Below, piece after piece: positions 1-64,000 of a stretch of DNA of 64,000 nt. The stretch's first letter is position 1. Every line of letters starts with the position of its first letter. Both the position numbers and the translations under genes were made by a program. This stretch comes from Geminicoccus roseus DSM 18922. Its GTDB lineage: Bacteria; Pseudomonadota; Alphaproteobacteria; Geminicoccales; Geminicoccaceae. Under the pieces are notes generated by a model. That model was not told the DNA's origin and did not search any database. It saw only the letters and a list, made by a program, of their open reading frames with translations. The stretch spans positions 3,372,196 through 3,436,195 of the forward strand of contig NZ_KE386572.1 of the NCBI RefSeq assembly GCF_000427665.1. Direction: 5' to 3'.

Positions 1-181
1 CGTCGTGGTCGATCCCGGCCATGATCTTGAGCAGGGTCGACTTACCCGCACCGTTCGCGCCGAGCACACCGATCTTCGCACCCGGCAGGAACGCCAACGT
101 GACGTTCTCGAGGATCTTCTTTCCGCCCGGGAAGATCTTCGAGAGGCTCTTCATCACGTAAACGTATTGATAGGATGCCAT
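1..181 (-). CDS. ettA: Energy-dependent translational throttle protein EttA (ABC-F ATPase), N-terminal part
   Basis: Only the first 60 codons are inside the window; the gene runs off the left edge. The translation begins [17 protein letters not shown] and carries a Walker A motif (GANGAGKST) followed by [11 protein letters not shown], which is the EttA signature near residues 40-60. EttA is a soluble ABC-F protein with two ATPase domains that binds the ribosomal E site and gates entry into elongation according to ATP level. The ATG at 181 is the first in-frame start after an upstream region without coding character. The gene is divergent from the response regulator at 342, with about 160 bases between them. 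Identification as EttA rather than another ABC-F protein rests on the close N-terminal match. Confidence 0.85.
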
Positions 182-341
182 GCACCGCTCCGGCTGAATC
201 AAGCACTGAAAAGGGGGGTCGAGGATCGCGAGCGGGTCCTACCACGTGATGCGAAATCACGAAAGGCGAAGCGGCTTCATGGGTTCGCTGTGGCTTGTCC
301 CTGGCCTACGGTGCCGGCAACCACAAGGAAGGCGCCCCAAG

Positions 342-755
342 ATGCGTGAGGAACCCATGGCGACCCCGGCTCCTGCCGCTGCTCACGGGAAAAGGATCCT
401 GGTGGTTGACGATGAGCCGAACATCGTCATGTCCCTCCAGTTCCTGATGACCAAGGCTGGCTTCGCGGTGGAGATCGCCCGCAACGGCCGCGAGGCGATC
501 GAGGCGCTGGAACGCGTTCCGCCCGACCTGCTGCTGCTCGACGTCATGATGCCCGAGTTCGACGGCTACGTGGTGTGCGAGCGGATCCGCCAGGATCGCC
601 GCTGGGACGGGACCCGGATCGTCATGCTGACCGCGAGGGGACGCGAGGCGGAGCGCGCCCGTGGCCTGGCGCTGGGCGCCGATGACTACGTCACCAAGCC
701 GTTCTCGACCCGGGTCCTGGTGGAGAAGGTCAAGTCGCTGCTGGGCGTGGAGTGA
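342..755 (+). CDS. Single-domain (CheY-like) response regulator
   Basis: This 137-residue protein is a lone receiver domain. The acidic pocket is in KRILVVDDEPN, the phosphoacceptor is Asp67 in LLLLDVMMPEFDG, the switch Thr is in MLTARG, and the conserved Lys119 is in DDYVTKPF. No DNA-binding or enzymatic output domain follows, so it probably acts by protein contact or as a phosphorelay intermediate. The ATG at 342 is preceded by AAGGAAGG nine bases upstream. A second ATG at 357 has GAGGAA only three bases away, so 342 is preferred. Three bases separate it from the next gene, and the transporter-fused kinase two genes down is its most likely partner. Confidence 0.9.
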   Translation: MREEPMATPAPAAAHGKRILVVDDEPNIVMSLQFLMTKAGFAVEIARNGREAIEALERVPPDLLLLDVMMPEFDGYVVCERIRQDRRWDGTRIVMLTARGREAERARGLALGADDYVTKPFSTRVLVEKVKSLLGVE

Positions 756-758
756 TCC

Positions 759-1022
759 TTGCCAGCCGAGCCCGACCTCCTGGACCCGCTCGCCCGCGCC
801 GCCCGCACCCAGAGGGCCGGGCGGTTCGCCATCGCGACCGCGATCGTGATGTGCCTGTGCATCACCCCCTTCGTGCTCGGCATGATCGACCGGCTGCTGC
901 CGGGCCTGCTGCCGGTCTGGATCGCCCTGGTCTGGCTGGTGGCGGTGGTTCTGGTCGCGCTGGCGGCCGAGCATGCGGTGGAGCGGGAGCAGGATGACGC
1001 GCAGACCGGCGAGGAGGGCTGA
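759..1022 (+). CDS. Small two-TM membrane protein linked to the SSS-kinase
   Basis: This 87-residue protein has an Arg-rich N-terminus and two hydrophobic segments (about residues 23-44 and 49-70), then an acidic tail ending DDAQTGEEG. I assign no family. It resembles in size and layout the small membrane proteins encoded just before sodium:solute symporter-type proteins. The start is a TTG at 759 with GGAG six bases upstream. The frame is open throughout, and the gene sits 3 bases after the response regulator and 2 bases before the kinase, so it is very likely co-translated. It may be an accessory subunit of the transporter-like sensor; that is inference from position only. Confidence 0.65.
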   Translation: MPAEPDLLDPLARAARTQRAGRFAIATAIVMCLCITPFVLGMIDRLLPGLLPVWIALVWLVAVVLVALAAEHAVEREQDDAQTGEEG

Positions 1023-1024
1023 GC

Positions 1025-3748
1025 GTGCAGGTCCTGTTCGTGCCGCTCCTGGCGCTGGTCTATCTCGCGCTGCTGTTCGGCATCGCCGCCTGGGGCGACC
1101 GTTCCGGCCTGCGCGGCATGCGCCTGGGCGGGCCCTGGGTGTATACGCTCAGCCTCGCCATCTACTGCACCGCCTGGACCTTCTACGGCAGCGTCGGGCA
1201 GGCAACCCATTCCGGGCTGGCCTTCCTGCCGCTCTATCTCGGCCCGACCCTCGCGATGTTCCTGAGCGGCCTCGTCCTGCACAAGATGCTGCGCATCGCG
1301 AAGGCCTACGGGATCACCTCGATCGCCGACTTCCTGGCCGCGCGCTACGGCAAGCGCTCCAAGCTGGGCGTGTTCGCCACCTGCCTGGCGCTGGTGGGGC
1401 TGACGCCCTACGTGGCGGTCCAGCTGAAAAGCATCGCCACCTCGATCGACGTGCTGATCCGCAACCAGACCGGCCTGCAGATCCCCACGCTGGCGGCGGA
1501 CACCGCGCTTTATGTCGCGATCGGCCTTGGCGCGTTCAGCATCCTGTTCGGGACCCGCCAGGTGGACGCGACCGAACGCCATCAGGGGCTGATGCTGGCC
1601 GTGGCGTTCGAAAGCCTGCTGAAGCTCGTGGTGTTCCTCGCGGTCGGGCTCTTCGTCGTCTGGGTCATGTATGACGGCCCGGTCGACCTGTACGCACGGG
1701 CGTCGTCTGCCGGCCTCGACGATCTCCTGAGCTTTGCCGGCGCCGGAATGTCCGGATGGGACTGGATGCTTCTGACGCTGGCCTCGGGCCTGGCCTTCCT
1801 GTTCCTGCCGCGCCAGTTCCAGGTGGCGGTGATCGAGAACCACAACTCGTCCCATCTGGCCCGCGCCTCCTGGGCGCTGCCGGCCTACCTCCTGCTGATC
1901 ACCCTGTTCGTGGTCCCGATCGCGATGGCAAGCCTGCTCCACGGCCTGCCGAACCCCGATCTGGCGGTGCTGAGGCTTCCGTTGGATCATGGCGCCTACC
2001 TGTTGGCGGTGGCGGTGTTCCTGGGGGGCTTCTCGGCGGCGGCGGCGATGGTGATCGTCGAGACGGTGGCCCTGTCGACCATGGTGAGCAACGAGCTGGT
2101 CGTGCCGGTCCTGCTGCGCTCGGGCTGGCTGCGGGTGGACAGCAACCAGGATCCGAGCCGCCTGATCCTCCTGATCCGCAGGATCTCCATCATCCTGATC
2201 CTGGCGGTCGGCTACGTGTTCTTCCGGCTGGTCGGCAGCAGCTATCCGCTGGCGGACCTGGGAATGATCAGCTTTGTGGCGGTCGCCCAGTTCGGCCCGC
2301 CGATGCTGCTGGGCCTGTACTGGCGGGATGCGAACTGGGTGGGCGCGCTGACCGGCCTCTGCCTTGGAGCGGGGGTGTGGTTCTACACGCTCCTGCTGCC
2401 CAGCCTGGTCAAGCCCGGCGTGATCGCCGCCAGTTTCCTGGTTCCGGGACCGCTCGGCATCGAGCTGCTGCGTCCGCAGGCCCTGTTCGGCATGGACGGG
2501 CTGAGCCCGGCAGGCCATGCGATCTTCTGGTCGCTCCTGCTCAACCTCCTGGGCCTCGTGCTGGGCTCGCTGCTCAGCCGCACCACCGGTTTGGACCGCA
2601 CCCAGGCGGAGATGTTCGTGGATGTGTGGTCGCGCGCGGACGCGACCCGGATGTGGCGCGGCGAGGTGCGGATCCGCGACCTGCGCGACCTGCTGCTGCG
2701 CTATGTCGGACCGGAACGCACGCTCGCGATGTTCGCCGCCGACGCGCGCCGCCTGGGAACGCGCCTGCCGCTGGAAGGCCGCGCCGACGCCCGGCTGGTG
2801 CAGATCGCGGAGCGCCAGCTGGCCCGCTCGGTCGGCTCCGCCTCCGCGCGCGCCCTGATCGGGTCGATGGTGAAGGGCGAGTATATCGGCTCGCAGAACG
2901 TCATGGAGATCCTGAAGGAAACGTCGCAGGTGATCCGGTACTCGCGCGAACTGGAGCGCAAATCCGTGGAGTTGGAGCGGGCGACCGAGGATCTGCGCGA
3001 CGCGAACAAGCGGCTGCGGGATCTCGACCGGCTGAAGGACGACTTCATCGCCACGGTCAGCCACGAGCTGCGCACCCCGCTCACCTCGATCCGCGCCTTC
3101 TCCGAGATCGTGCGCGACAATCCCGACCTGACCGAGGAGGAGCGCGAGAGCTTTCTCGGCGTGGTGACCCGGGAGACCGAGCGTCTTTCCCGCCTGATCA
3201 ACGACATCCTGGACATGTCCAAGATCGAATCCGGCCGGATGCACTGGCGGATCGCGCCGGTTCCGCTCGCCGGGATCATCCGCGACGCGATCGACACCAC
3301 CATGCCCCTGCTGGACGAGCGGCAGGTCACGCTCAGCACGAGCCTGGGGCGGGAAGGGCTGATCGTCCAGGCGGATCCGGATCGCCTGGAACAGGTGATC
3401 ATCAACCTGATCGGCAATGCCTGCAAGTTCGTGGGCGTGGGGCGCGGCCGCGTGCATGTCGCCATCGAGGAGGGACCGCACCAGGTGAGCGTGCGGATCG
3501 AGGACGACGGCCCGGGCGTGCCGCCCGACGAGCGCGAAGCGATATTCGGCAAGTTCATCCAGCTGGGCGACCGGCTCACCGCCAAGCCCGACGGCACCGG
3601 GCTCGGCCTGTCGATCAGCCGGCAGATCATCGAGGCGTTCGGCGGGACCCTGCGGGTGGAGGCATCGGAACTGGGCGGGGCTGCCTTCGTCGCAACCCTG
3701 CGTGTTCCCGACGAAGCTCGGACCGCCGCGCCGGCAGAGGCCGACTAA
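1025..3748 (+). CDS. Sodium:solute symporter-type sensor histidine kinase (CbrA-like)
   Basis: This 907-residue protein joins a transporter to a kinase. Residues 1 to about 520 form roughly 13 membrane segments of the sodium:solute symporter type (WGDRSG, then AIYCTAWTFYGSVG). A helical linker (about 530-620) occupies the place of the STAC domain in CbrA-type sensors. A coiled coil leads to the DHp helix with His680 in SHELRTPL. The HATPase domain has N (IGNACKF), G1 (EDDGPGVPP) and G2 (GTGLGLS) boxes. It is a GTG start with GAGGAGGG upstream. In CbrA the transporter part takes up histidine; the ligand here is unknown. No receiver domain is fused, so phosphate must go to a separate regulator, plausibly the one at 342. 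Confidence 0.92.
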   Translation: MQVLFVPLLALVYLALLFGIAAWGDRSGLRGMRLGGPWVYTLSLAIYCTAWTFYGSVGQATHSGLAFLPLYLGPTLAMFLSGLVLHKMLRIAKAYGITSIADFLAARYGKRSKLGVFATCLALVGLTPYVAVQLKSIATSIDVLIRNQTGLQIPTLAADTALYVAIGLGAFSILFGTRQVDATERHQGLMLAVAFESLLKLVVFLAVGLFVVWVMYDGPVDLYARASSAGLDDLLSFAGAGMSGWDWMLLTLASGLAFLFLPRQFQVAVIENHNSSHLARASWALPAYLLLITLFVVPIAMASLLHGLPNPDLAVLRLPLDHGAYLLAVAVFLGGFSAAAAMVIVETVALSTMVSNELVVPVLLRSGWLRVDSNQDPSRLILLIRRISIILILAVGYVFFRLVGSSYPLADLGMISFVAVAQFGPPMLLGLYWRDANWVGALTGLCLGAGVWFYTLLLPSLVKPGVIAASFLVPGPLGIELLRPQALFGMDGLSPAGHAIFWSLLLNLLGLVLGSLLSRTTGLDRTQAEMFVDVWSRADATRMWRGEVRIRDLRDLLLRYVGPERTLAMFAADARRLGTRLPLEGRADARLVQIAERQLARSVGSASARALIGSMVKGEYIGSQNVMEILKETSQVIRYSRELERKSVELERATEDLRDANKRLRDLDRLKDDFIATVSHELRTPLTSIRAFSEIVRDNPDLTEEERESFLGVVTRETERLSRLINDILDMSKIESGRMHWRIAPVPLAGIIRDAIDTTMPLLDERQVTLSTSLGREGLIVQADPDRLEQVIINLIGNACKFVGVGRGRVHVAIEEGPHQVSVRIEDDGPGVPPDEREAIFGKFIQLGDRLTAKPDGTGLGLSISRQIIEAFGGTLRVEASELGGAAFVATLRVPDEARTAAPAEAD

Positions 3749-3785
3749 CCATCAAGGCGCCCGCGCTGCCCGGGATCCCGCCGTC

Positions 3786-4265
3786 TCAGGACGAGCCGGC
3801 GGGGTGCGGCTCGTCCTGGATGGCAAGCTCGTCCGAATCGAGCGCCGGGTCGGCCTGGTCCCGCATCTGCGCCAGCGTGGTGCGGTCGAGGACCTCCGCC
3901 ATGGCGTCGCGGACGCTCTGCATCAGGATCCGGACCGAACAGGTCGGGACATCCCGGCAGTCGGTGCAGGGAAGGTAGTTCTTGCGCCGTGCGCAGGGGA
4001 TCGGGGCGATCGGCCCGTCCAGCGTGCGCACGACCTGGCCCATGTGGATGTCGTCCGCGGAGCGGGCCAGCATGAACCCGCCCCCCGGCCCCTTCTTGCT
4101 GCGCACGAACCCGGCCTTGCGCAGGTCGAGCAGGATGGTGTCGAGGAATGGCTTCGGGATACCGTTGGTCTCGGCGATCTCCGCCGCCTGGGTGGAGCGG
4201 CCTTCTGGCAGCTTCGCCAGATGGACCATCGCTTTTAGGCCATATTTGCCCTTGTTCGTGAGCAC
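3786..4265 (-). CDS. Rrf2-family transcriptional regulator with four-cysteine cluster motif
   Basis: This 159-residue protein has an N-terminal winged helix (MLTNKGKYGLKAMVHLA) and the Rrf2 signature KKGPGGGFMLAR in the wing. The region that binds an iron-sulfur cluster in IscR/RirA/NsrR contains Cys91, Cys100, Cys103 and Cys109. Such proteins sense iron, Fe-S status, NO or cysteine supply. An acidic C-terminal tail (about residues 140-159) is extra. It is divergent from a sulfate-binding protein with 263 bases between them, so control of sulfur uptake in the manner of CymR-like Rrf2 proteins is a reasonable inference. The four cysteines would favour a cluster-sensing type over CymR itself. 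The gene ends convergent with the kinase at 1025. Confidence 0.9.
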   Translation of the reverse strand: MLTNKGKYGLKAMVHLAKLPEGRSTQAAEIAETNGIPKPFLDTILLDLRKAGFVRSKKGPGGGFMLARSADDIHMGQVVRTLDGPIAPIPCARRKNYLPCTDCRDVPTCSVRILMQSVRDAMAEVLDRTTLAQMRDQADPALDSDELAIQDEPHPAGSS

Positions 4266-4419
4266 GATCGATCCCGCAAGGCCGATTCCCGATTAAACCC
4301 GCCATGCAGGGCGAGTACCCCGATTCCACCCCCTCCCGCAATTGCATGCAGGGCGACGGCGGCGCTTCCCCGACCAATGATCGGGCCGCGAACGCCGCGA
4401 GCACCGTCGGCAAACGCGG

Positions 4420-4448
4420 TTGTTGATAAATTTCGTAAACTATATAAT
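4420..4448 (+). promoter_or_regulatory. Predicted sigma70-type promoter of the sulfate-binding protein gene
   Basis: A perfect TATAAT lies at 4443-4448, and TTGTTG at 4420-4425 gives a 17-base spacer; TTGATA at 4423-4428 would leave only 14. The stretch 4420-4452 is strikingly AT-rich for this genome. It ends about 80 bases before the ATG at 4529. An Rrf2 protein bound here could block transcription, but I found no convincing dyad. Confidence 0.45.
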
Positions 4449-4528
4449 CTTTCCTGCGCCATCGCATGAGCGATCCGGCAGCGTTCGGCCGGCCGCTGAG
4501 CGGTCTCTTCCGGGAATGGAGAACGGAC

Positions 4529-5551
4529 ATGACCCTGCTGACCCGCCGAAAGGCGTCCCTCCTGCTGGCCGGAGGCATGGCGGCCATGGCTGGCGGCCGT
4601 CCCGCCCGGGCGGCCACCGAGATCCTGAACGTCTCCTACGATCCGACCCGCGAGCTCTATGTCGACCTGAACGCATTGTTCACCGCTGCCTGGCAGCAGC
4701 GGACGGGCGAGGAGGTGACGATCCGCACCTCCCATGGCGGCTCGGGCAAGCAGGCGCGCTCGGTGATCGACGGGCTGGACGGGGATGTGGTGACCCTGGC
4801 CCTGGCCGGGGACATCGACGCGATCGCCGAGCATGGCGGAAAGCTGCCCAGGGACTGGCAGACAAGGCTGCCCTACAACAGCACGCCCTACACCTCGACG
4901 ATCGTGTTCCTGGTGCGCAAGGGCAACCCGCAGGGGATCCAGGACTGGGGCGACCTGGTGAAGGAGGGCGTGCGGGTGATCACGCCCAACCCGAAGACCT
5001 CCGGAGGAGCCCGCTGGAACTACCTGGCGGCCTGGGCCTGGGCGCTGCGGCAGCCGGGCGGCGACGCCGCTAGCGCGGAGGCGTTTGTCGGCGAGTTGTA
5101 CCGCCATGTCCCGATCCTCGACACCGGCGCCCGGGGCGCGACCACCACCTTCGTGCAGCGCCGCCAGGGCGACGTCCTGCTCGCCTGGGAGAACGAGGCG
5201 CTCCTGTCGCTCGCGGAGTTCGGGGCGGACCGGTTCGAGATCGTGGCGCCTTCGGTCAGCATCCTGGCCGAGCCGCCCGTGGCCCTGGTCGACAGCGTGG
5301 TCGATGCCAAGGGCACCCGGGAGGTGGCGCAGGCCTATCTGGAGTTCCTCTACACGCCCGAGGGCCAGCGCGCCGCGGCCCGGCATTACTACCGCCCGCG
5401 CGAGCCGCAGCATGCCGATCCGGAGGACATGGCCCGCTTCTCCGCCCTCGAACTCGTCGGGATCGACGAGATGTTCGGCGGCTGGGGCAAGGCGCAGCCC
5501 GAGCATTTCGGCAATGGCGGGATCTTCGACCGGATCTATCGTCCCGGGTGA
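4529..5551 (+). CDS. Sulfate/thiosulfate ABC transporter, periplasmic substrate-binding protein
   Basis: This 340-residue protein of the Sbp/CysP family binds sulfate or thiosulfate in the periplasm and passes it to a CysTWA permease. After the signal sequence it has [13 protein letters not shown], then [13 protein letters not shown] and [14 protein letters not shown], all typical of the family. The N-terminus is [12 protein letters not shown], a twin-arginine-like export signal ending near ARAA (about residue 29). The ATG at 4529 has GGAG ten bases upstream; an in-frame ATG at 4466 would bury the signal. No cysT, cysW or cysA gene is beside it, so the permease must be encoded elsewhere. Family fit is strong; sulfate versus thiosulfate cannot be told. 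Confidence 0.88.
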
Positions 5552-5584
5552 GGTGCGCCGCCGGCACGGTCGCGGCCCGCGGCC

Positions 5585-6706
5585 TCACCAGGGCACGTGG
5601 TCGGGGAACAGGGCCTTGCTCAGCTTGAAGAACAGCGGGCCGGACTGGCTCACATCGTCCTCGTCCAGCCGGTTCACGTTGATCACCATCACCGCCTGCA
5701 GGGCCGGCAGGTACCACATCTCCGAGCTGAAGCCGAAGATCGTCCCGTTATGGCCGCAGAACGGGCCGAGCTTGATGACCCCCTCTCCGTAACGGGCGAC
5801 GCCGATCCGCTTGCCGAGGGTGCGGGTCCGCAGCCGGGCCTCCTGCGTCGCCGGCTTCAGCAGGTGGCCGGCGCACAGCTCCTTGGCCCAGATCCGCAGG
5901 TCGGTGAGGTTGGAGACGATGGCGCCCGCCCCGCCGGCGGGCGCCGGGTTGAGCAGGGTCGTATCGATGAACTGCCCGACGTCCGGGTCGAGGCTGTAGC
6001 CGTGCAGCCGCCCGTAAAGGAACGGCACCTGCGGATAGAAGGAGTTCTTCATGCCGAGCGGCCGGAAGATCCGGTCGGCGAGCAGGCGGTCGATCCTTCG
6101 GCCGGTGACCTTCTCCAGGATCACGCCCAGCATGAGATAGTTCAGGTTGTTGTACTGGGTCGTCTGGTTCGGCGGCGTGAATTGGTCGGCGAGCTTGGCG
6201 CCGCGCTCGATCATGTCGGCAGGCGTGAGCGTGGTCAGGCGGTTCTGGAAGTATTCCTCGATGAACTCCTGCCCCAAGGGGTCGGCAAGCCCGCTGCGCA
6301 TCCGCAGCAGGTCGACGACGCGGATCCGGTCGGCATGGGGAAAATCGGGAAACCACTTGGAGATCTTGTCCCACTTGCTGAGCCTGTTCTCGTCGGCGAG
6401 CTGCAGGATCGCCGTGGCGATGACGGTCTTGGTGATGCTCGCGATACGGAACAGCTCGGTGGGCTCGCGCCGCCGCCCGGTGCGCAGGTCGGCCTTGCCC
6501 ATGCTGGCGACATAGCGGCCCTCGCCGGGAACCCAGATCCCCACCACGACGCTTGGCAGGTTCTCCGCCTTGATTTCATCAGCGATGATCCGGTCCAGCT
6601 TCTGGATGTTGTCCGCCGAGAAGCGATCGGCCGCATGGGCCAGGCCTGCCCAGCAACAAACTAATCCGGCGGCGGCCAGTGCCGCCCATCGGGGAATCAT
6701 GAACAT
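5585..6706 (-). CDS. Exported serine hydrolase of the beta-lactamase/PBP fold
   Basis: This 373-residue protein has a Sec signal peptide (cleaved after GLAHA, about residue 25) and the fold of class C beta-lactamases, DD-peptidases and esterases. The catalytic motifs are SITK (Ser90, Lys93), the Tyr motif YNN (Tyr185) and HNG (His319) in the place of KTG. The ATG at 6706 has GGGAGGAA just upstream on the coding strand; an earlier in-frame start at 6808 lacks signal-peptide character. It may be a peptidase or esterase acting on cell wall or small esters; substrate cannot be read from sequence. The neighbour at 6834 has the same fold and direction, so the two may be old paralogues. Confidence 0.85.
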   Translation of the reverse strand: MFMIPRWAALAAAGLVCCWAGLAHAADRFSADNIQKLDRIIADEIKAENLPSVVVGIWVPGEGRYVASMGKADLRTGRRREPTELFRIASITKTVIATAILQLADENRLSKWDKISKWFPDFPHADRIRVVDLLRMRSGLADPLGQEFIEEYFQNRLTTLTPADMIERGAKLADQFTPPNQTTQYNNLNYLMLGVILEKVTGRRIDRLLADRIFRPLGMKNSFYPQVPFLYGRLHGYSLDPDVGQFIDTTLLNPAPAGGAGAIVSNLTDLRIWAKELCAGHLLKPATQEARLRTRTLGKRIGVARYGEGVIKLGPFCGHNGTIFGFSSEMWYLPALQAVMVINVNRLDEDDVSQSGPLFFKLSKALFPDHVPW

Positions 6707-6833
6707 GGTTCCTCCCAGTCCGGTCGCCTGCTGCCGAAGCCATCGCGGCAGCAGCGCCATTCCCGGCTTCGCGCGGTCCTTCACCAAGAGCGGGCGACCG
6801 ACCGGCACGACGCATGATCAAAATGATGTTCAG

Positions 6834-8129
6834 TCAGTCGAAATCTTGCGGTGCCTCTGGACCGTCGTCCGGGGCTGACCGGTCGGTGATCAGCTCGTAC
6901 AGCTTGAGGGCCAGGGGAGGGAGCTCGTCCTTTCCTTCTGGAGCCTGACTGTTGGCGAACACCGTTACCACCAGATCGTCCTTGGGAAAGTAGAAGTGGA
7001 CGGCGCGGTAACCCAGCGTGATCCCCTCGTAGAACCAAAGATGCCCAAGGCCGGGTGCATAGGCGGCCGCCACGCCCAGGCCAAATCCGCGCGGATCCTC
7101 CGCCGTCGTTTCGGGGATGGGCTTGCCGGATTCCAGCGAGACCAGCTCCAGCATCTCCTTGAGCTGCTTGGGCGGCAGGACCCGCCCAGCGAACAGGCCG
7201 CGCACCCAGCGCTGCAGGTCGCGCGGTGTCGATACGACCCCGCCGGCCGCACCTGCCCAGCTGATGTCGGCGCGGCGCATGTTCTTGCCGACCAGGGGCG
7301 CCAGCGGCGCCACCTTGCAGTCGGGCTCGTAAACGCCGCAGGTCGGATTGTTGAAGTAGCCGCTCGACATGCGGGCAAGCACACTTTCGGGCAGGGCCCG
7401 TGGCTCGTAGAAGCTGTCCTTCATGTACAGCCGATCGAAGAGGCCGGTCTGGTAGAGCTGCTTCAAGCTCCTTCCGGACGCCTTCTCCGCGATCATGCCA
7501 GCCAGAATGTAGTTGGTGTTCGAGTAGAACCAGCCAGTGCTGGTCGGCAGCTGGTTGGTGGGCGTCGGATAGGCGAACGCGATCAACTGCTCAGGCGTGT
7601 AGTGCCGGTTCGGGTGGTTCGCCTGTGAGGCCATGAACGCATCCGCCTCGGTATAGGTCGGAATGCCGCTGGTCATGTTCAGCAGCCGGCGGATGCTGAC
7701 CTTGCGCCAGGCCGGGTATTGCGGGAGCCAGTCACCGACCGTCTGGTCGATGTCGAGCAGGCCCTGGGCTTCCAGCTGCAGGAGCACCGCCGCGGTCATC
7801 TGCTTGGTGTTGCTGCCGATCTGGTAGAGGGTCCGGCGCGTGATCCGCTCGCCGCTGTCGTAGAACTTGGTGGTGCCGGCCACCGCGCTGATGCCGGTCT
7901 CTCCATCCCTGAAGCTGACGAACGCGGAGACGCCGCTGATCAGCTCGATCTTCCGCCGCTCCTTCAGGTAGCTCTGGAGAGCGGCGGTCATCTTCGCCCG
8001 CAGTTCCTCGCGGCTTTCTGCGGCGGCCGGAAGCGCCCCGGCGCCCAGCAGCAGGCCCATCATGAGCGCGCCTAGAAGCGAGCGGCGGACACAGCCGGCA
8101 CCTTGAGCCAGCGTCTGAGTGATCGTCAT
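6834..8129 (-). CDS. Exported serine hydrolase of the beta-lactamase/PBP fold, divergent third motif
   Basis: This 431-residue protein has a signal peptide (about residues 1-37, ending LPAAAES). The first two active-site motifs are present: SNTK (Ser106, Lys109) and YSN (Tyr202). At the position of KTG/HxG it has FYEGITLGY, so the basic residue is missing. A pair of cysteines (GVYEPDCK and NPTCG) could form a disulfide in the periplasm. GGAGGAAAC precedes the ATG at 8129. It lies upstream of the 5585-6706 gene in the same direction with about 127 bases between, so co-transcription is possible. I infer a peptidase/esterase, not an antibiotic-inactivating enzyme. Confidence 0.87.
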   Translation of the reverse strand: MTITQTLAQGAGCVRRSLLGALMMGLLLGAGALPAAAESREELRAKMTAALQSYLKERRKIELISGVSAFVSFRDGETGISAVAGTTKFYDSGERITRRTLYQIGSNTKQMTAAVLLQLEAQGLLDIDQTVGDWLPQYPAWRKVSIRRLLNMTSGIPTYTEADAFMASQANHPNRHYTPEQLIAFAYPTPTNQLPTSTGWFYSNTNYILAGMIAEKASGRSLKQLYQTGLFDRLYMKDSFYEPRALPESVLARMSSGYFNNPTCGVYEPDCKVAPLAPLVGKNMRRADISWAGAAGGVVSTPRDLQRWVRGLFAGRVLPPKQLKEMLELVSLESGKPIPETTAEDPRGFGLGVAAAYAPGLGHLWFYEGITLGYRAVHFYFPKDDLVVTVFANSQAPEGKDELPPLALKLYELITDRSAPDDGPEAPQDFD

Positions 8130-8301
8130 GTTTCCTCCGGGCCGTCCGACGGGATTCGGGGGATCAGCGCATCAGCTCGAGCCCTTATCCAATGGGTGGC
8201 ACGGTGGGCGGCGGTGAGTCCTGCGCCGCTTGTGGAAGAAGATGGAATTGAATGGAAATTCCATCAGAACAGCGGCGACTGGAACGGACCTCCGCTGCGC
8301 T

Positions 8302-9411
8302 CTAATCGGACCGCCCCTTGCCGGACCCGGATTCAGCGGCCTCCTCCTTGGCTTCCGCCTCCGCCCCCTCCTCGATCTTTTCATCGGCCTCGGCGACATC
8401 ATCCTCTTCCGCCTGATGCTCGGGCTTCTGCGCTTCTTCGGCATCGGCTTCGAACTGCAGGCGGATGAACACCGGGAAGTGGTCGGACCCGAAATAGTTC
8501 AGCACCTTGAGTTCCTGCAGCCGGAAGCAGGCATCGTGGAACACATGGTCGAGCGGCCAGCGGGCGAACCAGTGCTCGGCATGGAAGGTGGGATAGATGC
8601 CGCGGCCGACCCGCGGATCCAGCAGGCCGCTGATCCGCTGGAACAAGCGGGTGGTATGCGACCAGGCCACGTCGTTGAGGTCGCCGCACACCACCGTCGG
8701 CCGCTTGTCCACGACGACCTGCTTGCCCACGAGCAGGAGTTCGGCATCGCGCTGGTCGACATCGTTGACCGGCTGGGGCGGCTCGGGATGCACGCAGTGC
8801 AGGTCGAACTGCCGGCCCGAGCGCAGCCGGACCCGCGCGAAGATCGAGGGGATGTCCTTGGCGATCCGCTCCAGGAGCGTGATTTCCGACAGCTCGAGCC
8901 TGGAGAACAGGAGCATGCCGTAGGTGTTGTCCAGCGGGTGCAGGACGTGATGGGGATAGCGCTCGCGCAGGGGCGCCAGCTGGTCGGCCCACCACTGATT
9001 GGTCTCGACCGTGAGGACCAGGTCGGGATCCATGGCCTCGACCTCCCGCAGGAACAGGTCCGCCCGGCGGTTGCTCTGCAGGACGTTGGCGATCAGGATC
9101 GCGACTGAATCGTCCGAGGGCGTGGCTTCGGTGTCCTGGACCTGCTTGGGCGCCACCGGCGTGTACATCCAGATCCGCGAGATCTGCCATCCGAGGCAGG
9201 CGAAGGTCACCAGCAGGAGCAGCAGGCCTTCAGCCACGAAGTCGAACATGATCAGTTCGACGACGATCACGAGTGCCAGAAGGACCACGATCTGGAGGCG
9301 CGGGTAGTCCCAGACCCGGATCCACCAGATCGGGCTGCGCCACATCGGCAGGATCGTCAGCACGATTGGTATGATGGCCAGACACCATACCACCCAGCTC
9401 TGCCATGCCAT
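8302..9411 (-). CDS. Membrane-anchored endonuclease/exonuclease/phosphatase (EEP) family hydrolase
   Basis: About 369 residues. Three hydrophobic helices (roughly residues 5-80) anchor the protein, followed by an EEP domain facing the periplasm. Conserved pieces in order are ILIANVLQSN, VLTVETN (metal-ligand Glu), VCGDLNDVAWS (Asp-Asn pair) and FGSDHFPV (catalytic Asp-His). Such enzymes cleave phosphodiesters or phosphomonoesters, including inositol phosphates, nucleic acids and lipids; the substrate here is unknown. The last 45 residues are almost all Glu, Asp, Ala and Lys and are likely disordered. The start is uncertain: ATG at 9411, or an in-frame GTG at 9450. It is the last gene of the leftward envelope-lipid cluster starting at 13142. 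Confidence 0.8.
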   Translation of the reverse strand: MAWQSWVVWCLAIIPIVLTILPMWRSPIWWIRVWDYPRLQIVVLLALVIVVELIMFDFVAEGLLLLLVTFACLGWQISRIWMYTPVAPKQVQDTEATPSDDSVAILIANVLQSNRRADLFLREVEAMDPDLVLTVETNQWWADQLAPLRERYPHHVLHPLDNTYGMLLFSRLELSEITLLERIAKDIPSIFARVRLRSGRQFDLHCVHPEPPQPVNDVDQRDAELLLVGKQVVVDKRPTVVCGDLNDVAWSHTTRLFQRISGLLDPRVGRGIYPTFHAEHWFARWPLDHVFHDACFRLQELKVLNYFGSDHFPVFIRLQFEADAEEAQKPEHQAEEDDVAEADEKIEEGAEAEAKEEAAESGSGKGRSD

Positions 9412-9535
9412 CGTTCGAGCACCCCCGTCATTCCATGCCGACTGCAGCACCTATCCGGCCTGGGCCCCGATTGCCACCGGGTGGCCGTGGAAAATCGACA
9501 TGGGGCCGGAGGTCGAGCCCGATGAAAGAACGGGG

Positions 9536-10441
9536 TCAGGGACCCTGGCACACCACGCGCAGCGGGGTAGGCGCGATGGAGAGGTTCAGGGTGTCGGCCT
9601 GGAGCGGGTCACCGTCGATCTGAATCATCTGTCGCCCGTCGACCTGGGATTTCAGGATGCGCAGGTGGCGGACGCCCGGCCAGCGATGCAGCTGGCGGGT
9701 CGCCAGCGCCAGCGCATAGCCCAGGGCTGCGAGGCGGCTGCCCCGCTCGAACAGCACCAGATGGAGATCCGGCTCGTCGAGCCTGGCCGCATGGGCGCCC
9801 ACGAACGAGCCCGCATAGAGCCGGCAGCGCGCCACGATCGCCGAGGCGGCGCGGTGGCTGACGCCATCGGCCTCCAGGACCTGCTCGCCCGGCTGCCAGT
9901 TCCACCAGAGTCTGGCCGCGGCGATCAGGTAGGCGAGCTGGCCGAAGCGACGTTTCAGCGCCGGCGAGACCGCGGCCACCACCGCCGCATCGAAGCCGAT
10001 GCCGGCCATCAGCAGGAAGGCACGCCCGTTCGCCAGGCCCGGCCAGACCAGCCCGATCTGGCCGCCACGGATCGCCCGGGCGGTCTCGGCGACGGATGGG
10101 CCGAGGCCGAGTTCCCGGGCCAGCACGTTCACCGTCCCGATCGGCATCAGGGCAAGCGGCAGGTCGCTGCCGAGAAGGCCGTTGGCCACCTCGTTCACGG
10201 TGCCGTCCCCGCCGGCCGCCACCACGACATCCGGCCGGTCCGCCGACGCGACGGCTTCCCGCGCGATCCGCTCGGCATCTCCCGCTCCCGTGGTCGCCTG
10301 CACCTCGACCTCGATGCCGGTCGAGCGCAGCAGGTCGGCCAGCTGGGCGACCTTCTCCGCCCGGCGCCCGCCCGCGGTGGGATTGTGGATCACCAGCACC
10401 CGCCGGAGCTGGTCGAGCCGCTGGGTGGCGATCAGCGCCAT
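9536..10441 (-). CDS. Diacylglycerol/lipid kinase family protein (YegS/DagK type)
   Basis: 301 residues with the lipid-kinase signature HNPTAGG near residue 19 and the nucleotide loop GGDGTVNEVANGLL at 77-90, then PIGTVNVLARELG. Enzymes of this family use ATP to phosphorylate diacylglycerol, sphingosine-like lipids or other lipid alcohols at the inner face of the membrane. The ATG at 10441 overlaps the end of the phosphatase gene by ten bases, so translation is coupled. Its place beside an LtaS-like phosphoglycerol transferase suggests it rephosphorylates the diacylglycerol that such an enzyme releases from phosphatidylglycerol; this is inference. Phosphatidylinositol-like or other lipid substrates remain possible. 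Confidence 0.9.
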   Translation of the reverse strand: MALIATQRLDQLRRVLVIHNPTAGGRRAEKVAQLADLLRSTGIEVEVQATTGAGDAERIAREAVASADRPDVVVAAGGDGTVNEVANGLLGSDLPLALMPIGTVNVLARELGLGPSVAETARAIRGGQIGLVWPGLANGRAFLLMAGIGFDAAVVAAVSPALKRRFGQLAYLIAAARLWWNWQPGEQVLEADGVSHRAASAIVARCRLYAGSFVGAHAARLDEPDLHLVLFERGSRLAALGYALALATRQLHRWPGVRHLRILKSQVDGRQMIQIDGDPLQADTLNLSIAPTPLRVVCQGP

Positions 10442-11157
10442 GCCGTTCCTCCCGCCTGCCGGCGCGGCAGGTTCATCCAGGCCGCCACCGCCGCCACCAG
10501 CAGCCAGGCCAGCGCCAGGCTGGTCAGGGTGTGGCTCAGGAAATGGGCCCCTTTTGCCATCTGGTACACCGCCATCACGCTGCCCGCCCCCAGGCCCATG
10601 GCGGCCCCGGCTGCCCGCCAGGACCTTCTGCGGTCGAGGAAGCCCAGGGCGAGCAGGGCGTAGCCGCCCGAGGCATGGCCCGCGGGAAAACAACGCCCGG
10701 CCTGCCGATCCGTTTCCGGGTGGGGCCGGAACGGCGGGACGTGGAGGTAGCGCCCGCCGAACTCCCGGATCTGGCTTGGGCAGTAGACGTCGGTGACCAG
10801 CTTGAGGTTGCTGATGATGGTCGGGACCAGCGCCAGGCAGATCAGCAGATAGACGAGCTCCCGCCGCATCCGCGCCCAGCGGGCCGACCAGAAGCCGCCC
10901 AGGATCAGGACCAGCGCGATCCCCCCGGCGATGCCCAGCGCCACCTTCGGGCCGTCATAGAAGAGGAGGCGCGGGAGAGGCGCCTTGGCGTCGACCAGCC
11001 AGCCGCTGCCGGGCACATAGAACCAGTGCTGCAGTTCCATGTCCCAGGCGGACTGGCTGACGAGCAGGGCGGCGGCAAGTGCCAGGAGCGGCAGGATCAG
11101 GCCGGCCCACCGGCTGCCAGCGGTTGCCGGTGCAAGGATGCCGTCCACTCGGATCAC
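10432..11157 (-). CDS. PAP2-family membrane phosphatase
   Basis: 241 residues with about five or six membrane helices. The PAP2 active-site signature is present in divergent form: KLVTDVYCPSQ (motif 1, Lys followed by Cys-Pro rather than Arg-Pro), CFPAGHASGGY (motif 2, PxGH) and KGAHFLSHT (motif 3, catalytic His). Such enzymes remove a phosphate from lipid phosphates such as phosphatidate, phosphatidylglycerophosphate, undecaprenyl pyrophosphate or lipid A. The start is a GTG whose second and third bases begin the stop codon of the upstream LtaS-like gene, a four-base overlap; it overlaps the kinase gene downstream by ten. A lipid-A-phosphatase role (LpxE/LpxF-like) is also possible. Confidence 0.85.
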   Translation of the reverse strand: MIRVDGILAPATAGSRWAGLILPLLALAAALLVSQSAWDMELQHWFYVPGSGWLVDAKAPLPRLLFYDGPKVALGIAGGIALVLILGGFWSARWARMRRELVYLLICLALVPTIISNLKLVTDVYCPSQIREFGGRYLHVPPFRPHPETDRQAGRCFPAGHASGGYALLALGFLDRRRSWRAAGAAMGLGAGSVMAVYQMAKGAHFLSHTLTSLALAWLLVAAVAAWMNLPRRQAGGTAWR

Positions 11158-13142
11158 TGCGACAGCTCGTGATATTGGTGATGGTAGAACATGCGATGCG
11201 CCGTCTGGGTCGCCGCGATCGCATGGGTCGAGAGGACCGGGTCCGGCTCCTCCTCCGGGACCAGCGGATGGGGACCCGGTTCCATGCGGTATCCGGTCAG
11301 GTCGTGCTGGGGTCCGAGCGCGACCACCTGGCCGCCCTTGCCATAGGCCACCGAGTAGTTGTGCGCCATCGCCACGCGTCCCTGGCCTGCGGGCACATGC
11401 CGGAGATCGACCCCGAAGAACGGGCTATCGTAGCTCCATCCGAGCAGCCCCAACAAGGTCGGGGCCATGTCCATGCTCGACCCCAGCGTCTCGTCGCGGC
11501 CCGGCTGGATGTGCCCGGGCGCGTAGTAGAGCAGCGGGACCCGGAACCGCTCCACCGGCACCTGCGCCGCACCCGACACGCGCGGACCGTGGTCGCCGAT
11601 GAAGACGAACACGGTGTTGTCGAACCAGGACTTGCTGCGCGCCCGCTCGATGAAGTCGGTGAACGCCCATGCCGCGTAGTGCGCGACGTTCTCCTTCTCG
11701 CCCATGGCCGGATCCTTGCGGACGACTCCTTCAGGGAAGGTGTAGGGGCGATGGTTGGAGACGGTCAGCAGGGAAAGGAAGACAGGCTCCTTGGCGGTGG
11801 TCGCCTGGTCGAGCCGCTTCAGCGCCTCGGTGAACAGAAACTCGTCCGCCACCCCCCAGATCGTGGAGAAGCCGTCCTCCGCGATGTCGCTCTGGTCCCA
11901 GACATGGTCGAAGCCGGTGGTCGACCAGAAATGCCCCATGTTGTCGAACTCCGACGCGCCGCCATAGAGGAAGGCGGTCTGGTAGCCGTTCTTCTTCAGC
12001 AGGAAGGGCAGCGAGTTCATGCCTTCCGAGCCGGCGCGCCGCGCGGTGGAGATGCCCGGGATCGGGGTGAAGCTGGTGAGCAGGGCTTCCAGGCCGCGCA
12101 CGGTGCGGTCGCCGGTGGCATAGATGTTGGTGAACAGCAGCCCGTCCCTGGCCAGCTCGGTCAGCTCCGGCGACACCGGGTAGCCTCGCTGGTTGTCCAG
12201 CCCGTCCATGTAGGTGCTGCCGAAGCTTTCCTCGATCACCAGCACGATGTTCAGCTTCTGCGGATGGTCGCCATTGTCGACATGGCGCAGGAGCGTGCGG
12301 CCCCCGGCAGGCGCCGGTCCCTTGCCGGTCAGGAACGAGGTGTTGTCCTGGGCGACGTCGTCGCGCAGGGTCGCCACCGCGGTCCGCTCGTCGATGGTGG
12401 CATAGAGCCCGTCATAGTCGGTGTCGTTGGTCAGGAACGCCCGGAACAGGCCGCGCAGCCCGTTGTCGGCGACCTGCAGCACCTCGCGGTCCCGGCCGAA
12501 CGCCACCGGCCCGTGCTGGAGCACGGGCACAGCGGCCAGCAGGCCGACCAGCGACAGGCCGGCCAGCGACAGCCGCCGGCGGCCGGACAGTTTCGCGTCC
12601 AAAGCGCCAGTCAGGGCGCTGCGTACCAGCCAGTAGAGGACCCCACCCGCGATCGCCACCATCGGCAGGTAGAGCGGCAGGTTGAAGCTCTCGCCGATAT
12701 TGCCGATCACCTCCTTGGGAAAGATCAGGTAGTTGACCGCGATCCCGTTGAAGCGGCTGTCGAACTCGTTCCAGAAGAACAGTTCGGCGACGGCGCCGAA
12801 CACCAGCCCGGTGACGACCCCATAGGCCAGCAGATGGGCGATCCAGCGGCCATGGCGGCGGCGCAGGAGCGGGTGGAACAGCAGGAAGGCCAGGAACAGC
12901 GGCAAGGTGAACCACAGGCCGACCGCCATGTCCTGGGTGACGCCCGACACCACGGCCGCGAGAAGGGCGGCGCCGTGCCCCGGCTCTCCGGCGACATAGA
13001 CCCAGCCTGCCAGGATGATCCGGACCAGGCTGGCGATCCCCATGAACAGCGCCAGGCAGGCCAGCCAGAACCGTGCTTCCTGGGCCAGGGCGCGCGGAAG
13101 ACGGCCGGAACGTCCCGGCCGGTCGAAGAAGGTGCCCATCAT
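11154..13142 (-). CDS. LtaS-like phosphoglycerol/phosphoethanolamine transferase (sulfatase fold)
   Basis: 662 residues. Five membrane helices (about residues 25-215) precede a periplasmic alkaline-phosphatase-superfamily domain. Metal and catalytic residues are recognisable: Glu304 in VIEESFG, the Thr347 nucleophile in TGDRTVRGLEA, and Asp517-His518 in FIGDHG, with the VSNHRPY motif between. This matches proteobacterial LTA synthase-like proteins, which move phosphoglycerol or phosphoethanolamine from a phospholipid to a glycan or lipid. The acceptor here is unknown; membrane-derived or cyclic glucans and lipid A are candidates. It heads the leftward cluster and is divergent from a two-component system with 115 bases between. 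AAGGA lies about 13 bases before the ATG pair at 13142; the second ATG at 13139 is equally possible. Confidence 0.85.
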   Translation of the reverse strand: MMGTFFDRPGRSGRLPRALAQEARFWLACLALFMGIASLVRIILAGWVYVAGEPGHGAALLAAVVSGVTQDMAVGLWFTLPLFLAFLLFHPLLRRRHGRWIAHLLAYGVVTGLVFGAVAELFFWNEFDSRFNGIAVNYLIFPKEVIGNIGESFNLPLYLPMVAIAGGVLYWLVRSALTGALDAKLSGRRRLSLAGLSLVGLLAAVPVLQHGPVAFGRDREVLQVADNGLRGLFRAFLTNDTDYDGLYATIDERTAVATLRDDVAQDNTSFLTGKGPAPAGGRTLLRHVDNGDHPQKLNIVLVIEESFGSTYMDGLDNQRGYPVSPELTELARDGLLFTNIYATGDRTVRGLEALLTSFTPIPGISTARRAGSEGMNSLPFLLKKNGYQTAFLYGGASEFDNMGHFWSTTGFDHVWDQSDIAEDGFSTIWGVADEFLFTEALKRLDQATTAKEPVFLSLLTVSNHRPYTFPEGVVRKDPAMGEKENVAHYAAWAFTDFIERARSKSWFDNTVFVFIGDHGPRVSGAAQVPVERFRVPLLYYAPGHIQPGRDETLGSSMDMAPTLLGLLGWSYDSPFFGVDLRHVPAGQGRVAMAHNYSVAYGKGGQVVALGPQHDLTGYRMEPGPHPLVPEEEPDPVLSTHAIAATQTAHRMFYHHQYHELSQ

Positions 13143-13257
13143 CGGGAGGTCACATCCTTTTGGTGCGTCTGGTGCCCCCGCTCATCGACGCGCCGGCTGA
13201 CCACAACCTGACATCGTGGCATGAGGAACATCCTGATCGGAAGCCTGGCGCCCCCGC

Positions 13258-13941
13258 ATGCGAATCCTGCTCGTCGAAGACCATCCGGCCCTGCGCGAGG
13301 TGATGGCCGAGCATCTGGCCACGCGCGGCTTCGTGGTGGACGCGTTCGGCAGGGGCGAGGATGCGCTGGCCGCGGTGGCGGTGGCGGAATACGACGCTGC
13401 GGTTCTCGACCTGGGCCTGCCGGACATGGACGGCATGGACCTCCTGGCCGAGATCCGCCGGCGCACCGGCCACGCCCTGCCGGCCCTGCTGGCGACCGCC
13501 CGGGATGCGCTGCCGGACCGGATCCGCGGCCTGGACGCCGGTGCCGACGACTATCTGGTCAAGCCCTTCGACCTCCTGGAGCTGGAGGCGCGGCTGCGCG
13601 CAGTCCTGCGCCGGCCAGGCAGCCGCAGCCACGAGGTGCTCGGCTGCGGACGGCTGGAGCTGGACACCAGCCATCGCGAGGCAAGGGCAGGCGGGCAGCC
13701 GCTCGACCTGCAGCGGCGCGAGCTGGCCCTCCTGGAACAGCTCCTGCGCGCGAACGGCCGGGTGGTGGTGCGCGATGTCCTGGAGGAGCGGATCTATGGC
13801 CTGGATGACGCGGTGACCCCCAACGCCCTGGAAGCCCTGGTCTCGCGCCTGCGCCGCAAGCTCGACCTGGCCGGCGCCGGTGCGCGGATCGAGACCCGCC
13901 GGGGCATCGGCTACCGGCTGGTGGCGGACGAGCCGGCATGA
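13258..13941 (+). CDS. OmpR/PhoB-family response regulator
   Basis: 227 residues. The receiver domain has VEDHP, phosphoacceptor Asp51 in LDLGLPDMDG and Lys102 in DDYLVKPFD. The C-terminal winged helix has the usual block from RELALLEQLL to RRGIGYRLV. It resembles the QseB/PmrA/TctD branch. The stop overlaps the kinase start (ATGA), so the two are translated together. Its divergent neighbour is the LtaS-like envelope gene, which makes that cluster a natural target. I could not find a PmrA-type repeat in the 115-base gap, so the target is inferred from position only. Confidence 0.92.
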   Translation: MRILLVEDHPALREVMAEHLATRGFVVDAFGRGEDALAAVAVAEYDAAVLDLGLPDMDGMDLLAEIRRRTGHALPALLATARDALPDRIRGLDAGADDYLVKPFDLLELEARLRAVLRRPGSRSHEVLGCGRLELDTSHREARAGGQPLDLQRRELALLEQLLRANGRVVVRDVLEERIYGLDDAVTPNALEALVSRLRRKLDLAGAGARIETRRGIGYRLVADEPA

Positions 13942-15284
13942 GGCACTTCAGCCTGCGCCTCCGGCTGGCGCTGGTGATGCTGTTCGCGTTCTTTCTGGGC
14001 CTGGGCGGCTCCTCCCTGTTCTACTGGGCGGAGATCCACGAGCTGCAGGACGATCTGCTGGGCAGCGCGCTGCACCGGCAGGCCGGGATCACCACCGAGG
14101 CGATACAGGGCGACGCCGTGGCGGTGGACCGGCTGCCGCCTGACTGGGCCACCGCCTATCGCGAGCCGGACTCGCTCCTCCACTTTGTCCTCTACGCCGC
14201 CGACGGCAGCGTCCTCGACCACTCCCCCAACCTGCCGGCCGGGCTGCCGAGCCCGCTCGGGGTGCCGTTCGGGCAGGTGCGCCGGGTCGATGTCGGCCAG
14301 GAAAAGGCTGGTCTGGTCGTGGTGGCCGCCGGCGACGGGCGGATCCTGCAGGTGGCCAGGGCGGACATCTCCTCGCCGGGCCTGGTCGAGGAACTGACCG
14401 AGGAAGCGGTGGAGTTCCTGTTCTACACCATGCTCCCGTTCGCGCTGATGTCGATGACGGCCATCTGGCTGGTGGCCGGCTGGAGCCTGCGCCCGGTGCT
14501 GCGCGCCTCCCGGGCGGCCGCCCTGGTGAGCCCGGAGGCGCCGGATGCCCGCATCCCCACCAGGGGCCTGCCCAGCGAGGTGCTGCCCCTGGTGGATGCC
14601 GCCAACGGCGCCCTGCAGCGGCTGACCACCGCCTATGGCGCGGTCCGGCGCCTGACCGCCGACGCCGCCCACGAGCTGCGCACGCCGCTGGCGGCGCTGA
14701 CCCTGCGCCTGCAGCGGGTGCAGGCCGGCGGCGCGGCGGACTGGCCGGCGATCGAGCGGGAACTCGGCCACCTGCGCCGCCTGGTGCAGCAGATGCTGGC
14801 CCTGGCGCGCCGGGAAAGCCCGGGCCAGGCAGTGGCGGAGGGTTGGGCGCCGCTCAACCTGTCCCGGATCGCCCGGGAAGTCGCGGCGTCGCTCCTGCCG
14901 CTGGCCGAGGCCGAGGGGCGGACGATCGAGGTGGACGCGCCGGTGCCGGCGCCGGTGGACGGGGTGGCGGACGAACTGCGCGACATGCTGCGCAATCTGG
15001 TCGAGAACGCGCTCGGCCACGGCGCCGGCAGGATCGTCGTGGCCGTGGCGCTGGCGCGGGACGGACGGGTGGATCTCGTGGTGAGCGACGAGGGCAGGGG
15101 CATCCCCCCGGAGCTGGGCGAGGCCGCCTTCGAGCGGTTCCGCAAGGGCGACGCGGCATCCGCCGGCGCGGGCCTGGGTCTGGCCATCGTGCGCCGGGTG
15201 GTCGAGCGGCATCGCGGATCGATCACCGTCGAGGACGGGCCGGGCTGCCGGATCAGGGTCAGCCTGGCCGCGGCCGCCGGCTGA
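13938..15284 (+). CDS. Sensor histidine kinase (QseC/TctE-like)
   Basis: 448 residues. Two membrane helices (about residues 8-30 and 155-178) flank a short periplasmic domain of some 120 residues, with a HAMP-like linker after the second. His245 sits in AAHELRTPL, and the ATP-binding domain has NLVENALGHG, SDEGRGIPP and GAGLGLAIV. The periplasmic part includes blocks such as PDSLLHFVLYAADGSVLDHSPN, the two-helix sensor type of TctE/QseC. It overlaps the response regulator by four bases. The end is only three bases from the convergent gene at 15288, so the two transcripts likely overlap. Signal unknown. Confidence 0.9.
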   Translation: MRHFSLRLRLALVMLFAFFLGLGGSSLFYWAEIHELQDDLLGSALHRQAGITTEAIQGDAVAVDRLPPDWATAYREPDSLLHFVLYAADGSVLDHSPNLPAGLPSPLGVPFGQVRRVDVGQEKAGLVVVAAGDGRILQVARADISSPGLVEELTEEAVEFLFYTMLPFALMSMTAIWLVAGWSLRPVLRASRAAALVSPEAPDARIPTRGLPSEVLPLVDAANGALQRLTTAYGAVRRLTADAAHELRTPLAALTLRLQRVQAGGAADWPAIERELGHLRRLVQQMLALARRESPGQAVAEGWAPLNLSRIAREVAASLLPLAEAEGRTIEVDAPVPAPVDGVADELRDMLRNLVENALGHGAGRIVVAVALARDGRVDLVVSDEGRGIPPELGEAAFERFRKGDAASAGAGLGLAIVRRVVERHRGSITVEDGPGCRIRVSLAAAAG

Positions 15285-15287
15285 TCT

Positions 15288-16250
15288 TCACACCGGCTGG
15301 TCGAAGTCGATCTCAGGACCGACCGGGACGATCCCGCTTGGGTTGATGGTCCGGTGGCTCTCGTAATAGTGCCGCTTGGCGTGCATCATGTTGGTGGTGC
15401 CGCGGATCTCGTCCACCTGGTAGAGGCGGCGGGTGTAGGCCCACAGGTTCGGGTAGTCGGCCAGGCGGCGGATGTTGCACTTGAAGTGGCCGACATAGAT
15501 CGAATCGAAGCGGAACAGGGTCGGGAACAGCCGCACATCCGCCTCGGTCAGCCGGTCGCCGCACAGGTACGGCCCGGACGAGAGCCGGTCCTCCAGCCAG
15601 TCCAGCGTCTCGAACAGGGCGAGCGCCGCTTTCTCGTAGGCCTCCTGGGAGGTGGCGAAGCCGGCCCGGTACACCCCGTTGTTCACGTTCGCATAGATCC
15701 GCTCGTTCAGCCGGTCGATCTCGGCCTCCAGCTCCGCCGGCAGGTAGTCGCCGGGCCGGGCTCCCACCGCGTCGAAGGCGCGGTTGAACATCCGGATGAT
15801 CTCGGACGACTCGTTGCTGACGATCGTCCTTCTCTCCTTGTCCCAGAGCACCGGCACGGTCACGCGGCCGGTGAAGCGGGGTTCCGCGGCGGTGTAGATC
15901 TGGTGCAGGTAGCTTGCGTCCATCATCGGGTCCGGGACGACCCCCGGCCCCCGCTCGAAGGTCCAGCCGTTCTCCAGCATCCGCCAGTGGACCACCGACA
16001 GCCCGATCATCTCGTCCAGGCCCTTGAGCGCCCGCATGATCAGCGTCCGGTGCGCCCATGGGCAGGCATAGGAGACATAGAGATGGTAGCGGCCAGGCTC
16101 CGCAGGAAAGCCTCCCTGGCCGCTCGGGCCCGGCGATCCGTCAGAGGTCACCCAGTTGCGGAAGGACGCGTTCTCCCGCCGGAATTCCCCGCCCGTGCTC
16201 TTGGTGTCGTACCAGACGTCCTTCCAGACACCCTCAACCAGCTGTCCCAC
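15288..16250 (-). CDS. Glutathionyl-hydroquinone reductase (Xi-class GST, YqjG/EcfG type)
   Basis: 320 residues. The N-terminal FRNWVTSDG and the active-site block YACPWAHRTLIM with catalytic Cys63 identify Xi-class transferases, which remove glutathione from glutathionyl-hydroquinones. Further family blocks are VVHWRMLENGWTF, TVPVLWDKERRTIVSNESSEI and LFPTLFRFDSIYVGHFKCN. The protein is cytosolic and near the usual length of about 320-330. The ATG at 16250 follows the end of the cbpM gene by 18 bases in the same direction, so it may be co-transcribed with cbpAM. Such enzymes recycle quinone adducts formed during oxidative stress or aromatic breakdown. Confidence 0.9.
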   Translation of the reverse strand: MGQLVEGVWKDVWYDTKSTGGEFRRENASFRNWVTSDGSPGPSGQGGFPAEPGRYHLYVSYACPWAHRTLIMRALKGLDEMIGLSVVHWRMLENGWTFERGPGVVPDPMMDASYLHQIYTAAEPRFTGRVTVPVLWDKERRTIVSNESSEIIRMFNRAFDAVGARPGDYLPAELEAEIDRLNERIYANVNNGVYRAGFATSQEAYEKAALALFETLDWLEDRLSSGPYLCGDRLTEADVRLFPTLFRFDSIYVGHFKCNIRRLADYPNLWAYTRRLYQVDEIRGTTNMMHAKRHYYESHRTINPSGIVPVGPEIDFDQPV

Positions 16251-16268
16251 CCGCTGCTCCCGCTGCTT

Positions 16269-16601
16269 TCACCGCTCCAGGATGGCGCGGCACTTCTGGA
16301 AGATGCGCTGGCGCGCATCCGCCGGTTCCTCGGCGACCGCCCGCACCAGGGCCTTCAGTTCCCTTCGGGTGCCATACAGCTGGTCGATCAGCGACAGAAC
16401 CACCGGCAGGGCCTCCTCGTCGATCCCCATCTCCTCCTGGAGCTCCTGGACCAGGCGGATCCTCGCCATGTCGATCTCGTCGAAGGTGGGACCTTCCAGG
16501 TCGGGCCAGGGCGTCACCCAGCCTCGCGCCACCCACAGACGGAGCTGCACGATCGAGACCTGGCGGATTTCCCGGATGACGTCGTCCTCCGTGCGCCTCA
16601 T
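16269..16601 (-). CDS. cbpM: Chaperone modulator CbpM
   Basis: 110 residues with the MerR-like fold of CbpM: IREIRQVSIVQLRLWVARGWVTP and a second helical block through LVQELQEEMGIDEEALPVVLSLIDQLYGTRRELKALV. CbpM binds the J domain of CbpA and inhibits its stimulation of DnaK as well as its DNA binding. The start overlaps the cbpA stop by four bases (ATGA), the arrangement found in other genomes. It follows cbpA on the minus strand. Function is from family membership and neighbourhood; the sequence is close to the expected length of about 100. Confidence 0.88.
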   Translation of the reverse strand: MRRTEDDVIREIRQVSIVQLRLWVARGWVTPWPDLEGPTFDEIDMARIRLVQELQEEMGIDEEALPVVLSLIDQLYGTRRELKALVRAVAEEPADARQRIFQKCRAILER

Positions 16602-17500
16602 GTCGTCCTCCTGAGGTCGCTGCGCGGGTCATAGCCATGGCTCTGCCGCCATTTCTCCAGGAAGCTGGCGAGCTCGTCGTCGACCGGCTTCGGCATCACC
16701 ACCCGCAGCACGATCCGCTGGTCGCCAGCCATGCCGCCGGCCGGCTTCACCCCCTTGCCCTTGAGGCGCAGCACGTCGCCGGTGCTGGAGCCCTTGGGCA
16801 CGTTCATCTTCACCCGGCCGGAGATGGTGGGCACCTCGACCTGGCCGCCCAGCACCGCCTCGTCGATGGTGATCGGCAGGTCCAGGACGATGTCGGTGCC
16901 TTCCAGCCGGAAGAAGGGATGGGTCCCGACGCTGATCTCGACTAGCGCGTCGCCGGGCGGGCCGCCGCCGATCCCGGGCATGCCCTTGCCGGAGAGCCGC
17001 AGGACGTCGCCGTCCTTGATCCCGGCGGGAATGGTCACGTCCAGCGTCTGCCCGTCGGGCAGCGTGATCCGCTGCTTCCCGCCGTTGGCGGCATCCAGGA
17101 AGGCCACCGCCAGGCTGTAATGGGCGTCCCGGCCGCGGGCGCGGAAGTTCGCATTGCCCCGCTGCCGCCCGAACAGGTCCCCGAACACCCCCGACAGGTC
17201 CTCGAAGCCGGAAGCGGACCCGTAGCGGCCGCCCTGCTCGGCGTCGGCATAGTGCCGGTAGCTCCGCTGCTGCGGTCGCTCCGCTCCGGTCGCGTCGATC
17301 TCGCCCCGGTCGAAGCGGGCGCGCTTGTCCGGGTCGTTGAGCAGGTCATAGGCCGCCGAGACCTCCTTGAACCGATCCTCGGCGGCCTTGCTGCCCGGGT
17401 TCAGGTCGGGATGGAACTCCTTGGCGAGCTTGCGGTATGCTGCCCGGATGTCCGATGGCGCGGCGTCCTTGGCCACGCCGAGAACTTGGTAGGGATCCAT
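16598..17500 (-). CDS. cbpA: DnaJ-like co-chaperone CbpA
   Basis: 300 residues. The N-terminal J domain has the HPD tripeptide (30-32) in KEFHPDLNPGS, a Gly/Ser-rich linker, and the two C-terminal beta domains (ITLPDGQTLDVTIPAGI; LDLPITIDEAVLGG) without the zinc-finger of DnaJ. It stimulates DnaK and may bind curved DNA. It is immediately followed by cbpM, overlapping by four bases. The ATG at 17500 is the natural start with MDPYQVLGV. A CTTGAA hexamer on the coding strand about 76 bases upstream (17581-17576) may be an RpoH-type -35 element. Family and pairing are certain; the DNA-binding role is taken from E. coli. Confidence 0.93.
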   Translation of the reverse strand: MDPYQVLGVAKDAAPSDIRAAYRKLAKEFHPDLNPGSKAAEDRFKEVSAAYDLLNDPDKRARFDRGEIDATGAERPQQRSYRHYADAEQGGRYGSASGFEDLSGVFGDLFGRQRGNANFRARGRDAHYSLAVAFLDAANGGKQRITLPDGQTLDVTIPAGIKDGDVLRLSGKGMPGIGGGPPGDALVEISVGTHPFFRLEGTDIVLDLPITIDEAVLGGQVEVPTISGRVKMNVPKGSSTGDVLRLKGKGVKPAGGMAGDQRIVLRVVMPKPVDDELASFLEKWRQSHGYDPRSDLRRTT

Positions 17501-17575
17501 CAGCTGCTGCCGTGCCTCCTGCCTGCTGGTCGACCGAACACACTGGTATGTCGAGTGGTCTTTCGTCCGCGAGAG

Positions 17576-17581
17576 TTCAAG
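17576..17581 (-). promoter_or_regulatory. Possible RpoH-type -35 element upstream of cbpA
   Basis: On the minus strand the sequence CTTGAA reads from 17581 to 17576, followed 17 bases later by CCACTCGACATA, which only loosely resembles a heat-shock -10 element. CTTGAA is the -35 core of sigma32-type promoters. The rest of the 293-base gap 17501-17793 holds no recognisable gene; it also must carry the promoter of glgX on the other strand. Confidence 0.3.
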
Positions 17582-17793
17582 AACCGACTGCGGCCAAGAG
17601 GCGTCGGACGATGCTCGGGATGCGCGGGAACCAAGGCGGGCGATGGTGGTTCAGATCGCGCACCTGCACCGGGGAAATGGCCTTCTGCATGTCGCCTCGG
17701 GCGGAACCGTCCCCGGCCGGCTGCACCGTAACGCTTGCGGACGAGCAGGTCCCGGACACAATTGATGTGCGATGACATGGTGGGAGATTGGCG

Positions 17794-19920
<2,127 letters not shown>

Positions 19921-19921
19921 A

Positions 19922-21726
19922 ATGGCCCAGACGCGTCCCAGCCTGAGCCGCGTCCACAACATGCCGCACGGGGCGGAGATCCTGGCCGATGGCCGGGTCC
20001 GCTTCCGGCTGTGGGGACCCGGCCACACCCGCATCGAGCTGGCCCTCGATGACCGGGATCCCATCGCCATGCAGTCCGGCCAGGACGGCTGGCACGAACT
20101 GGTCACGCACGATGCCCGTGCCGGGACGCGCTACCATTTCGTGCTGCCGGACGGGCTGCGGGTCCCCGATCCGGCCTCGCGCTACCAGCCGGACGACGTG
20201 CACGGCCCGAGCGAGGTGATCGATCCGGCCGCCCATGCCTGGACCGACGGGGCGTGGCAGGGTCGGCCCTGGCACGAGGCGGTCATCTACGAGCTGCATG
20301 TCGGCACCTTCACCGAGGCGGGAACGTTCCTGGCCGTGGTGGATCGGCTCGACGACCTGGTCGATCTGGGGGTGACCGCCATCCAGCTGATGCCGCTCTC
20401 GGATTTCCCGGGCAAGTACAACTGGGGCTATGACGGCGTCCTGCCCTACGCCCCGGACAGCAGCTACGGGCGGCCGGAGGACCTGAAGGTCCTGGTCCAG
20501 GAGGCCCACGCGCGCGGCCTGATGGTGCTGCTCGACGTGGTCTACAATCACTTCGGGCCCGAGGGGAACTATCTCGGCACGTATGCACCGGTGTACTTCA
20601 CCGACCGGCACCACACCCCGTGGGGCGCGGCCGTCAACTATGACGGGCCGAGCAGCCAGCCGGTGCGGGACTTCGTTCTCCACAACGCGATGTACTGGCT
20701 CGACGAGTTCCACCTGGATGGCCTGCGCCTGGACGCGGTGCACGCCATCATCGACGACAGCCCGCAGCATCTGCTGGATGAGCTGCGTGGGATCGTCGGC
20801 AGTCTCTCCGCCTCGCGGCACGTCCACCTGATCCTGGAAAACGAGGAGAACGAGGCGCGCCGGCTGGGCGACGACGTCGCGCAGTGGAACGACGACCTCC
20901 ACCATGTGCTGCACACGGCGGCGACCGGGGAAGGCGACGCCTACTACCAGGAATATCTGGGCGACACGGAGAAGCTCGGCCGCGCCCTGGCCGAGGGCTT
21001 CGCCTTCCAGGGCGACATGATGCGCTACCGGGGGCATGCCCGGGGCGAATCAAGCGCCCATCTGCCGCCGATCGCCTTCATCGGGTTCGTCCAGAACCAC
21101 GACCAGATCGGCAACCGGGCCTTTGGCGAGCGGCTGCACATGCTGGCGCCGGACAAAGCGGTTCGTGCCGTCACCGCGGCCTGCCACCTGGCGCCGCAGG
21201 TGCCGATGCTGTTCATGGGCGAGGAGTGGGCGACATCCCGCCCTTTCACCTTCTTCTGCGACTTCTCCGACGAACTCGGGCAGGCGGTCCATGCCGGGCG
21301 GCTGAAGGAGTTCTCGCGGTTCCCGCAGTTCGCCGACCCGGAGGTGCGCTCGCGCATCATGCATCCGCAGGCCGAGGCGACGTTTCGTGCCGCAAAGCTC
21401 GCCTGGGACGAACGCGCCGGTTCGCCCCACCGCGACATGCTCGACTGGTACCGCCGCCTCCTGGCGGCTCGCCGCCGCTTGGTCGTGCCGCTCCTTCCGT
21501 CCATCCGCCGGGGCGGCAGCTTCACGGTGGTTGGCGACCTGGCCGTGGAGGTGTCCTGGACCGTGGAGGGCGGCGGAAGCCTGATCCTCGCCGGCAACTT
21601 CAAAGACAGCCCGCAGGCAGGCTTCACCGGCACCGACGCATCGCCCTTCTGGACGGAAGGGCAGGTCTCCGGAGGTGAACTCGGCCCCTGGGCGATCTGC
21701 TGGACCCATACGAAAGCCAAGTCTTC

Positions 21727-21730
<4 letters not shown>
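19922..21730 (+). CDS. treZ: Malto-oligosyltrehalose trehalohydrolase TreZ
   Basis: 602 residues of GH13. It releases trehalose from malto-oligosyltrehalose in the cytoplasm. The N-terminal CBM48-like domain (GRVRFRLWGPGHTRIEL) is followed by the barrel with nucleophile Asp271 in DGLRLDAVHAI, acid Glu306 in LILENEENE and Asp394 in FVQNHDQIGNR, a TreZ-typical block. The ATG lies one base after the glgX stop, and the last four bases (ATGA) overlap treY, so the three are one translational unit. Length is normal for TreZ. No treS, glgB or glgA is nearby in the window. Confidence 0.95.
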
Positions 21731-24495
<2,765 letters not shown>

Positions 24496-24503
24496 TCGGG
24501 CAG

Positions 24504-24526
24504 GGGGGCGGCCAGCGCCGGCCCCC
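24504..24526. terminator. Possible bidirectional terminator hairpin between treY and the LacI gene
   Basis: A 6-bp GC stem (24504-24509 with 24521-24526) continues, after a bulged G, into three more pairs with a CAGC loop. It sits in the 42-base convergent gap. There is no T-tract on either side, so Rho-independent function is uncertain. Confidence 0.35.
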
Positions 24527-24537
24527 GGCTTCCCGCC

Positions 24538-25662
24538 TCAGTTCCCGGGAGGCGCCGTGGTGCCGCCCGTCTGCAGTTCGGGCGCGAACCGGACCGCGTG
24601 CTCCTCCGGGGCAAGTTCGCGCCCCTGCATGAGCCGGAGCAGGAGTTCCGCGGCCTTGCGGCCGATTCCTTCGCGCGGCTGGCGGATGGTGGTGAGCGGC
24701 GGCTCGCAGAACTCGGCGAACGGGATGCCGTCGAACCCCATCAGGGACAGGTCGCCCGGGATCGACACGCCGCCCCGGCGGACCTCCTTCATGAACCCGA
24801 TCGCCATCTCGTCGCTGGCGGCGAACACGGCGCTCGGCCGCTCGCCCTGCGCCAGGAACGTCGCTGCCGCCTGGATGCCGGAGCTGATCCGGAAGTCGCC
24901 GGGATAGCGGGTCACCGCGTCGGCCGGGATCCCGCTGCGCGCCAGGGCGGCCAGGAACCCGCGGCAGCGGACCTGTTCGATGGGGTGCCAGTCGGGCCCA
25001 CCGAGATAGCCGAAGCGGCGATGGCCGAGCGCCAGCAGATGCTCGGCGGCCATCGTCACCGCCGCCTCCTCGTCGATCGTCACCACCGGCACGTTCTCGA
25101 AATCTGGTGTCGTCACCCCCACCATCGGCACCCCGGAATCCGCCAGCGAATGGCGGGTGGTCTTGGGCATCCGGCCGACCATCAGGAGGACGCCGTCGAC
25201 CTGGCCGGCGGAGACCAGGTTCACGATCCGCTCCTCGCGCTCTACGCTCTCGTAGAGATTGCCGAGCAGGACGCCGTAGCCTTTGGACGACAGCGCCCGG
25301 TCGACGCCCAGCAGGAGCTCGTTGAAGAACGGGGTGACCATCGCCTCGGCGGGTTCGTCGTCGCTGGCCGGGGAGGAGAGCACCACCAGCACGTTCATCG
25401 ACCGCGCCGCCCGCAGCGAGCGCGCCGCCACATTGGGCGTGTAGCCGGTGGCCCTGACCGCTTCAAGGATCCTGGCGCGGGTCTCCGGAAGGACCCGGTC
25501 CGGCCGCGCCAGGGCGCGGCTCACCGTCGAGGCCGACACGCCGACCAGGGCCGCGACGTCCTCGATCTTGGTGACCCGCGGGCGGCCATTGCGCCGCCCC
25601 GCGGCCGCCTCCGCCTGGACGCCCGCCGGTCTGCCCGATGCCGACTTGTCCTCGATACTCAT
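24538..25662 (-). CDS. LacI-family transcriptional regulator of the sugar ABC operon
   Basis: 374 residues. An Arg-rich N-terminal extension precedes the HTH (KIEDVAALVGVSASTVSRAL, about residues 32-51) and hinge helix (NVAARSLRAARS). The periplasmic-binding-protein-like ligand domain follows (MNVLVVLSSPASDDEP, LMGFDGIPFAEFCEPPLTTIRQP). The start chosen is ATG 25662; two earlier in-frame ATGs at 25719 and 25755 lie in the intergenic operator region. The divergent operon encodes a CUT1 sugar transporter, and a LacI-type operator lies in the gap, so it should repress that operon and respond to its sugar or a derivative. Inducer unknown. Confidence 0.9.
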   Translation of the reverse strand: MSIEDKSASGRPAGVQAEAAAGRRNGRPRVTKIEDVAALVGVSASTVSRALARPDRVLPETRARILEAVRATGYTPNVAARSLRAARSMNVLVVLSSPASDDEPAEAMVTPFFNELLLGVDRALSSKGYGVLLGNLYESVEREERIVNLVSAGQVDGVLLMVGRMPKTTRHSLADSGVPMVGVTTPDFENVPVVTIDEEAAVTMAAEHLLALGHRRFGYLGGPDWHPIEQVRCRGFLAALARSGIPADAVTRYPGDFRISSGIQAAATFLAQGERPSAVFAASDEMAIGFMKEVRRGGVSIPGDLSLMGFDGIPFAEFCEPPLTTIRQPREGIGRKAAELLLRLMQGRELAPEEHAVRFAPELQTGGTTAPPGN

Positions 25663-25690
25663 GAAATCGTCTTGAGCCGAAAAAAAAGAC

Positions 25691-25718
25691 TTGTCAAATG
25701 CAGATGCAAACGATTGCA
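25691..25718 (+). promoter_or_regulatory. LacI-type operator overlapping the sugar ABC operon promoter
   Basis: The 14-bp sequence TGCAAACGATTGCA at 25705-25718 is a near-perfect palindrome around a central CG, matching the general LacI-family operator pattern TGCAANCGNTTGCA. It lies 36 bases before the ATG of the binding-protein gene. A TTGTCA at 25691-25696 could be the -35 element; the -10 would then fall over the operator's right half, as expected for steric repression. It also sits 43 bases from the LacI gene start, allowing autoregulation. Confidence 0.75.
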
Positions 25719-25753
25719 TACTGCCATCATCAAGAAACAGGGGAGGACCGTCC

Positions 25754-26986
25754 ATGCGCGCTTATCGTCTGGCTTGTCTGGCAACCACGCTGGTGGTTGC
25801 CGTGCCGACCATGGCCCTGGCCGAGATGCGGGCCGAGGTCCTGCACTGGTGGACGTCGGGTGGCGAAAGCGCCGCCGTGGGCGTGTTCGCCAAGCAGTTC
25901 GAGCAGGCAGGAGGCACCTGGGTCGACAGCGCCATCGCCGGTGGCCAGGCGGCGCGCACCGCCGGCATCAACCGGATCGTCGGCGGCAATCCGCCGACCG
26001 CGATGCAGTTCAACACCGGCAAGCAGTTCGACGAGCTGGTGGCCAACGGGCTGCTCGCCAGCCTGGAGGAAGCCGCCACCGCCCAGAACTGGCGCGAGGT
26101 GCTGCCGCCGGCCCTGGTGACCGCCACCACCCGGGACGACAAGTTCTACGCCGTACCGGTGAACATCCACGGCATCAACTGGCTGTGGTACAACAAGAAG
26201 CTGTTCGACGAGGCCGGCATCCAGGAGCCGGCCACCTGGCCGGAGGTCGTCGCCGCCGGGCAGAAGCTGGCGGAGGCGGGGCTGGTGGGCCTGGCCCAGG
26301 GCGGCCAGCCCTGGCAGGAGCGGACCCTGTTCAACGCCGTGCTGGTCGGCCATGGCGGCACCGAGCTGTTCTACCGGATCTACCGGGAGGGCGACCAGGA
26401 GGCGGTCGAAAGCGACGGCTTCCGGGCGACCGCCGACCTGTTCCGGGAGCTCCAGCGCCTGACCGACGAAGGCAGTCCCGGCCGGAACTGGAACGACGCC
26501 ACCGCCATGGTGCTGACCGGCAAGGCCGGGATGCAGGTCATGGGCGACTGGGCCAAGGGCGAGTTCGCCGCCGCCGGCCAGAAGCCCGGCGAGGATTTCG
26601 GCTGCACGATCATCGGCGAGGGCGGCTACCTGATGGGCGGCGACATGTTCGTGTTCCCCGCCGCCGGTCAGGAGGAAGCCACCCCCGCCCAGGTGGCGCT
26701 CGCCGAGGTGATGTTCGCGCCCGAGACCCAGGTCGCCTTCAACCAGATCAAGGGGTCGGTGCCGTCCCGGCTCGATGTCGACGTGTCGGGCATGGATGCC
26801 TGTGCCCAGAAGGGAGCGGCCGCGCTGAAGGATCCGGCGCGGCAGGTGCCCACCACGGAGATGCTGATCAGCCCCGACCTGTCGGGCGCCCTCGATGACG
26901 TCATCACCCAGTTCTGGAACAATCCCTCGATGACCACGGACGAGTTCGTCCAGCGGTTCGTCGGCGCCATGCAGGCTGCCGGCTGA
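25754..26986 (+). CDS. Sugar ABC transporter, periplasmic binding protein (CUT1, glucose/mannose-like)
   Basis: 410 residues. A signal peptide (cleavage about residue 23, after MALA) precedes a family-1 solute-binding protein, with EVLHWWTSGGESAAV and AIAGGQAARTAGINRIVGG, typical of the GtsA-type glucose/mannose binding proteins. Further landmarks are VNIHGINWLWYNKKLFDE and VMGDWAKGEF. It delivers a sugar to the permease encoded next. GGGGAGGA stands six bases before the ATG. It is the first gene of a six-gene operon under the LacI-type operator. Sugar identity is not proven; alpha-glucosides or trehalose-like disaccharides remain possible. Confidence 0.88.
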   Translation: MRAYRLACLATTLVVAVPTMALAEMRAEVLHWWTSGGESAAVGVFAKQFEQAGGTWVDSAIAGGQAARTAGINRIVGGNPPTAMQFNTGKQFDELVANGLLASLEEAATAQNWREVLPPALVTATTRDDKFYAVPVNIHGINWLWYNKKLFDEAGIQEPATWPEVVAAGQKLAEAGLVGLAQGGQPWQERTLFNAVLVGHGGTELFYRIYREGDQEAVESDGFRATADLFRELQRLTDEGSPGRNWNDATAMVLTGKAGMQVMGDWAKGEFAAAGQKPGEDFGCTIIGEGGYLMGGDMFVFPAAGQEEATPAQVALAEVMFAPETQVAFNQIKGSVPSRLDVDVSGMDACAQKGAAALKDPARQVPTTEMLISPDLSGALDDVITQFWNNPSMTTDEFVQRFVGAMQAAG

Positions 26987-27007
26987 CCGCTGATCCGGAG
27001 CCGGCCC

Positions 27008-27931
27008 ATGGCTGTTTCTACCCTTGCCACCGCGAGCCAGCCCGCCCGCCAGCACCGGCGCCGGCGGGGCCTGGCCGCGACGATCGCCCTGATCCCCCTC
27101 GCGGTGGTCGTGGTCGTGGTCTATCTCGGCTGCATGCTGTGGACGGTGCGGCTGTCCTTCAGCAGTTCCAAGCTCCTGCCGGTGCTCGACTGGGTCGGGG
27201 TGCAGCAGTACGACCGCCTGTTCGCCAACGAGCGGTTCACGGTCTCCGCGATCAACATCGGCATCTTCGGCGTCCTGTTCATCGGCGGCTGCCTCGTCCT
27301 GGGCTTTCTCCTGGCCGTGTTCATCGACCAGCGGATCCGCGCCGAGGGCGTCTTCCGCACGCTCTTCCTGTTCCCGCACGCCATGTCGTTTGTGGTGACC
27401 GGGCTGGCCTGGCAGTGGTTCCTGAACCCCACGCTCGGCCTGCAGAAGCTGGTGCGCGACGCGGGCTTCCCAAGCTTCACCTTCGACTGGCTCGTGAACC
27501 AGGAGATGGTGATCTACACCCTGGTGATCGCCGGGGTCTGGCAGGCGGCGGGCCTAGTCATGGCGATCCTCCTGGCCGGCCTGCGCGGGGTCGACGAGGA
27601 TTTGTGGAAGGCCGCCCGTATCGACGGGATCCCGCCCTGGCGGGTCTATCTCTCGATCGTGCTGCCGCTGATCGGTCCGATGATCGTGACCGCGACGGTG
27701 CTGCTCGCCGTCCAGGTGGTGAAGCTCTACGACCTGGTGGTCGCCATGACCCGGGGCGGGCCCGGCATCGCCTCGGAAGTCCCCGCCAAGTTCGTGATGG
27801 ACCATTTCTTCGAGCGCAACAATATCGGGCTGGCCACCGCCGCTGCGACCATGATGCTGGTCACCGTGGTCGCGGCCCTGGCGCCCTGGATCTATGCCCG
27901 GTACATCCGCGCCGCCGGGAGGCAGCCATGA
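27008..27931 (+). CDS. Sugar ABC transporter permease 1
   Basis: 307 residues with six membrane helices, beginning about residue 20. It is a MalF/UgpA-type CUT1 permease: the coupling EAA-like motif is KAARIDGIPPWRVYLSIVLPLIGP, and HAMSFVVTGLAWQWFLNP and QEMVIYTLVIAGVWQAAG match GtsB of glucose transporters closely. It follows the binding protein by 21 bases and overlaps the second permease by four (ATGA). Located in the cytoplasmic membrane as half of the channel. Confidence 0.92.
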   Translation: MAVSTLATASQPARQHRRRRGLAATIALIPLAVVVVVVYLGCMLWTVRLSFSSSKLLPVLDWVGVQQYDRLFANERFTVSAINIGIFGVLFIGGCLVLGFLLAVFIDQRIRAEGVFRTLFLFPHAMSFVVTGLAWQWFLNPTLGLQKLVRDAGFPSFTFDWLVNQEMVIYTLVIAGVWQAAGLVMAILLAGLRGVDEDLWKAARIDGIPPWRVYLSIVLPLIGPMIVTATVLLAVQVVKLYDLVVAMTRGGPGIASEVPAKFVMDHFFERNNIGLATAAATMMLVTVVAALAPWIYARYIRAAGRQP

Positions 27932-28812
27932 GTTCCGTCGAGCCCTCCGGCCGCCGGCCGCGCCGCGTCGGCATCGCCAGGATCGGCGTCTACGCCTTTC
28001 TCCTGAGTGCGGCGGCGTTCTTCCTGCTGCCGCTCTGGATCATGGTGATGACCTCCCTGAAGCCGATGGAGGAAGTCTGGCAGGGCAACATCCTGGCCTG
28101 GCCGTCGAGCCCGACCGTCCAGCCCTGGATCCAGGCCTGGTCCGCGGCCTGCACCGGCCTGGAATGCGGCGGCATCAGCGTGGGCTTCTGGAACTCGGTG
28201 CGGATCCTGGTGCCGTCCCTGGTCCTCTCGGTCCTGGCCGGCGCGGTGAACGGCTACGCGCTGTCGTTCTGGAAGGTGAAGGGCGCCAACATCCTGTTCG
28301 GCATCCTCTTGGCCGGCGCCTTCATCCCCTACCAGGTGTTCCTCTACCCCCTGGTGCGGATGTTCTCCCAGGCCGGCATCTACAACTCGCTGGCCGGCAT
28401 CGTGATCGTCCACGTGGTGTTCGGCATGCCGATCATGACGCTCCTGTTCCGCAACTACTACGCCTCCCTGCCGGTGGAGCTGTTCAACGCCGCGCGCATC
28501 GACGGCGGCGGCTTCTGGACGATCTTCACCCACGTGCTCCTGCCGATGTCGACGCCGATCCTGATCGTGGCGACCATCCTGCAGGTCACCGGCATCTGGA
28601 ACGACTTCATCTTCGGCCTGACCTTTGCCGGCCGGGAGAACCTGCCCATGACCGTTCAGCTCAACAACATCGTCAACTCGACCCAGGGCGAGCGCGCCTA
28701 CAATGTCGACATGGCGGCGACCATCCTGACCGCCCTGGTCCCGCTCGCCGTCTACTTCCTGTCCGGGCGCTGGTTCGTGCGCGGCATCGCCGCCGGCGCG
28801 GTGAAGGGTTAG
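27928..28812 (+). CDS. Sugar ABC transporter permease 2
   Basis: 294 residues. MalG/UgpE-type CUT1 permease with six membrane helices; the EAA-like loop is NAARIDGGGFWTIFTHVLLPMSTP and the block AGIYNSLAGIVIVHVVFG matches GtsC-type proteins. Its ATG is chosen because it overlaps the stop of permease 1 by four bases; the frame upstream of it is the antisense-like shadow of permease 1. The stop TAG at 28810-28812 is five bases from the ATPase start. It pairs with permease 1 to form the channel. Confidence 0.92.
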   Translation: MSSVEPSGRRPRRVGIARIGVYAFLLSAAAFFLLPLWIMVMTSLKPMEEVWQGNILAWPSSPTVQPWIQAWSAACTGLECGGISVGFWNSVRILVPSLVLSVLAGAVNGYALSFWKVKGANILFGILLAGAFIPYQVFLYPLVRMFSQAGIYNSLAGIVIVHVVFGMPIMTLLFRNYYASLPVELFNAARIDGGGFWTIFTHVLLPMSTPILIVATILQVTGIWNDFIFGLTFAGRENLPMTVQLNNIVNSTQGERAYNVDMAATILTALVPLAVYFLSGRWFVRGIAAGAVKG

Positions 28813-28817
28813 CGATC

Positions 28818-29897
<1,080 letters not shown>

Positions 29898-29923
29898 CGC
29901 GCTTCCAAGATCACAGGATCCCC

Positions 29924-30670
29924 ATGACCATCGCACCCGGCCTGCAGCTCTATTCGCTGCGCGAGTTCCCGCCGCTCGACCTCCGCCTCCAGGAACTGGC
30001 CGATCTCGGCTATCGGAAGGTTGAGCCCTATGGCGCCCTGATGACGGATCCGGACGGCCTCGCCGCGTCGATCCGGCGGGTCGGCCTGGCGTCGCCCACC
30101 GCCCATGTCGGTCTCGACCGTCTGCGCTGCGGCATGGACGACGTGCTGCGGATCGCGGAGACCTTGGACCTAGAGGTCATCGTGGTGCCGTTCCTGCAGC
30201 CGGACGACCGGCCGGGCGACACGCCTGGCTGGATGCGCATCGGTGCGGAGATTGCCGGCTATGCCGTGAAGGCGAAGTCCGCCGGCCGGCAGCTCGCCTG
30301 GCACAACCACGACTTCGAGATGCTGCAGCTTCCCGATGGCAGCCGCCCGATGGAGCACCTGCTGGCCGCCTCCGACGATGTCCTGTGGGAGTGCGACGTC
30401 GCCTGGGTGGCGCGGGGTGGCGAGGACCCCACCGACTGGATCCGGCGCTATCCCGAGCGGATCGTCGCCGCCCACGTCAAGGACATCGATCCGAATGGCG
30501 GCAACGGCGAGGACGGCTGGGCCGATGTCGGCCACGGCATGCTCGACTGGGGCCTGATCGTGCCGGCGCTGAAGGCGGCGGGCACGCGCCACTGGATCGC
30601 GGAACACGACAAGCCCTCGGACGGTTTGCGCTTCGCCGCCCGTTCGATCGAGACCATGCGGAGCTGGTGA
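29924..30670 (+). CDS. Sugar phosphate isomerase/epimerase-like TIM-barrel protein
   Basis: 248 residues of the AP-endonuclease-2/xylose-isomerase-like superfamily. Likely metal-binding residues include HNHDFE (about 127-132), HVKDIDP and the terminal EHD. Such proteins isomerise or epimerise keto-sugars or dehydrate inosose-like compounds. It follows the ATPase by 26 bases and precedes an NAD-dependent oxidoreductase by nine, a pairing common in pathways that oxidise a sugar to a keto-sugar and then isomerise it. Its substrate is not known. Confidence 0.85.
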   Translation: MTIAPGLQLYSLREFPPLDLRLQELADLGYRKVEPYGALMTDPDGLAASIRRVGLASPTAHVGLDRLRCGMDDVLRIAETLDLEVIVVPFLQPDDRPGDTPGWMRIGAEIAGYAVKAKSAGRQLAWHNHDFEMLQLPDGSRPMEHLLAASDDVLWECDVAWVARGGEDPTDWIRRYPERIVAAHVKDIDPNGGNGEDGWADVGHGMLDWGLIVPALKAAGTRHWIAEHDKPSDGLRFAARSIETMRSW

Positions 30671-30679
30671 GGCGACAAG

Positions 30680-31813
30680 ATGAGCAAGCTTGGCATCGGC
30701 ATCGTCGGCTGCGGGGTGATCGCCGACATCTACTGCCGCAACGCCCCGCAATTCGCCGACATCGAGATCCGCGCCTGCGCCGACCTGCGGGCCGACGTCG
30801 CCATGGCGCTGGCCGACCGCTACGGGCTGCGCGCCGGCACACCCGGCGACCTGATGGGGGCGGACGACATCGACATCGTCCTGAACCTGACCGTACCCAA
30901 TGCCCATGCCGCGGTCAGCTCCGCGGCCCTGGAGGCAGGCAAGCATGTCTACAGCGAGAAGCCTCTCGCGACCTCGCTGCAGGATGCCCGCGACCTGACG
31001 GACCTGGCCCAGCGGCAGGGACTTCAGCTGGCGGTGGCGCCCGACACGTTCCTGGGGCCGGGCGGGCAGCTGGCCCGGCGGCTGGTCGACGAGGGCGGGA
31101 TCGGCAGAGTCACCGCCGGCACCGCCTTCGTCATGTCCCGCGGCATGGAGCACTGGCACCCGTCCCCGGAATTCTACTTCCGCCCGGGCGGCGGCCCGGT
31201 GTTCGACATGGGCCCCTACTACATCACCCAGCTCGTCCAGCTCCTGGGGCCGGTGGCCCGGGTCATGGCGCTCTCGGCGACCGGCCTGACGGAGCGTCTG
31301 GTCACCGCCGAGGGGCCGATGCAGGGCCGGACGATCCGGCCGGAGACGCCCACCACGGTGATGGCGCTGCTGGACTTCGCCGGCGGCGCGAAGGTGATGT
31401 ACGGCTCCAGCTGGGACGTGGAGGCGCACGGCCACCGGCCGCTGGAACTGTACGGGACGCGGGCGTCGCTGCGGGTGCCCGATCCGAACTTCATGGGAGG
31501 CGTCGTCGAGATCGGCACCCGCGCCGAGGGCTGGCAGGAGATTCCCACCAGCAGCGCTCCGTTCGGCGCCGCCAACTATCCGCTCGACGCGCCGGTCCAT
31601 GCCAACCATCGCGGCCTCGGCATCGCGGAGTTCGCGCAGGCGATCCGGCAGGGCCGGACGCCCCGCCTGGCGGGCGGCCTCGGCCTGCACGTCACCGCGG
31701 TCATGGAGGGCGTGCTGGTGGCCGGGGGGGACGGCCGGGTCGTGACGATCGAGGACAGCTGCCAGCGCCCGCCGGCCTTGAGCGAAGCGGAGGCGCTCAG
31801 TCTGCTGGCCTAG
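30680..31813 (+). CDS. Gfo/Idh/MocA-family NAD(P)-dependent oxidoreductase
   Basis: 377 residues. The Rossmann motif GIVGCGVIADIY (7-18) is followed by the EKP signature (Glu93-Lys94-Pro95), where Lys94 should be catalytic. The C-terminal alpha/beta domain carries a conserved His in MEHWHPSPEFYF and RPGGGPVFDMGPYYI. Members oxidise sugars or inositols to keto-derivatives with NAD(P). It is the last gene of the operon; a hairpin follows ten bases after the stop. With the transporter and isomerase it likely channels one imported sugar into catabolism, perhaps a 3-keto-glucoside or inositol-like route; that is inference. Confidence 0.88.
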   Translation: MSKLGIGIVGCGVIADIYCRNAPQFADIEIRACADLRADVAMALADRYGLRAGTPGDLMGADDIDIVLNLTVPNAHAAVSSAALEAGKHVYSEKPLATSLQDARDLTDLAQRQGLQLAVAPDTFLGPGGQLARRLVDEGGIGRVTAGTAFVMSRGMEHWHPSPEFYFRPGGGPVFDMGPYYITQLVQLLGPVARVMALSATGLTERLVTAEGPMQGRTIRPETPTTVMALLDFAGGAKVMYGSSWDVEAHGHRPLELYGTRASLRVPDPNFMGGVVEIGTRAEGWQEIPTSSAPFGAANYPLDAPVHANHRGLGIAEFAQAIRQGRTPRLAGGLGLHVTAVMEGVLVAGGDGRVVTIEDSCQRPPALSEAEALSLLA

Positions 31814-31823
31814 CAAGGGGCCG

Positions 31824-31848
31824 GGCACGTTCGGAGATTGAACGTGCC
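31824..31848 (+). terminator. Hairpin terminator of the sugar operon
   Basis: A perfect 9-bp stem (GGCACGTTC, 31824-31832, with GAACGTGCC, 31840-31848) and a 7-base loop, starting 11 bases after the last stop codon. The following sequence is only moderately T-rich (CTTTCCTTTG), so termination efficiency is uncertain. Confidence 0.55.
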
Positions 31849-31982
31849 GCCCGTGGCTTTCCTTTGTACATCTTGGCCCAGCCGGCTCGATCTCGGGCCT
31901 GGGGAGGCCAGAGCGCCGGTCCGGGAATTCTTCCTGGCCCGGCTACTGCAGGGACCGCCATCGGTTGGAGGTTTGCAGCAAC

Positions 31983-32771
31983 ATGATCATCCGGGGCATG
32001 GGCTGGCGTGGCATCAAGGCATGGTCGTTAGCGGCGCTGCTGCTGGGTGCATCGGGAACTGCTCGGGCCCAGGACGAGGCGCTGACGTCCTCCGACGGCT
32101 GGCAATTCCAGCTTTCTCCCTATCTCTGGGCTGCCGGCCTTCAAGGGGATGTCGGCACGAGGTCCAACCTGCCGACGGTGAAGGTCGACGCCGACTTCGA
32201 TGACATCATCTCCGACACCGATTTCGCGCTGATGCTTGCGGGCGACGCACGCCACGGCAGGTTCGGGGTGCTTGGCGATTTGGTCTACCTGTCCTTGTCG
32301 GACAGCAACGCCACCCCCGGCGGCCTGTTCGGCGGCGTGGAAGCCGACATGGACACGACGTTCTTGACCGTGGCCCCTTACTATCGGGCCATCGACGACA
32401 GATCTGTCGCGCTCGACGTCTTTGCCGGCGGCCGGCTCTGGTACGTCGACACCAAGATCAAGGCATTGGCCGGTCGCCTGCCCGAGCGAAGCGACGGCGA
32501 AAGCCAGACCTGGCTGGACCCGATCCTGGGCGTGCGAGGCCAGGCTGTGCTCGGACGGGGCTTCTCGATCACGGCCAGCGCGGATGCGGGCGGCTTTGGC
32601 GTCGGATCCGAGTTCACCTGGCAGCTGGTCGGGACCGTCGACTACGAAATACGGGACTGGATCGCGGTCCGGGCCGGATACCGGCACCTGGATGTCGACT
32701 ACAAGGAGGATGGCTTCACCTGGGACGTCGCCCTGAGCGGACCGATCGTCGGAGTGACCTTCCGGTTCTGA
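31983..32771 (+). CDS. Outer-membrane beta-barrel protein
   Basis: 262 residues. A signal peptide (MIIRGMGWRGIKAWSLAALLLG, cleaved after ARA) precedes alternating hydrophobic/polar beta strands with aromatic girdles: QFQLSPYLWAAGLQG, VAPYYRAIDDRSVALDVFAGGRLWYV and YRHLDVDYKEDG. The chain ends GPIVGVTFRF, and a C-terminal Phe is typical of proteins inserted by BamA. This fits an outer-membrane beta barrel. I cannot name the family. GGAGG lies 11 bases before the ATG at 31983; a TTG start at 31965 is less likely. Preceded by the sugar-operon terminator, so it has its own promoter. Confidence 0.75.
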   Translation: MIIRGMGWRGIKAWSLAALLLGASGTARAQDEALTSSDGWQFQLSPYLWAAGLQGDVGTRSNLPTVKVDADFDDIISDTDFALMLAGDARHGRFGVLGDLVYLSLSDSNATPGGLFGGVEADMDTTFLTVAPYYRAIDDRSVALDVFAGGRLWYVDTKIKALAGRLPERSDGESQTWLDPILGVRGQAVLGRGFSITASADAGGFGVGSEFTWQLVGTVDYEIRDWIAVRAGYRHLDVDYKEDGFTWDVALSGPIVGVTFRF

Positions 32772-33114
32772 ACGCCGACGACAGCAGCGGTTGATCTTCT
32801 CGCAGCCGCAATAGGGACCCCGGGAGCCTGGCCATCGGCTGGGCGGTATCCGAGGAAGCGCCATGCTGCCCTGGCGGCCTGGAGGTTTCCTGATCCACCC
32901 AAGGATGTTCTGGACGAAGACAGGGCGGTGAACCGTGCCTTCCAGTCTCCGGCAGGTCGGCTCTCGCTCGCCTGCTTGCCGGCCGGACAGGGAAACTCAT
33001 CCTCCGGTCGTACCCGAGGGCCAGCCACCTCTGGATGCCCATCATCTATTTATCTTCAGTTAACAACCAGACCCTACAAGCTGGAAGTGCCCCATCCGAG
33101 GTGAGATCATTTCG
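32772..33114. other. Intergenic region with no recognised gene
   Basis: These 343 bases separate the outer-membrane protein from the repeat protein. Frames on both strands are short and lack ribosome-binding sites with domain content. An AT-rich patch (33041-33066, including TCTATTTATCTTCAGTTAAC) may hold the promoter of the next gene. I see no strong hairpin or repeat. Confidence 0.6.
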
Positions 33115-35187
33115 ATGCTTATCTCCTCCAGCCTCTTCGCGCCTCAGCCTGCTCTCGTGAAGTCCACCGAGCCGACCCTTTCGGATGGAACGGAGAGCAC
33201 TCGATTCGCCTCGGCCGGCTGGCGCAGCAACCATCTCCTGGTCGGGGCAGGGGGCCGCGAGACGGCACCGGTGGGCGGTGGACGAGCCGCCGGCAGCGGG
33301 AGCACCGGCATCTACATCCCGTTCATCCTTGTGATCCAGACCCAGGTCACGGTGCCGGCGCCCACCACGCCGCCGCCACCGCCCCCACCGGTATCGCCGC
33401 CGCCCCCGCCACCGCCGGTTTCACCGCCGCCGCCCGTATCGCCGCCCCCACCGCCCCCGCCGGCGCCGGATCCGGGCCCGCCCAAGCTTGTCGCGACCAA
33501 TATCGACACCGCGTCCGGCACCGAGTTCATCGGCAACGGCGTGACCAACAAGAAGCAGCAGAACGTCAGCGTCACCGCGCTCGCCGACGGCAGCTTCCTG
33601 GCCGCCTGGGAGTCGGAGGATCAGGACGGCGACGGCTTCGGGGTCTATGCCCGCCGCTATGGTGCCGACGGCACCGCCCTTGACGGCGAGTTCCGGATCA
33701 ACACCAGGACCACCAAGAACCAGCAGAACGTCAGCATCACTGCCCTGGCGAACGGTGGCTTCGTGGCCGCCTGGGAGTCGGAGAACCAGGACGCCAACCT
33801 GCTGGGCATCCCGATCACAGGATACGGTGTCTATGCCCAGCGCTTTGGCGCCGATGGGACCAAGGTCGGCGCCGAGTTCCGGGTCAACACGACCACGGCC
33901 AAGAACCAGCAGAATGTCAGCCTGACCGCGCTGGCGGACGGCGGCTTCGTGGCGGCCTGGCAGTCGGACGACCAGGACGGCGACGGCTACGGGATCTACG
34001 CCCAGCGCTACGGTGCCGACGGAGCAGCCGTCGGCGGCGAGTTCCGCGTCAACACGACGACGACCAAGAACCAGATGAATGTCAGCCTCACTGCCCTGGC
34101 GGATGGCGGCTTCGTCGCCGCCTGGCAGTCGGAGAACCAGGACGGCGACAATTACGGGATCTACGCCCAGCGCTACGGTGCCAACGGGTCGGCCGTCGGC
34201 GGCGAGTTCCGGGTCAACACGACTACGGCCAAGCACCAGCAGAATGTCAGCCTCACCGCCCTGGCGGATGGCGGCTTCGTCGCGGCCTGGCAGTCGGAGA
34301 GCCAGGACGGCGACGGCTACGGGATCTATGCCCAGCGCTACGGTGCCAACGGGTCGGCCGCCGGCGTCGAGTTCCGGATCAACACGACCACTTCCAAGAA
34401 CCAGCAGAACGTCACCCTGACCGCCCTGGCGGATGGAGGCTTTGTGGCCGGATGGCAGTCGGAGAGCCAGGACGGCGACGGCTACGGGATCTATGCCCGC
34501 CAGTACCGGAGCGACGGGACTGCCGCGGGCGACGAGTTCCGGGTCAACGCCACCACCGTCAAGGACCAAGCCGCGCCATCGTTCGCGGCGTCCAAGGATG
34601 GCGGGCTGATGGCGCTCTGGCAGTCGCAGGCCCAGGACGGGAACGACTGGGGCGTGGTCGGCCGCCGCTTTGCGACGACGCATGTCTATGAGACGCCGCC
34701 TCCGCCACCGCCACCACCGCCGCCCCCACCGCTTCCGCCCCCGCCTCCACCTCCACCTCCGGTCTCGCCTCCTCCGCCTCCGGTCTCGCCGCCCCCTCCG
34801 CCTCCACCACCGGCCGGAGGCGAGGACGATCCGCCGACCACGGTGCAGATCCTGTCGGCAGCCCAGACCGTCTATCTGTTCCTCCCGAACGGTAATGTCG
34901 GCGGCAACCAGCTGGGCGGCGGGAATTTTCGGGGAACCGGCGGCTTGATCGGCCTGGCCATCAAGACCGATGCCGGGGAGGGAGCACCGGGTGAAGAGCC
35001 GGCCGAACCCGTGCCGGAGGAAGCGATCGACGAAAACGCCAAGGCTGCCGAGGCCGCCTCGTTCTATCGCGACATGACCCAGCGGCTGGCCTTCAACGAC
35101 CTGCGCCGGCAGGCGCTGGCCGAGGCCGGCTTCCTGAGCGGCAGCAGCGCCAACCTTCGGAGCCTGCTGATCAACATGCTCTTCTGA
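33115..35187 (+). CDS. Seven-repeat (propeller-like) protein between two polyproline tracts
   Basis: 690 residues, no named family. Residues 1-65 are Ser/Thr/Gly-rich, 66-80 hydrophobic, 81-123 a Pro-rich tract. Residues about 130-525 hold seven tandem repeats of 55 residues (the second has a 7-residue insertion), with a core of ALADGGFVAAWQSE, an Asp-rich turn (QDGDGYGIYAQRYG) and EFRVNTTT. A second Pro tract spans 527-566. The last 120 residues are Gly-rich, then acidic, then a helical tail ending LLINMLF. Similar repeats occur in large secreted RTX/adhesin-like proteins. No Sec signal and no GGxGxDxxx nonapeptides are visible. The ATG has GAGGTGAG upstream. Likely a seven-bladed propeller exported by a non-Sec route; that is inference. 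Confidence 0.75.
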   Translation: MLISSSLFAPQPALVKSTEPTLSDGTESTRFASAGWRSNHLLVGAGGRETAPVGGGRAAGSGSTGIYIPFILVIQTQVTVPAPTTPPPPPPPVSPPPPPPPVSPPPPVSPPPPPPPAPDPGPPKLVATNIDTASGTEFIGNGVTNKKQQNVSVTALADGSFLAAWESEDQDGDGFGVYARRYGADGTALDGEFRINTRTTKNQQNVSITALANGGFVAAWESENQDANLLGIPITGYGVYAQRFGADGTKVGAEFRVNTTTAKNQQNVSLTALADGGFVAAWQSDDQDGDGYGIYAQRYGADGAAVGGEFRVNTTTTKNQMNVSLTALADGGFVAAWQSENQDGDNYGIYAQRYGANGSAVGGEFRVNTTTAKHQQNVSLTALADGGFVAAWQSESQDGDGYGIYAQRYGANGSAAGVEFRINTTTSKNQQNVTLTALADGGFVAGWQSESQDGDGYGIYARQYRSDGTAAGDEFRVNATTVKDQAAPSFAASKDGGLMALWQSQAQDGNDWGVVGRRFATTHVYETPPPPPPPPPPPPLPPPPPPPPPVSPPPPPVSPPPPPPPPAGGEDDPPTTVQILSAAQTVYLFLPNGNVGGNQLGGGNFRGTGGLIGLAIKTDAGEGAPGEEPAEPVPEEAIDENAKAAEAASFYRDMTQRLAFNDLRRQALAEAGFLSGSSANLRSLLINMLF
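33502..34689 (+). repeat. Seven tandem 165-bp (55-codon) repeats
   Basis: The marker Gly-Phe of each repeat falls at residues 161, 216, 278, 333, 388, 443 and 498, giving a period of 55 apart from one 62-residue unit with an insertion. Repeats 3-6 are the most alike at DNA level (shared runs such as CGGCGACGGCTACGGGATCT), suggesting recent duplication or gene conversion; repeats 1 and 7 are the most diverged. Confidence 0.9.
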
Positions 35188-35230
35188 TCCACCGGGGTGG
35201 AGGTATCTCGGCCGAGATCGGCCGTGCTGG

Positions 35231-35283
35231 CCTTTACGCTCTCCTTATGTCGTCCCGCCGGCTTCCGCGTGGCCCCTTTACGC
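35231..35283 (+). promoter_or_regulatory. Candidate KdpE-binding direct repeat upstream of kdp
   Basis: CCTTTACGC occurs at 35231-35239 and again at 35275-35283, 44 bases apart (about four helical turns), upstream of the kdp leader. T-rich TTTAC elements recall the direct repeats bound by KdpE in E. coli. I cannot test this from sequence alone. Confidence 0.35.
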
Positions 35284-35298
35284 GCGCCGGACCTAGAA

Positions 35299-35320
35299 GG
35301 GCTCCTCCATCAAGGAGCCC
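35299..35320 (+). promoter_or_regulatory. Leader hairpin that covers the ribosome-binding site of the kdp leader ORF
   Basis: GGGCTCCT (35299-35306) pairs perfectly with AGGAGCCC (35313-35320) around a six-base loop. The right arm contains AGGAG, the ribosome-binding site of the small ORF at 35325. Such a stem could lower translation initiation of the operon's first frame. Confidence 0.55.
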
Positions 35321-35324
35321 GGAC

Positions 35325-35408
35325 ATGCTCGACATTCTCTACCTGGTCGCCGGTGGCGGCTTCTTTGCGCTGATGGTCGCCTATGCCCGCCTGGCAGCAC
35401 GGGCCTGA
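35325..35408 (+). CDS. Small membrane leader peptide of the kdp operon
   Basis: 27 codons encoding MLDILYLVAGGGFFALMVAY followed by ARLAARA, a single hydrophobic helix with a basic end. Short ORFs of this kind stand before kdpF in other proteobacterial kdp operons. AGGAG precedes the ATG but is inside the leader hairpin. The stop is five bases before kdpF. It may be an extra small subunit of the K+-ATPase or a regulatory leader; no function is proven. Confidence 0.6.
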   Translation: MLDILYLVAGGGFFALMVAYARLAARA

Positions 35409-35413
35409 TCGCC

Positions 35414-35500
35414 ATGCTGGACATGATCCTGGGCAGCGCCGCCGCGCTGGGCCTGGCGCTCTATCTCGTGGCGACGCTGCTGTCGCCCGAGAAGTTCTGA
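35414..35500 (+). CDS. kdpF: K+-transporting ATPase subunit KdpF
   Basis: 28 residues, one membrane helix: MLDMILGSAAALGLALYLVA, then TLLSPEKF. The block YLVATLLSPEKF is the KdpF signature. KdpF stabilises the KdpABC complex in the cytoplasmic membrane. It lies 26 bases before kdpA. It is shorter than most annotation cut-offs and easily missed. Confidence 0.88.
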   Translation: MLDMILGSAAALGLALYLVATLLSPEKF

Positions 35501-35526
35501 CGCCGCGACCTCCAAGGTAGATCGCC

Positions 35527-37236
35527 ATGACCATCGATGGCTGGCTGCAGATCCTGCTGCTGTTCGCCGCCGTGCTGCTGTGCGCCGCGCCGATCGGCGC
35601 CTTCATGGCACGGGTCTATGCCGGCGAACGCAGTTTCCTTTCGCCCGTCCTGCACCCGGTGGAGCGGCTGCTCTACCGCGCAGCCAGGGTCGATCCCGCC
35701 GCCGAGCAGGGCTGGCTCGGCTACACGCTCGGCATGCTCGCCTTCAATGCGGCGGGCTTCCTGCTCCTCTACGGGATGCTGCGCCTGCAGGGCGTCCTGC
35801 CGCTGAACCCGCAGGACTTCGTGGGCCTTTCCCCGGACCTCGCCTTCAACACCGCGGTCAGCTTCGTGACCAACACCAACTGGCAGGCCTATGGCGGCGA
35901 GACCACCATGAGCCAGTTCAGCCAGATGGCCGGGCTCACCGTGCAGAACTTCCTGTCCGCCGCCACCGGCCTCGCCCTCGCGGTGGCGCTGGTGCGCGGC
36001 TTCGCCCGCTCCGGTGCCGGCACGGTCGGCAACATCTTCGTCGATCTGACCCGCTCGGTTCTCTATGTGCTCCTGCCGCTGGCGGCGGTGACCGCGGTGC
36101 TGCTGGTGGCGCTGGGCGTCCCGCAGACCCTGGAGGGCTCGGCCGCCGCGACGACCCTGGAGGGCGGCCAGCAGACCCTGGCCCTGGGGCCGGTGGCGTC
36201 GCAGATAGCGATCAAGCAGCTCGGCACCAATGGCGGCGGGTTCTTCAACGCCAACGCCGCCCACCCGTTCGAGAACCCCACCGCGCTCGCGAACTTCCTG
36301 CAGACCTGGCAGATGCTGGTGGTCTCGACCGCCCTCCTGTTCGCCTTCGGCCGGCTGGTCGGCGACCGCCGCCAGGCTCGCGCCCTGCTGGCGGTGACGG
36401 GCCTGCTCCTGCTCGCCGCCACCGCGATCATCTACGCCGCGGAAGCAAGCGGCACCCCGGTCCTGGCCTCGCTCGGCCTTGATCCCGCCGGCGGCAACAT
36501 GGAGGGCAAGGAAGTCCGCTTCGGCCTGGCGCTCTCGGCGCTCTGGGCCGCCGTCACCACCGGCTTGAGCTGCGGTGCGGTCAACGCGATGCACGGCTCG
36601 TTCACCCCGATCGGCGGCATGATCCCGCTGCTGCTGATGCAGCTGGGCGAGATCCTGCCGGGCGGCGTCGGCTCCGGCCTGTACGGCCTGCTGCTGATGG
36701 CGATCATCGCGGTGTTTGTGGCGGGCCTGATGGTCGGGCGCACGCCGGAATATCTCGGCAAGAAGATCGAGGTGAGGGAGGTGAAGATGGCCGTGCTGGC
36801 CGTCCTGGTCCTGCCGGCCACCATCCTCGGCTTCTCCGCGGTGGCCGCGGTGCTGCCGGCGGCCCTGGCCGGCCTCGGCAATGGCGGGCCGCACGGCCTG
36901 TCCGAGATCCTCTACGCCTATTCCTCGGCGGCCGGGAACAACGGCTCGGCCTTCGCCTCGCTCTCCGCCAACACTTCCTGGTGGAACGCGACCCTCGGCC
37001 TGTCGATGCTGCTCGGCCGCTTCGCCTACATCGTGCCGATGATGGCGATCGCCGGCTCGCTGGCCGCCAAGACCCGCGCAACAGCCTCGGCCGGCACCTT
37101 CCCGACCCATGGTCCCCTGTTCGTCGGTCTTCTGGCCGGCGTGATCCTGATCCTGGGCGGCCTGCAGTTCTTCCCGGCCCTGGCGCTCGGCCCGATAGCG
37201 GAGCAGGTCCAGATGCTGGCCGGCAAGACCTTCTGA
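35527..37236 (+). CDS. kdpA: K+-transporting ATPase subunit KdpA (channel-like)
   Basis: 569 residues, ten membrane helices. The four selectivity-filter loops are recognisable: [47 protein letters not shown] and [14 protein letters not shown]. KdpA binds and passes K+ in the high-affinity KdpFABC pump. The ATG at 35527 is 26 bases after kdpF. Length is close to the 557 of E. coli KdpA. The operon is expected to be induced by low K+ or osmotic upshift through KdpDE, whose genes follow. Confidence 0.97.
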
Positions 37237-37259
37237 CCGCCGCTTTCGGAGCAACCGAC

Positions 37260-39302
37260 ATGACTGCCAAGACGGCAAGGCCGGTCCTGCTGGAGCAGGC
37301 CGCGCTCGATGCGCTGCGCAAGCTCGATCCGCGCGAGCTGGTGAAGAACCCGGTCATCTTCGTGACCGAGATGATGGCGATCCTGGTGACCGTGCTGACC
37401 CTGCGCGACCTGCTGGAGGGCCAGGCCTCCGGCTTCGGCGTGCAGATCATGCTGTGGCTGTGGGTCACCGTCCTGTTCGCGACCTTCGCCGAGGCCCTCG
37501 CCGAAGGTCGCGGCCGTGCCCAGGCCGATTCCCTGCGCCGGGCGCGCACCGACACCGTGGCGAGGCGGCTGGCCGATCCGCACCAGCGCCAGCGGGTCGA
37601 AACGGTCCCGGCGGTGGACCTCGCGGTCGGCGACCACGTGCTGGTCGAGGCCGGCGACCTGATCCCGGGCGACGGCGAGGTCGTGGAAGGCATCGCGTCC
37701 GTCAACGAGGCGGCGATTACCGGCGAATCTGCCCCGGTGATCCGCGAATCCGGCGGCGACCGCTCGGCGGTCACCGGCGGAACCACGGTGCTTTCCGACT
37801 GGCTGGTGGTGCGGATCACCACCGCCCCGGGCTCGTCCTTCCTCGACCGGATGATCGCCCTGGTGGAGGGAGCCAGGCGGCAGAAGACCCCGAACGAGCT
37901 TGCGCTGACCGTGCTCCTGTCCGGGATGACCCTGATCTTCATGGTGGTGGTCGTCAGCCTGTTCGGCCTGGGCCGTTATGCCGGGGCCGAGCTGTCGGTG
38001 CCGGTGCTGGTGGCGCTGCTGGTGACGCTGATCCCGACCACGATCGGCGGCCTGCTCTCCGCGATCGGCATCGCCGGGATGGACCGGCTGATCCGGCACA
38101 ACGTCCTGGCGATGTCCGGGCGCGCGGTGGAGGCGGCCGGCGACGTCGACACGCTGCTGCTCGACAAGACCGGCACGATCACGTTTGGCAACCGGATGGC
38201 CACCGAGGTGATCGCGGTGCCGGGCGTGGCCGAGCGCGAGGCCGCCCGGGCCGCCATGCTGGCGAGCCTTTCCGACGAGACCGCCGAGGGCCGCTCGATC
38301 CTGGCCCTGGTGCAGGACCGCTACGGCCTGACCCTGCCCAAGGAGCCGCCCGCCGGAGCGAGCTTCGTGGCCTTCTCGGCGACCACCCGGCTGTCCGGCG
38401 TCGATCTGGGTGGGCAGCGCCTGCGCAAGGGCGCCATCGACGCGGTCCGCCGCTTCGCCGCCGGCCAGGATGGGCGCCCCGTGGCGGAGCCGGCGGAGTT
38501 CACGGCGGCGGTCGAGCGGATCTCGCGCGCGGGGGGCACGCCGCTGGCCTTGTGCGACGGCAGCCGGCTGCTTGGCGTCATCCACCTCAAGGACGTGGTC
38601 AAGCCGGACATCAAGGAGCGCTTCGCCGAGCTGCGGCGCATGGGCATCCGCACGGTGATGGTGACCGGCGACAACCCGGTCACCGCCGCGGCGATCGCCT
38701 CGGAAGCCGGAGTCGACGACTTCATCGCCGAGGCGACCCCGCAGGACAAGCTGGCCTATATCCGCGCCGAGCAGCGGCAGGGCCGCCTGGTCGCGATGTG
38801 CGGCGACGGCACCAACGACGCGCCGGCACTCGCCCAGTCCGACGTCGGCGTCGCGATGCAGTCCGGCACCCAGGCGGCGCGCGAGGCCGCCAACATGGTG
38901 GACCTGGACAGCGACCCGACCAAGCTCATCGAGATCGTGGGCATCGGCAAGCAGCTCCTGATGACCAGGGGCGCGCTCACCACCTTCTCGATCGCCAACG
39001 ACGTCGCCAAATATTTCGCGATCATCCCGGCCCTGTTCGTCGCCTCGATCCCGGAGCTTGGTGCCCTGAACGTGATGGGCCTCTCCAGCCCGCAGAGCGC
39101 CATCCTGTCGGCGGTGATCTTCAACGCGCTGATCATCGTGGCGCTGATCCCGCTGGCGCTGCGCGGGGTCCCCTATCGGCCGGCCCCGGCCGAGACGGTG
39201 CTGCTGCGCAATCTCGGCATCTACGGCCTGGGCGGCATCGTGGCGCCGTTCCTGGCGATCAAGCTGATCGATCTCGCGATCAGCGCCGTCGGCCTCGCCT
39301 GA
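37260..39302 (+). CDS. kdpB: K+-transporting P-type ATPase subunit KdpB
   Basis: 680 residues. A P-type ATPase with phosphorylation site Asp302 in [14 protein letters not shown], the actuator TGES (ITGESAPVI), and the hinge [16 protein letters not shown]. It hydrolyses ATP to drive K+ through KdpA. The ATG at 37260 is chosen with GGAGC upstream; the frame before it is a shadow of kdpA. Length matches E. coli KdpB (682). Ser near position 162 of E. coli, the inhibitory phosphorylation site, corresponds to the ITGES Ser here. Confidence 0.97.
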
Positions 39303-39316
39303 AAGGAGATCGTGCG

Positions 39317-39922
39317 ATGATGGATCATGTTCGTCCGGCGCTCGTGCTGCTGCTGGCCTTCACGGCGCTGACCGGGGTGGCCTACCCGCTCGTGATCACC
39401 GGGATCGCGCAGGGCCTGTTCCCCGCGGAGGCCAACGGCAGCCTGGTCGTGAAGGACGGCCGGGTCGTCGGCTCCGGCCTGATCGGCCAGGCCTTCACCG
39501 ATCCCGGCTATTTCCACGGCCGCCCCTCCGCCGCCGGGACCGGCTACGACGCGGCCGCCTCCTCGGGCAGCAACTTGGCTCCCACCAGCGCCCGGCTGGC
39601 CGAACGCCTGCAGGCCGATGTCCAGGCGCTGCGTGGGGACGGCGTGGCTGCTACCATTCCGGCCGACCTGGTGACGAGTTCCGCCAGCGGCCTCGATCCG
39701 CACCTCTCGCCGGCTGCGGCCCTGCTCCAGGCCCCCCGCGTCGCGAGCGCCCGGGGTGTGGCGACAACGGCGGTCGAGGCGCTGGTGCGCGGGCAGGTGG
39801 AACAACGCGAGGTCGGGATCCTCGGCGAGGAGCGGGTCAACGTGCTGATGCTCAACCTGGCGCTCGATCAGACATACCCAAGGCGTCCCGCGGCCCCGGA
39901 TGCCGGGCTCGGCACGTCCTGA
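39317..39922 (+). CDS. kdpC: K+-transporting ATPase subunit KdpC
   Basis: 201 residues. One N-terminal membrane helix (LVLLLAFTALTGVAYPLV) and a periplasmic domain with GSGLIGQAFTDPGYFHGRPSA and DLVTSSASGLDPHLSP, both KdpC signatures. It is an assembly and affinity subunit of the pump. AAGGAG stands eight bases before the ATG pair at 39317/39320. The C-terminal tail after LALDQ is about 15 residues longer than usual. Confidence 0.96.
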   Translation: MMDHVRPALVLLLAFTALTGVAYPLVITGIAQGLFPAEANGSLVVKDGRVVGSGLIGQAFTDPGYFHGRPSAAGTGYDAAASSGSNLAPTSARLAERLQADVQALRGDGVAATIPADLVTSSASGLDPHLSPAAALLQAPRVASARGVATTAVEALVRGQVEQREVGILGEERVNVLMLNLALDQTYPRRPAAPDAGLGTS

Positions 39923-39933
39923 CGCCCGCCACC

Positions 39934-42582
39934 ATGCAGCAGCGCGCCCATCCCGAGGCCCTGCTCAGCCAGGCGGCTGAGGAGGGGCGCGGCCGCCTGC
40001 GGGTGTTCATGGGCGCCGCTCCGGGCGTGGGGAAGACCTATGCCATGCTGCAGGCGGCGCGGGCAGCCAGGGCCGAGGGCGCCGACGTGGTGGTGGGCGT
40101 GGTCGAGACCCATGGGCGTCCGGAGACGCAGCAACTCTTGGACGGGATCGAGGTCCTGCCCCGCCGGCCGATCTTCCACCGCGGCCGGCTGGTGCCGGAG
40201 TTCGACCTGGAGGCGGCCCTGGCGCGCCGTCCGGGCCTCCTGCTGGTCGACGAGTACGCCCACTCCAACGTGCCGGGCAGCCGGCATCCCAAGCGCTGGC
40301 AGGACGTCGAGGAACTGCTCGACGCTGGCATCGACGTCTGGACCACCCTGAACGTCCAGCATGTCGAGAGCCTGAACGACGTGGTGCAGCGGATCACCTC
40401 GGTGCGGGTGCGCGAAACCGTGCCCGATGCCGCCTTCCAGCATGCCCACGAGATCGTGCTGGTCGACCTGCCGCCGGCCGAACTGCTCAAGCGGCTGGCC
40501 GACGGCAAGGTCTATGTCCAGGACACCGCGACCCGCGCGGTGCAGAGCTTCTTCAAGCCCAGCAACCTGCTGGCCCTGCGCGAGTTGGCACTGCGACGGG
40601 TGGCGGCCAGGGTCGACAGCGACCTGGTCGAGCGGATGCAGGGCGGCGCCATCGAGGGGCCCTGGGCGGCGGGCGAGCGAATCATGGTCTGCGTCGGGCC
40701 GGACGGCTCGGCGTTGCGGGTGGTGCGCGAGGCGAAGCGGCTGGCGGACCTCCTGGGCGGCCCCTGGTTCGCGGTGACGGTGGAGCGGCCGGGGCGCTCG
40801 CTCGACGCCAAGAGCCGCGCCAGGATCGCCGAGGCGCTGCGCCTGGCCGAGAGCCTGGGCGGCGAGATCCGGCAGATGGTGGCCGCCGATCTGGCCGGCG
40901 AACTGCTGCGCTTCGCCCGCTTCCAGAACATCACCCAGATCGTGATCGGCCAGGCGCGCCCCGGCCGGATCCGGTCCCTGTTCCAGCGCACCCTGGCCGA
41001 CGCGCTGGTCCGCAGCGGCAGCGGCATCGCCGTCCACGTGCTGACCTCCACCAGCGCCCCGGGCGAATCTGCCCGCTGGATGCTGCCGCCGCCCGGCACC
41101 TGGCGCGGCTATCTGGTCGGGGCGCTGGGCGTGGCCGCGGTGGTGCTGGTCGGCCTGTGGGTCGAGCAGCTCGTGCCGCTGCCCAACATCTCCATGCTGT
41201 TCCTGATGGCGGTGCTGGTCCCGGCGATCCGCTTCGGGGTCTGGCCGGCGGTGTTCGCCTCGTTCCTCTCGTTCTTCGCCTACAACTTCTTCTTCATCAG
41301 CCCGGTGCGCACCTTCTCGGTGGCGCGGCCGCATGAGCTGCTGGCGCTGGGGATCTTCCTGCTCATTGCCGTGCTGACCTCGGCCCTGGCCGGCCGCGCC
41401 CGCGAGCAGGCCGACGCCGCGATCCTGCGGATGCGCGCCACCCGCCGCCTGTTCGAGTTCACCCGCAAGCTCTCGGCCCTGGCCGAGGAGCGGGCGGTGG
41501 CCGAGGCGGCGGCGGCGGAGATCAGCACCATGCTCGACCGGGCGGTGGTGATCCTGCGCGCCGGCCCGGACGGGCTGGCGCCGGTTGCAGCGGCCCCGGC
41601 CGAAGACCGGCTGGACACCGCTTCGCTCACCGCGGCGCGCTGGGCCTTCGACCATGACGAGCCCGCCGGCGCCGACACCGGCACCCTGCCGAACGCGCCC
41701 TGGCTGTTCCTGCCGCTGCGCCAGCATCAGCGGCGGCTGGGGGTGATCGGGATTGAGGTGGAGCCCCGCCACGGGCCGCTGGACAGCGAGCTGCGCGGGC
41801 TGCTCGACACGCTGGCCGGGCAGACCGCGATCGCCCTGGAGCGCGCGGGCCTGGCCCGGGAGACTACCGATGCCCGGATGGCCGCGGAAACCGAGCGGGT
41901 GCGCAACCTCCTGCTGGCCTCGATCTCCCACGACTTCCGCACGCCTTTGTCCTCGGTGCTGGGCGCTGCCAGCAGCCTGCTCGACTATGGCCAGGCGATG
42001 AGCGAGGCCGAGCGGCAGGACCTTTTGGCCCAGGTGCGCGAGGAGGCCGAGCATCTGGACGGCATGGTCCGCAACCTCCTGTCGATGACCCGGCTGGAGG
42101 CCGGAAGCCTCGACCTGCGCCGCGACTGGGTGGATCTGGAGGAAGTGCTCAATCGCGCGGTGGCGGTCGCCCGCCGGCGCGGCGCCACCCAGCGGTTCCG
42201 GCTGGAGATCGAGGCGGGCCTGCCGCTGGTGTTCGCCGACCAGAGCCTGCTCCACCAGGCGATCGGCAACGTGGTCGGCAATGCCGTCCGCCATGCCGGG
42301 CCGGACGCGAACGTGCTGGTCGCCGCCGGCCGGTCCGGTCCGGCCGTGCAGGTCACGGTGAGCGACGACGGTCCCGGCGTCGATCCGGCCCTCCTGCCGC
42401 AGGTATTCGACAAGTTCGTCCGCGCCGGCCGGGATGGCGGGGAGGAAGGCTTCGGGCTGGGCCTCGCCATCACCCGCGGCATCCTGGAGGCGCATGGCGG
42501 CAGCGTCGAGGCGCGACCCGCGCTAGAAGGCGGCCGCGGCCTGCGCATGGTGATGACGCTGCCGATCGGAGGACCGGATTGA
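39934..42582 (+). CDS. kdpD: K+-responsive sensor histidine kinase KdpD
   Basis: 882 residues. N-terminal KdpD domain with Walker A GAAPGVGKTYAML and VVGVVETHGRPET, then a USP-like domain (RIMVCVGPDG), four membrane helices (about 390-490), a GAF-like region, and the kinase with His666 in SISHDFRTPLSSVLGA. ATP-binding motifs are GNVVGNAVRHA, SDDGPGVDP and GFGLGLAI. It senses low K+ or turgor and phosphorylates KdpE. The ATG at 39934 is 11 bases after kdpC. Length is close to that of E. coli KdpD (894). Confidence 0.96.
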   Translation: MQQRAHPEALLSQAAEEGRGRLRVFMGAAPGVGKTYAMLQAARAARAEGADVVVGVVETHGRPETQQLLDGIEVLPRRPIFHRGRLVPEFDLEAALARRPGLLLVDEYAHSNVPGSRHPKRWQDVEELLDAGIDVWTTLNVQHVESLNDVVQRITSVRVRETVPDAAFQHAHEIVLVDLPPAELLKRLADGKVYVQDTATRAVQSFFKPSNLLALRELALRRVAARVDSDLVERMQGGAIEGPWAAGERIMVCVGPDGSALRVVREAKRLADLLGGPWFAVTVERPGRSLDAKSRARIAEALRLAESLGGEIRQMVAADLAGELLRFARFQNITQIVIGQARPGRIRSLFQRTLADALVRSGSGIAVHVLTSTSAPGESARWMLPPPGTWRGYLVGALGVAAVVLVGLWVEQLVPLPNISMLFLMAVLVPAIRFGVWPAVFASFLSFFAYNFFFISPVRTFSVARPHELLALGIFLLIAVLTSALAGRAREQADAAILRMRATRRLFEFTRKLSALAEERAVAEAAAAEISTMLDRAVVILRAGPDGLAPVAAAPAEDRLDTASLTAARWAFDHDEPAGADTGTLPNAPWLFLPLRQHQRRLGVIGIEVEPRHGPLDSELRGLLDTLAGQTAIALERAGLARETTDARMAAETERVRNLLLASISHDFRTPLSSVLGAASSLLDYGQAMSEAERQDLLAQVREEAEHLDGMVRNLLSMTRLEAGSLDLRRDWVDLEEVLNRAVAVARRRGATQRFRLEIEAGLPLVFADQSLLHQAIGNVVGNAVRHAGPDANVLVAAGRSGPAVQVTVSDDGPGVDPALLPQVFDKFVRAGRDGGEEGFGLGLAITRGILEAHGGSVEARPALEGGRGLRMVMTLPIGGPD

Positions 42583-43262
42583 CCAGGCAGCGGGTGCTGG
42601 TGGTGGACGACGAGGCGGCGATCCACCGCTTCCTGGGACCTGCCCTGGCCGCCAACGGCTACGAGGTGCTGCGTGCCGACACGGGCGAGGCGGGATTGCA
42701 GGCGATCCGCACCAGGGCGCCGGACATCGTGGTCCTGGATCTCGGCCTGCCGGACATGGACGGCAAGGACCTGCTGCGGCGCCTGCGCAGCTGGTCGCAG
42801 CTGCCGGTGGTGGTGCTCTCCGCCCGGGACCGGGAGGTGGAGAAGATCGAGGCGCTGGACCTTGGCGCCGACGACTTCGTCAACAAGCCGTTCGGCGCTG
42901 GCGAGCTGATGGCCAGGCTGCGCGCCGCGCTGCGCCACCGGATGCAGGCGGAAGGCGACGTGCCGGTGCTGCGGGTCGACGACCTCGAGATCGACCTGCC
43001 GCGCCACCGCGTCGTCCGCGCCGGACAGGAGGTGAAGCTCACCCCCAAGGAGTTCGACCTGCTGGCTTTCCTCGCCCGCCATGCCGGCAAGGTGGTGACC
43101 CATCGCCAGCTGCTGGCGAAGGTCTGGGGCCCGGCCCACGAGTACGATACGCAATATCTCAGGGTCTATATCGGCCAGCTCCGCCACAAGCTGGAGCGGG
43201 ACCCGGCGGCGCCGGCCCTGATCCTGACCGAGCCCGGCATCGGCTACCGCCTGGGCGTGTAG
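42579..43262 (+). CDS. kdpE: Response regulator KdpE
   Basis: 227 residues, OmpR family. Asp54 in VLDLGLPDMDGKDLL is the phosphoacceptor and Lys is in DDFVNKPFGAGELMARLRAALRH. The C-terminal winged helix has KLTPKEFDLLAFLARHAGKVVTH and the typical KdpE stretch VWGPAHEYDTQYLRVYIGQLRHKLE. The start is a TTG overlapping the kdpD stop (TTGA). It is the last gene of the operon. Expected target is the kdp promoter upstream of 35325. Confidence 0.95.
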   Translation: MTRQRVLVVDDEAAIHRFLGPALAANGYEVLRADTGEAGLQAIRTRAPDIVVLDLGLPDMDGKDLLRRLRSWSQLPVVVLSARDREVEKIEALDLGADDFVNKPFGAGELMARLRAALRHRMQAEGDVPVLRVDDLEIDLPRHRVVRAGQEVKLTPKEFDLLAFLARHAGKVVTHRQLLAKVWGPAHEYDTQYLRVYIGQLRHKLERDPAAPALILTEPGIGYRLGV

Positions 43263-43560
43263 CCGCTGAAGGACCGGCGGCAGCGAGTGCTGGGGCCGCC
43301 GGATTCGCGCTGGTCCGAACCGACCCCTGCGCGCGCCGAAGCCGAGTTCACCCGCCTGCGGGCCGAAATGGGGAGGCCGAGGCCGAGCGCCAGTTCGTCA
43401 AGCATGACCGGCTGAATGTGGCCGTTGGGCGGCGGATCTACCAGGCCGCCAAGGGAGGTGCCGTGGTGAAGCCGGTGCAGGCCAAGACGCTCGCCCGCCG
43501 GTTTAAGGGGTGAGCAACCCGGCTCATGAAACAGACCGCCAAGACGGGAGCCGCATTCTG
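43263..43560. other. Poorly coding intergenic region after kdpE
   Basis: About 300 bases between kdpE and an orphan gene. The only coding-like part is the fragment listed separately at 43340-43513. I see no hairpin terminator with a T-tract after kdpE. Confidence 0.5.
43340..43513 (+). pseudogene. Possible frameshifted coding remnant
   Basis: One frame reads AEAEFTRLRAEMG and the next, after a +1 shift at the GGGGAGG run near 43370, reads EAEAERQFVKHDRLN, then VAVGRRIYQAAKGGAVVKPV up to a TGA at 43511. Together they look like the broken end of one basic protein. There is no start codon with a ribosome-binding site. No family is recognised, and it could be chance in GC-rich DNA. Confidence 0.25.
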
Positions 43561-44142
43561 CTAATCGCGGGCTCGCGGCGAAATGCTTTGGCAGTGGCGC
43601 AAGCCGGTCGCCCGCCAACCGGCCGGCATCGTACGCCATATCTGCCATGCCCGGTCGATCTGGTGGTGCCAGCGCGGTGCCAGGAACGCCGGCGCATACT
43701 CGCTGAGCCGCTGGCAGACCCAGTGATCGCCCCAGCCTGCAACGGGCCGGCCCAGCCAGTGCATGGGGTGGTTGCTCACCATGTCCTCGTTCCACAGCCC
43801 GAGGTCGATCCAGACCACGCCGCCTTCGCCGTCATCATAGGCGGGGCCAGCCCATCGCTGGGCTGAGCCGTTCATGTAGAGCGGCCCCTTCTTGGACGCT
43901 TCAACGATTTCCTGCACCAAATCGCGCACCGCACCCTCCCGACCATGCGAGTGTTGTGCATCGGTGGGCCCGTTCATGAAAGGTCGCTGCACCATTGGAG
44001 CGGACGGGAGGCAGGGTAAGCCAAAGTCGGGTTCCCACCCATGCTCGTCCGTCCACTTGCAGATCCAGATTTCGGCTGAGACAGGGACAGGCTCGGCCAC
44101 CGTGGACAGAAGCCGTCCAGGTAGCGCAGCCCCCGCCCTCAT
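43561..44142 (-). CDS. Orphan hypothetical protein
   Basis: 193 residues, no recognised domain. It is rich in Trp (about 13) and Gly, with blocks such as KKGPLYMNGSAQRWAGPAY and EGGVVWIDLGLWNEDM. No signal peptide or membrane helix is clear. The ATG at 44142 lacks a good ribosome-binding site; Met50 or Met56 are possible later starts. It stands alone in a region otherwise without genes, between kdpE and tRNA-Thr, and may be foreign. Its reality is only moderately supported. Confidence 0.45.
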   Translation of the reverse strand: MRAGAALPGRLLSTVAEPVPVSAEIWICKWTDEHGWEPDFGLPCLPSAPMVQRPFMNGPTDAQHSHGREGAVRDLVQEIVEASKKGPLYMNGSAQRWAGPAYDDGEGGVVWIDLGLWNEDMVSNHPMHWLGRPVAGWGDHWVCQRLSEYAPAFLAPRWHHQIDRAWQIWRTMPAGWRATGLRHCQSISPRARD

Positions 44143-44461
44143 GACCCGCCAATGTCCCGTTCCAGTTACCGCACCGCTGGTCCTCTTCGTCTCTCCTGGG
44201 CAACGAGCATGTCACAGCAAGCAGCGCGGGTGGGATGCGGCGCGAAGAATCTTCCAGAGGGCGAGGGGACGGTCACAGCGCAAACCTCCTCGTTCAGGCA
44301 ACGGCATCCCGCTTGCTGGTCGCCTCCCGGCTGGAGGACATTCTGTCCAATCCGCTAAGTCGGCGGGCACTAAGTTCGGCGCGGGAGACAGTGGGGGAGC
44401 GCGCCGACTGGCCACCGCCAGACGGGCGGCCTATTGGGCCAGGAAGATCAGAGGATTGGGC
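44143..44461. other. Non-coding stretch between the orphan gene and tRNA-Thr
   Basis: 319 bases without a supportable gene. Frames through it on the plus strand continue across the antisense of the tRNA and are false. No copy of the tRNA 3' end was found that would mark an attachment site. Confidence 0.5.
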
Positions 44462-44537
44462 TGGTGCCGCCTGGGTGACTCGAACACCCGACCTACGCAT
44501 TACGAATGCGCCGCTCTACCAACTGAGCTAAGGCGGC
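44462..44537 (-). tRNA. tRNA-Thr (anticodon CGT)
   Basis: On the minus strand a 76-base cloverleaf reads from 44537: acceptor GCCGCCT, D-arm GCTC...GAGC, anticodon stem GCGCA/TGCGT with loop TTCGTAA (anticodon CGT, reading ACG), T-arm GGGTG TTCGAGT CACCC, acceptor AGGCGGC, discriminator A and encoded CCA. It lies 63 bases downstream of the hemY-like gene. Confidence 0.97.
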
Positions 44538-44600
44538 CCGCTTGAGCGGTTGGTAGACGGCGCCGGGATGGGCGTCAACATCCGTTGCGTGACAGCAGGG

Positions 44601-45968
44601 TCACGCAGGCGTGTGGACCCGGTCGGTCTCGCTCAGCACCAGCATGGCGCCCGGCGGCTCCGACAGGCCGGCCAGGGCCGAGACCTTGGGCGGGGTGGTC
44701 CAGCGCAGCGTGTCGAACTGGCCGCCCGGGCCGAACGGCTGCCACTGCGCCAGCACCGCCCCGGTTTCCTCGCAGACCCAGGCCGGGTCCGGCGGCGCGT
44801 CCACCGCGCGGGTGAGCCATTCCTGGACCCGCTCGCCCGACAGGCCGGCGGCGCGCTCGACCTCGGCCATCAGGCGGAACACCCGGGCAGTCGGCTCCAG
44901 CTGCAGGGCGCGCTCCAGGAGCTCGCGGGCCCGGTCCCAGTCATGGGCATTCATCGCCAGCTCGGCCAGCGACAGATGCGCTTCCACATGGTTCGGCTGC
45001 AGGTCGAGCAGGCGCTGGCAGCGCGACAGCTTCTCGGCCGGCGTCTCGGTCGGCACCAGCGCCGCATAGGCCTGCGCCACCAGCGGATGCGGGCTCGCGC
45101 CCCAGGCGCGCTCCAGGATCTTGCGGGCCTCGCTGGTCTTGCCCAGGCGGCGCGCCACCTCGGAGGTGACCAGCGCCGCCGGGGCGAAGCCCGGCTGCAG
45201 GTCGGTGGCCTTGCGTCCCTCGCGGATGCCCTCGCGCAGCCGGTCGCGCTCCACCGCGTCCACCGTCAGCATGTGCAGCAGCACGGCGCGCCGGCGGGTG
45301 ATCAGGGCCGGCTCCAGCATCCGCAGGCGCTGCATGTCCTCCAGCATGGTGATGGCGTCGCGCCAGCGGCTGGTCCGGGTGAACAGGTCGAACGAGGTCT
45401 GGATCACCCAGGGGGCGGCGGCGTGCTTGCGCCGGGCGAGGCCCAGATAGTCCAGGGCCTCGTCATAGTTCTGCCGGCGCATCGCGCTGGTGAGCAGGCC
45501 GCGGATCGCCAGGAGCTCCGTGGTCGGATCGTCCAGCATCTCCTTGTACTGCGCCTCGGCGACGTCCTCGCGCCCCTCGAGCAGGGCGGTCTGCGCGGTC
45601 AGCACCCGCACCGCCGGATTGCTCGGGATCAGCTTCATGGCCTGGCGGGCATGGCCGCGCAGCCCGGCGGGATCGCCGGCCGCGGCCGCCACCAGGCCCA
45701 TCGACAATTCCTGCCAGCCCTTGAGCTCGCGCGAGCGGCGCCGCCAGCCCCGGTAGCGGCGCGGCGCCTGGGTGATCCAGCGATAGATCTCGAACAGGAT
45801 TGCCAGGACGACTGCGACCGCGGCGATGCCCAGCACGAGCATGCCGAGGCGCATCTCGATCACGGCATTGCCGATGTCGATCGACACGCTGCCGGGATGA
45901 TCGGCAAGCCATGCCGCCCCGGAAGCGATCAGAAGGGCAGCGACCAGGAAAAGGAGCAGGCGGACCAT
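44601..45968 (-). CDS. HemY-like TPR membrane protein
   Basis: 455 residues. Two N-terminal membrane helices (about 3-20 and 42-62) flank a short loop, then TPR-like helical repeats to the end (LLDLQPNHVEAHLSLAELAMN and LLERALQLEPTARVFRLMAEVERAAG). The N-terminal half matches the HemY N-terminal family linked to heme synthesis genes in proteobacteria; it is not the protoporphyrinogen oxidase also called HemY in Gram-positives. It is the last gene of the leftward hemC-hemD-mic60 cluster. Its molecular role is unsettled; an inner-membrane scaffold near heme enzymes is likely. Confidence 0.85.
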   Translation of the reverse strand: MVRLLLFLVAALLIASGAAWLADHPGSVSIDIGNAVIEMRLGMLVLGIAAVAVVLAILFEIYRWITQAPRRYRGWRRRSRELKGWQELSMGLVAAAAGDPAGLRGHARQAMKLIPSNPAVRVLTAQTALLEGREDVAEAQYKEMLDDPTTELLAIRGLLTSAMRRQNYDEALDYLGLARRKHAAAPWVIQTSFDLFTRTSRWRDAITMLEDMQRLRMLEPALITRRRAVLLHMLTVDAVERDRLREGIREGRKATDLQPGFAPAALVTSEVARRLGKTSEARKILERAWGASPHPLVAQAYAALVPTETPAEKLSRCQRLLDLQPNHVEAHLSLAELAMNAHDWDRARELLERALQLEPTARVFRLMAEVERAAGLSGERVQEWLTRAVDAPPDPAWVCEETGAVLAQWQPFGPGGQFDTLRWTTPPKVSALAGLSEPPGAMLVLSETDRVHTPA

Positions 45969-46028
45969 GGGACGCGGTTCTTCTTAGGATCGTCGGACGG
46001 GAGGCGTGGAGCGCAGGACCGGCATGGC

Positions 46029-47441
46029 TCAGCTCGGCCGGACCAGAAGCTCTCCCAGGTGCTGGCGCAGCAGCTGTGCGGCAGCCTCGGCGTCGGCCCG
46101 GGCCTTTGCGCTGGCGATCCATGTGGCGACCGCTTCCTCGTCGGCATCCGGACGCGCCGAGACCGCGGCGATGGCGCCGGCCAGGTCGCCCTCCGCCAGC
46201 CTCTGCTCCGCATCGGCACTGGCCGCCTCGGGCTCCTCGGTGCTTGCGGTGCTGGCGGTGCTGCCGTTCTGCCGCTTCACGGTCACCAGGCCCAGGATGT
46301 TCGCCCGGGTCTGCTCGACCCAGTCGTCGGAGCTGGCGGTCACGCCGACCCGGTCCAGCTGGTCGAGTTCCGTCGCCAGCTCCTCCCGGGTGGGCACGCC
46401 CCTGGGCGCGACGTCGCGCAGCATCTCCGCGGCGCGCTGGATGGTCTCGTCCTGCTTGCCCGAAGTCTCCAGCACCGCCTGCGCGGTCGGGAACGGGCTG
46501 CCGTCCTCCAGGGCCCGGTTCAGCTCGGTCAGCGCCACCGCGGTCGCCACGCCCCGCGCGTCCTGCTCCAGCCGCTGGGTGACCCGCTGCTCGACCGAGG
46601 CGACCCGGTCCTGGACGGCGCCCAGCGCCTGGCTGGTCTCATCGCTGCTGGAGGCGATCCTGCTCTGGACCTCGCCCAGCTCGTTGGACTGCTTGGCCAG
46701 GGTCGACTGGAGCGCAGCCAGCATGGTCTCGGCCTGCGCCAGCGCGGCGAACTTGGAGCTGATCGCCGCGTCGTTGGCGGACGCCCGGTCGGCGAGCTGC
46801 TGGGCGCGCTCGTTGAAGCGCCGCTCCGCCTCGGCCTGGGCTGCGGTCAGGGTGTCGACCCGGTTGACGGTAGCCTCGTTGGTGCTGGTCACGTCGTCGA
46901 CCCGGCTGGCCAGCTGCTGGCCGAACGAGCGCAGGTCCTCGACGTTCTTGCTCGCCGCCTCGATCTTCGCTTCGAGCGGACCCAGGTCCGGCTGCTCTGG
47001 GATCGGGCGCTGCTCGAGTTCCTGGATGCGCTGGCCGAGCTGCTCCTGGGTGCTCTTCACGTCGGACAGGCCGCCGGTCTGCTGCTCCGCCGTCTGCGCG
47101 GCCTGGTCGACCTTGCCGCTCAGGTCGGACAGGTTCGCCTGCACCTGGTTGAGCTGGTCGGACAGGTCGGAGGTGGTGCCCGTCAGGCTCGCCAGGCTTT
47201 CCGCCCGCTGCTCGACCGCGGCGATCCGCTGCTCCAGCTCCGGCGGCGGCGCCATCGCCGCCGTCGCGGCGTCGATCCGCCCCTGCACGTAGTCCGGCAG
47301 GAACAGGATGCCGCCCACCAGGACCAGGGCACCGCCGATCACCCCGCCGATCAGCGCCGCGGTGAGCCGCCGATAGCTCGGCGGGTTCGACCCCGAACCA
47401 GGCTTCGTCTCCTCGGCGGTGCTGTCGATCACGTCGGCCAT
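46029..47441 (-). CDS. Mic60/mitofilin homologue (alphaproteobacterial)
   Basis: 470 residues. One membrane helix near residues 24-50 (TAALIGGVIGGALVLVGGIL), then a long coiled coil of Glu/Gln/Ala heptads (about 60-320) and a C-terminal mitofilin-like helical domain (LSRQKDETIQ-like region, then VSARPDADEEAVATWIASAK). Alphaproteobacteria carry such Mic60 homologues beside heme genes; those tested shape membranes at contacts with the outer membrane. The ATG at 47441 has GGGAAGAG upstream; an earlier start at 47609 would run into the hemD end. A TTGACC on the coding strand in the 97-base gap may be part of an internal promoter. Confidence 0.8.
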   Translation of the reverse strand: MADVIDSTAEETKPGSGSNPPSYRRLTAALIGGVIGGALVLVGGILFLPDYVQGRIDAATAAMAPPPELEQRIAAVEQRAESLASLTGTTSDLSDQLNQVQANLSDLSGKVDQAAQTAEQQTGGLSDVKSTQEQLGQRIQELEQRPIPEQPDLGPLEAKIEAASKNVEDLRSFGQQLASRVDDVTSTNEATVNRVDTLTAAQAEAERRFNERAQQLADRASANDAAISSKFAALAQAETMLAALQSTLAKQSNELGEVQSRIASSSDETSQALGAVQDRVASVEQRVTQRLEQDARGVATAVALTELNRALEDGSPFPTAQAVLETSGKQDETIQRAAEMLRDVAPRGVPTREELATELDQLDRVGVTASSDDWVEQTRANILGLVTVKRQNGSTASTASTEEPEAASADAEQRLAEGDLAGAIAAVSARPDADEEAVATWIASAKARADAEAAAQLLRQHLGELLVRPS

Positions 47442-47538
47442 GTCTCTTCCCGGAGCGTCGGTATTGCGGTGAAGGTAAACTGATGAGGTCAAGTTACCAG
47501 GGCTCGGCCTGGGCGCCGCTCTAGCCAGGATGGGGCTA

Positions 47539-48237
47539 TCATCCGGGCGCGGGGGCATCAAGCAGGTCGAGCAGGGCCCGTTCGTCCGGCCGCGTGGCGA
47601 TCCGGACACAAGCGAAGCGGCCGGGATCGAGCGCCTCGGCCACGTTTCGCGACAGGCAAAGCGCCTGGATGCCCCGCAGGTCGTGGCCCTGCGTCAGGGC
47701 GGCGAACACGCCTGCGGTGCGCGGGGAGAACAGCAGGACGGCGTCCAGCCGCCCGGCCTGGACCGCGGCCGCGGTCGCCGGCTTCAGTTGGGCGGCGGCG
47801 CGCGCCCGGTACACCGACAGCCGGCGGTAGGTGAAGACATGCGCCTCCAGGACCGCGCGCAGTTCCGGGCGGATGTCGGTTCCCGCCAGATGAAGGACGG
47901 CGCCGTCCGCCGGGCTGAGCCGGTCCCGCACCGTCGCCGCCAGCCCGACAGCATCGCCCGGCCCGGCCACCACCGTGCCGGCCCCGGCCGCTTTCACCCG
48001 CTGAGCCGTGGCCTCGCCCACGCAGAAGACCGGAACCAAAGGGCCGAGGCTTGCCAGCGCCGGCACGGCATGGCGGCTGGTCACCAGTACCGCCTGCACG
48101 TCGGACAGGTCCGGCCGCGCAAAGGCGAGCGGCTCGATCTCGAGCATCGGATCGACCAGCACCTCGTGGCCCTGGGCGGCGAGGGCGTCGGCGAGCCGGC
48201 GGGAATCCTCGCCCGGCCGGGTCAGCAGCACCCGCAT
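47539..48237 (-). CDS. hemD: Uroporphyrinogen-III synthase HemD
   Basis: 232 residues. The two-domain HemD fold begins MRVLLTRPGEDSRRLADALA, a strong family start (LTRP), and continues with VLVTSRHAVPAL, FCVGEATAQRV and VLLFSPRTAGVFAAL. It closes hydroxymethylbilane into uroporphyrinogen III, the second step of the tetrapyrrole ring path. It follows hemC by nine bases and precedes mic60. The family is divergent in sequence and identified mostly by these blocks and by position. Confidence 0.9.
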   Translation of the reverse strand: MRVLLTRPGEDSRRLADALAAQGHEVLVDPMLEIEPLAFARPDLSDVQAVLVTSRHAVPALASLGPLVPVFCVGEATAQRVKAAGAGTVVAGPGDAVGLAATVRDRLSPADGAVLHLAGTDIRPELRAVLEAHVFTYRRLSVYRARAAAQLKPATAAAVQAGRLDAVLLFSPRTAGVFAALTQGHDLRGIQALCLSRNVAEALDPGRFACVRIATRPDERALLDLLDAPAPG

Positions 48238-48246
48238 CGCGTGGGC

Positions 48247-49152
48247 TCAGCGCAGGGCGGCGAGGGCATGGCCGACCCGCTCGCCCAGCTCGGCGGGGTC
48301 GTCGCCTTCCGCCGCGTGGCGGTGCACCGAGCGGCCGTCGGGCGACGCCACCAGCCCGTCCAGGCGCAGGCGCCCGTCGGGCATGCGCTGGGCCAGCCCG
48401 GCGATCGGCGTGCGGCAGGAGCCGTCCAGCACCCGCAGCATCGCCCGCTCGCAGGCGACGCAGGCATGGGTCTGCGGATCGTCGAGCCTGGCCAGGAAGT
48501 CCGCCACCCGCTGGTCGCCCAGCCGCGCCTCGATCCCGATGGCGCCCTGGGCGACGGCGGGCAGCATTGCCGACGGATCCAGCGGCACGGCCGGCACGTC
48601 CTCCATGCCGAGCCGGTCCAGCCCCGCCTTCGCCAGGAAGGTGGCCGCGACATCGCCCCGTGCAAGCTTGGCCAGACGGGTCTGCACGTTGCCGCGGAAC
48701 GGCACGACCTCCAGGTCCGGCCGCAGCGCCAGGAGCTGGGCCTGTCGGCGCAGCGACGCGGTTCCCACCACGGCCTGGCGCGGGATCGCCTCCATGTCGG
48801 CGAACGGCCCGATCAGCAGGTCGCGGACGTCGGCGCGGGGCAGCATCGCCAGGATGTCCAGCCCGTCCGGCAGGACGGTCGGCATGTCCTTCATGGAGTG
48901 GACGGCGAGGTCGATCTCCTTGGCATAGAGCGCCTCCTCGATCTCCTTGGTGAACAGGCCCTTGCCGCCGATCTCGGCGAGCGGCCGGTCCAGCACCCGG
49001 TCGCCGGTGGTCTTGATCACCCGGATGGTGATCGCGTCCTCGATCGCCAGGTCCGGCCAGGCCTCGAACAGGGCGGCCCGGACGATCTCGGCCTGGGCCA
49101 GGGCCAGGGGCGAACCACGCGTACCTATGATGAGCCGGATCGGGCTGGTCAT
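48247..49152 (-). CDS. hemC: Hydroxymethylbilane synthase HemC
   Basis: 301 residues. Signature blocks are IIGTRGSPLALAQAEIV, GDRVLDRPLAEIGGKGLFTKE, LAVHSMKDMPT and the dipyrromethane cofactor Cys246 in LDGSCRTPIAG. It joins four porphobilinogen units. The start is ATG 49152; an upstream in-frame extension to 49239 would overlap the divergent gene and is rejected. It heads the leftward heme cluster and is divergent from tsaD with 56 bases between starts, a common arrangement in alphaproteobacteria. Confidence 0.97.
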   Translation of the reverse strand: MTSPIRLIIGTRGSPLALAQAEIVRAALFEAWPDLAIEDAITIRVIKTTGDRVLDRPLAEIGGKGLFTKEIEEALYAKEIDLAVHSMKDMPTVLPDGLDILAMLPRADVRDLLIGPFADMEAIPRQAVVGTASLRRQAQLLALRPDLEVVPFRGNVQTRLAKLARGDVAATFLAKAGLDRLGMEDVPAVPLDPSAMLPAVAQGAIGIEARLGDQRVADFLARLDDPQTHACVACERAMLRVLDGSCRTPIAGLAQRMPDGRLRLDGLVASPDGRSVHRHAAEGDDPAELGERVGHALAALR

Positions 49153-49208
49153 GATCTCTTCGACAACGTAGGGCCAAGCGCCGATACGCGTGGCTGGAGT
49201 GCATCCGC

Positions 49209-50282
49209 TTGGCAAGGGTCGTTCTCGGAATTGAGACATCGTGCGACGAGACTGGCGTGGCGCTGGTCGACGAGGATCGGCGGGTCCTGGCGGAGACCGT
49301 GCGCACCCAGCTGGACGAGCACGCGCTTTATGGCGGGGTGGTGCCCGAGATCGCCGCCCGCGCCCATGTCGAGAGCCTGGATCGGCTGGTCGCCCGGGTC
49401 ATGGCGGAGGCCGGGCTCGGCTTTGCCGACCTGTCGGCGGTGGCCGCCACGGCCGGGCCCGGCCTGATCGGCGGCCTGCTGGTCGGGCTGACCACCGCCA
49501 AGGCGATCTGCCTGGTCCACGGCCTGCCGTTGATCGCCGTCAACCATCTGGAGGCGCATGCGCTGACCGCGCGCCTCACCGACGACGTCGCCTTTCCTTA
49601 TCTTCTGCTGCTGGTGTCCGGCGGGCACTGCCAGCTGGTCGAGGTGAACGGCGTGGGCAGCTTCCGGCGCCTGGGCTCCACCGTCGACGACGCGCTGGGC
49701 GAAGCGTTCGACAAGGTCGCCAAGATGCTGGGGCTGGGCTTCCCGGGCGGCCCCGCGGTCGAGCGCGCCGCGGCATCGGGCGATCCGGCGCGCTTCGACT
49801 TCCCGCGGCCGATGCTCGGCCGTCCGGGCTGCTCCTTTTCCTTCAGCGGCCTGAAGACCGCCGTGCGCCAGGCCATCCTCTCGATGACCCCGGAGGAGGC
49901 GCGGGCGGCGGTGCCGGACATCTGCGCGAGCTTCCAGGCCGCGGTGGCCGCCAGCGTCGCCGACCGGACCGTGCGCGGCCTGCGCCTGTTCCAGGAACGT
50001 CATCCGGGCGTGCCGGCGTCCCTGGTGGTCGCCGGCGGCGTTGCCGCCAACGCGGCGCTGCGCGAGGCCCTGCGCCAGCTCACCGCAAAGCGCGGCGTCC
50101 GGCTGGTCGTGCCGCCGCCCAGGCTCTGCACCGACAACGGCACCATGATCGCCTGGGCCGGGATGGAACGCCTGGTCCTGGGCCAGGCCGATCCCCTGGA
50201 CACCCCGGCCCGCGCCCGCTGGCCGCTCGACCCGGCGGCGGAGCCGGCCCTGGGCGGCGGCGGCAAGGGGCCGAAGGCCTGA
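49209..50282 (+). CDS. tsaD: tRNA N6-adenosine threonylcarbamoyltransferase TsaD
   Basis: 357 residues. ASKHA fold with [15 protein letters not shown] at the N-terminus, metal-binding His113-Glu115-His117 in NHLEAHAL and [14 protein letters not shown], ending in [19 protein letters not shown]. It adds threonylcarbamoyl to A37 of tRNAs reading ANN codons with TsaB/TsaE. The start is a TTG at 49209 with GGAG nine bases upstream; no ATG exists that keeps the conserved first strand. Divergent from hemC. Confidence 0.97.
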
Positions 50283-50301
50283 GCGGCAGGTCCGGCCCCG
50301 G

Positions 50302-51279
50302 TCAGGCCGCCGCCAACCGCTCCTGCCTGGGGGTCTTGCCGTACATCTGCCGGTAGCAGGTCGAGAAATGCGAGGCCGACACGAACCCGCACGCGCAGGC
50401 GACGTTCATGATCGGCAGGTCGGTCTGGTAGAGCAGGTGGCGGGCCCGCTCCAGGCGCAGCTCCAGATAATATTGCGCTGGCGTCCGCCCCAGATGCTTC
50501 TTGAACAGCCGCTCCAGCTGCCGGCGCGACATGCCGACATATTTGGCGAGCTGGTCCTGGCCGAGCGGCTCCTCGACATTGGCCTCCATCAGCTCGATCG
50601 CCAGGATCAGCTTGGGATGGTGGACGCCCAGCCGCACCCGGATCGGCATGCGCTGGCGGTCCTCGGCGCTGCGCACCCGGTCCAGGATGCACTGCTCGGA
50701 CACCCTGGCCGCCAACTCGTCGCCATGGGCGCTGCTGATCTTCTGCAGCATCAGGTCCAGCGCGGCGGTGCCGCCGGCGCAGGTGAACCGGTTGCGGTCG
50801 ATCTCGAACAGGTCGGCGGTGACGTTCACGTCCGGAAAAGCTTCGACGAAGCCCGGGATATTTTCCCAGTGGATCGTGCAGCGGTAGCCGTCCAGCAGGC
50901 CGGCCCGCCCCAGGATGTGGGCGCCGGCGCAGATCGAGCCGATCTGGGCGCCGCGCCGGTCGGCCCAGCGCAGCCAGGCCAGCACCTCCTTGTCCAGGTA
51001 GCGCTCCGAATGCAGGCCGCCGCACACCACGATCGTCGGCGGGCGGCTGGTCGAGATCTCGAACCTTCCCATCGGCAGGCCGGCGGACACGTCGATGCCG
51101 AGCGAGGAGGTCACCGGCTCGCCGTCCTTGCTCAGGATCACCCAGCGGTAGAGCTCCTTGCCGGCCATCCTGTTGGCGATGCGCAGGGGCTCCAGGGCCG
51201 CCGAGAAGGCGATCATCGTGAAGCTTGGCACCAGCAGGAAGGCCACGATTTCCGGCTGCGGCTGGTTCTGCTCGGTCAT
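50302..51279 (-). CDS. GbdR/GlxA-type AraC-family regulator
   Basis: 325 residues. The N-terminal DJ-1/PfpI-like domain (IVAFLLVPSFTMIAFSAALEPL, SICAGAHILGRAGLLDG) is followed by a double HTH (LAKYVGMSRRQLERLFKKHLG, then ACACGFVSASHFSTCYRQMYGK). This layout and the block ENIPGFVEAFPDVNVTADLFEIDR match GbdR, which activates betaine, dimethylglycine and sarcosine breakdown genes. It is divergent from soxB with 258 bases between. The binding of its inducer (betaine or dimethylglycine in Pseudomonas) is taken from the family. Confidence 0.87.
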   Translation of the reverse strand: MTEQNQPQPEIVAFLLVPSFTMIAFSAALEPLRIANRMAGKELYRWVILSKDGEPVTSSLGIDVSAGLPMGRFEISTSRPPTIVVCGGLHSERYLDKEVLAWLRWADRRGAQIGSICAGAHILGRAGLLDGYRCTIHWENIPGFVEAFPDVNVTADLFEIDRNRFTCAGGTAALDLMLQKISSAHGDELAARVSEQCILDRVRSAEDRQRMPIRVRLGVHHPKLILAIELMEANVEEPLGQDQLAKYVGMSRRQLERLFKKHLGRTPAQYYLELRLERARHLLYQTDLPIMNVACACGFVSASHFSTCYRQMYGKTPRQERLAAA

Positions 51280-51332
51280 GCTGGCTCTTCGTCCGACAGA
51301 CGGTCCCTACATGACATGACGCTGGCAGTTTC

Positions 51333-51359
51333 GTGATTGCGACACAAGTGAATCGCGAG
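51333..51359. promoter_or_regulatory. Candidate AraC-type direct repeat between the GbdR-like gene and soxB
   Basis: GTGATTGCGAC at 51333-51343 is repeated as GTGAATCGCGAG at 51348-51359, starts 15 bases apart, in the divergent gap. AraC-family activators bind such direct repeats. The match is imperfect and the gap is otherwise without clear promoters. Confidence 0.3.
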
Positions 51360-51537
51360 ATGGAAACGTCGCGGAAACTTGCCGGAGGCGCCGATGCGAC
51401 GTCGCGTCGCAGGTGCGGGGACGTCGCTGCGGGACAAGTGGGGGGCAGTTGCGCCGCTAGACGGACCAGGGCGGGCAACGCTACTCCTCACCCCCGATCG
51501 GCCAGCTTCTTGGCCGGGCCACCAGCACGACCAGAGC

Positions 51538-52788
51538 ATGACCCGCTTCTCGATCTTCTCGCTCGCGAAGAACGCCATGACCGGCCATTCCAAGTGGCCG
51601 GAATACTGGCGCAGCCCCGAGCCGAAGCCGGCCTACGACGTCGTGATCATCGGCGGCGGCGGCCATGGCCTCGCCACCGCCTACTATCTCGCCAAGGTCC
51701 ACAAGATCACCAACGTCGCGGTGATCGAGCGGGGCTGGCTGGGCGGCGGCAACACCGGCCGCAACACCACGATCTGCCGCTCCAACTATCTCTACGACGA
51801 GAGCGCCGCCCTCTACGACCACGCCATGAAGCTGTGGGAAGGGCTGTCCACCGAGCTGAACTACAACGTGATGTTCAGCCAGCGCGGCGTGATGATGCTG
51901 GCGCACAACATCCACGACATGCAGGTCACCCGCCGCACGATCCACGCTAACCGGCTGAACGGGGTCGACAACGAGCTGCTGACGCCTGAGCAGGCCAAGG
52001 AATTCTGCCCGCCGCTCAACATCTCCAAGGACATCCGCTACCCGGTCATGGGCGCAGCGCTGCAGCGTCGCGGCGGCACCGCCCGGCATGACGCGGTGGC
52101 CTGGGGCTATGCCCGCGGCGCCGATTCCATGGGCGTCGACATCATCCAGAACTGCGAGGTGACCGGGATCCGGGTCGAGCAGGGCAGGGCGGTCGGCGTC
52201 GAGACCAGCCGCGGCTTCATCAAGGCCGGCAGGATCGGCTGCGTCGCCGCCGGCCACTCCTCGGTGGTGGCGTCCATGGCCGGGATCCAGCTGCCGCTGG
52301 AAAGCTTTCCGCTCCAGGCGCTGGTGTCCGAGCCGGTCAAGCCGGCCTTTCCCTGCGTGGTGATGAGCAACACGATCCACGCCTATATCAGCCAGTCGGA
52401 CAAGGGCGAGCTGGTGATCGGTGCGGGCACCGACCAGTTCATCTCCTATTCCCAGCGCGGCGGGATGCAGATCATCGAGCACACCCTGGAAGCGATCCTG
52501 GAGCTGTTCCCGATGTTCTCGCGGATGCGGATGCTGCGCTCCTGGGGCGGCATCGTCGACGTCACCCCCGACCGCTCGCCGATCATCGGCAAGACGCCGG
52601 TAGAGAACTTCTTCATCAATTGCGGCTGGGGTACTGGCGGCTTCAAGGCCACGCCCGGCTCGGGCCACGTCTTCGCCCACACGCTGGCGACCGGCGAGCC
52701 GCACCCGATCAACGCGCCGTTCGGGCTGGAGCGGTTCGTCAACGGCCGCCTGATCGACGAGGCGGCGGCGGCGGCGGTGGCGCATTGA
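51538..52788 (+). CDS. soxB: Sarcosine oxidase subunit beta
   Basis: 416 residues, length as in other SoxB. FAD-binding motif [18 protein letters not shown] (36-53) and the block [14 protein letters not shown], whose His184 should carry covalent FMN. The rest is a DAO-fold oxidoreductase ([15 protein letters not shown]). SoxBDAG oxidises sarcosine to glycine and passes the methyl to tetrahydrofolate. The ATG at 51538 gives [16 protein letters not shown], the typical SoxB start. The subunit order soxB-soxD-soxA-soxG is the usual one; glyA is not in front. Confidence 0.95.
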
Positions 52789-52849
52789 TGGCGCATCGCC
52801 TCCGGGCTTCCTCGTTCCGGCCTTCCCGTCCTTTCACAGGCTCCCGCCC

Positions 52850-53131
52850 ATGCTCCTGATTTCCTGTCCCTATTGCGGGCCCCGTGCGGAGACCGAGTTC
52901 CGCAACGGCGGCGAAGCCGGCATCGTGCGGCCGACCCGCAGCGCGGAGATGTCCGACGGCGAGTGGGCGAACTACGTGTTTACACGAACGAACCCGAAGG
53001 GCCGCTTCCACGAGCGCTGGTGCCATGTCCAGGGCTGCGGCCGCTGGTTCACCGCCGTGCGCGACACGGTGAGCGACGACTTTGAGGGCTTCCACAAGGT
53101 GGGCGAGCCGGTGCCGGAGAACGGCCGATGA
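52850..53131 (+). CDS. soxD: Sarcosine oxidase subunit delta
   Basis: 93 residues. The zinc site of the delta subunit is complete: Cys6 and Cys9 in SCPYCGPR, His59 in WCHVQGCGRWF and Cys63. Sits 61 bases after soxB and overlaps soxA by four (ATGA). It is a structural subunit of the heterotetramer. Confidence 0.95.
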   Translation: MLLISCPYCGPRAETEFRNGGEAGIVRPTRSAEMSDGEWANYVFTRTNPKGRFHERWCHVQGCGRWFTAVRDTVSDDFEGFHKVGEPVPENGR

Positions 53132-56100
53132 GCCAGAAGGCCCGCATCGCGCAGGGCGGCCGGATCGATCGCAGCCGGACGATCCGCTTCACCTTCGACG
53201 GCAAGAGCTACGCCGGCCATCCGGGCGACACCCTGGCCTCGGCGCTGCTCGCCAACGACGTCCACCTGGTCGGCCGCTCGTTCAAGTACCACCGCCCGCG
53301 CGGCTTCCTGTCCGCCGGCGCGGAGGAGCCGAACGCGCTGGTCCAGATCGAGATGGGCAACGGCCGCTCCGACCCGAACTTCAAGGCCACCCAGGTCGAG
53401 CTGTTCGACGGCCTGGTCGCCCTGAGCCAGAACCGCAAGGGCTCGCTGCGCTACGACCGCACCGCGGTCAACGACCGGCTCGCCGCGTTCCTGCCGGCCG
53501 GCTTCTACTACAAGACCTTCAAGTGGCCCGCCTCGTTCTGGACCAAGGTCTACGAGCCGCGCATCCGCGAGGCCGCCGGCCTGGGCAAGGCGCCGACCGA
53601 GCCCGACCCGGACCATTACCTGCACCGCCATGTCTGGACCGACGTGCTGGTGGTGGGCGGCGGCCCCGCCGGGATCGCCGCGGCGCTGGCCGCCGCGCGC
53701 ACCGGTGCCAGGGTCATCCTGTGCGACGAGCAGCCCGAGCTGGGCGGCTCGCTCCTGTCGGAGAGCGGCCGGGGCGTCACCGTCGACGAGGTCGCGCCGC
53801 AGGAATGGCTGGCGCGCGCGCGGGCCGAGCTGTCCCAGCATCCCGAGCTGACCGTGCTCACCCGCACGACCTGCTTTGGCTACTACGACCACAATTATCT
53901 GGGCCTCCTGGAGAAGGTCACCGACCATCTGAAGGATGCGCCGGCGGAGCTGCCGCGCCAGCGCCTGTGGCGGGTGCGCGCGAAGCAGGTGGTGATCGCG
54001 GCTGGCGCCATCGAGCGGCCCCTGGTGTTCCCGGACAACGACCGGCCCGGCATCATGCTGGCCTCGGCGGCGCGCACCTACCTGAACCGCTACGGCGTCC
54101 TGGTCGGCCGCGAGGTGGTGGTCTGCACCAGCGACGACAGCGCCTACGACGCGGCGCTCGACCTGCACGCGGCCGGCGCCAAGGTCACGGTGGTCGACCA
54201 GCGCCAGACGCCTATCGGCGAGCGGGTCGTCCAGGCGCAGACCGCGGGGATCACCATCCTGCGCGGTCGGGGCCCCGTCGGCAGCCATGGCCGCTTCCGG
54301 GTCTCGCAGGTCCATGTCCAGGCCCTGGACGAGGCGGGCCGGCCGATCCTGGGCCAGGTCCAGCCGCTGAACTGCGATGCGCTTCTGATGTGCGGCGGCT
54401 GGAACCCCACCGTGCACCTGTTCAGCCAGAGCCGCGGCAAGGTCCGCTACGACGACGGGCTGGCCTCGTTCGTGCCGGGCCGGGGCCATCAGCCCGAGCG
54501 GTCGGCCGGCGCCTGTGGCGGCTCGTTCGGCCTGGGAGCCGCGCTGGCCGAGGGGCTGGTTGCCGGCACCGAGGCGGCCCGGGCGGCCGGCTTCGAGGCC
54601 TTCGACACGCCGCCGCCGGCCGTCGCCGAACCGGTTGCCGGCCCGCACCAGCCGGTCTGGCTGCTGCAGGGCGACCGTCCGGGCGCGCGCGCCTGGGTCG
54701 ACTTTCAGAACGACGTGACCGCCAAGGACCTGAAGCTCGCCAACCGCGAGGGCTTCCGCTCGATCGAGCACGTCAAGCGCTACACCACCAACGGCATGGC
54801 CACCGACCAGGGCAAGACCAGCAACGTCACCGGCCTGGCGATCGTCGCCGAGAATCTGGCGGTGCCGATCCCCTCCGTCGGCACCACGACCTTCCGCCCG
54901 CCCTACACCCCCACGACGTTCGGGGCTTTCGCCGGCATCAACAAGGGCGACCTGTTCGACCCGATCCGCCGCACGCCCATGCATGGCTGGGCCGAGCGCA
55001 AGGGCGCGGTGTTCGAGGACGTGGGCCTGTGGAAGCGGGCCTGGTACTTCCCGAAGAACGGCGAGGACATGCACGCCGCGGTCGACCGCGAGTGCAAGGC
55101 GGTGCGGGATGGCGTCGGCATCTTCGACGCGACCACGCTCGGCAAGATCGACATCCAGGGCGCGGACGCCGCGGAGTTCCTCAACCGCATCTACACCAAC
55201 GCCTGGTCGAAGCTCGGCCTCGGCAAGTGCCGCTACGGGCTGATGCTGCGCGAGGACGGCATGGTGTTCGATGACGGCGTGACCAGCCGGATCGGCGAGC
55301 ACCACTACCACATGACCACCACCACCGGCGGCGCGCCCACCGTGCTGGCCTGGATGGAGAGCTGGCTGCAGACCGAGTGGCCGGAACTCAAGGTCTACCT
55401 GACCTCGGTGACGGAGCAGTGGGCAGTGATCGCGCTGCAGGGGCCGAAGGCGCGCGAGGTCCTGCAGTCGGTGGTCACCCGCGGCGACGTCTCTCGGGAC
55501 GCCTTCCCGCATCTGTCGGTGATCGAGGCCGAGATCGCCGGGGTGCCCGGCCGGATCTTCCGGATCAGCTTCACCGGCGAACTCGGCTACGAGGTGAACG
55601 TGCCGGCCTCCTATGGCGAGATCGTCATGGACGCCCTGTTCCGGGCTGGGCAGCCGCACGGCATCACCCCCTACGGCACCGAGGCCATGCACGTGCTGCG
55701 CGCGGAGAAGGGCTACATCATCGTCGGCCAGGAAACCGATGGCACGGTCACCCCGGCCGATCTCGGCATGGGCTGGGCGGTCAGCAAGCAGAAGGACTTC
55801 CTGGGCAAGCGCTCGCTGTCGCGCCCCGACATGCTCCGCCCGGACCGCAAGCAGCTGGTGGGCCTCCTGCCGGTGGACCCGAAGATCGTGCTCGACGAGG
55901 GCGCCCAGCTCCTGGAAACTGCCAAGGTCGAGATCCCGGCCAAAATGATCGGCCATGTGACGTCCAGCTACCATTCGGCCAATCTCGGCCGGAGCTTCGC
56001 CCTGGCCCTCCTGGCCGGAGGCCAGGCGCGCCATGGCCAGCGCCTGTGGGCCAGCCACGGGCAGGGCACCGTCGAGGTCGAGGTGACCGCGCCTTTGTTC

Positions 56101-56133
56101 ATCGATCCGGAAGGGACCCGGCTCAATGGTTGA
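53128..56133 (+). CDS. soxA: Sarcosine oxidase subunit alpha
   Basis: 1001 residues, normal for SoxA. An N-terminal ferredoxin-like domain (TIRFTFDGKSYAGHPGDTLASALLAN), an NAD-binding domain (DVLVVGGGPAGIAAALAAARTG) and a C-terminal GcvT-like folate domain (TFGAFAGINKGDLFDPIRRT, FTGELGYEVNVPAS) follow in order. It binds NAD+ and tetrahydrofolate and forms the channel to SoxB. It overlaps soxD by four bases and soxG by eight. Confidence 0.96.
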   Translation: MSQKARIAQGGRIDRSRTIRFTFDGKSYAGHPGDTLASALLANDVHLVGRSFKYHRPRGFLSAGAEEPNALVQIEMGNGRSDPNFKATQVELFDGLVALSQNRKGSLRYDRTAVNDRLAAFLPAGFYYKTFKWPASFWTKVYEPRIREAAGLGKAPTEPDPDHYLHRHVWTDVLVVGGGPAGIAAALAAARTGARVILCDEQPELGGSLLSESGRGVTVDEVAPQEWLARARAELSQHPELTVLTRTTCFGYYDHNYLGLLEKVTDHLKDAPAELPRQRLWRVRAKQVVIAAGAIERPLVFPDNDRPGIMLASAARTYLNRYGVLVGREVVVCTSDDSAYDAALDLHAAGAKVTVVDQRQTPIGERVVQAQTAGITILRGRGPVGSHGRFRVSQVHVQALDEAGRPILGQVQPLNCDALLMCGGWNPTVHLFSQSRGKVRYDDGLASFVPGRGHQPERSAGACGGSFGLGAALAEGLVAGTEAARAAGFEAFDTPPPAVAEPVAGPHQPVWLLQGDRPGARAWVDFQNDVTAKDLKLANREGFRSIEHVKRYTTNGMATDQGKTSNVTGLAIVAENLAVPIPSVGTTTFRPPYTPTTFGAFAGINKGDLFDPIRRTPMHGWAERKGAVFEDVGLWKRAWYFPKNGEDMHAAVDRECKAVRDGVGIFDATTLGKIDIQGADAAEFLNRIYTNAWSKLGLGKCRYGLMLREDGMVFDDGVTSRIGEHHYHMTTTTGGAPTVLAWMESWLQTEWPELKVYLTSVTEQWAVIALQGPKAREVLQSVVTRGDVSRDAFPHLSVIEAEIAGVPGRIFRISFTGELGYEVNVPASYGEIVMDALFRAGQPHGITPYGTEAMHVLRAEKGYIIVGQETDGTVTPADLGMGWAVSKQKDFLGKRSLSRPDMLRPDRKQLVGLLPVDPKIVLDEGAQLLETAKVEIPAKMIGHVTSSYHSANLGRSFALALLAGGQARHGQRLWASHGQGTVEVEVTAPLFIDPEGTRLNG

Positions 56134-56719
56134 GCGGATCGCGGGCACCACGCATCTGAACCTCAAGGCCCGCCCTTCCACCAAGGGGGCGCAGCTGCGG
56201 ATGCTGGAGCGGCCGTTCAAGGCCAAGGTCGGCCTGCGCGGCGGTTCCGACGTGGCGCGCGCCGTGGAACCGGTGCTGGGCTTCGCCCTGCCGCAGGGCG
56301 TGGGCCAGACCGGCTCCGGCTCCGGGGCCCATGCCTTCTGGATCGGCCCGGACGACTGGATCATCGTCTACGAGCCCGGCCGCGAGGCCCAGATCGCCCA
56401 GGCGCTGCGCGAGGCCTGCCAGGGCCTGCATCACGCGGTGATCGACATCACCGAGCGGATGACCACGATCTGCCTGGAGGGCCAGCCGCTCCGCCAGGTG
56501 CTCGCCGCCGGCTGCCCGCTGGACCTGCACCCCAGGGTGTTCAAGCCCGGCATGGTCCTGCAGAGCCATCTCGGCAAGGCCAACGTCATCCTGCACTATG
56601 TCGCCGGCAACGCGGACCGTCCGTTCGTGGACCTTTATACGAACCGTTCGTTCGCCGACTATGTGTGGAAGTATCTGGAAACCGCCGCGCGCGAGTTCGG
56701 CTACGAGATCGTGGCCTGA
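56126..56719 (+). CDS. soxG: Sarcosine oxidase subunit gamma
   Basis: 197 residues, GcvT-like fold with landmarks KVGLRGGSDVARAVE, WIGPDDWIIVYEPGRE and DITERMTTICLEG. It is the last subunit of the sarcosine oxidase operon and overlaps soxA by eight bases. The next gene starts 29 bases later in the same direction. Confidence 0.93.
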   Translation: MVERIAGTTHLNLKARPSTKGAQLRMLERPFKAKVGLRGGSDVARAVEPVLGFALPQGVGQTGSGSGAHAFWIGPDDWIIVYEPGREAQIAQALREACQGLHHAVIDITERMTTICLEGQPLRQVLAAGCPLDLHPRVFKPGMVLQSHLGKANVILHYVAGNADRPFVDLYTNRSFADYVWKYLETAAREFGYEIVA

Positions 56720-56748
56720 CCGGTCGGGGTAGAGGGAGCGAAGAACGG

Positions 56749-59199
56749 ATGAAGACCCAGGCGAGGCTCGTCATCGTCGGCGCCGGCATCGTCGGCTCCG
56801 CCACCGCCTACCATCTGGCGGAGATGGGCTACACCGATGTCTTGGTCGTCGATCAGGGCGACCTGCCGCATACCGGCGGTTCGACCAGCCATGCGCCGGG
56901 CGGGGTGTTCCAGACCAATCCCTCGCGGATGATGTCGACGCTCGCCAAGTACACGGTCAAGCTCCTCAACAGTCTCGAGCTGGACGGGCAGCCCTGCTTC
57001 CTGAAGGTCGGCGGCCTGGAAGTCTCCACCAGCGCCGAGCGCGACACCTACATCAAGTGGCGCCACGGCATCGCCCGCTCCTGGGGGATCCCCGCCGAGA
57101 TCGTCAGCCCGGAAAAGTGCCGCGAGCTGTCGCCGCTCATGGACACGAGCCAGGTCCGCCTGGGCTTTTGGACGCCCACCGACGGCATCGCCAAGCCGGT
57201 CCGGGCGACCGAGGCGATGATGCGCTATGCCAAGAGCCGCGGCATCGCGTTCGAGCCGCGGGTCGAGGTGCTGGACGTCCTGACCGAGAACGGCCGCGTG
57301 ATCGGCCTGGAGACCAGTAAGGGCCGGATCACCTGCGAGCAGGTGCTGGTCTGCGCCGGGATCTGGGGGCCGCGCCTGGGGCGGATGGCCGGCGTGCCGA
57401 TCCCGCTGATGCCCTGCGAGCACCAGTACGCCTGGACCCACGACCTGCCGGAACTGGCGGACGCGACCGAGGAGGCGACCCACGTCCTGCTGCGCCACCA
57501 GGACAAGTCGATGTACTACCGGCAGCACCAGAACCATTACGGCATCGGCAACTACCGTCACACCCCGCGCCTGGTCGAGGCGGACGACATCCGCAAGTTC
57601 GGCGAGACCCAGGTCATGCCGTCGATGAACCCGTTCACGCCCGAGGACTTCGCCGAGGCCGAGCAGGCAACCCGCGACCTGCTTCCGGCGGTGATGAAGG
57701 CCGGCGTGCGCGATGCCTTCAACGGCATGTTCAGCTTCACCCCCGATGGCGGCCCGGTCCTGGGCGAGAGCCTGGCGGTGAAGGGCTTCTGGGTGGCCGA
57801 GGCGGTCTGGATCACCCATGGCGGCGGCGTCGGCAAGGTGATGGCCGAGTGGATCGCCGCCGGCGAGCCGGAATGGGACGTCCACGAGGGCGACATCAAC
57901 CGGTTCGCCCGCCACCAGCAGACGCCGAAGTTCGTGCGCCGGCGCGGCTGGCAGCAGTACAAGGAAGTCTACGACGTCGTGCACCCGATGCAGCAGATGG
58001 AGGAGCCCCGCGGCCTGCGCCGCTCGCCCTTCTTCGGCCAGCAGAAGGACGCGGAGGCCGTGTTCTTCGACGCGGCGGGCTTCGAGCGCCCGCAATGGTA
58101 CGAGAGCAATGTGAGGCTGCTGGCCGGCCGCAACGCGCCCAGCCGCGACGAGTGGGGCAGCCGCTACTGGTCGCCGATCCAGGGGGCTGAGCACGAGCAG
58201 GTGCGCAAGGCCGCTGGCCTGTTCGACCTGACCGCCTTCACCAAGATCAGGGTGACCGGCAGCGGTGCGCGCGCCTTCCTGCAGCGCCTGGCCGCCAACG
58301 ACGTCGACAAGCCGGTCGGCAAGATCGTCTACACCGCCATGCTGAACGGCCATGGCGGCATCATGTGCGACCTGACCATCGCCCGCATGGCGCCGGAGGA
58401 GTTCTTGGTGCTGACCGGCGGCGGGGTCGGCATGCACGACCTGGGCTGGATCCGGGCGAACGCGCCGGTTGATGGCTCGGTGACGATCGAGGATGTCACC
58501 TCGCAATACTGCGCGGTGGGGCTTTGGGGGCCCAAGGCGCGCGAGATCCTGCAGTCGCTCACCGACGACGACGTGTCCCATGCCGGCCTGCCCTATTACG
58601 GCTGGAAGGACGTGCTGGTCGGCTATGTCCCGGCCATGGCCCTGCGCCTGTCCTATGTCGGCGAGCTCGGCTTCGAGATCTACACCCGCACCGAGTTCGG
58701 CGGGCAGCTCTGGGAGCTGCTGATGAAGGCCGGCGAGCCGCATGGCCTGATCCCGGCCGGGGCGGGCGCCATGGACTCCCTGCGCATCGAGAAGGGCTAC
58801 CGCCTCTGGGGCGCGGATATCGAGCAGGAAACCAACCCGCTGGAGGCGGGGCTTGCCTGGGCGGTCCGCTTCAAGAAGGGCGACTTCATCGGCCGGGCGA
58901 AGCTGCTCGACCTGAAAATGCAGCCGATGGCGCGCAAGCTGTGCTGCATGACCATCGACGACCCGGAGGCGACCCTGCTGGGCAAGGAGCCGATCTACGC
59001 CGATGGCCAGGTGGTCGGCTACGTCACCTCCGGCAATTACGGCTACTCGGTCGGCAAGTGGATCGCCTACGGGTACTTGCCGAGCGGCAAGACGGAGCCT
59101 GGCACGTCACTGCAGATCGACTATCTCGGCCGCCGCTTCGCCGCCGTGGTGGCGAGTGAGCCGCTGTTCGATCCGGAAGGCGCCCGCCTGAAGGCGTGA
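56749..59199 (+). CDS. Dimethylglycine dehydrogenase-like FAD/GcvT protein
   Basis: 816 residues. An FAD-binding DAO domain (RLVIVGAGIVGSATAYHLAE) has the STSHAPGG block with His48 at the covalent-FAD site of dimethylglycine and sarcosine dehydrogenases. A linker and a C-terminal GcvT domain follow (SYVGELGFEIYTRTEFGG, GAMDSLRIEKGYRLWGADI). Such enzymes remove a methyl from dimethylglycine or sarcosine onto folate. The ATG at 56749 has GAGGGAG about 13 bases upstream. Its place after soxBDAG suggests dimethylglycine, the step before sarcosine in betaine breakdown; substrate is inferred. Confidence 0.88.
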   Translation: MKTQARLVIVGAGIVGSATAYHLAEMGYTDVLVVDQGDLPHTGGSTSHAPGGVFQTNPSRMMSTLAKYTVKLLNSLELDGQPCFLKVGGLEVSTSAERDTYIKWRHGIARSWGIPAEIVSPEKCRELSPLMDTSQVRLGFWTPTDGIAKPVRATEAMMRYAKSRGIAFEPRVEVLDVLTENGRVIGLETSKGRITCEQVLVCAGIWGPRLGRMAGVPIPLMPCEHQYAWTHDLPELADATEEATHVLLRHQDKSMYYRQHQNHYGIGNYRHTPRLVEADDIRKFGETQVMPSMNPFTPEDFAEAEQATRDLLPAVMKAGVRDAFNGMFSFTPDGGPVLGESLAVKGFWVAEAVWITHGGGVGKVMAEWIAAGEPEWDVHEGDINRFARHQQTPKFVRRRGWQQYKEVYDVVHPMQQMEEPRGLRRSPFFGQQKDAEAVFFDAAGFERPQWYESNVRLLAGRNAPSRDEWGSRYWSPIQGAEHEQVRKAAGLFDLTAFTKIRVTGSGARAFLQRLAANDVDKPVGKIVYTAMLNGHGGIMCDLTIARMAPEEFLVLTGGGVGMHDLGWIRANAPVDGSVTIEDVTSQYCAVGLWGPKAREILQSLTDDDVSHAGLPYYGWKDVLVGYVPAMALRLSYVGELGFEIYTRTEFGGQLWELLMKAGEPHGLIPAGAGAMDSLRIEKGYRLWGADIEQETNPLEAGLAWAVRFKKGDFIGRAKLLDLKMQPMARKLCCMTIDDPEATLLGKEPIYADGQVVGYVTSGNYGYSVGKWIAYGYLPSGKTEPGTSLQIDYLGRRFAAVVASEPLFDPEGARLKA

Positions 59200-59328
59200 A
59201 GAAGCGGTGATCCCGCTGGCGCGGACTGGCGATGGCCGGCCCGCGCCGGTGCACGGGCGCTCTGGCCAGGCGCTCTTGCTCTTAACTGAGGGTTGACGCC
59301 GCCGGCCGCCCCTCTATCGGTGCCGCGC

Positions 59329-59832
59329 ATGATGGAAACGACGGATCGACCGGGCCAGGCGACGGACGACGCGGTGCAGGCGGCGTTTCGTGCCGGCGTG
59401 CGGGGTGCCCCGGTCGGCCTGGCGGCGTACGGGCTGGCGGAGGACCATGCGCCCTTTGCGAGCGGGCCGAGCGAGGCCCTGATGGCGGAGACCCGGCGCC
59501 TGCCCGGGCTCACTGACGCCGAGGGCGCCTATGGGACCGGCCGGGTGCTGCGTCGTCTGGCGCTGCTGCTCGACCGGGTCGGCGCGCCGCCCTCGATCGC
59601 CCGGCAGTTCCGCGACAACCTCGCCGGCGCGGTGGTCACCCACCGCATGCGCCGGCAGCGGCAGGGGTGGAGCGAGGACGACACGGTCCAGATGGTGCTG
59701 GAAATGTGGGACCGGGTGTTCGGCGAGGCGGACGCCACCAGGACGCGCTTGGCTGAGATGCTGACCGCCGACGACATGCGCCCGGGCGCGCCCAAGAAGC
59801 GGTCGCTGTTCAGCCTGGCCTGGAGGCGCTGA
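59329..59832 (+). CDS. Hypothetical protein
   Basis: 167 residues, no named domain. It is rich in Ala, Arg and Gly with helical blocks LRRLALLLDRVGAPPSIARQF and EDDTVQMVLEMWDRVFGEAD. No signal or membrane helix. The ATG pair at 59329/59332 lacks a strong ribosome-binding site. It follows the dehydrogenase by 129 bases and is convergent with the SYLF gene. Coding character is fair; function unknown. Confidence 0.55.
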   Translation: MMETTDRPGQATDDAVQAAFRAGVRGAPVGLAAYGLAEDHAPFASGPSEALMAETRRLPGLTDAEGAYGTGRVLRRLALLLDRVGAPPSIARQFRDNLAGAVVTHRMRRQRQGWSEDDTVQMVLEMWDRVFGEADATRTRLAEMLTADDMRPGAPKKRSLFSLAWRR

Positions 59833-59847
59833 GCGACCGGTATCGGT

Positions 59848-60531
59848 TCAGAACTGGTTCAGCGCCTGCTTGAGCGGATCGCTGGTCATGTTGACGACCG
59901 AGCCCTGCATGATCTCCTGGACCGTGACGTCCCGGCCGTACAGCGCCTTGTTCCAGGACGGCATCGGCGTGATCACCGTCCCGTCGACCGCCAGGCCGCC
60001 GAACAGTCCCTTGGTCTTGGCGAACAGGTAGATGTCCTCGCCGAAGTTCGGCGTGGTGCCGGCGCCGACCCCGGCCCCGGCGGTGCCGATCGCCGCGCTG
60101 GCATCCGCGCCCATCTTGAACGAGGTGGATGCCAGCAGCTTGTCGAGGGCTTCCTTGTTCATGATCGTGTAGATCGCGCTGGAGGACTGGCCGCCGATCT
60201 GCAGTCCGACGCTGCCGCCATAGAGGTCGTAGACCGCCGGCTCCGACCAGGCGCCCGTGGCGACGTCGCGGGTCAGCAGCACGCCGCGCCCGTACGATCC
60301 GCCCACGATGAAGCCGAGCTTGAACTGGGACGGCACGATCAGCACGCCATAGGCGTTCTGCACGTAGAGGCTGACCGTGGGCATGATCTGCTCGTCGGCC
60401 TGCAGCTCCAGCAGGGTGACCCGTGCCTGCTCCAGCAGCACCTCGGCATCATCTTCGGCGGCATGTGCCGGCGACCATGCGGCCAGCGCAGCCAGGGCCA
60501 GGACCGATGCCAAGAACCCTCTGCGACGCAT
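59848..60531 (-). CDS. Exported SYLF/YSC84-domain lipid-binding protein
   Basis: 227 residues. A signal peptide (RRRGFLASVLALAALAAWSPAHA) precedes a SYLF domain: AYGVLIVPSQFKLGFIVGGSYGRGVLL, YDLYGGSVGLQIGGQSS, DASAAIGTAGAGVGAGTTPNFGEDIYLFAKTKGLFGGLAVDG. SYLF proteins bind phosphoinositides or other lipids; bacterial ones are periplasmic with unclear role. GGAG lies just before the ATG at 60531. Divergent from the PEPC-like gene. Confidence 0.87.
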   Translation of the reverse strand: MRRRGFLASVLALAALAAWSPAHAAEDDAEVLLEQARVTLLELQADEQIMPTVSLYVQNAYGVLIVPSQFKLGFIVGGSYGRGVLLTRDVATGAWSEPAVYDLYGGSVGLQIGGQSSSAIYTIMNKEALDKLLASTSFKMGADASAAIGTAGAGVGAGTTPNFGEDIYLFAKTKGLFGGLAVDGTVITPMPSWNKALYGRDVTVQEIMQGSVVNMTSDPLKQALNQF

Positions 60532-60702
60532 GCCGTGCTCCAACGAAGAAATCGGTTTTGGCTCCGGGGTTTGGGTAGGCCATCGACGAGGGGGTGGCAA
60601 GCGGCCAGGAAATCGCGCCGCGCATCGATGCACGGAACGTGTTGCATCGCACAAATTCCGCGTCACACTATGTTCCATTCACGCAGCGGGGAACGGGTGA
60701 GC

Positions 60703-63666
60703 ATGCTCGACATCGACGGCGACAGGAAACTCAGTGCGGCTCTGGAACAGGAGCCGGACGCGCTGGACAAGCCTGCCGCCGCGTTGCGCACTGCCCATGA
60801 CAGCCTGGCCGGCCACCGTACCCGGGTCGACACCGATCCCTTCACCAGCCCGATCCGGCTGATGGCGCTCGACCTCAAGCGGGCCATGGACCGCGGCGAG
60901 ATCGACATGCCGACCCTGGACGCAATGATCGGCCGGCTGTCGAGCGAGGCGTTCGTCGGCCGCGCCGAGCGCCTGTCCGCCTATCTGGGCGAGGTCGGGC
61001 TGGAGGCCAACAGCGCCACGGTCGAGCGGCTGATCCGCGACATGGCGGAAGGTCCCGCTGGCGTGCTGCCCGCCGCCGAATTCGGCACCAAGGTGGGCAG
61101 GGTGCTCTATGGCTTCGTGTTCACCGCCCATCCGACCTTCAGCCTGTCCAACAAGCTCCAGCAGGCGATCGTCGGCCTGGCCCTGACCCGGGACGAGGCG
61201 GAGCGCCGCGCGATCATGGCCGAGGTCGAGCGGCTGCCGCATGCGCCGGAGCCCCAGCTGGACCTGGCTGAGGAGTTCCGCCAGTCGGTGGCGGCGATCG
61301 CCCAGGTCCGCGCCGCCCTGATGCGGGTCTACGCGATCGTCCTGAAGGTGGCGGAGGAGCTCTATCCGGACCAGTGGCGCGGCATCACGCCGAAGCTGGC
61401 CTCGGTGGCGAGCTGGGTCGGCTACGACATGGACGGCCGCTCCGACATTCCCTGGACCGCCACGCTCGCCCACCGGCTGATGATCCAGGAAAAGCAGCTC
61501 GCCGCCTGGCACGAGGAGATCCGCACGATCGCCCAGTCGGTCGACGGCGACGACACCCTGGCGGCCTCCCTGGAGCTGGTCGAGGCGCGCATCGTGCTGA
61601 GCGCCGAGGCATCGCGCTCGCTGATCGACCTCCTGCAGGCGGCCAGGCCCGACCAGGACGAGTGGTGGGAGCGGCTGGCGCGGGTCAGCCGCCGCTCACT
61701 GGGCAAGGGGGCTGGGCGGATCACCGGCGGCAAGGAGCTGGCGTCGCTGGTCCAGCGGGTCCTGGACCGGGTCGAGGACGGCGAGCTCGCCCGACGCCTC
61801 TGGCTGCTCCATGCCGACATGGCGGCGCACGGGCTGGGCCTCGCCCGCACCCACATGCGGATCAACGCGATCCAGCTCCACAACGCGATCCGCAAGACGA
61901 TCGGGATGGAGCACGCCCCGGACGATCCATCCTACCGCCAGTCCTATGTCGAGGCGGCCGCCAAGCTGATCGAGGAGGTGAAGCCGGTCTCGGTCCATCT
62001 CGGAACGATCAACGGCGAGAAGGCGACGGCCAAGCGCATCTTCATGCTGGTCGAGCAGATGCTGGAGCTGGTCGACCGCGACGAGCCGATCCGCTTCCTG
62101 ATTGCCGAGTGCGAGACCTCCTTCACCCTCCTGGCCGCGCTCTACTTCGCCAAGCTGTTCGGGGTCGAGGACCGCATCGACATCTCGCCGCTGTTCGAGA
62201 CCCGCACCGCCCTGGTCCGCGGCGTCGAGATCGTGGCGGGCGCGCTCGAGGTGCCGGTCTACCGCGACTACATCAAGAAGCGTGGCCGCCTGTGCGTGCA
62301 GACCGGTTTCTCCGATGCCGGCCGCTTCCTCGGCCAGACCGCCGCCTGCTACCTGATCGAGAAGATCCGCCTGTCGCTGGCGCCGCTTCTGGAAAAGCAC
62401 GGACTGACCGGCGTCGAGCTGGTGATCTTCGACACCCATGGCGAGAGCATCGGCCGGGGCGCCCATCCGGGCAGCTTCCGCGACCGCTTCGCCTATTACG
62501 ACACGGCGGAGAGCCGCCGCCGGTTCCGGGATGCCGGCCTCGTGGTCCGCGAGGAGACCAGCTACCAGGGCAGCGACGGCTACCAGTACTTCCTGACCGA
62601 GACCACCGCCTTCGCGGTCGTCACCCGGGTCCTGGAGCACTGCCTGGCGCCGATCGACGACACGCCGGACCCGTTCTATGCCGAGCGGGTCTATGTCGGC
62701 GAGTTCTTCACCTCGATCGAGCAGTTCAACGAGGAGGTGATCCAGAACCGCGACTATGCGGCGCTGCTGGGTGCCTGGGGCACCAACATGCTCTGGCAGA
62801 CCGGCTCGCGCCCGGCCAAGCGCCAGTATGACGGCGCCACCGGCCGGATGAGCCTGGACCATCCCTCGCAGCTGCGCGCGATCCCGCACAACGCGATCCT
62901 GCAGCAGCTGGGCATGCTGGCGAACACGATCGGCGGGGTCGGCCGGGCGATCGACAAGGATCCGGAGACCTTCCACCGCCTCTATGCCGAGAGCCCGCGC
63001 TTCCGCCGGATGCTTGGCATGGTCGAGCACGCCTTCAAATGGACCGACCTGGAGGTCGTGAAGGCCTATATCGACCTGTACGACCCGGGGACATGGCTGG
63101 CCCGCGCCCAGTCCCATGACGACGACGCCCGGATCGAGGAACTGCGCGAGGTCGCCGGGGTGTTCGAGCGGATGCGCCTGCACGAGCGGCTGGTGCGCAT
63201 CCACCGGGTGTTCCTGCGCGACTACATGGACCTGGCCCGGGCCCTGAAGGAGCACCGCCGCCGCACCCGCGACGCCGGGGCCACCCCGATCGTCGTGGAC
63301 CGCGAGGCGCGCGACAACATCCACCTGCTGCACGCCCTGCGCCTGGCGCTGATGCAGAAGCTGGACGTGCTGGCCATCCACGTCCCGGACTTCTCCGACC
63401 GGCACAGCACCAGCCGTTCCGGCATCGTCGCCAGGCTCACCCAGCTCGACGTGGAGCCGGCGATCGACATCCTGCGCGAGGTGTTCCCGATGACCGAGCC
63501 GCAGATGCGGGCTCATGACTTCGGCGTCGAAGCGACCTATCGCAGCGAGGAAAGCCAGAGCTATGGCCAGGAACACGCGCTGATCTTCGAGCCGATCCTG
63601 CGCCTGTACGGCCAGATCCGCCGGATCGGCAGCGCGGTCGTGCATCATCTGAGCGCGGTCGGCTGA
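60703..63666 (+). CDS. Divergent phosphoenolpyruvate carboxylase-like protein
   Basis: 987 residues, the PEPC fold by overall motif order. Conserved: the catalytic-type His143 in TAHPT, metal ligands Glu499 in SPLFET and Asp538 in GFSDAGRF, Arg585 in ESIGRG, Arg703 in GSRPAKR and Arg725 in QLRAIPH. Altered: the GYSDSAK Lys is Arg541, and the FHGRGG loop reads FDTHGES, so the usual His is Asp577 and the usual Arg is His579. The protein is about 100 residues longer than E. coli PEPC (883). The ATG at 60703 follows GGGTGAG; ATG at 60670 lacks a site. Anaplerotic activity is uncertain. Confidence 0.75.
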   Translation: MLDIDGDRKLSAALEQEPDALDKPAAALRTAHDSLAGHRTRVDTDPFTSPIRLMALDLKRAMDRGEIDMPTLDAMIGRLSSEAFVGRAERLSAYLGEVGLEANSATVERLIRDMAEGPAGVLPAAEFGTKVGRVLYGFVFTAHPTFSLSNKLQQAIVGLALTRDEAERRAIMAEVERLPHAPEPQLDLAEEFRQSVAAIAQVRAALMRVYAIVLKVAEELYPDQWRGITPKLASVASWVGYDMDGRSDIPWTATLAHRLMIQEKQLAAWHEEIRTIAQSVDGDDTLAASLELVEARIVLSAEASRSLIDLLQAARPDQDEWWERLARVSRRSLGKGAGRITGGKELASLVQRVLDRVEDGELARRLWLLHADMAAHGLGLARTHMRINAIQLHNAIRKTIGMEHAPDDPSYRQSYVEAAAKLIEEVKPVSVHLGTINGEKATAKRIFMLVEQMLELVDRDEPIRFLIAECETSFTLLAALYFAKLFGVEDRIDISPLFETRTALVRGVEIVAGALEVPVYRDYIKKRGRLCVQTGFSDAGRFLGQTAACYLIEKIRLSLAPLLEKHGLTGVELVIFDTHGESIGRGAHPGSFRDRFAYYDTAESRRRFRDAGLVVREETSYQGSDGYQYFLTETTAFAVVTRVLEHCLAPIDDTPDPFYAERVYVGEFFTSIEQFNEEVIQNRDYAALLGAWGTNMLWQTGSRPAKRQYDGATGRMSLDHPSQLRAIPHNAILQQLGMLANTIGGVGRAIDKDPETFHRLYAESPRFRRMLGMVEHAFKWTDLEVVKAYIDLYDPGTWLARAQSHDDDARIEELREVAGVFERMRLHERLVRIHRVFLRDYMDLARALKEHRRRTRDAGATPIVVDREARDNIHLLHALRLALMQKLDVLAIHVPDFSDRHSTSRSGIVARLTQLDVEPAIDILREVFPMTEPQMRAHDFGVEATYRSEESQSYGQEHALIFEPILRLYGQIRRIGSAVVHHLSAVG

Positions 63667-63694
63667 CGGCCGCGCATCCTTAGGGCAGGGGGCG

Positions 63695-64000
63695 ATGAAC
63701 GGCCTGTACCCGGCGACCTCGATGCCCGACCGGGACTGGTGGGCGGCGCTTTGGCCGGATCCAGCCGGCACGCTCCGGTCCCTGGGGGTCCGCCCGGGCA
63801 TGACGGCGGTCGACCTTTGCTGCGGCGATGGCTACTTCACCGCGGCCCTGGCCGGGCTCCTCGACGGCCGGGTCTACGCTTTGGATCTCGATCCCGCCAT
63901 GATCGCCAGGGCCAGGGCCGAACTCGCCGCGCAGGACCGCGCGGTGCTGGGCTGGCTCAACGCCGACGCCGGCGAGGTCGCCAGCCTGCTGCCGGACCCG
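63695..64000 (+). CDS. Class I SAM-dependent methyltransferase, N-terminal part
   Basis: 102 codons lie in the window; the rest is cut off by the right edge. Motif I is TAVDLCCGDGYFTAALAGLL, then RVYALDLDPAMIARARAEL, of a Rossmann-fold methyltransferase. Fairly close to the PEPC-like gene (28 bases), so it may be co-transcribed. The substrate cannot be told from this part. The ATG at 63695 has GGGGG upstream. Confidence 0.8.
   Translation, partial: MNGLYPATSMPDRDWWAALWPDPAGTLRSLGVRPGMTAVDLCCGDGYFTAALAGLLDGRVYALDLDPAMIARARAELAAQDRAVLGWLNADAGEVASLLPDP

Follow-up and report, generated by a model that had tools for sequence, protein, structure and literature searches.

We take E. coli Ppc, the protein of PDB entries 1FIY, 1QB4 and 1JQN, as the canonical bacterial phosphoenolpyruvate (PEP) carboxylase, or PEPC (PF00311 / PRK00009). 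In this enzyme Glu506 and Asp543 are the Mg/Mn ligands, and we take His138 to be the base that deprotonates carboxyphosphate. PEPC is among the most thoroughly studied carboxylases. The HGRGG loop of PEPC is regarded as indispensable, Arg581 is important in the E. coli enzyme, and the loop positions that are replaced in the protein described here touch the PEP phosphate and bicarbonate in known PEPC enzymes. Lys546 of E. coli PEPC has Lys600 as its counterpart in the Flaveria enzyme. In Flaveria PEPC, both Km values are reported to rise when Lys600 is exchanged for Arg or Thr (PMC6363079). A further described system is the serine-cycle PEPC of methylotrophs, Ppc1, termed "non-regulated" in the excerpted text of a paper on Methylosinus trichosporium OB3b (PMC3615186).

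The window analysed here, a 64,000-nucleotide stretch of Geminicoccus roseus DSM 18922, contains an open reading frame encoding a divergent homologue of these proteins. It is read from the ATG at 60703, and the same frame is open further 5', from an ATG at 60463. The features used below, with residues of the window protein equated to those of E. coli PEPC, are as follows.

60703..63666, + strand: coding sequence of the divergent PEP carboxylase, here named DTH-PEPC, 987 amino acids (ORF translation, PF00311 match).
61123..61137, + strand: TAHPT with His143, equivalent to E. coli His138 (general base), retained (His in 95/95 divergent and 31/31 canonical rows).
61420..61437, + strand: GYDMDG where canonical enzymes have GGDRDG, Arg253 lost (Arg in 31/31 canonical and 0/95 divergent rows).
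61858..61860, + strand: Arg386, equivalent to E. coli Arg396, retained (95/95).
62197..62199, + strand: Glu499, equivalent to the metal ligand Glu506, retained (95/95).
62305..62325, + strand: GFSDAGR, with Asp538 equivalent to the metal ligand Asp543, retained (Asp in 95/95), and Arg541 in place of Lys546 (Arg in 95/95, against Lys in 31/31 canonical rows).
62428..62460, + strand: loop FDTHGESIGRG in place of FHGRGGSIGRG, with Arg585, equivalent to Arg587, retained (phmmer and profile-profile alignments, clade table).
62803..62823, + strand: GSRPAKR, with Arg703 and Arg707 equivalent to Arg699 and Arg703, retained (95/95 each).
62875..62877, + strand: Arg725, equivalent to Arg713, retained (95/95).
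63220..63663, + strand: lengthened C-terminal segment of 147 residues, where E. coli has 51 beyond position 832 (alignment weak here).

PF00311 (PEPcase) was the only Pfam match of the window protein, which passed the family threshold with 85.8 bits against a cut-off of 22.4 over profile positions 100-822 of 919, and which did not pass that of the NCBIfam PEPC equivalog PRK00009 (87.3 against a cut-off of 815). Such low scores against standard models could on their own have hinted at a decaying paralogue, or at an alignment or sequencing artefact. We found no support for either and consider this explanation scarcely credible: the relatives used have long open frames, and the gene is under purifying selection (dN 0.093, dS 0.435 and dN/dS about 0.21 against G. 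harenae). The G. flavidas sequence L034 matched the window protein at 77% over residues 1-384. Structure prediction from an alignment of the window protein with three Geminicoccus loci gave a mean pLDDT of 40.7, too low for fold comparison.

The preliminary description of this locus had reported that the active-site loop lacks the His and the first Arg used in carboxylation, and this is borne out. The phmmer alignment with E. coli PEPC runs without gaps and with high posterior marks across the loop, pairing gvelvifdthgesigrg with GIELTLFHGRGGSIGRG, and a forced global profile-profile alignment gave the identical register with a confidence of its own of only 3 of 9 there. The replacements from E. 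coli to the window protein are H579 to D577, G580 to T578, R581 to H579 and G583 to E581. In these alignments the lost residues have a single equivalent nearby, the His at the place of Arg581. Its reported change of the GYSDSAK Lys to Arg is likewise present, as R541 for K546.

These replacements are fixed features of a clade. We tabulated 95 non-redundant divergent sequences (five fragments, L026, L027, L031, L033 and L034, and 10 near-copies more than 97% identical were removed) and 31 canonical ones, from which one near-copy was also removed. The loop consensus (D/N)-T-H-G-(E/D) is near-invariant in the 95 relatives; H579 or R581 is present in none of them, and 94 have His at the R581 position. 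R581, H579 and K546 are each invariant across the canonical rows. The Arg253 position, Met in the window protein, is occupied in the divergent rows by Leu (45), Thr (29), Met (10), Val (4), Ile (3), His (3) and Gln (1). Because the loop recurs in 95 relatives, and identities to the window protein in a 40-row alignment are 29-53%, chance is excluded; a loop common to the whole clade and aligning without gaps to E. coli PEPC stands against decay or artefact as well.

The remainder of the catalytic apparatus is kept. H138, R396, E506, D543, R587, R699, R703 and R713 of E. coli are all retained in the window protein, and the positions of Arg396, Arg587, Arg699 and Arg713 are Arg in all 95 divergent rows, so that what had been described for the metal ligands, the His of TAHPT and the late Arg residues holds for the entire set. 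This conservation bears on the possibility that the protein is a non-catalytic, PEP- or metabolite-binding regulator of PEPC descent, to which the loss of several residues invariant in canonical rows might point. We think this very unlikely: even in relatives of about 30% identity neither the metal ligands nor the base nor the anion-binding Arg residues vary, and a protein that only binds would have no need of them.

The chain was described as about 100 residues longer than usual; it has 987 residues against 883 in E. coli PEPC, with the surplus near the C terminus, where the segment is about 96 residues longer. In this weakly aligned part the aspartate-effector site was unrecognisable (K773 aligns with W780 and R832 with D840), and N881 of E. 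coli had no clear counterpart. By these alignments the aspartate/malate feedback site appears to have been lost in DTH-PEPC, which should therefore be insensitive to aspartate and malate.

In a quick tree of 75 rows, 44 divergent sequences formed one side of a branch with SH-aLRT 100, and the window protein placed outside the canonical PEPC clade; 44 of the 95 divergent and 25 of the 31 canonical sequences were included, and the tree program flagged long branches as well as an uneven letter composition. Members of the clade are almost exclusively from Alphaproteobacteria. No relative turned up when viral contigs were scanned with the clade profile, and four matches in phage records (58-66 bits, about 24% identity) were at the canonical level. 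Among four named records holding clade members, two are annotated as PEPC, one as hypothetical protein and one not at all, and searches of open-licence PMC papers gave no description of the clade among the matches listed. It is well supported that DTH-PEPC belongs to a separate, mainly alphaproteobacterial PEPC subfamily with a rebuilt active site, as had been proposed.

That proposal also allowed for an altered reaction, for instance a protein that binds PEP but does not carboxylate it. In its general form this would be an active PF00311 enzyme that takes up PEP or a similar phosphoenol acid on the retained metal and Arg residues and whose loop shifts the acceptor or outcome, for example towards PEP hydrolysis or another carboxylation or decarboxylation. 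The loop positions that contact PEP phosphate and bicarbonate change in a fixed way across the clade, as this reading would have it, while the general base H138 is retained in 95/95. The distribution of the genes bears on it further. Searches of the window genome found no canonical PEPC, no pyruvate carboxylase over the cut-off and none of full length, which answers the earlier question whether another such enzyme is present; they also found neither ATP- nor GTP-dependent PEP carboxykinase and no crotonyl-CoA carboxylase/reductase over the cut-off. Isocitrate lyase is present and offers an alternative route to C4 acids.

Across genomes, the divergent gene and canonical PEPC occur together less often than expected, also within families, where both were found in 1 of 34 genomes against 5.67 expected (P = 0.0013); the divergent gene and pyruvate carboxylase were both found in 2 of 387 genomes against 11.25 expected. 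In most genomes the best 2 candidates were scored in the PF00311 and pyruvate carboxylase scans, so genomes with both kinds may be undercounted in these figures; the picture was unchanged in 21 genomes with all candidates scored. Of the 67 genomes classed as divergent, 66 had their loop read (G244 was assigned by score alone), as did 30 of the 39 classed as canonical (the others by score). Eight genomes with odd PF00311 hits (G040, G130, G159, G172, G292, G295, G358 and G417) were excluded from both classes, G159, G172 and G295 without loop reading; the hits in G172 were fragments of several frames. The within-family exclusion argues against a different reaction. In its favour, both enzymes are present in 5/5 genomes checked of a Methylobacterium-like genus, and because of these the two are not always interchangeable.

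The clearest gene neighbourhood is in genome G690 (locus L170), where the divergent gene stands at the place of ppc in a serine-cycle operon, in the order glyoxylate-type aminotransferase, malyl-CoA lyase (427 bits against a PDB malyl-CoA lyase), malate-CoA ligase beta (716 against a cut-off of 604), ligase alpha, divergent gene. A PF00311 scan of G690 gave no match besides the divergent gene. In G005, whose family is that of the window genome, the equivalent position, close to mtkB-mtkA and to a relative of malyl-CoA lyase (L160), is taken by a canonical ppc. This substitution for an enzyme gene is a further argument against a regulator. Ligase beta subunits were scanned at L075, L110, L142, L160 and L170. 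L170 is the only unambiguous operon, because the ligases beside the divergent gene in Phyllobacterium (L110) and the f35 genomes score equally well or better as succinate-CoA ligase. That every adjoining sucCD pair is a malate-CoA ligase is ruled out, since of these subunits just two, those of L170 and of the canonical L160, score above the malate-ligase threshold.

Other neighbourhoods are less telling. In Burkholderia pyrrocinia the divergent gene adjoins relatives of RraA-type aldolases/oxaloacetate decarboxylases and of glyoxylate reductase, which might suit a different reaction. In Sphingobium the order is 2-hydroxyacid dehydrogenase relative, phosphotransferase-annotated gene, enolase, fumarylacetoacetate-hydrolase relative, divergent gene; the adjoining hydrolase relative, with enolase one gene beyond, could be taken the same way, but the order would also fit a path from glycerate through 2-phosphoglycerate and PEP to oxaloacetate. 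Clustering of the neighbours at 45 loci (40 with the divergent gene) gave no recognisable conserved partner: the clusters comprised the divergent gene, shadow ORFs on the antisense strand and common families, and a conserved partner was absent from most neighbourhoods among the neighbours listed. Separately, among 19 genomes with a malate-CoA ligase over the cut-off, the divergent gene occurs without the canonical one in 4 and together with it in 1; 2 have the canonical gene, 1 has fragments and 11 lack any PF00311 match. These last 11 rule out that a malate-CoA ligase genome always has a canonical or divergent PEPC. Given the operon slot in G690, the reduced co-occurrence and the invariant metal, base and Arg residues, we judge a changed reaction unlikely, if worth keeping in view.

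We consider it probable, from residue conservation and gene context, that DTH-PEPC functions as a PEPC dependent on bicarbonate, with its loop rebuilt and the aspartate/malate site gone. The usual PEPC chemistry would convert PEP and bicarbonate into oxaloacetate: PEP would bind to the metal, bicarbonate would attack the PEP phosphate to give carboxyphosphate and enolate, His143 would assist release of CO2 from carboxyphosphate, and the enolate would then be carboxylated. Least certainly, His579 and Arg541, at the places of Arg581 and Lys546, may assume the anion contacts, and Glu581 and Asp/Asn577 may order the loop. In the window bacterium the enzyme would serve C3-to-C4 replenishment, and in at least one relative it would be the PEPC step of the serine cycle. 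A more far-reaching idea, which we hold to be quite unlikely, is that the D-x-H-x-E pattern in the loop ((D/N)577-T-H579-G-E581) creates a site for a second divalent metal, or else a charge relay, that stands in for Arg581 and His579. The protein would then be a PEPC of distinct mechanism, or a member of PF00311 acting on a different acceptor, and much of the Alphaproteobacteria would use it instead of the textbook enzyme.

If the divergent clade works as PEPC, the accepted catalytic requirements are incomplete; alternatively, many Alphaproteobacteria are without the PEPC that their annotation claims. Either outcome alters metabolic models, and a PEPC that has a rebuilt site and does not respond to inhibitors could serve as a part for carbon-fixation engineering.

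Compared with known systems, DTH-PEPC is homologous to canonical bacterial PEPC along most of its length and has E506, D543, H138, R396, R587, R699, R703 and R713 in common with it, but differs in having (D/N)THG(E/D) for HGRGG, K546R, no R253, a longer C-terminal segment, most aspartate-site residues not kept, and a clade of its own. Archaeal-type PEPC (PF14010) resembles DTH-PEPC as a second, very different protein with the PEPC reaction. It differs in its subunits, given as 55-60 kDa in excerpts of a review (PMC8100219), whereas members of the DTH-PEPC clade are full-size and PF00311 is the one Pfam match of the window protein. Plant bacterial-type PEPC (BTPC) is, by its description in the same excerpts, likewise a divergent full-size PEPC class (PMC8100219). 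Ppc1 of M. trichosporium OB3b, compared here by the description in excerpts of the paper, shares the operon slot beside mtkB, mtkA and mclA and the absence of the inhibitor-site Lys and Asn, but differs in that its PEP-binding residues are reported there as conserved (PMC3615186).

The divergent PEPC gene and its neighbours in the window are arranged as follows.

51448-59196, + strand: sarcosine oxidase set a short way upstream (FAD subunit, SoxD, alpha subunit, SoxG), with a DAO/GCV_T protein after it
59848-60678, - strand: Ysc84/SYLF-type gene, upstream of the PEPC gene and in divergent orientation to it
60703-63666, + strand: divergent PEPC open reading frame, 987 aa
63695-64000, + strand: methyltransferase gene, beginning 28 bases past the PEPC stop and extending beyond the window end

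The sarcosine oxidase set suggests methyl-glycine breakdown supplying C1 units and glycine. PF00311 is the sole Pfam family matched by the 987-aa protein (85.8 bits), its score against the NCBIfam PEPC equivalog is far under the cut-off (87.3 vs 815), and every significant match among solved structures is a PEPC. A Geminicoccus harenae protein is 86% identical across residues 28-987, and G. flavidas has two contig-end pieces with 77% and 89% identity. Comparison with the G. harenae gene (dN 0.093, dS 0.435) indicates that the window gene is under purifying selection.

We aligned 95 non-redundant divergent sequences with 31 canonical sequences, including E. coli Ppc from NC_000913. The preliminary description, made from the window protein, had the metal ligands, the TAHPT His and the late Arg residues kept while loop residues and the GYSDSAK Lys were replaced, and this pattern holds throughout the clade. 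H138, R396, E506, D543, R587, R699, R703 and R713 are invariant in both groups. The replacements fall at the same positions across the 95 divergent rows, with H579 replaced by Asp (66), Asn (27) or Ser (2), G580 by Thr (95), R581 by His (94) or Gly (1) and G583 by Glu (92) or Asp (3); K546 is Arg in all 95, and R253 is Leu (45), Thr (29), Met (10), Val (4), Ile (3), His (3) or Gln (1). These six positions show no variation in 31 of 31 canonical rows, and the divergent loop pattern occurs in none of 30 canonical loci (L035-L064). Exceptions to the usual divergent loop are TGGES (L168), YSTHGES (L170) and Glu to Asp changes (L024, L148, L152). Shifted equivalents of the missing residues were not found nearby in the alignment, the only candidate being the His at the place of Arg581. 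Against E. coli PEPC, the phmmer alignment crosses the loop without a gap and its posterior marks there are high; forcing a global profile-profile alignment leads to the same register, but with low confidence marks.

R581 contacts the PEP phosphate, and we take H138 to be the histidine that deprotonates carboxyphosphate and K546 to be the equivalent of Flaveria Lys600. According to passages in PMC10176493 and PMC8100219, carboxyphosphate and enolate arise when PEP, bound to the metal, is attacked at its phosphate by bicarbonate; a conserved flexible-loop histidine deprotonates carboxyphosphate, and CO2 then joins the enolate. Flaveria Lys600 is described in PMC6363079 as one of four bicarbonate-site residues, and both Km values go up when it is replaced by Arg or Thr. 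Because the metal ligands, H138 and four Arg residues are present in the divergent clade but R581, loop His579 and K546 are altered, PEPC activity with altered kinetics would be expected. The loop could be organised by its first residue (D or N) together with E581, H579 sitting between the two; on the boldest reading these three could hold a second metal, and Asn in 27 of 95 rows speaks against a strict metal triad.

The suggestion of a distinct subfamily is borne out by a quick tree (75 rows, LG+G4), in which a single branch (SH-aLRT 100, stem 1.46 changes per column) separates all 44 divergent rows from the rest, and the 25 canonical rows are set apart likewise. The clade is confined almost wholly to Alphaproteobacteria: in a phylum sample of 397 genomes it exceeds 850 bits in 31, all from this class, and genomes of other classes give no match above 63.8 bits. 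Transfer beyond the class is shown by a copy on a replicon of Burkholderia pyrrocinia. In that copy's locus (L107, 7257-11816) the gene is flanked by relatives of an RraA-type aldolase/oxaloacetate decarboxylase and of glyoxylate reductase, within a 5-oxoprolinase and amino-acid transport region. Within the family of G. roseus, 28 of 31 searched genomes, G. roseus included, have the clade; G010 and G020 gave no match, and in G005 the enzyme is canonical (779.8 bits), the divergent kind being absent. Six more proteins of family PF00311, encoded in five alphaproteobacterial genomes sized 1.8-2.6 Mb (L081, L097, L101 with two tandem copies, L104 and L105), have loops of other types (FEGGS.., HGRGRGDS, AHGGGMDP, FDGGGND), retain the H138, E506 and D543 positions and lie outside both clades, several on very long branches. 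Literature searches covering open-licence PMC papers showed no description of the divergent clade among the papers listed, and the relevant passages of PMC2890560 (Rhodospirillum centenum) and PMC8307300 treat alphaproteobacterial PEPC without setting such a clade apart. Four named records with a clade member are annotated as phosphoenolpyruvate carboxylase (2), hypothetical protein (1) or not at all (1).

The G. roseus assembly (5.7 Mb, 5 contigs, 99% complete) has no other PF00311 match, no canonical ppc, and no pyruvate carboxylase over the cut-off among the best 2 of 23 candidates scored, the best match covering model positions 1-450 only. Among the genes searched, no other one for carboxylating PEP or pyruvate turned up, consistent with an anaplerotic role for the divergent gene. 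Neither ATP-PEPCK nor GTP-PEPCK was found in this genome, so gluconeogenesis may use another route, e.g. PPDK. Crotonyl-CoA carboxylase/reductase reaches only 91.5 against a cut-off of 378.55; isocitrate lyase is present as two matched halves in one frame, and one protein is 76% identical to the malyl-CoA-lyase relative of G005.

Across the class, PF00311 occurs in 113 of 387 genomes (39 canonical, 67 divergent and 8 odd, one genome being both canonical and divergent) and pyruvate carboxylase passes its cut-off in 65. With one-sided P values that ignore relatedness (n=387), pyruvate carboxylase and divergent genes coincide in 2 genomes vs 11.25 expected (P 0.0002), canonical and divergent in 1 vs 6.75 (P 0.004), and pyruvate carboxylase and canonical in 4 vs 6.55 (P 0.18). 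Within eight families picked since both kinds occur in them (34 genomes), 1 genome has both vs 5.67 expected (P 0.0013). The sole such genome, G272, belongs to a Methylobacterium-like genus, as judged from neighbours of L095 shared with the M. bullatum record L108; 4 of 4 further genomes searched in that genus carry both kinds. Because 215 of the 387 genomes have none of the three genes, the pattern shows avoidance rather than universal need.

Gene order also bears on function. In G690 (locus L170), which has no second PF00311 match, the divergent PEPC is preceded, in this order, by genes for a glyoxylate-type aminotransferase, malyl-CoA lyase, malate-CoA ligase beta and ligase alpha. The aminotransferase scores 573 bits against BhcA, short of the 650 cut-off; the lyase matches PDB 5ugr at 427 bits, and ligase beta reaches 716 where the cut-off is 604. 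In G005 (L160), canonical ppc is clustered with a malyl-CoA-lyase relative (63% identical to the G690 lyase), a malate-CoA ligase beta gene that scores 703 against the same cut-off of 604, ligase alpha and a short 2-hydroxyacid dehydrogenase relative. Two papers list mclA/ppc1/mtkB/mtkA under adjacent gene numbers in Methylosinus (PMC3615186) and MtkA/MtkB/Ppc1/Mcl in Methyloversatilis (PMC5023235). In L170 the ppc slot is thus taken by the divergent gene. Weaker operon evidence comes from sucCD/mtkAB-type pairs upstream of the divergent gene in 4 of 5 f35 genomes (L075, L141, L142, L143; not L144) and in Phyllobacterium (L110), the ligase type being ambiguous in L075 and L142 and nearer succinate in L110. 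In Sphingobium (L109) an enolase over the cut-off lies two genes upstream. Against the operon evidence stands the PF00311 split among the 19 of 387 genomes passing the malate-CoA ligase cut-off: divergent only in 4 (G153, G377, G381, G382), both in 1 (G272), canonical in 2 (G214, G311), fragments in 1 (G172) and no match in 11. At 650 bits or more (13 genomes) the split is 3, 1, 2, 1 and 6.

The extra chain length noted in the preliminary description lies at the C-terminal end: from E. coli position 832 onward the window protein has 147 residues vs 51, and the clade median is 143 vs 46 in canonical rows. In the 95 divergent rows the K773 counterpart is mostly hydrophobic or aromatic, with Lys in 1, and that of R832 is Asp (90) or Glu (5); E. 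coli N881 has no clear equivalent, the alignment being weak in that part. Because these inhibitor-site residues are mostly lost and Methylosinus Ppc1 offers a precedent, neither aspartate nor malate is likely to inhibit enzymes of the divergent clade. As described in PMC3615186, Methylosinus Ppc1 likewise lacks the Lys and Asn of the inhibitor site, and its authors group it with the 'non-regulated' serine-cycle PEPCs.
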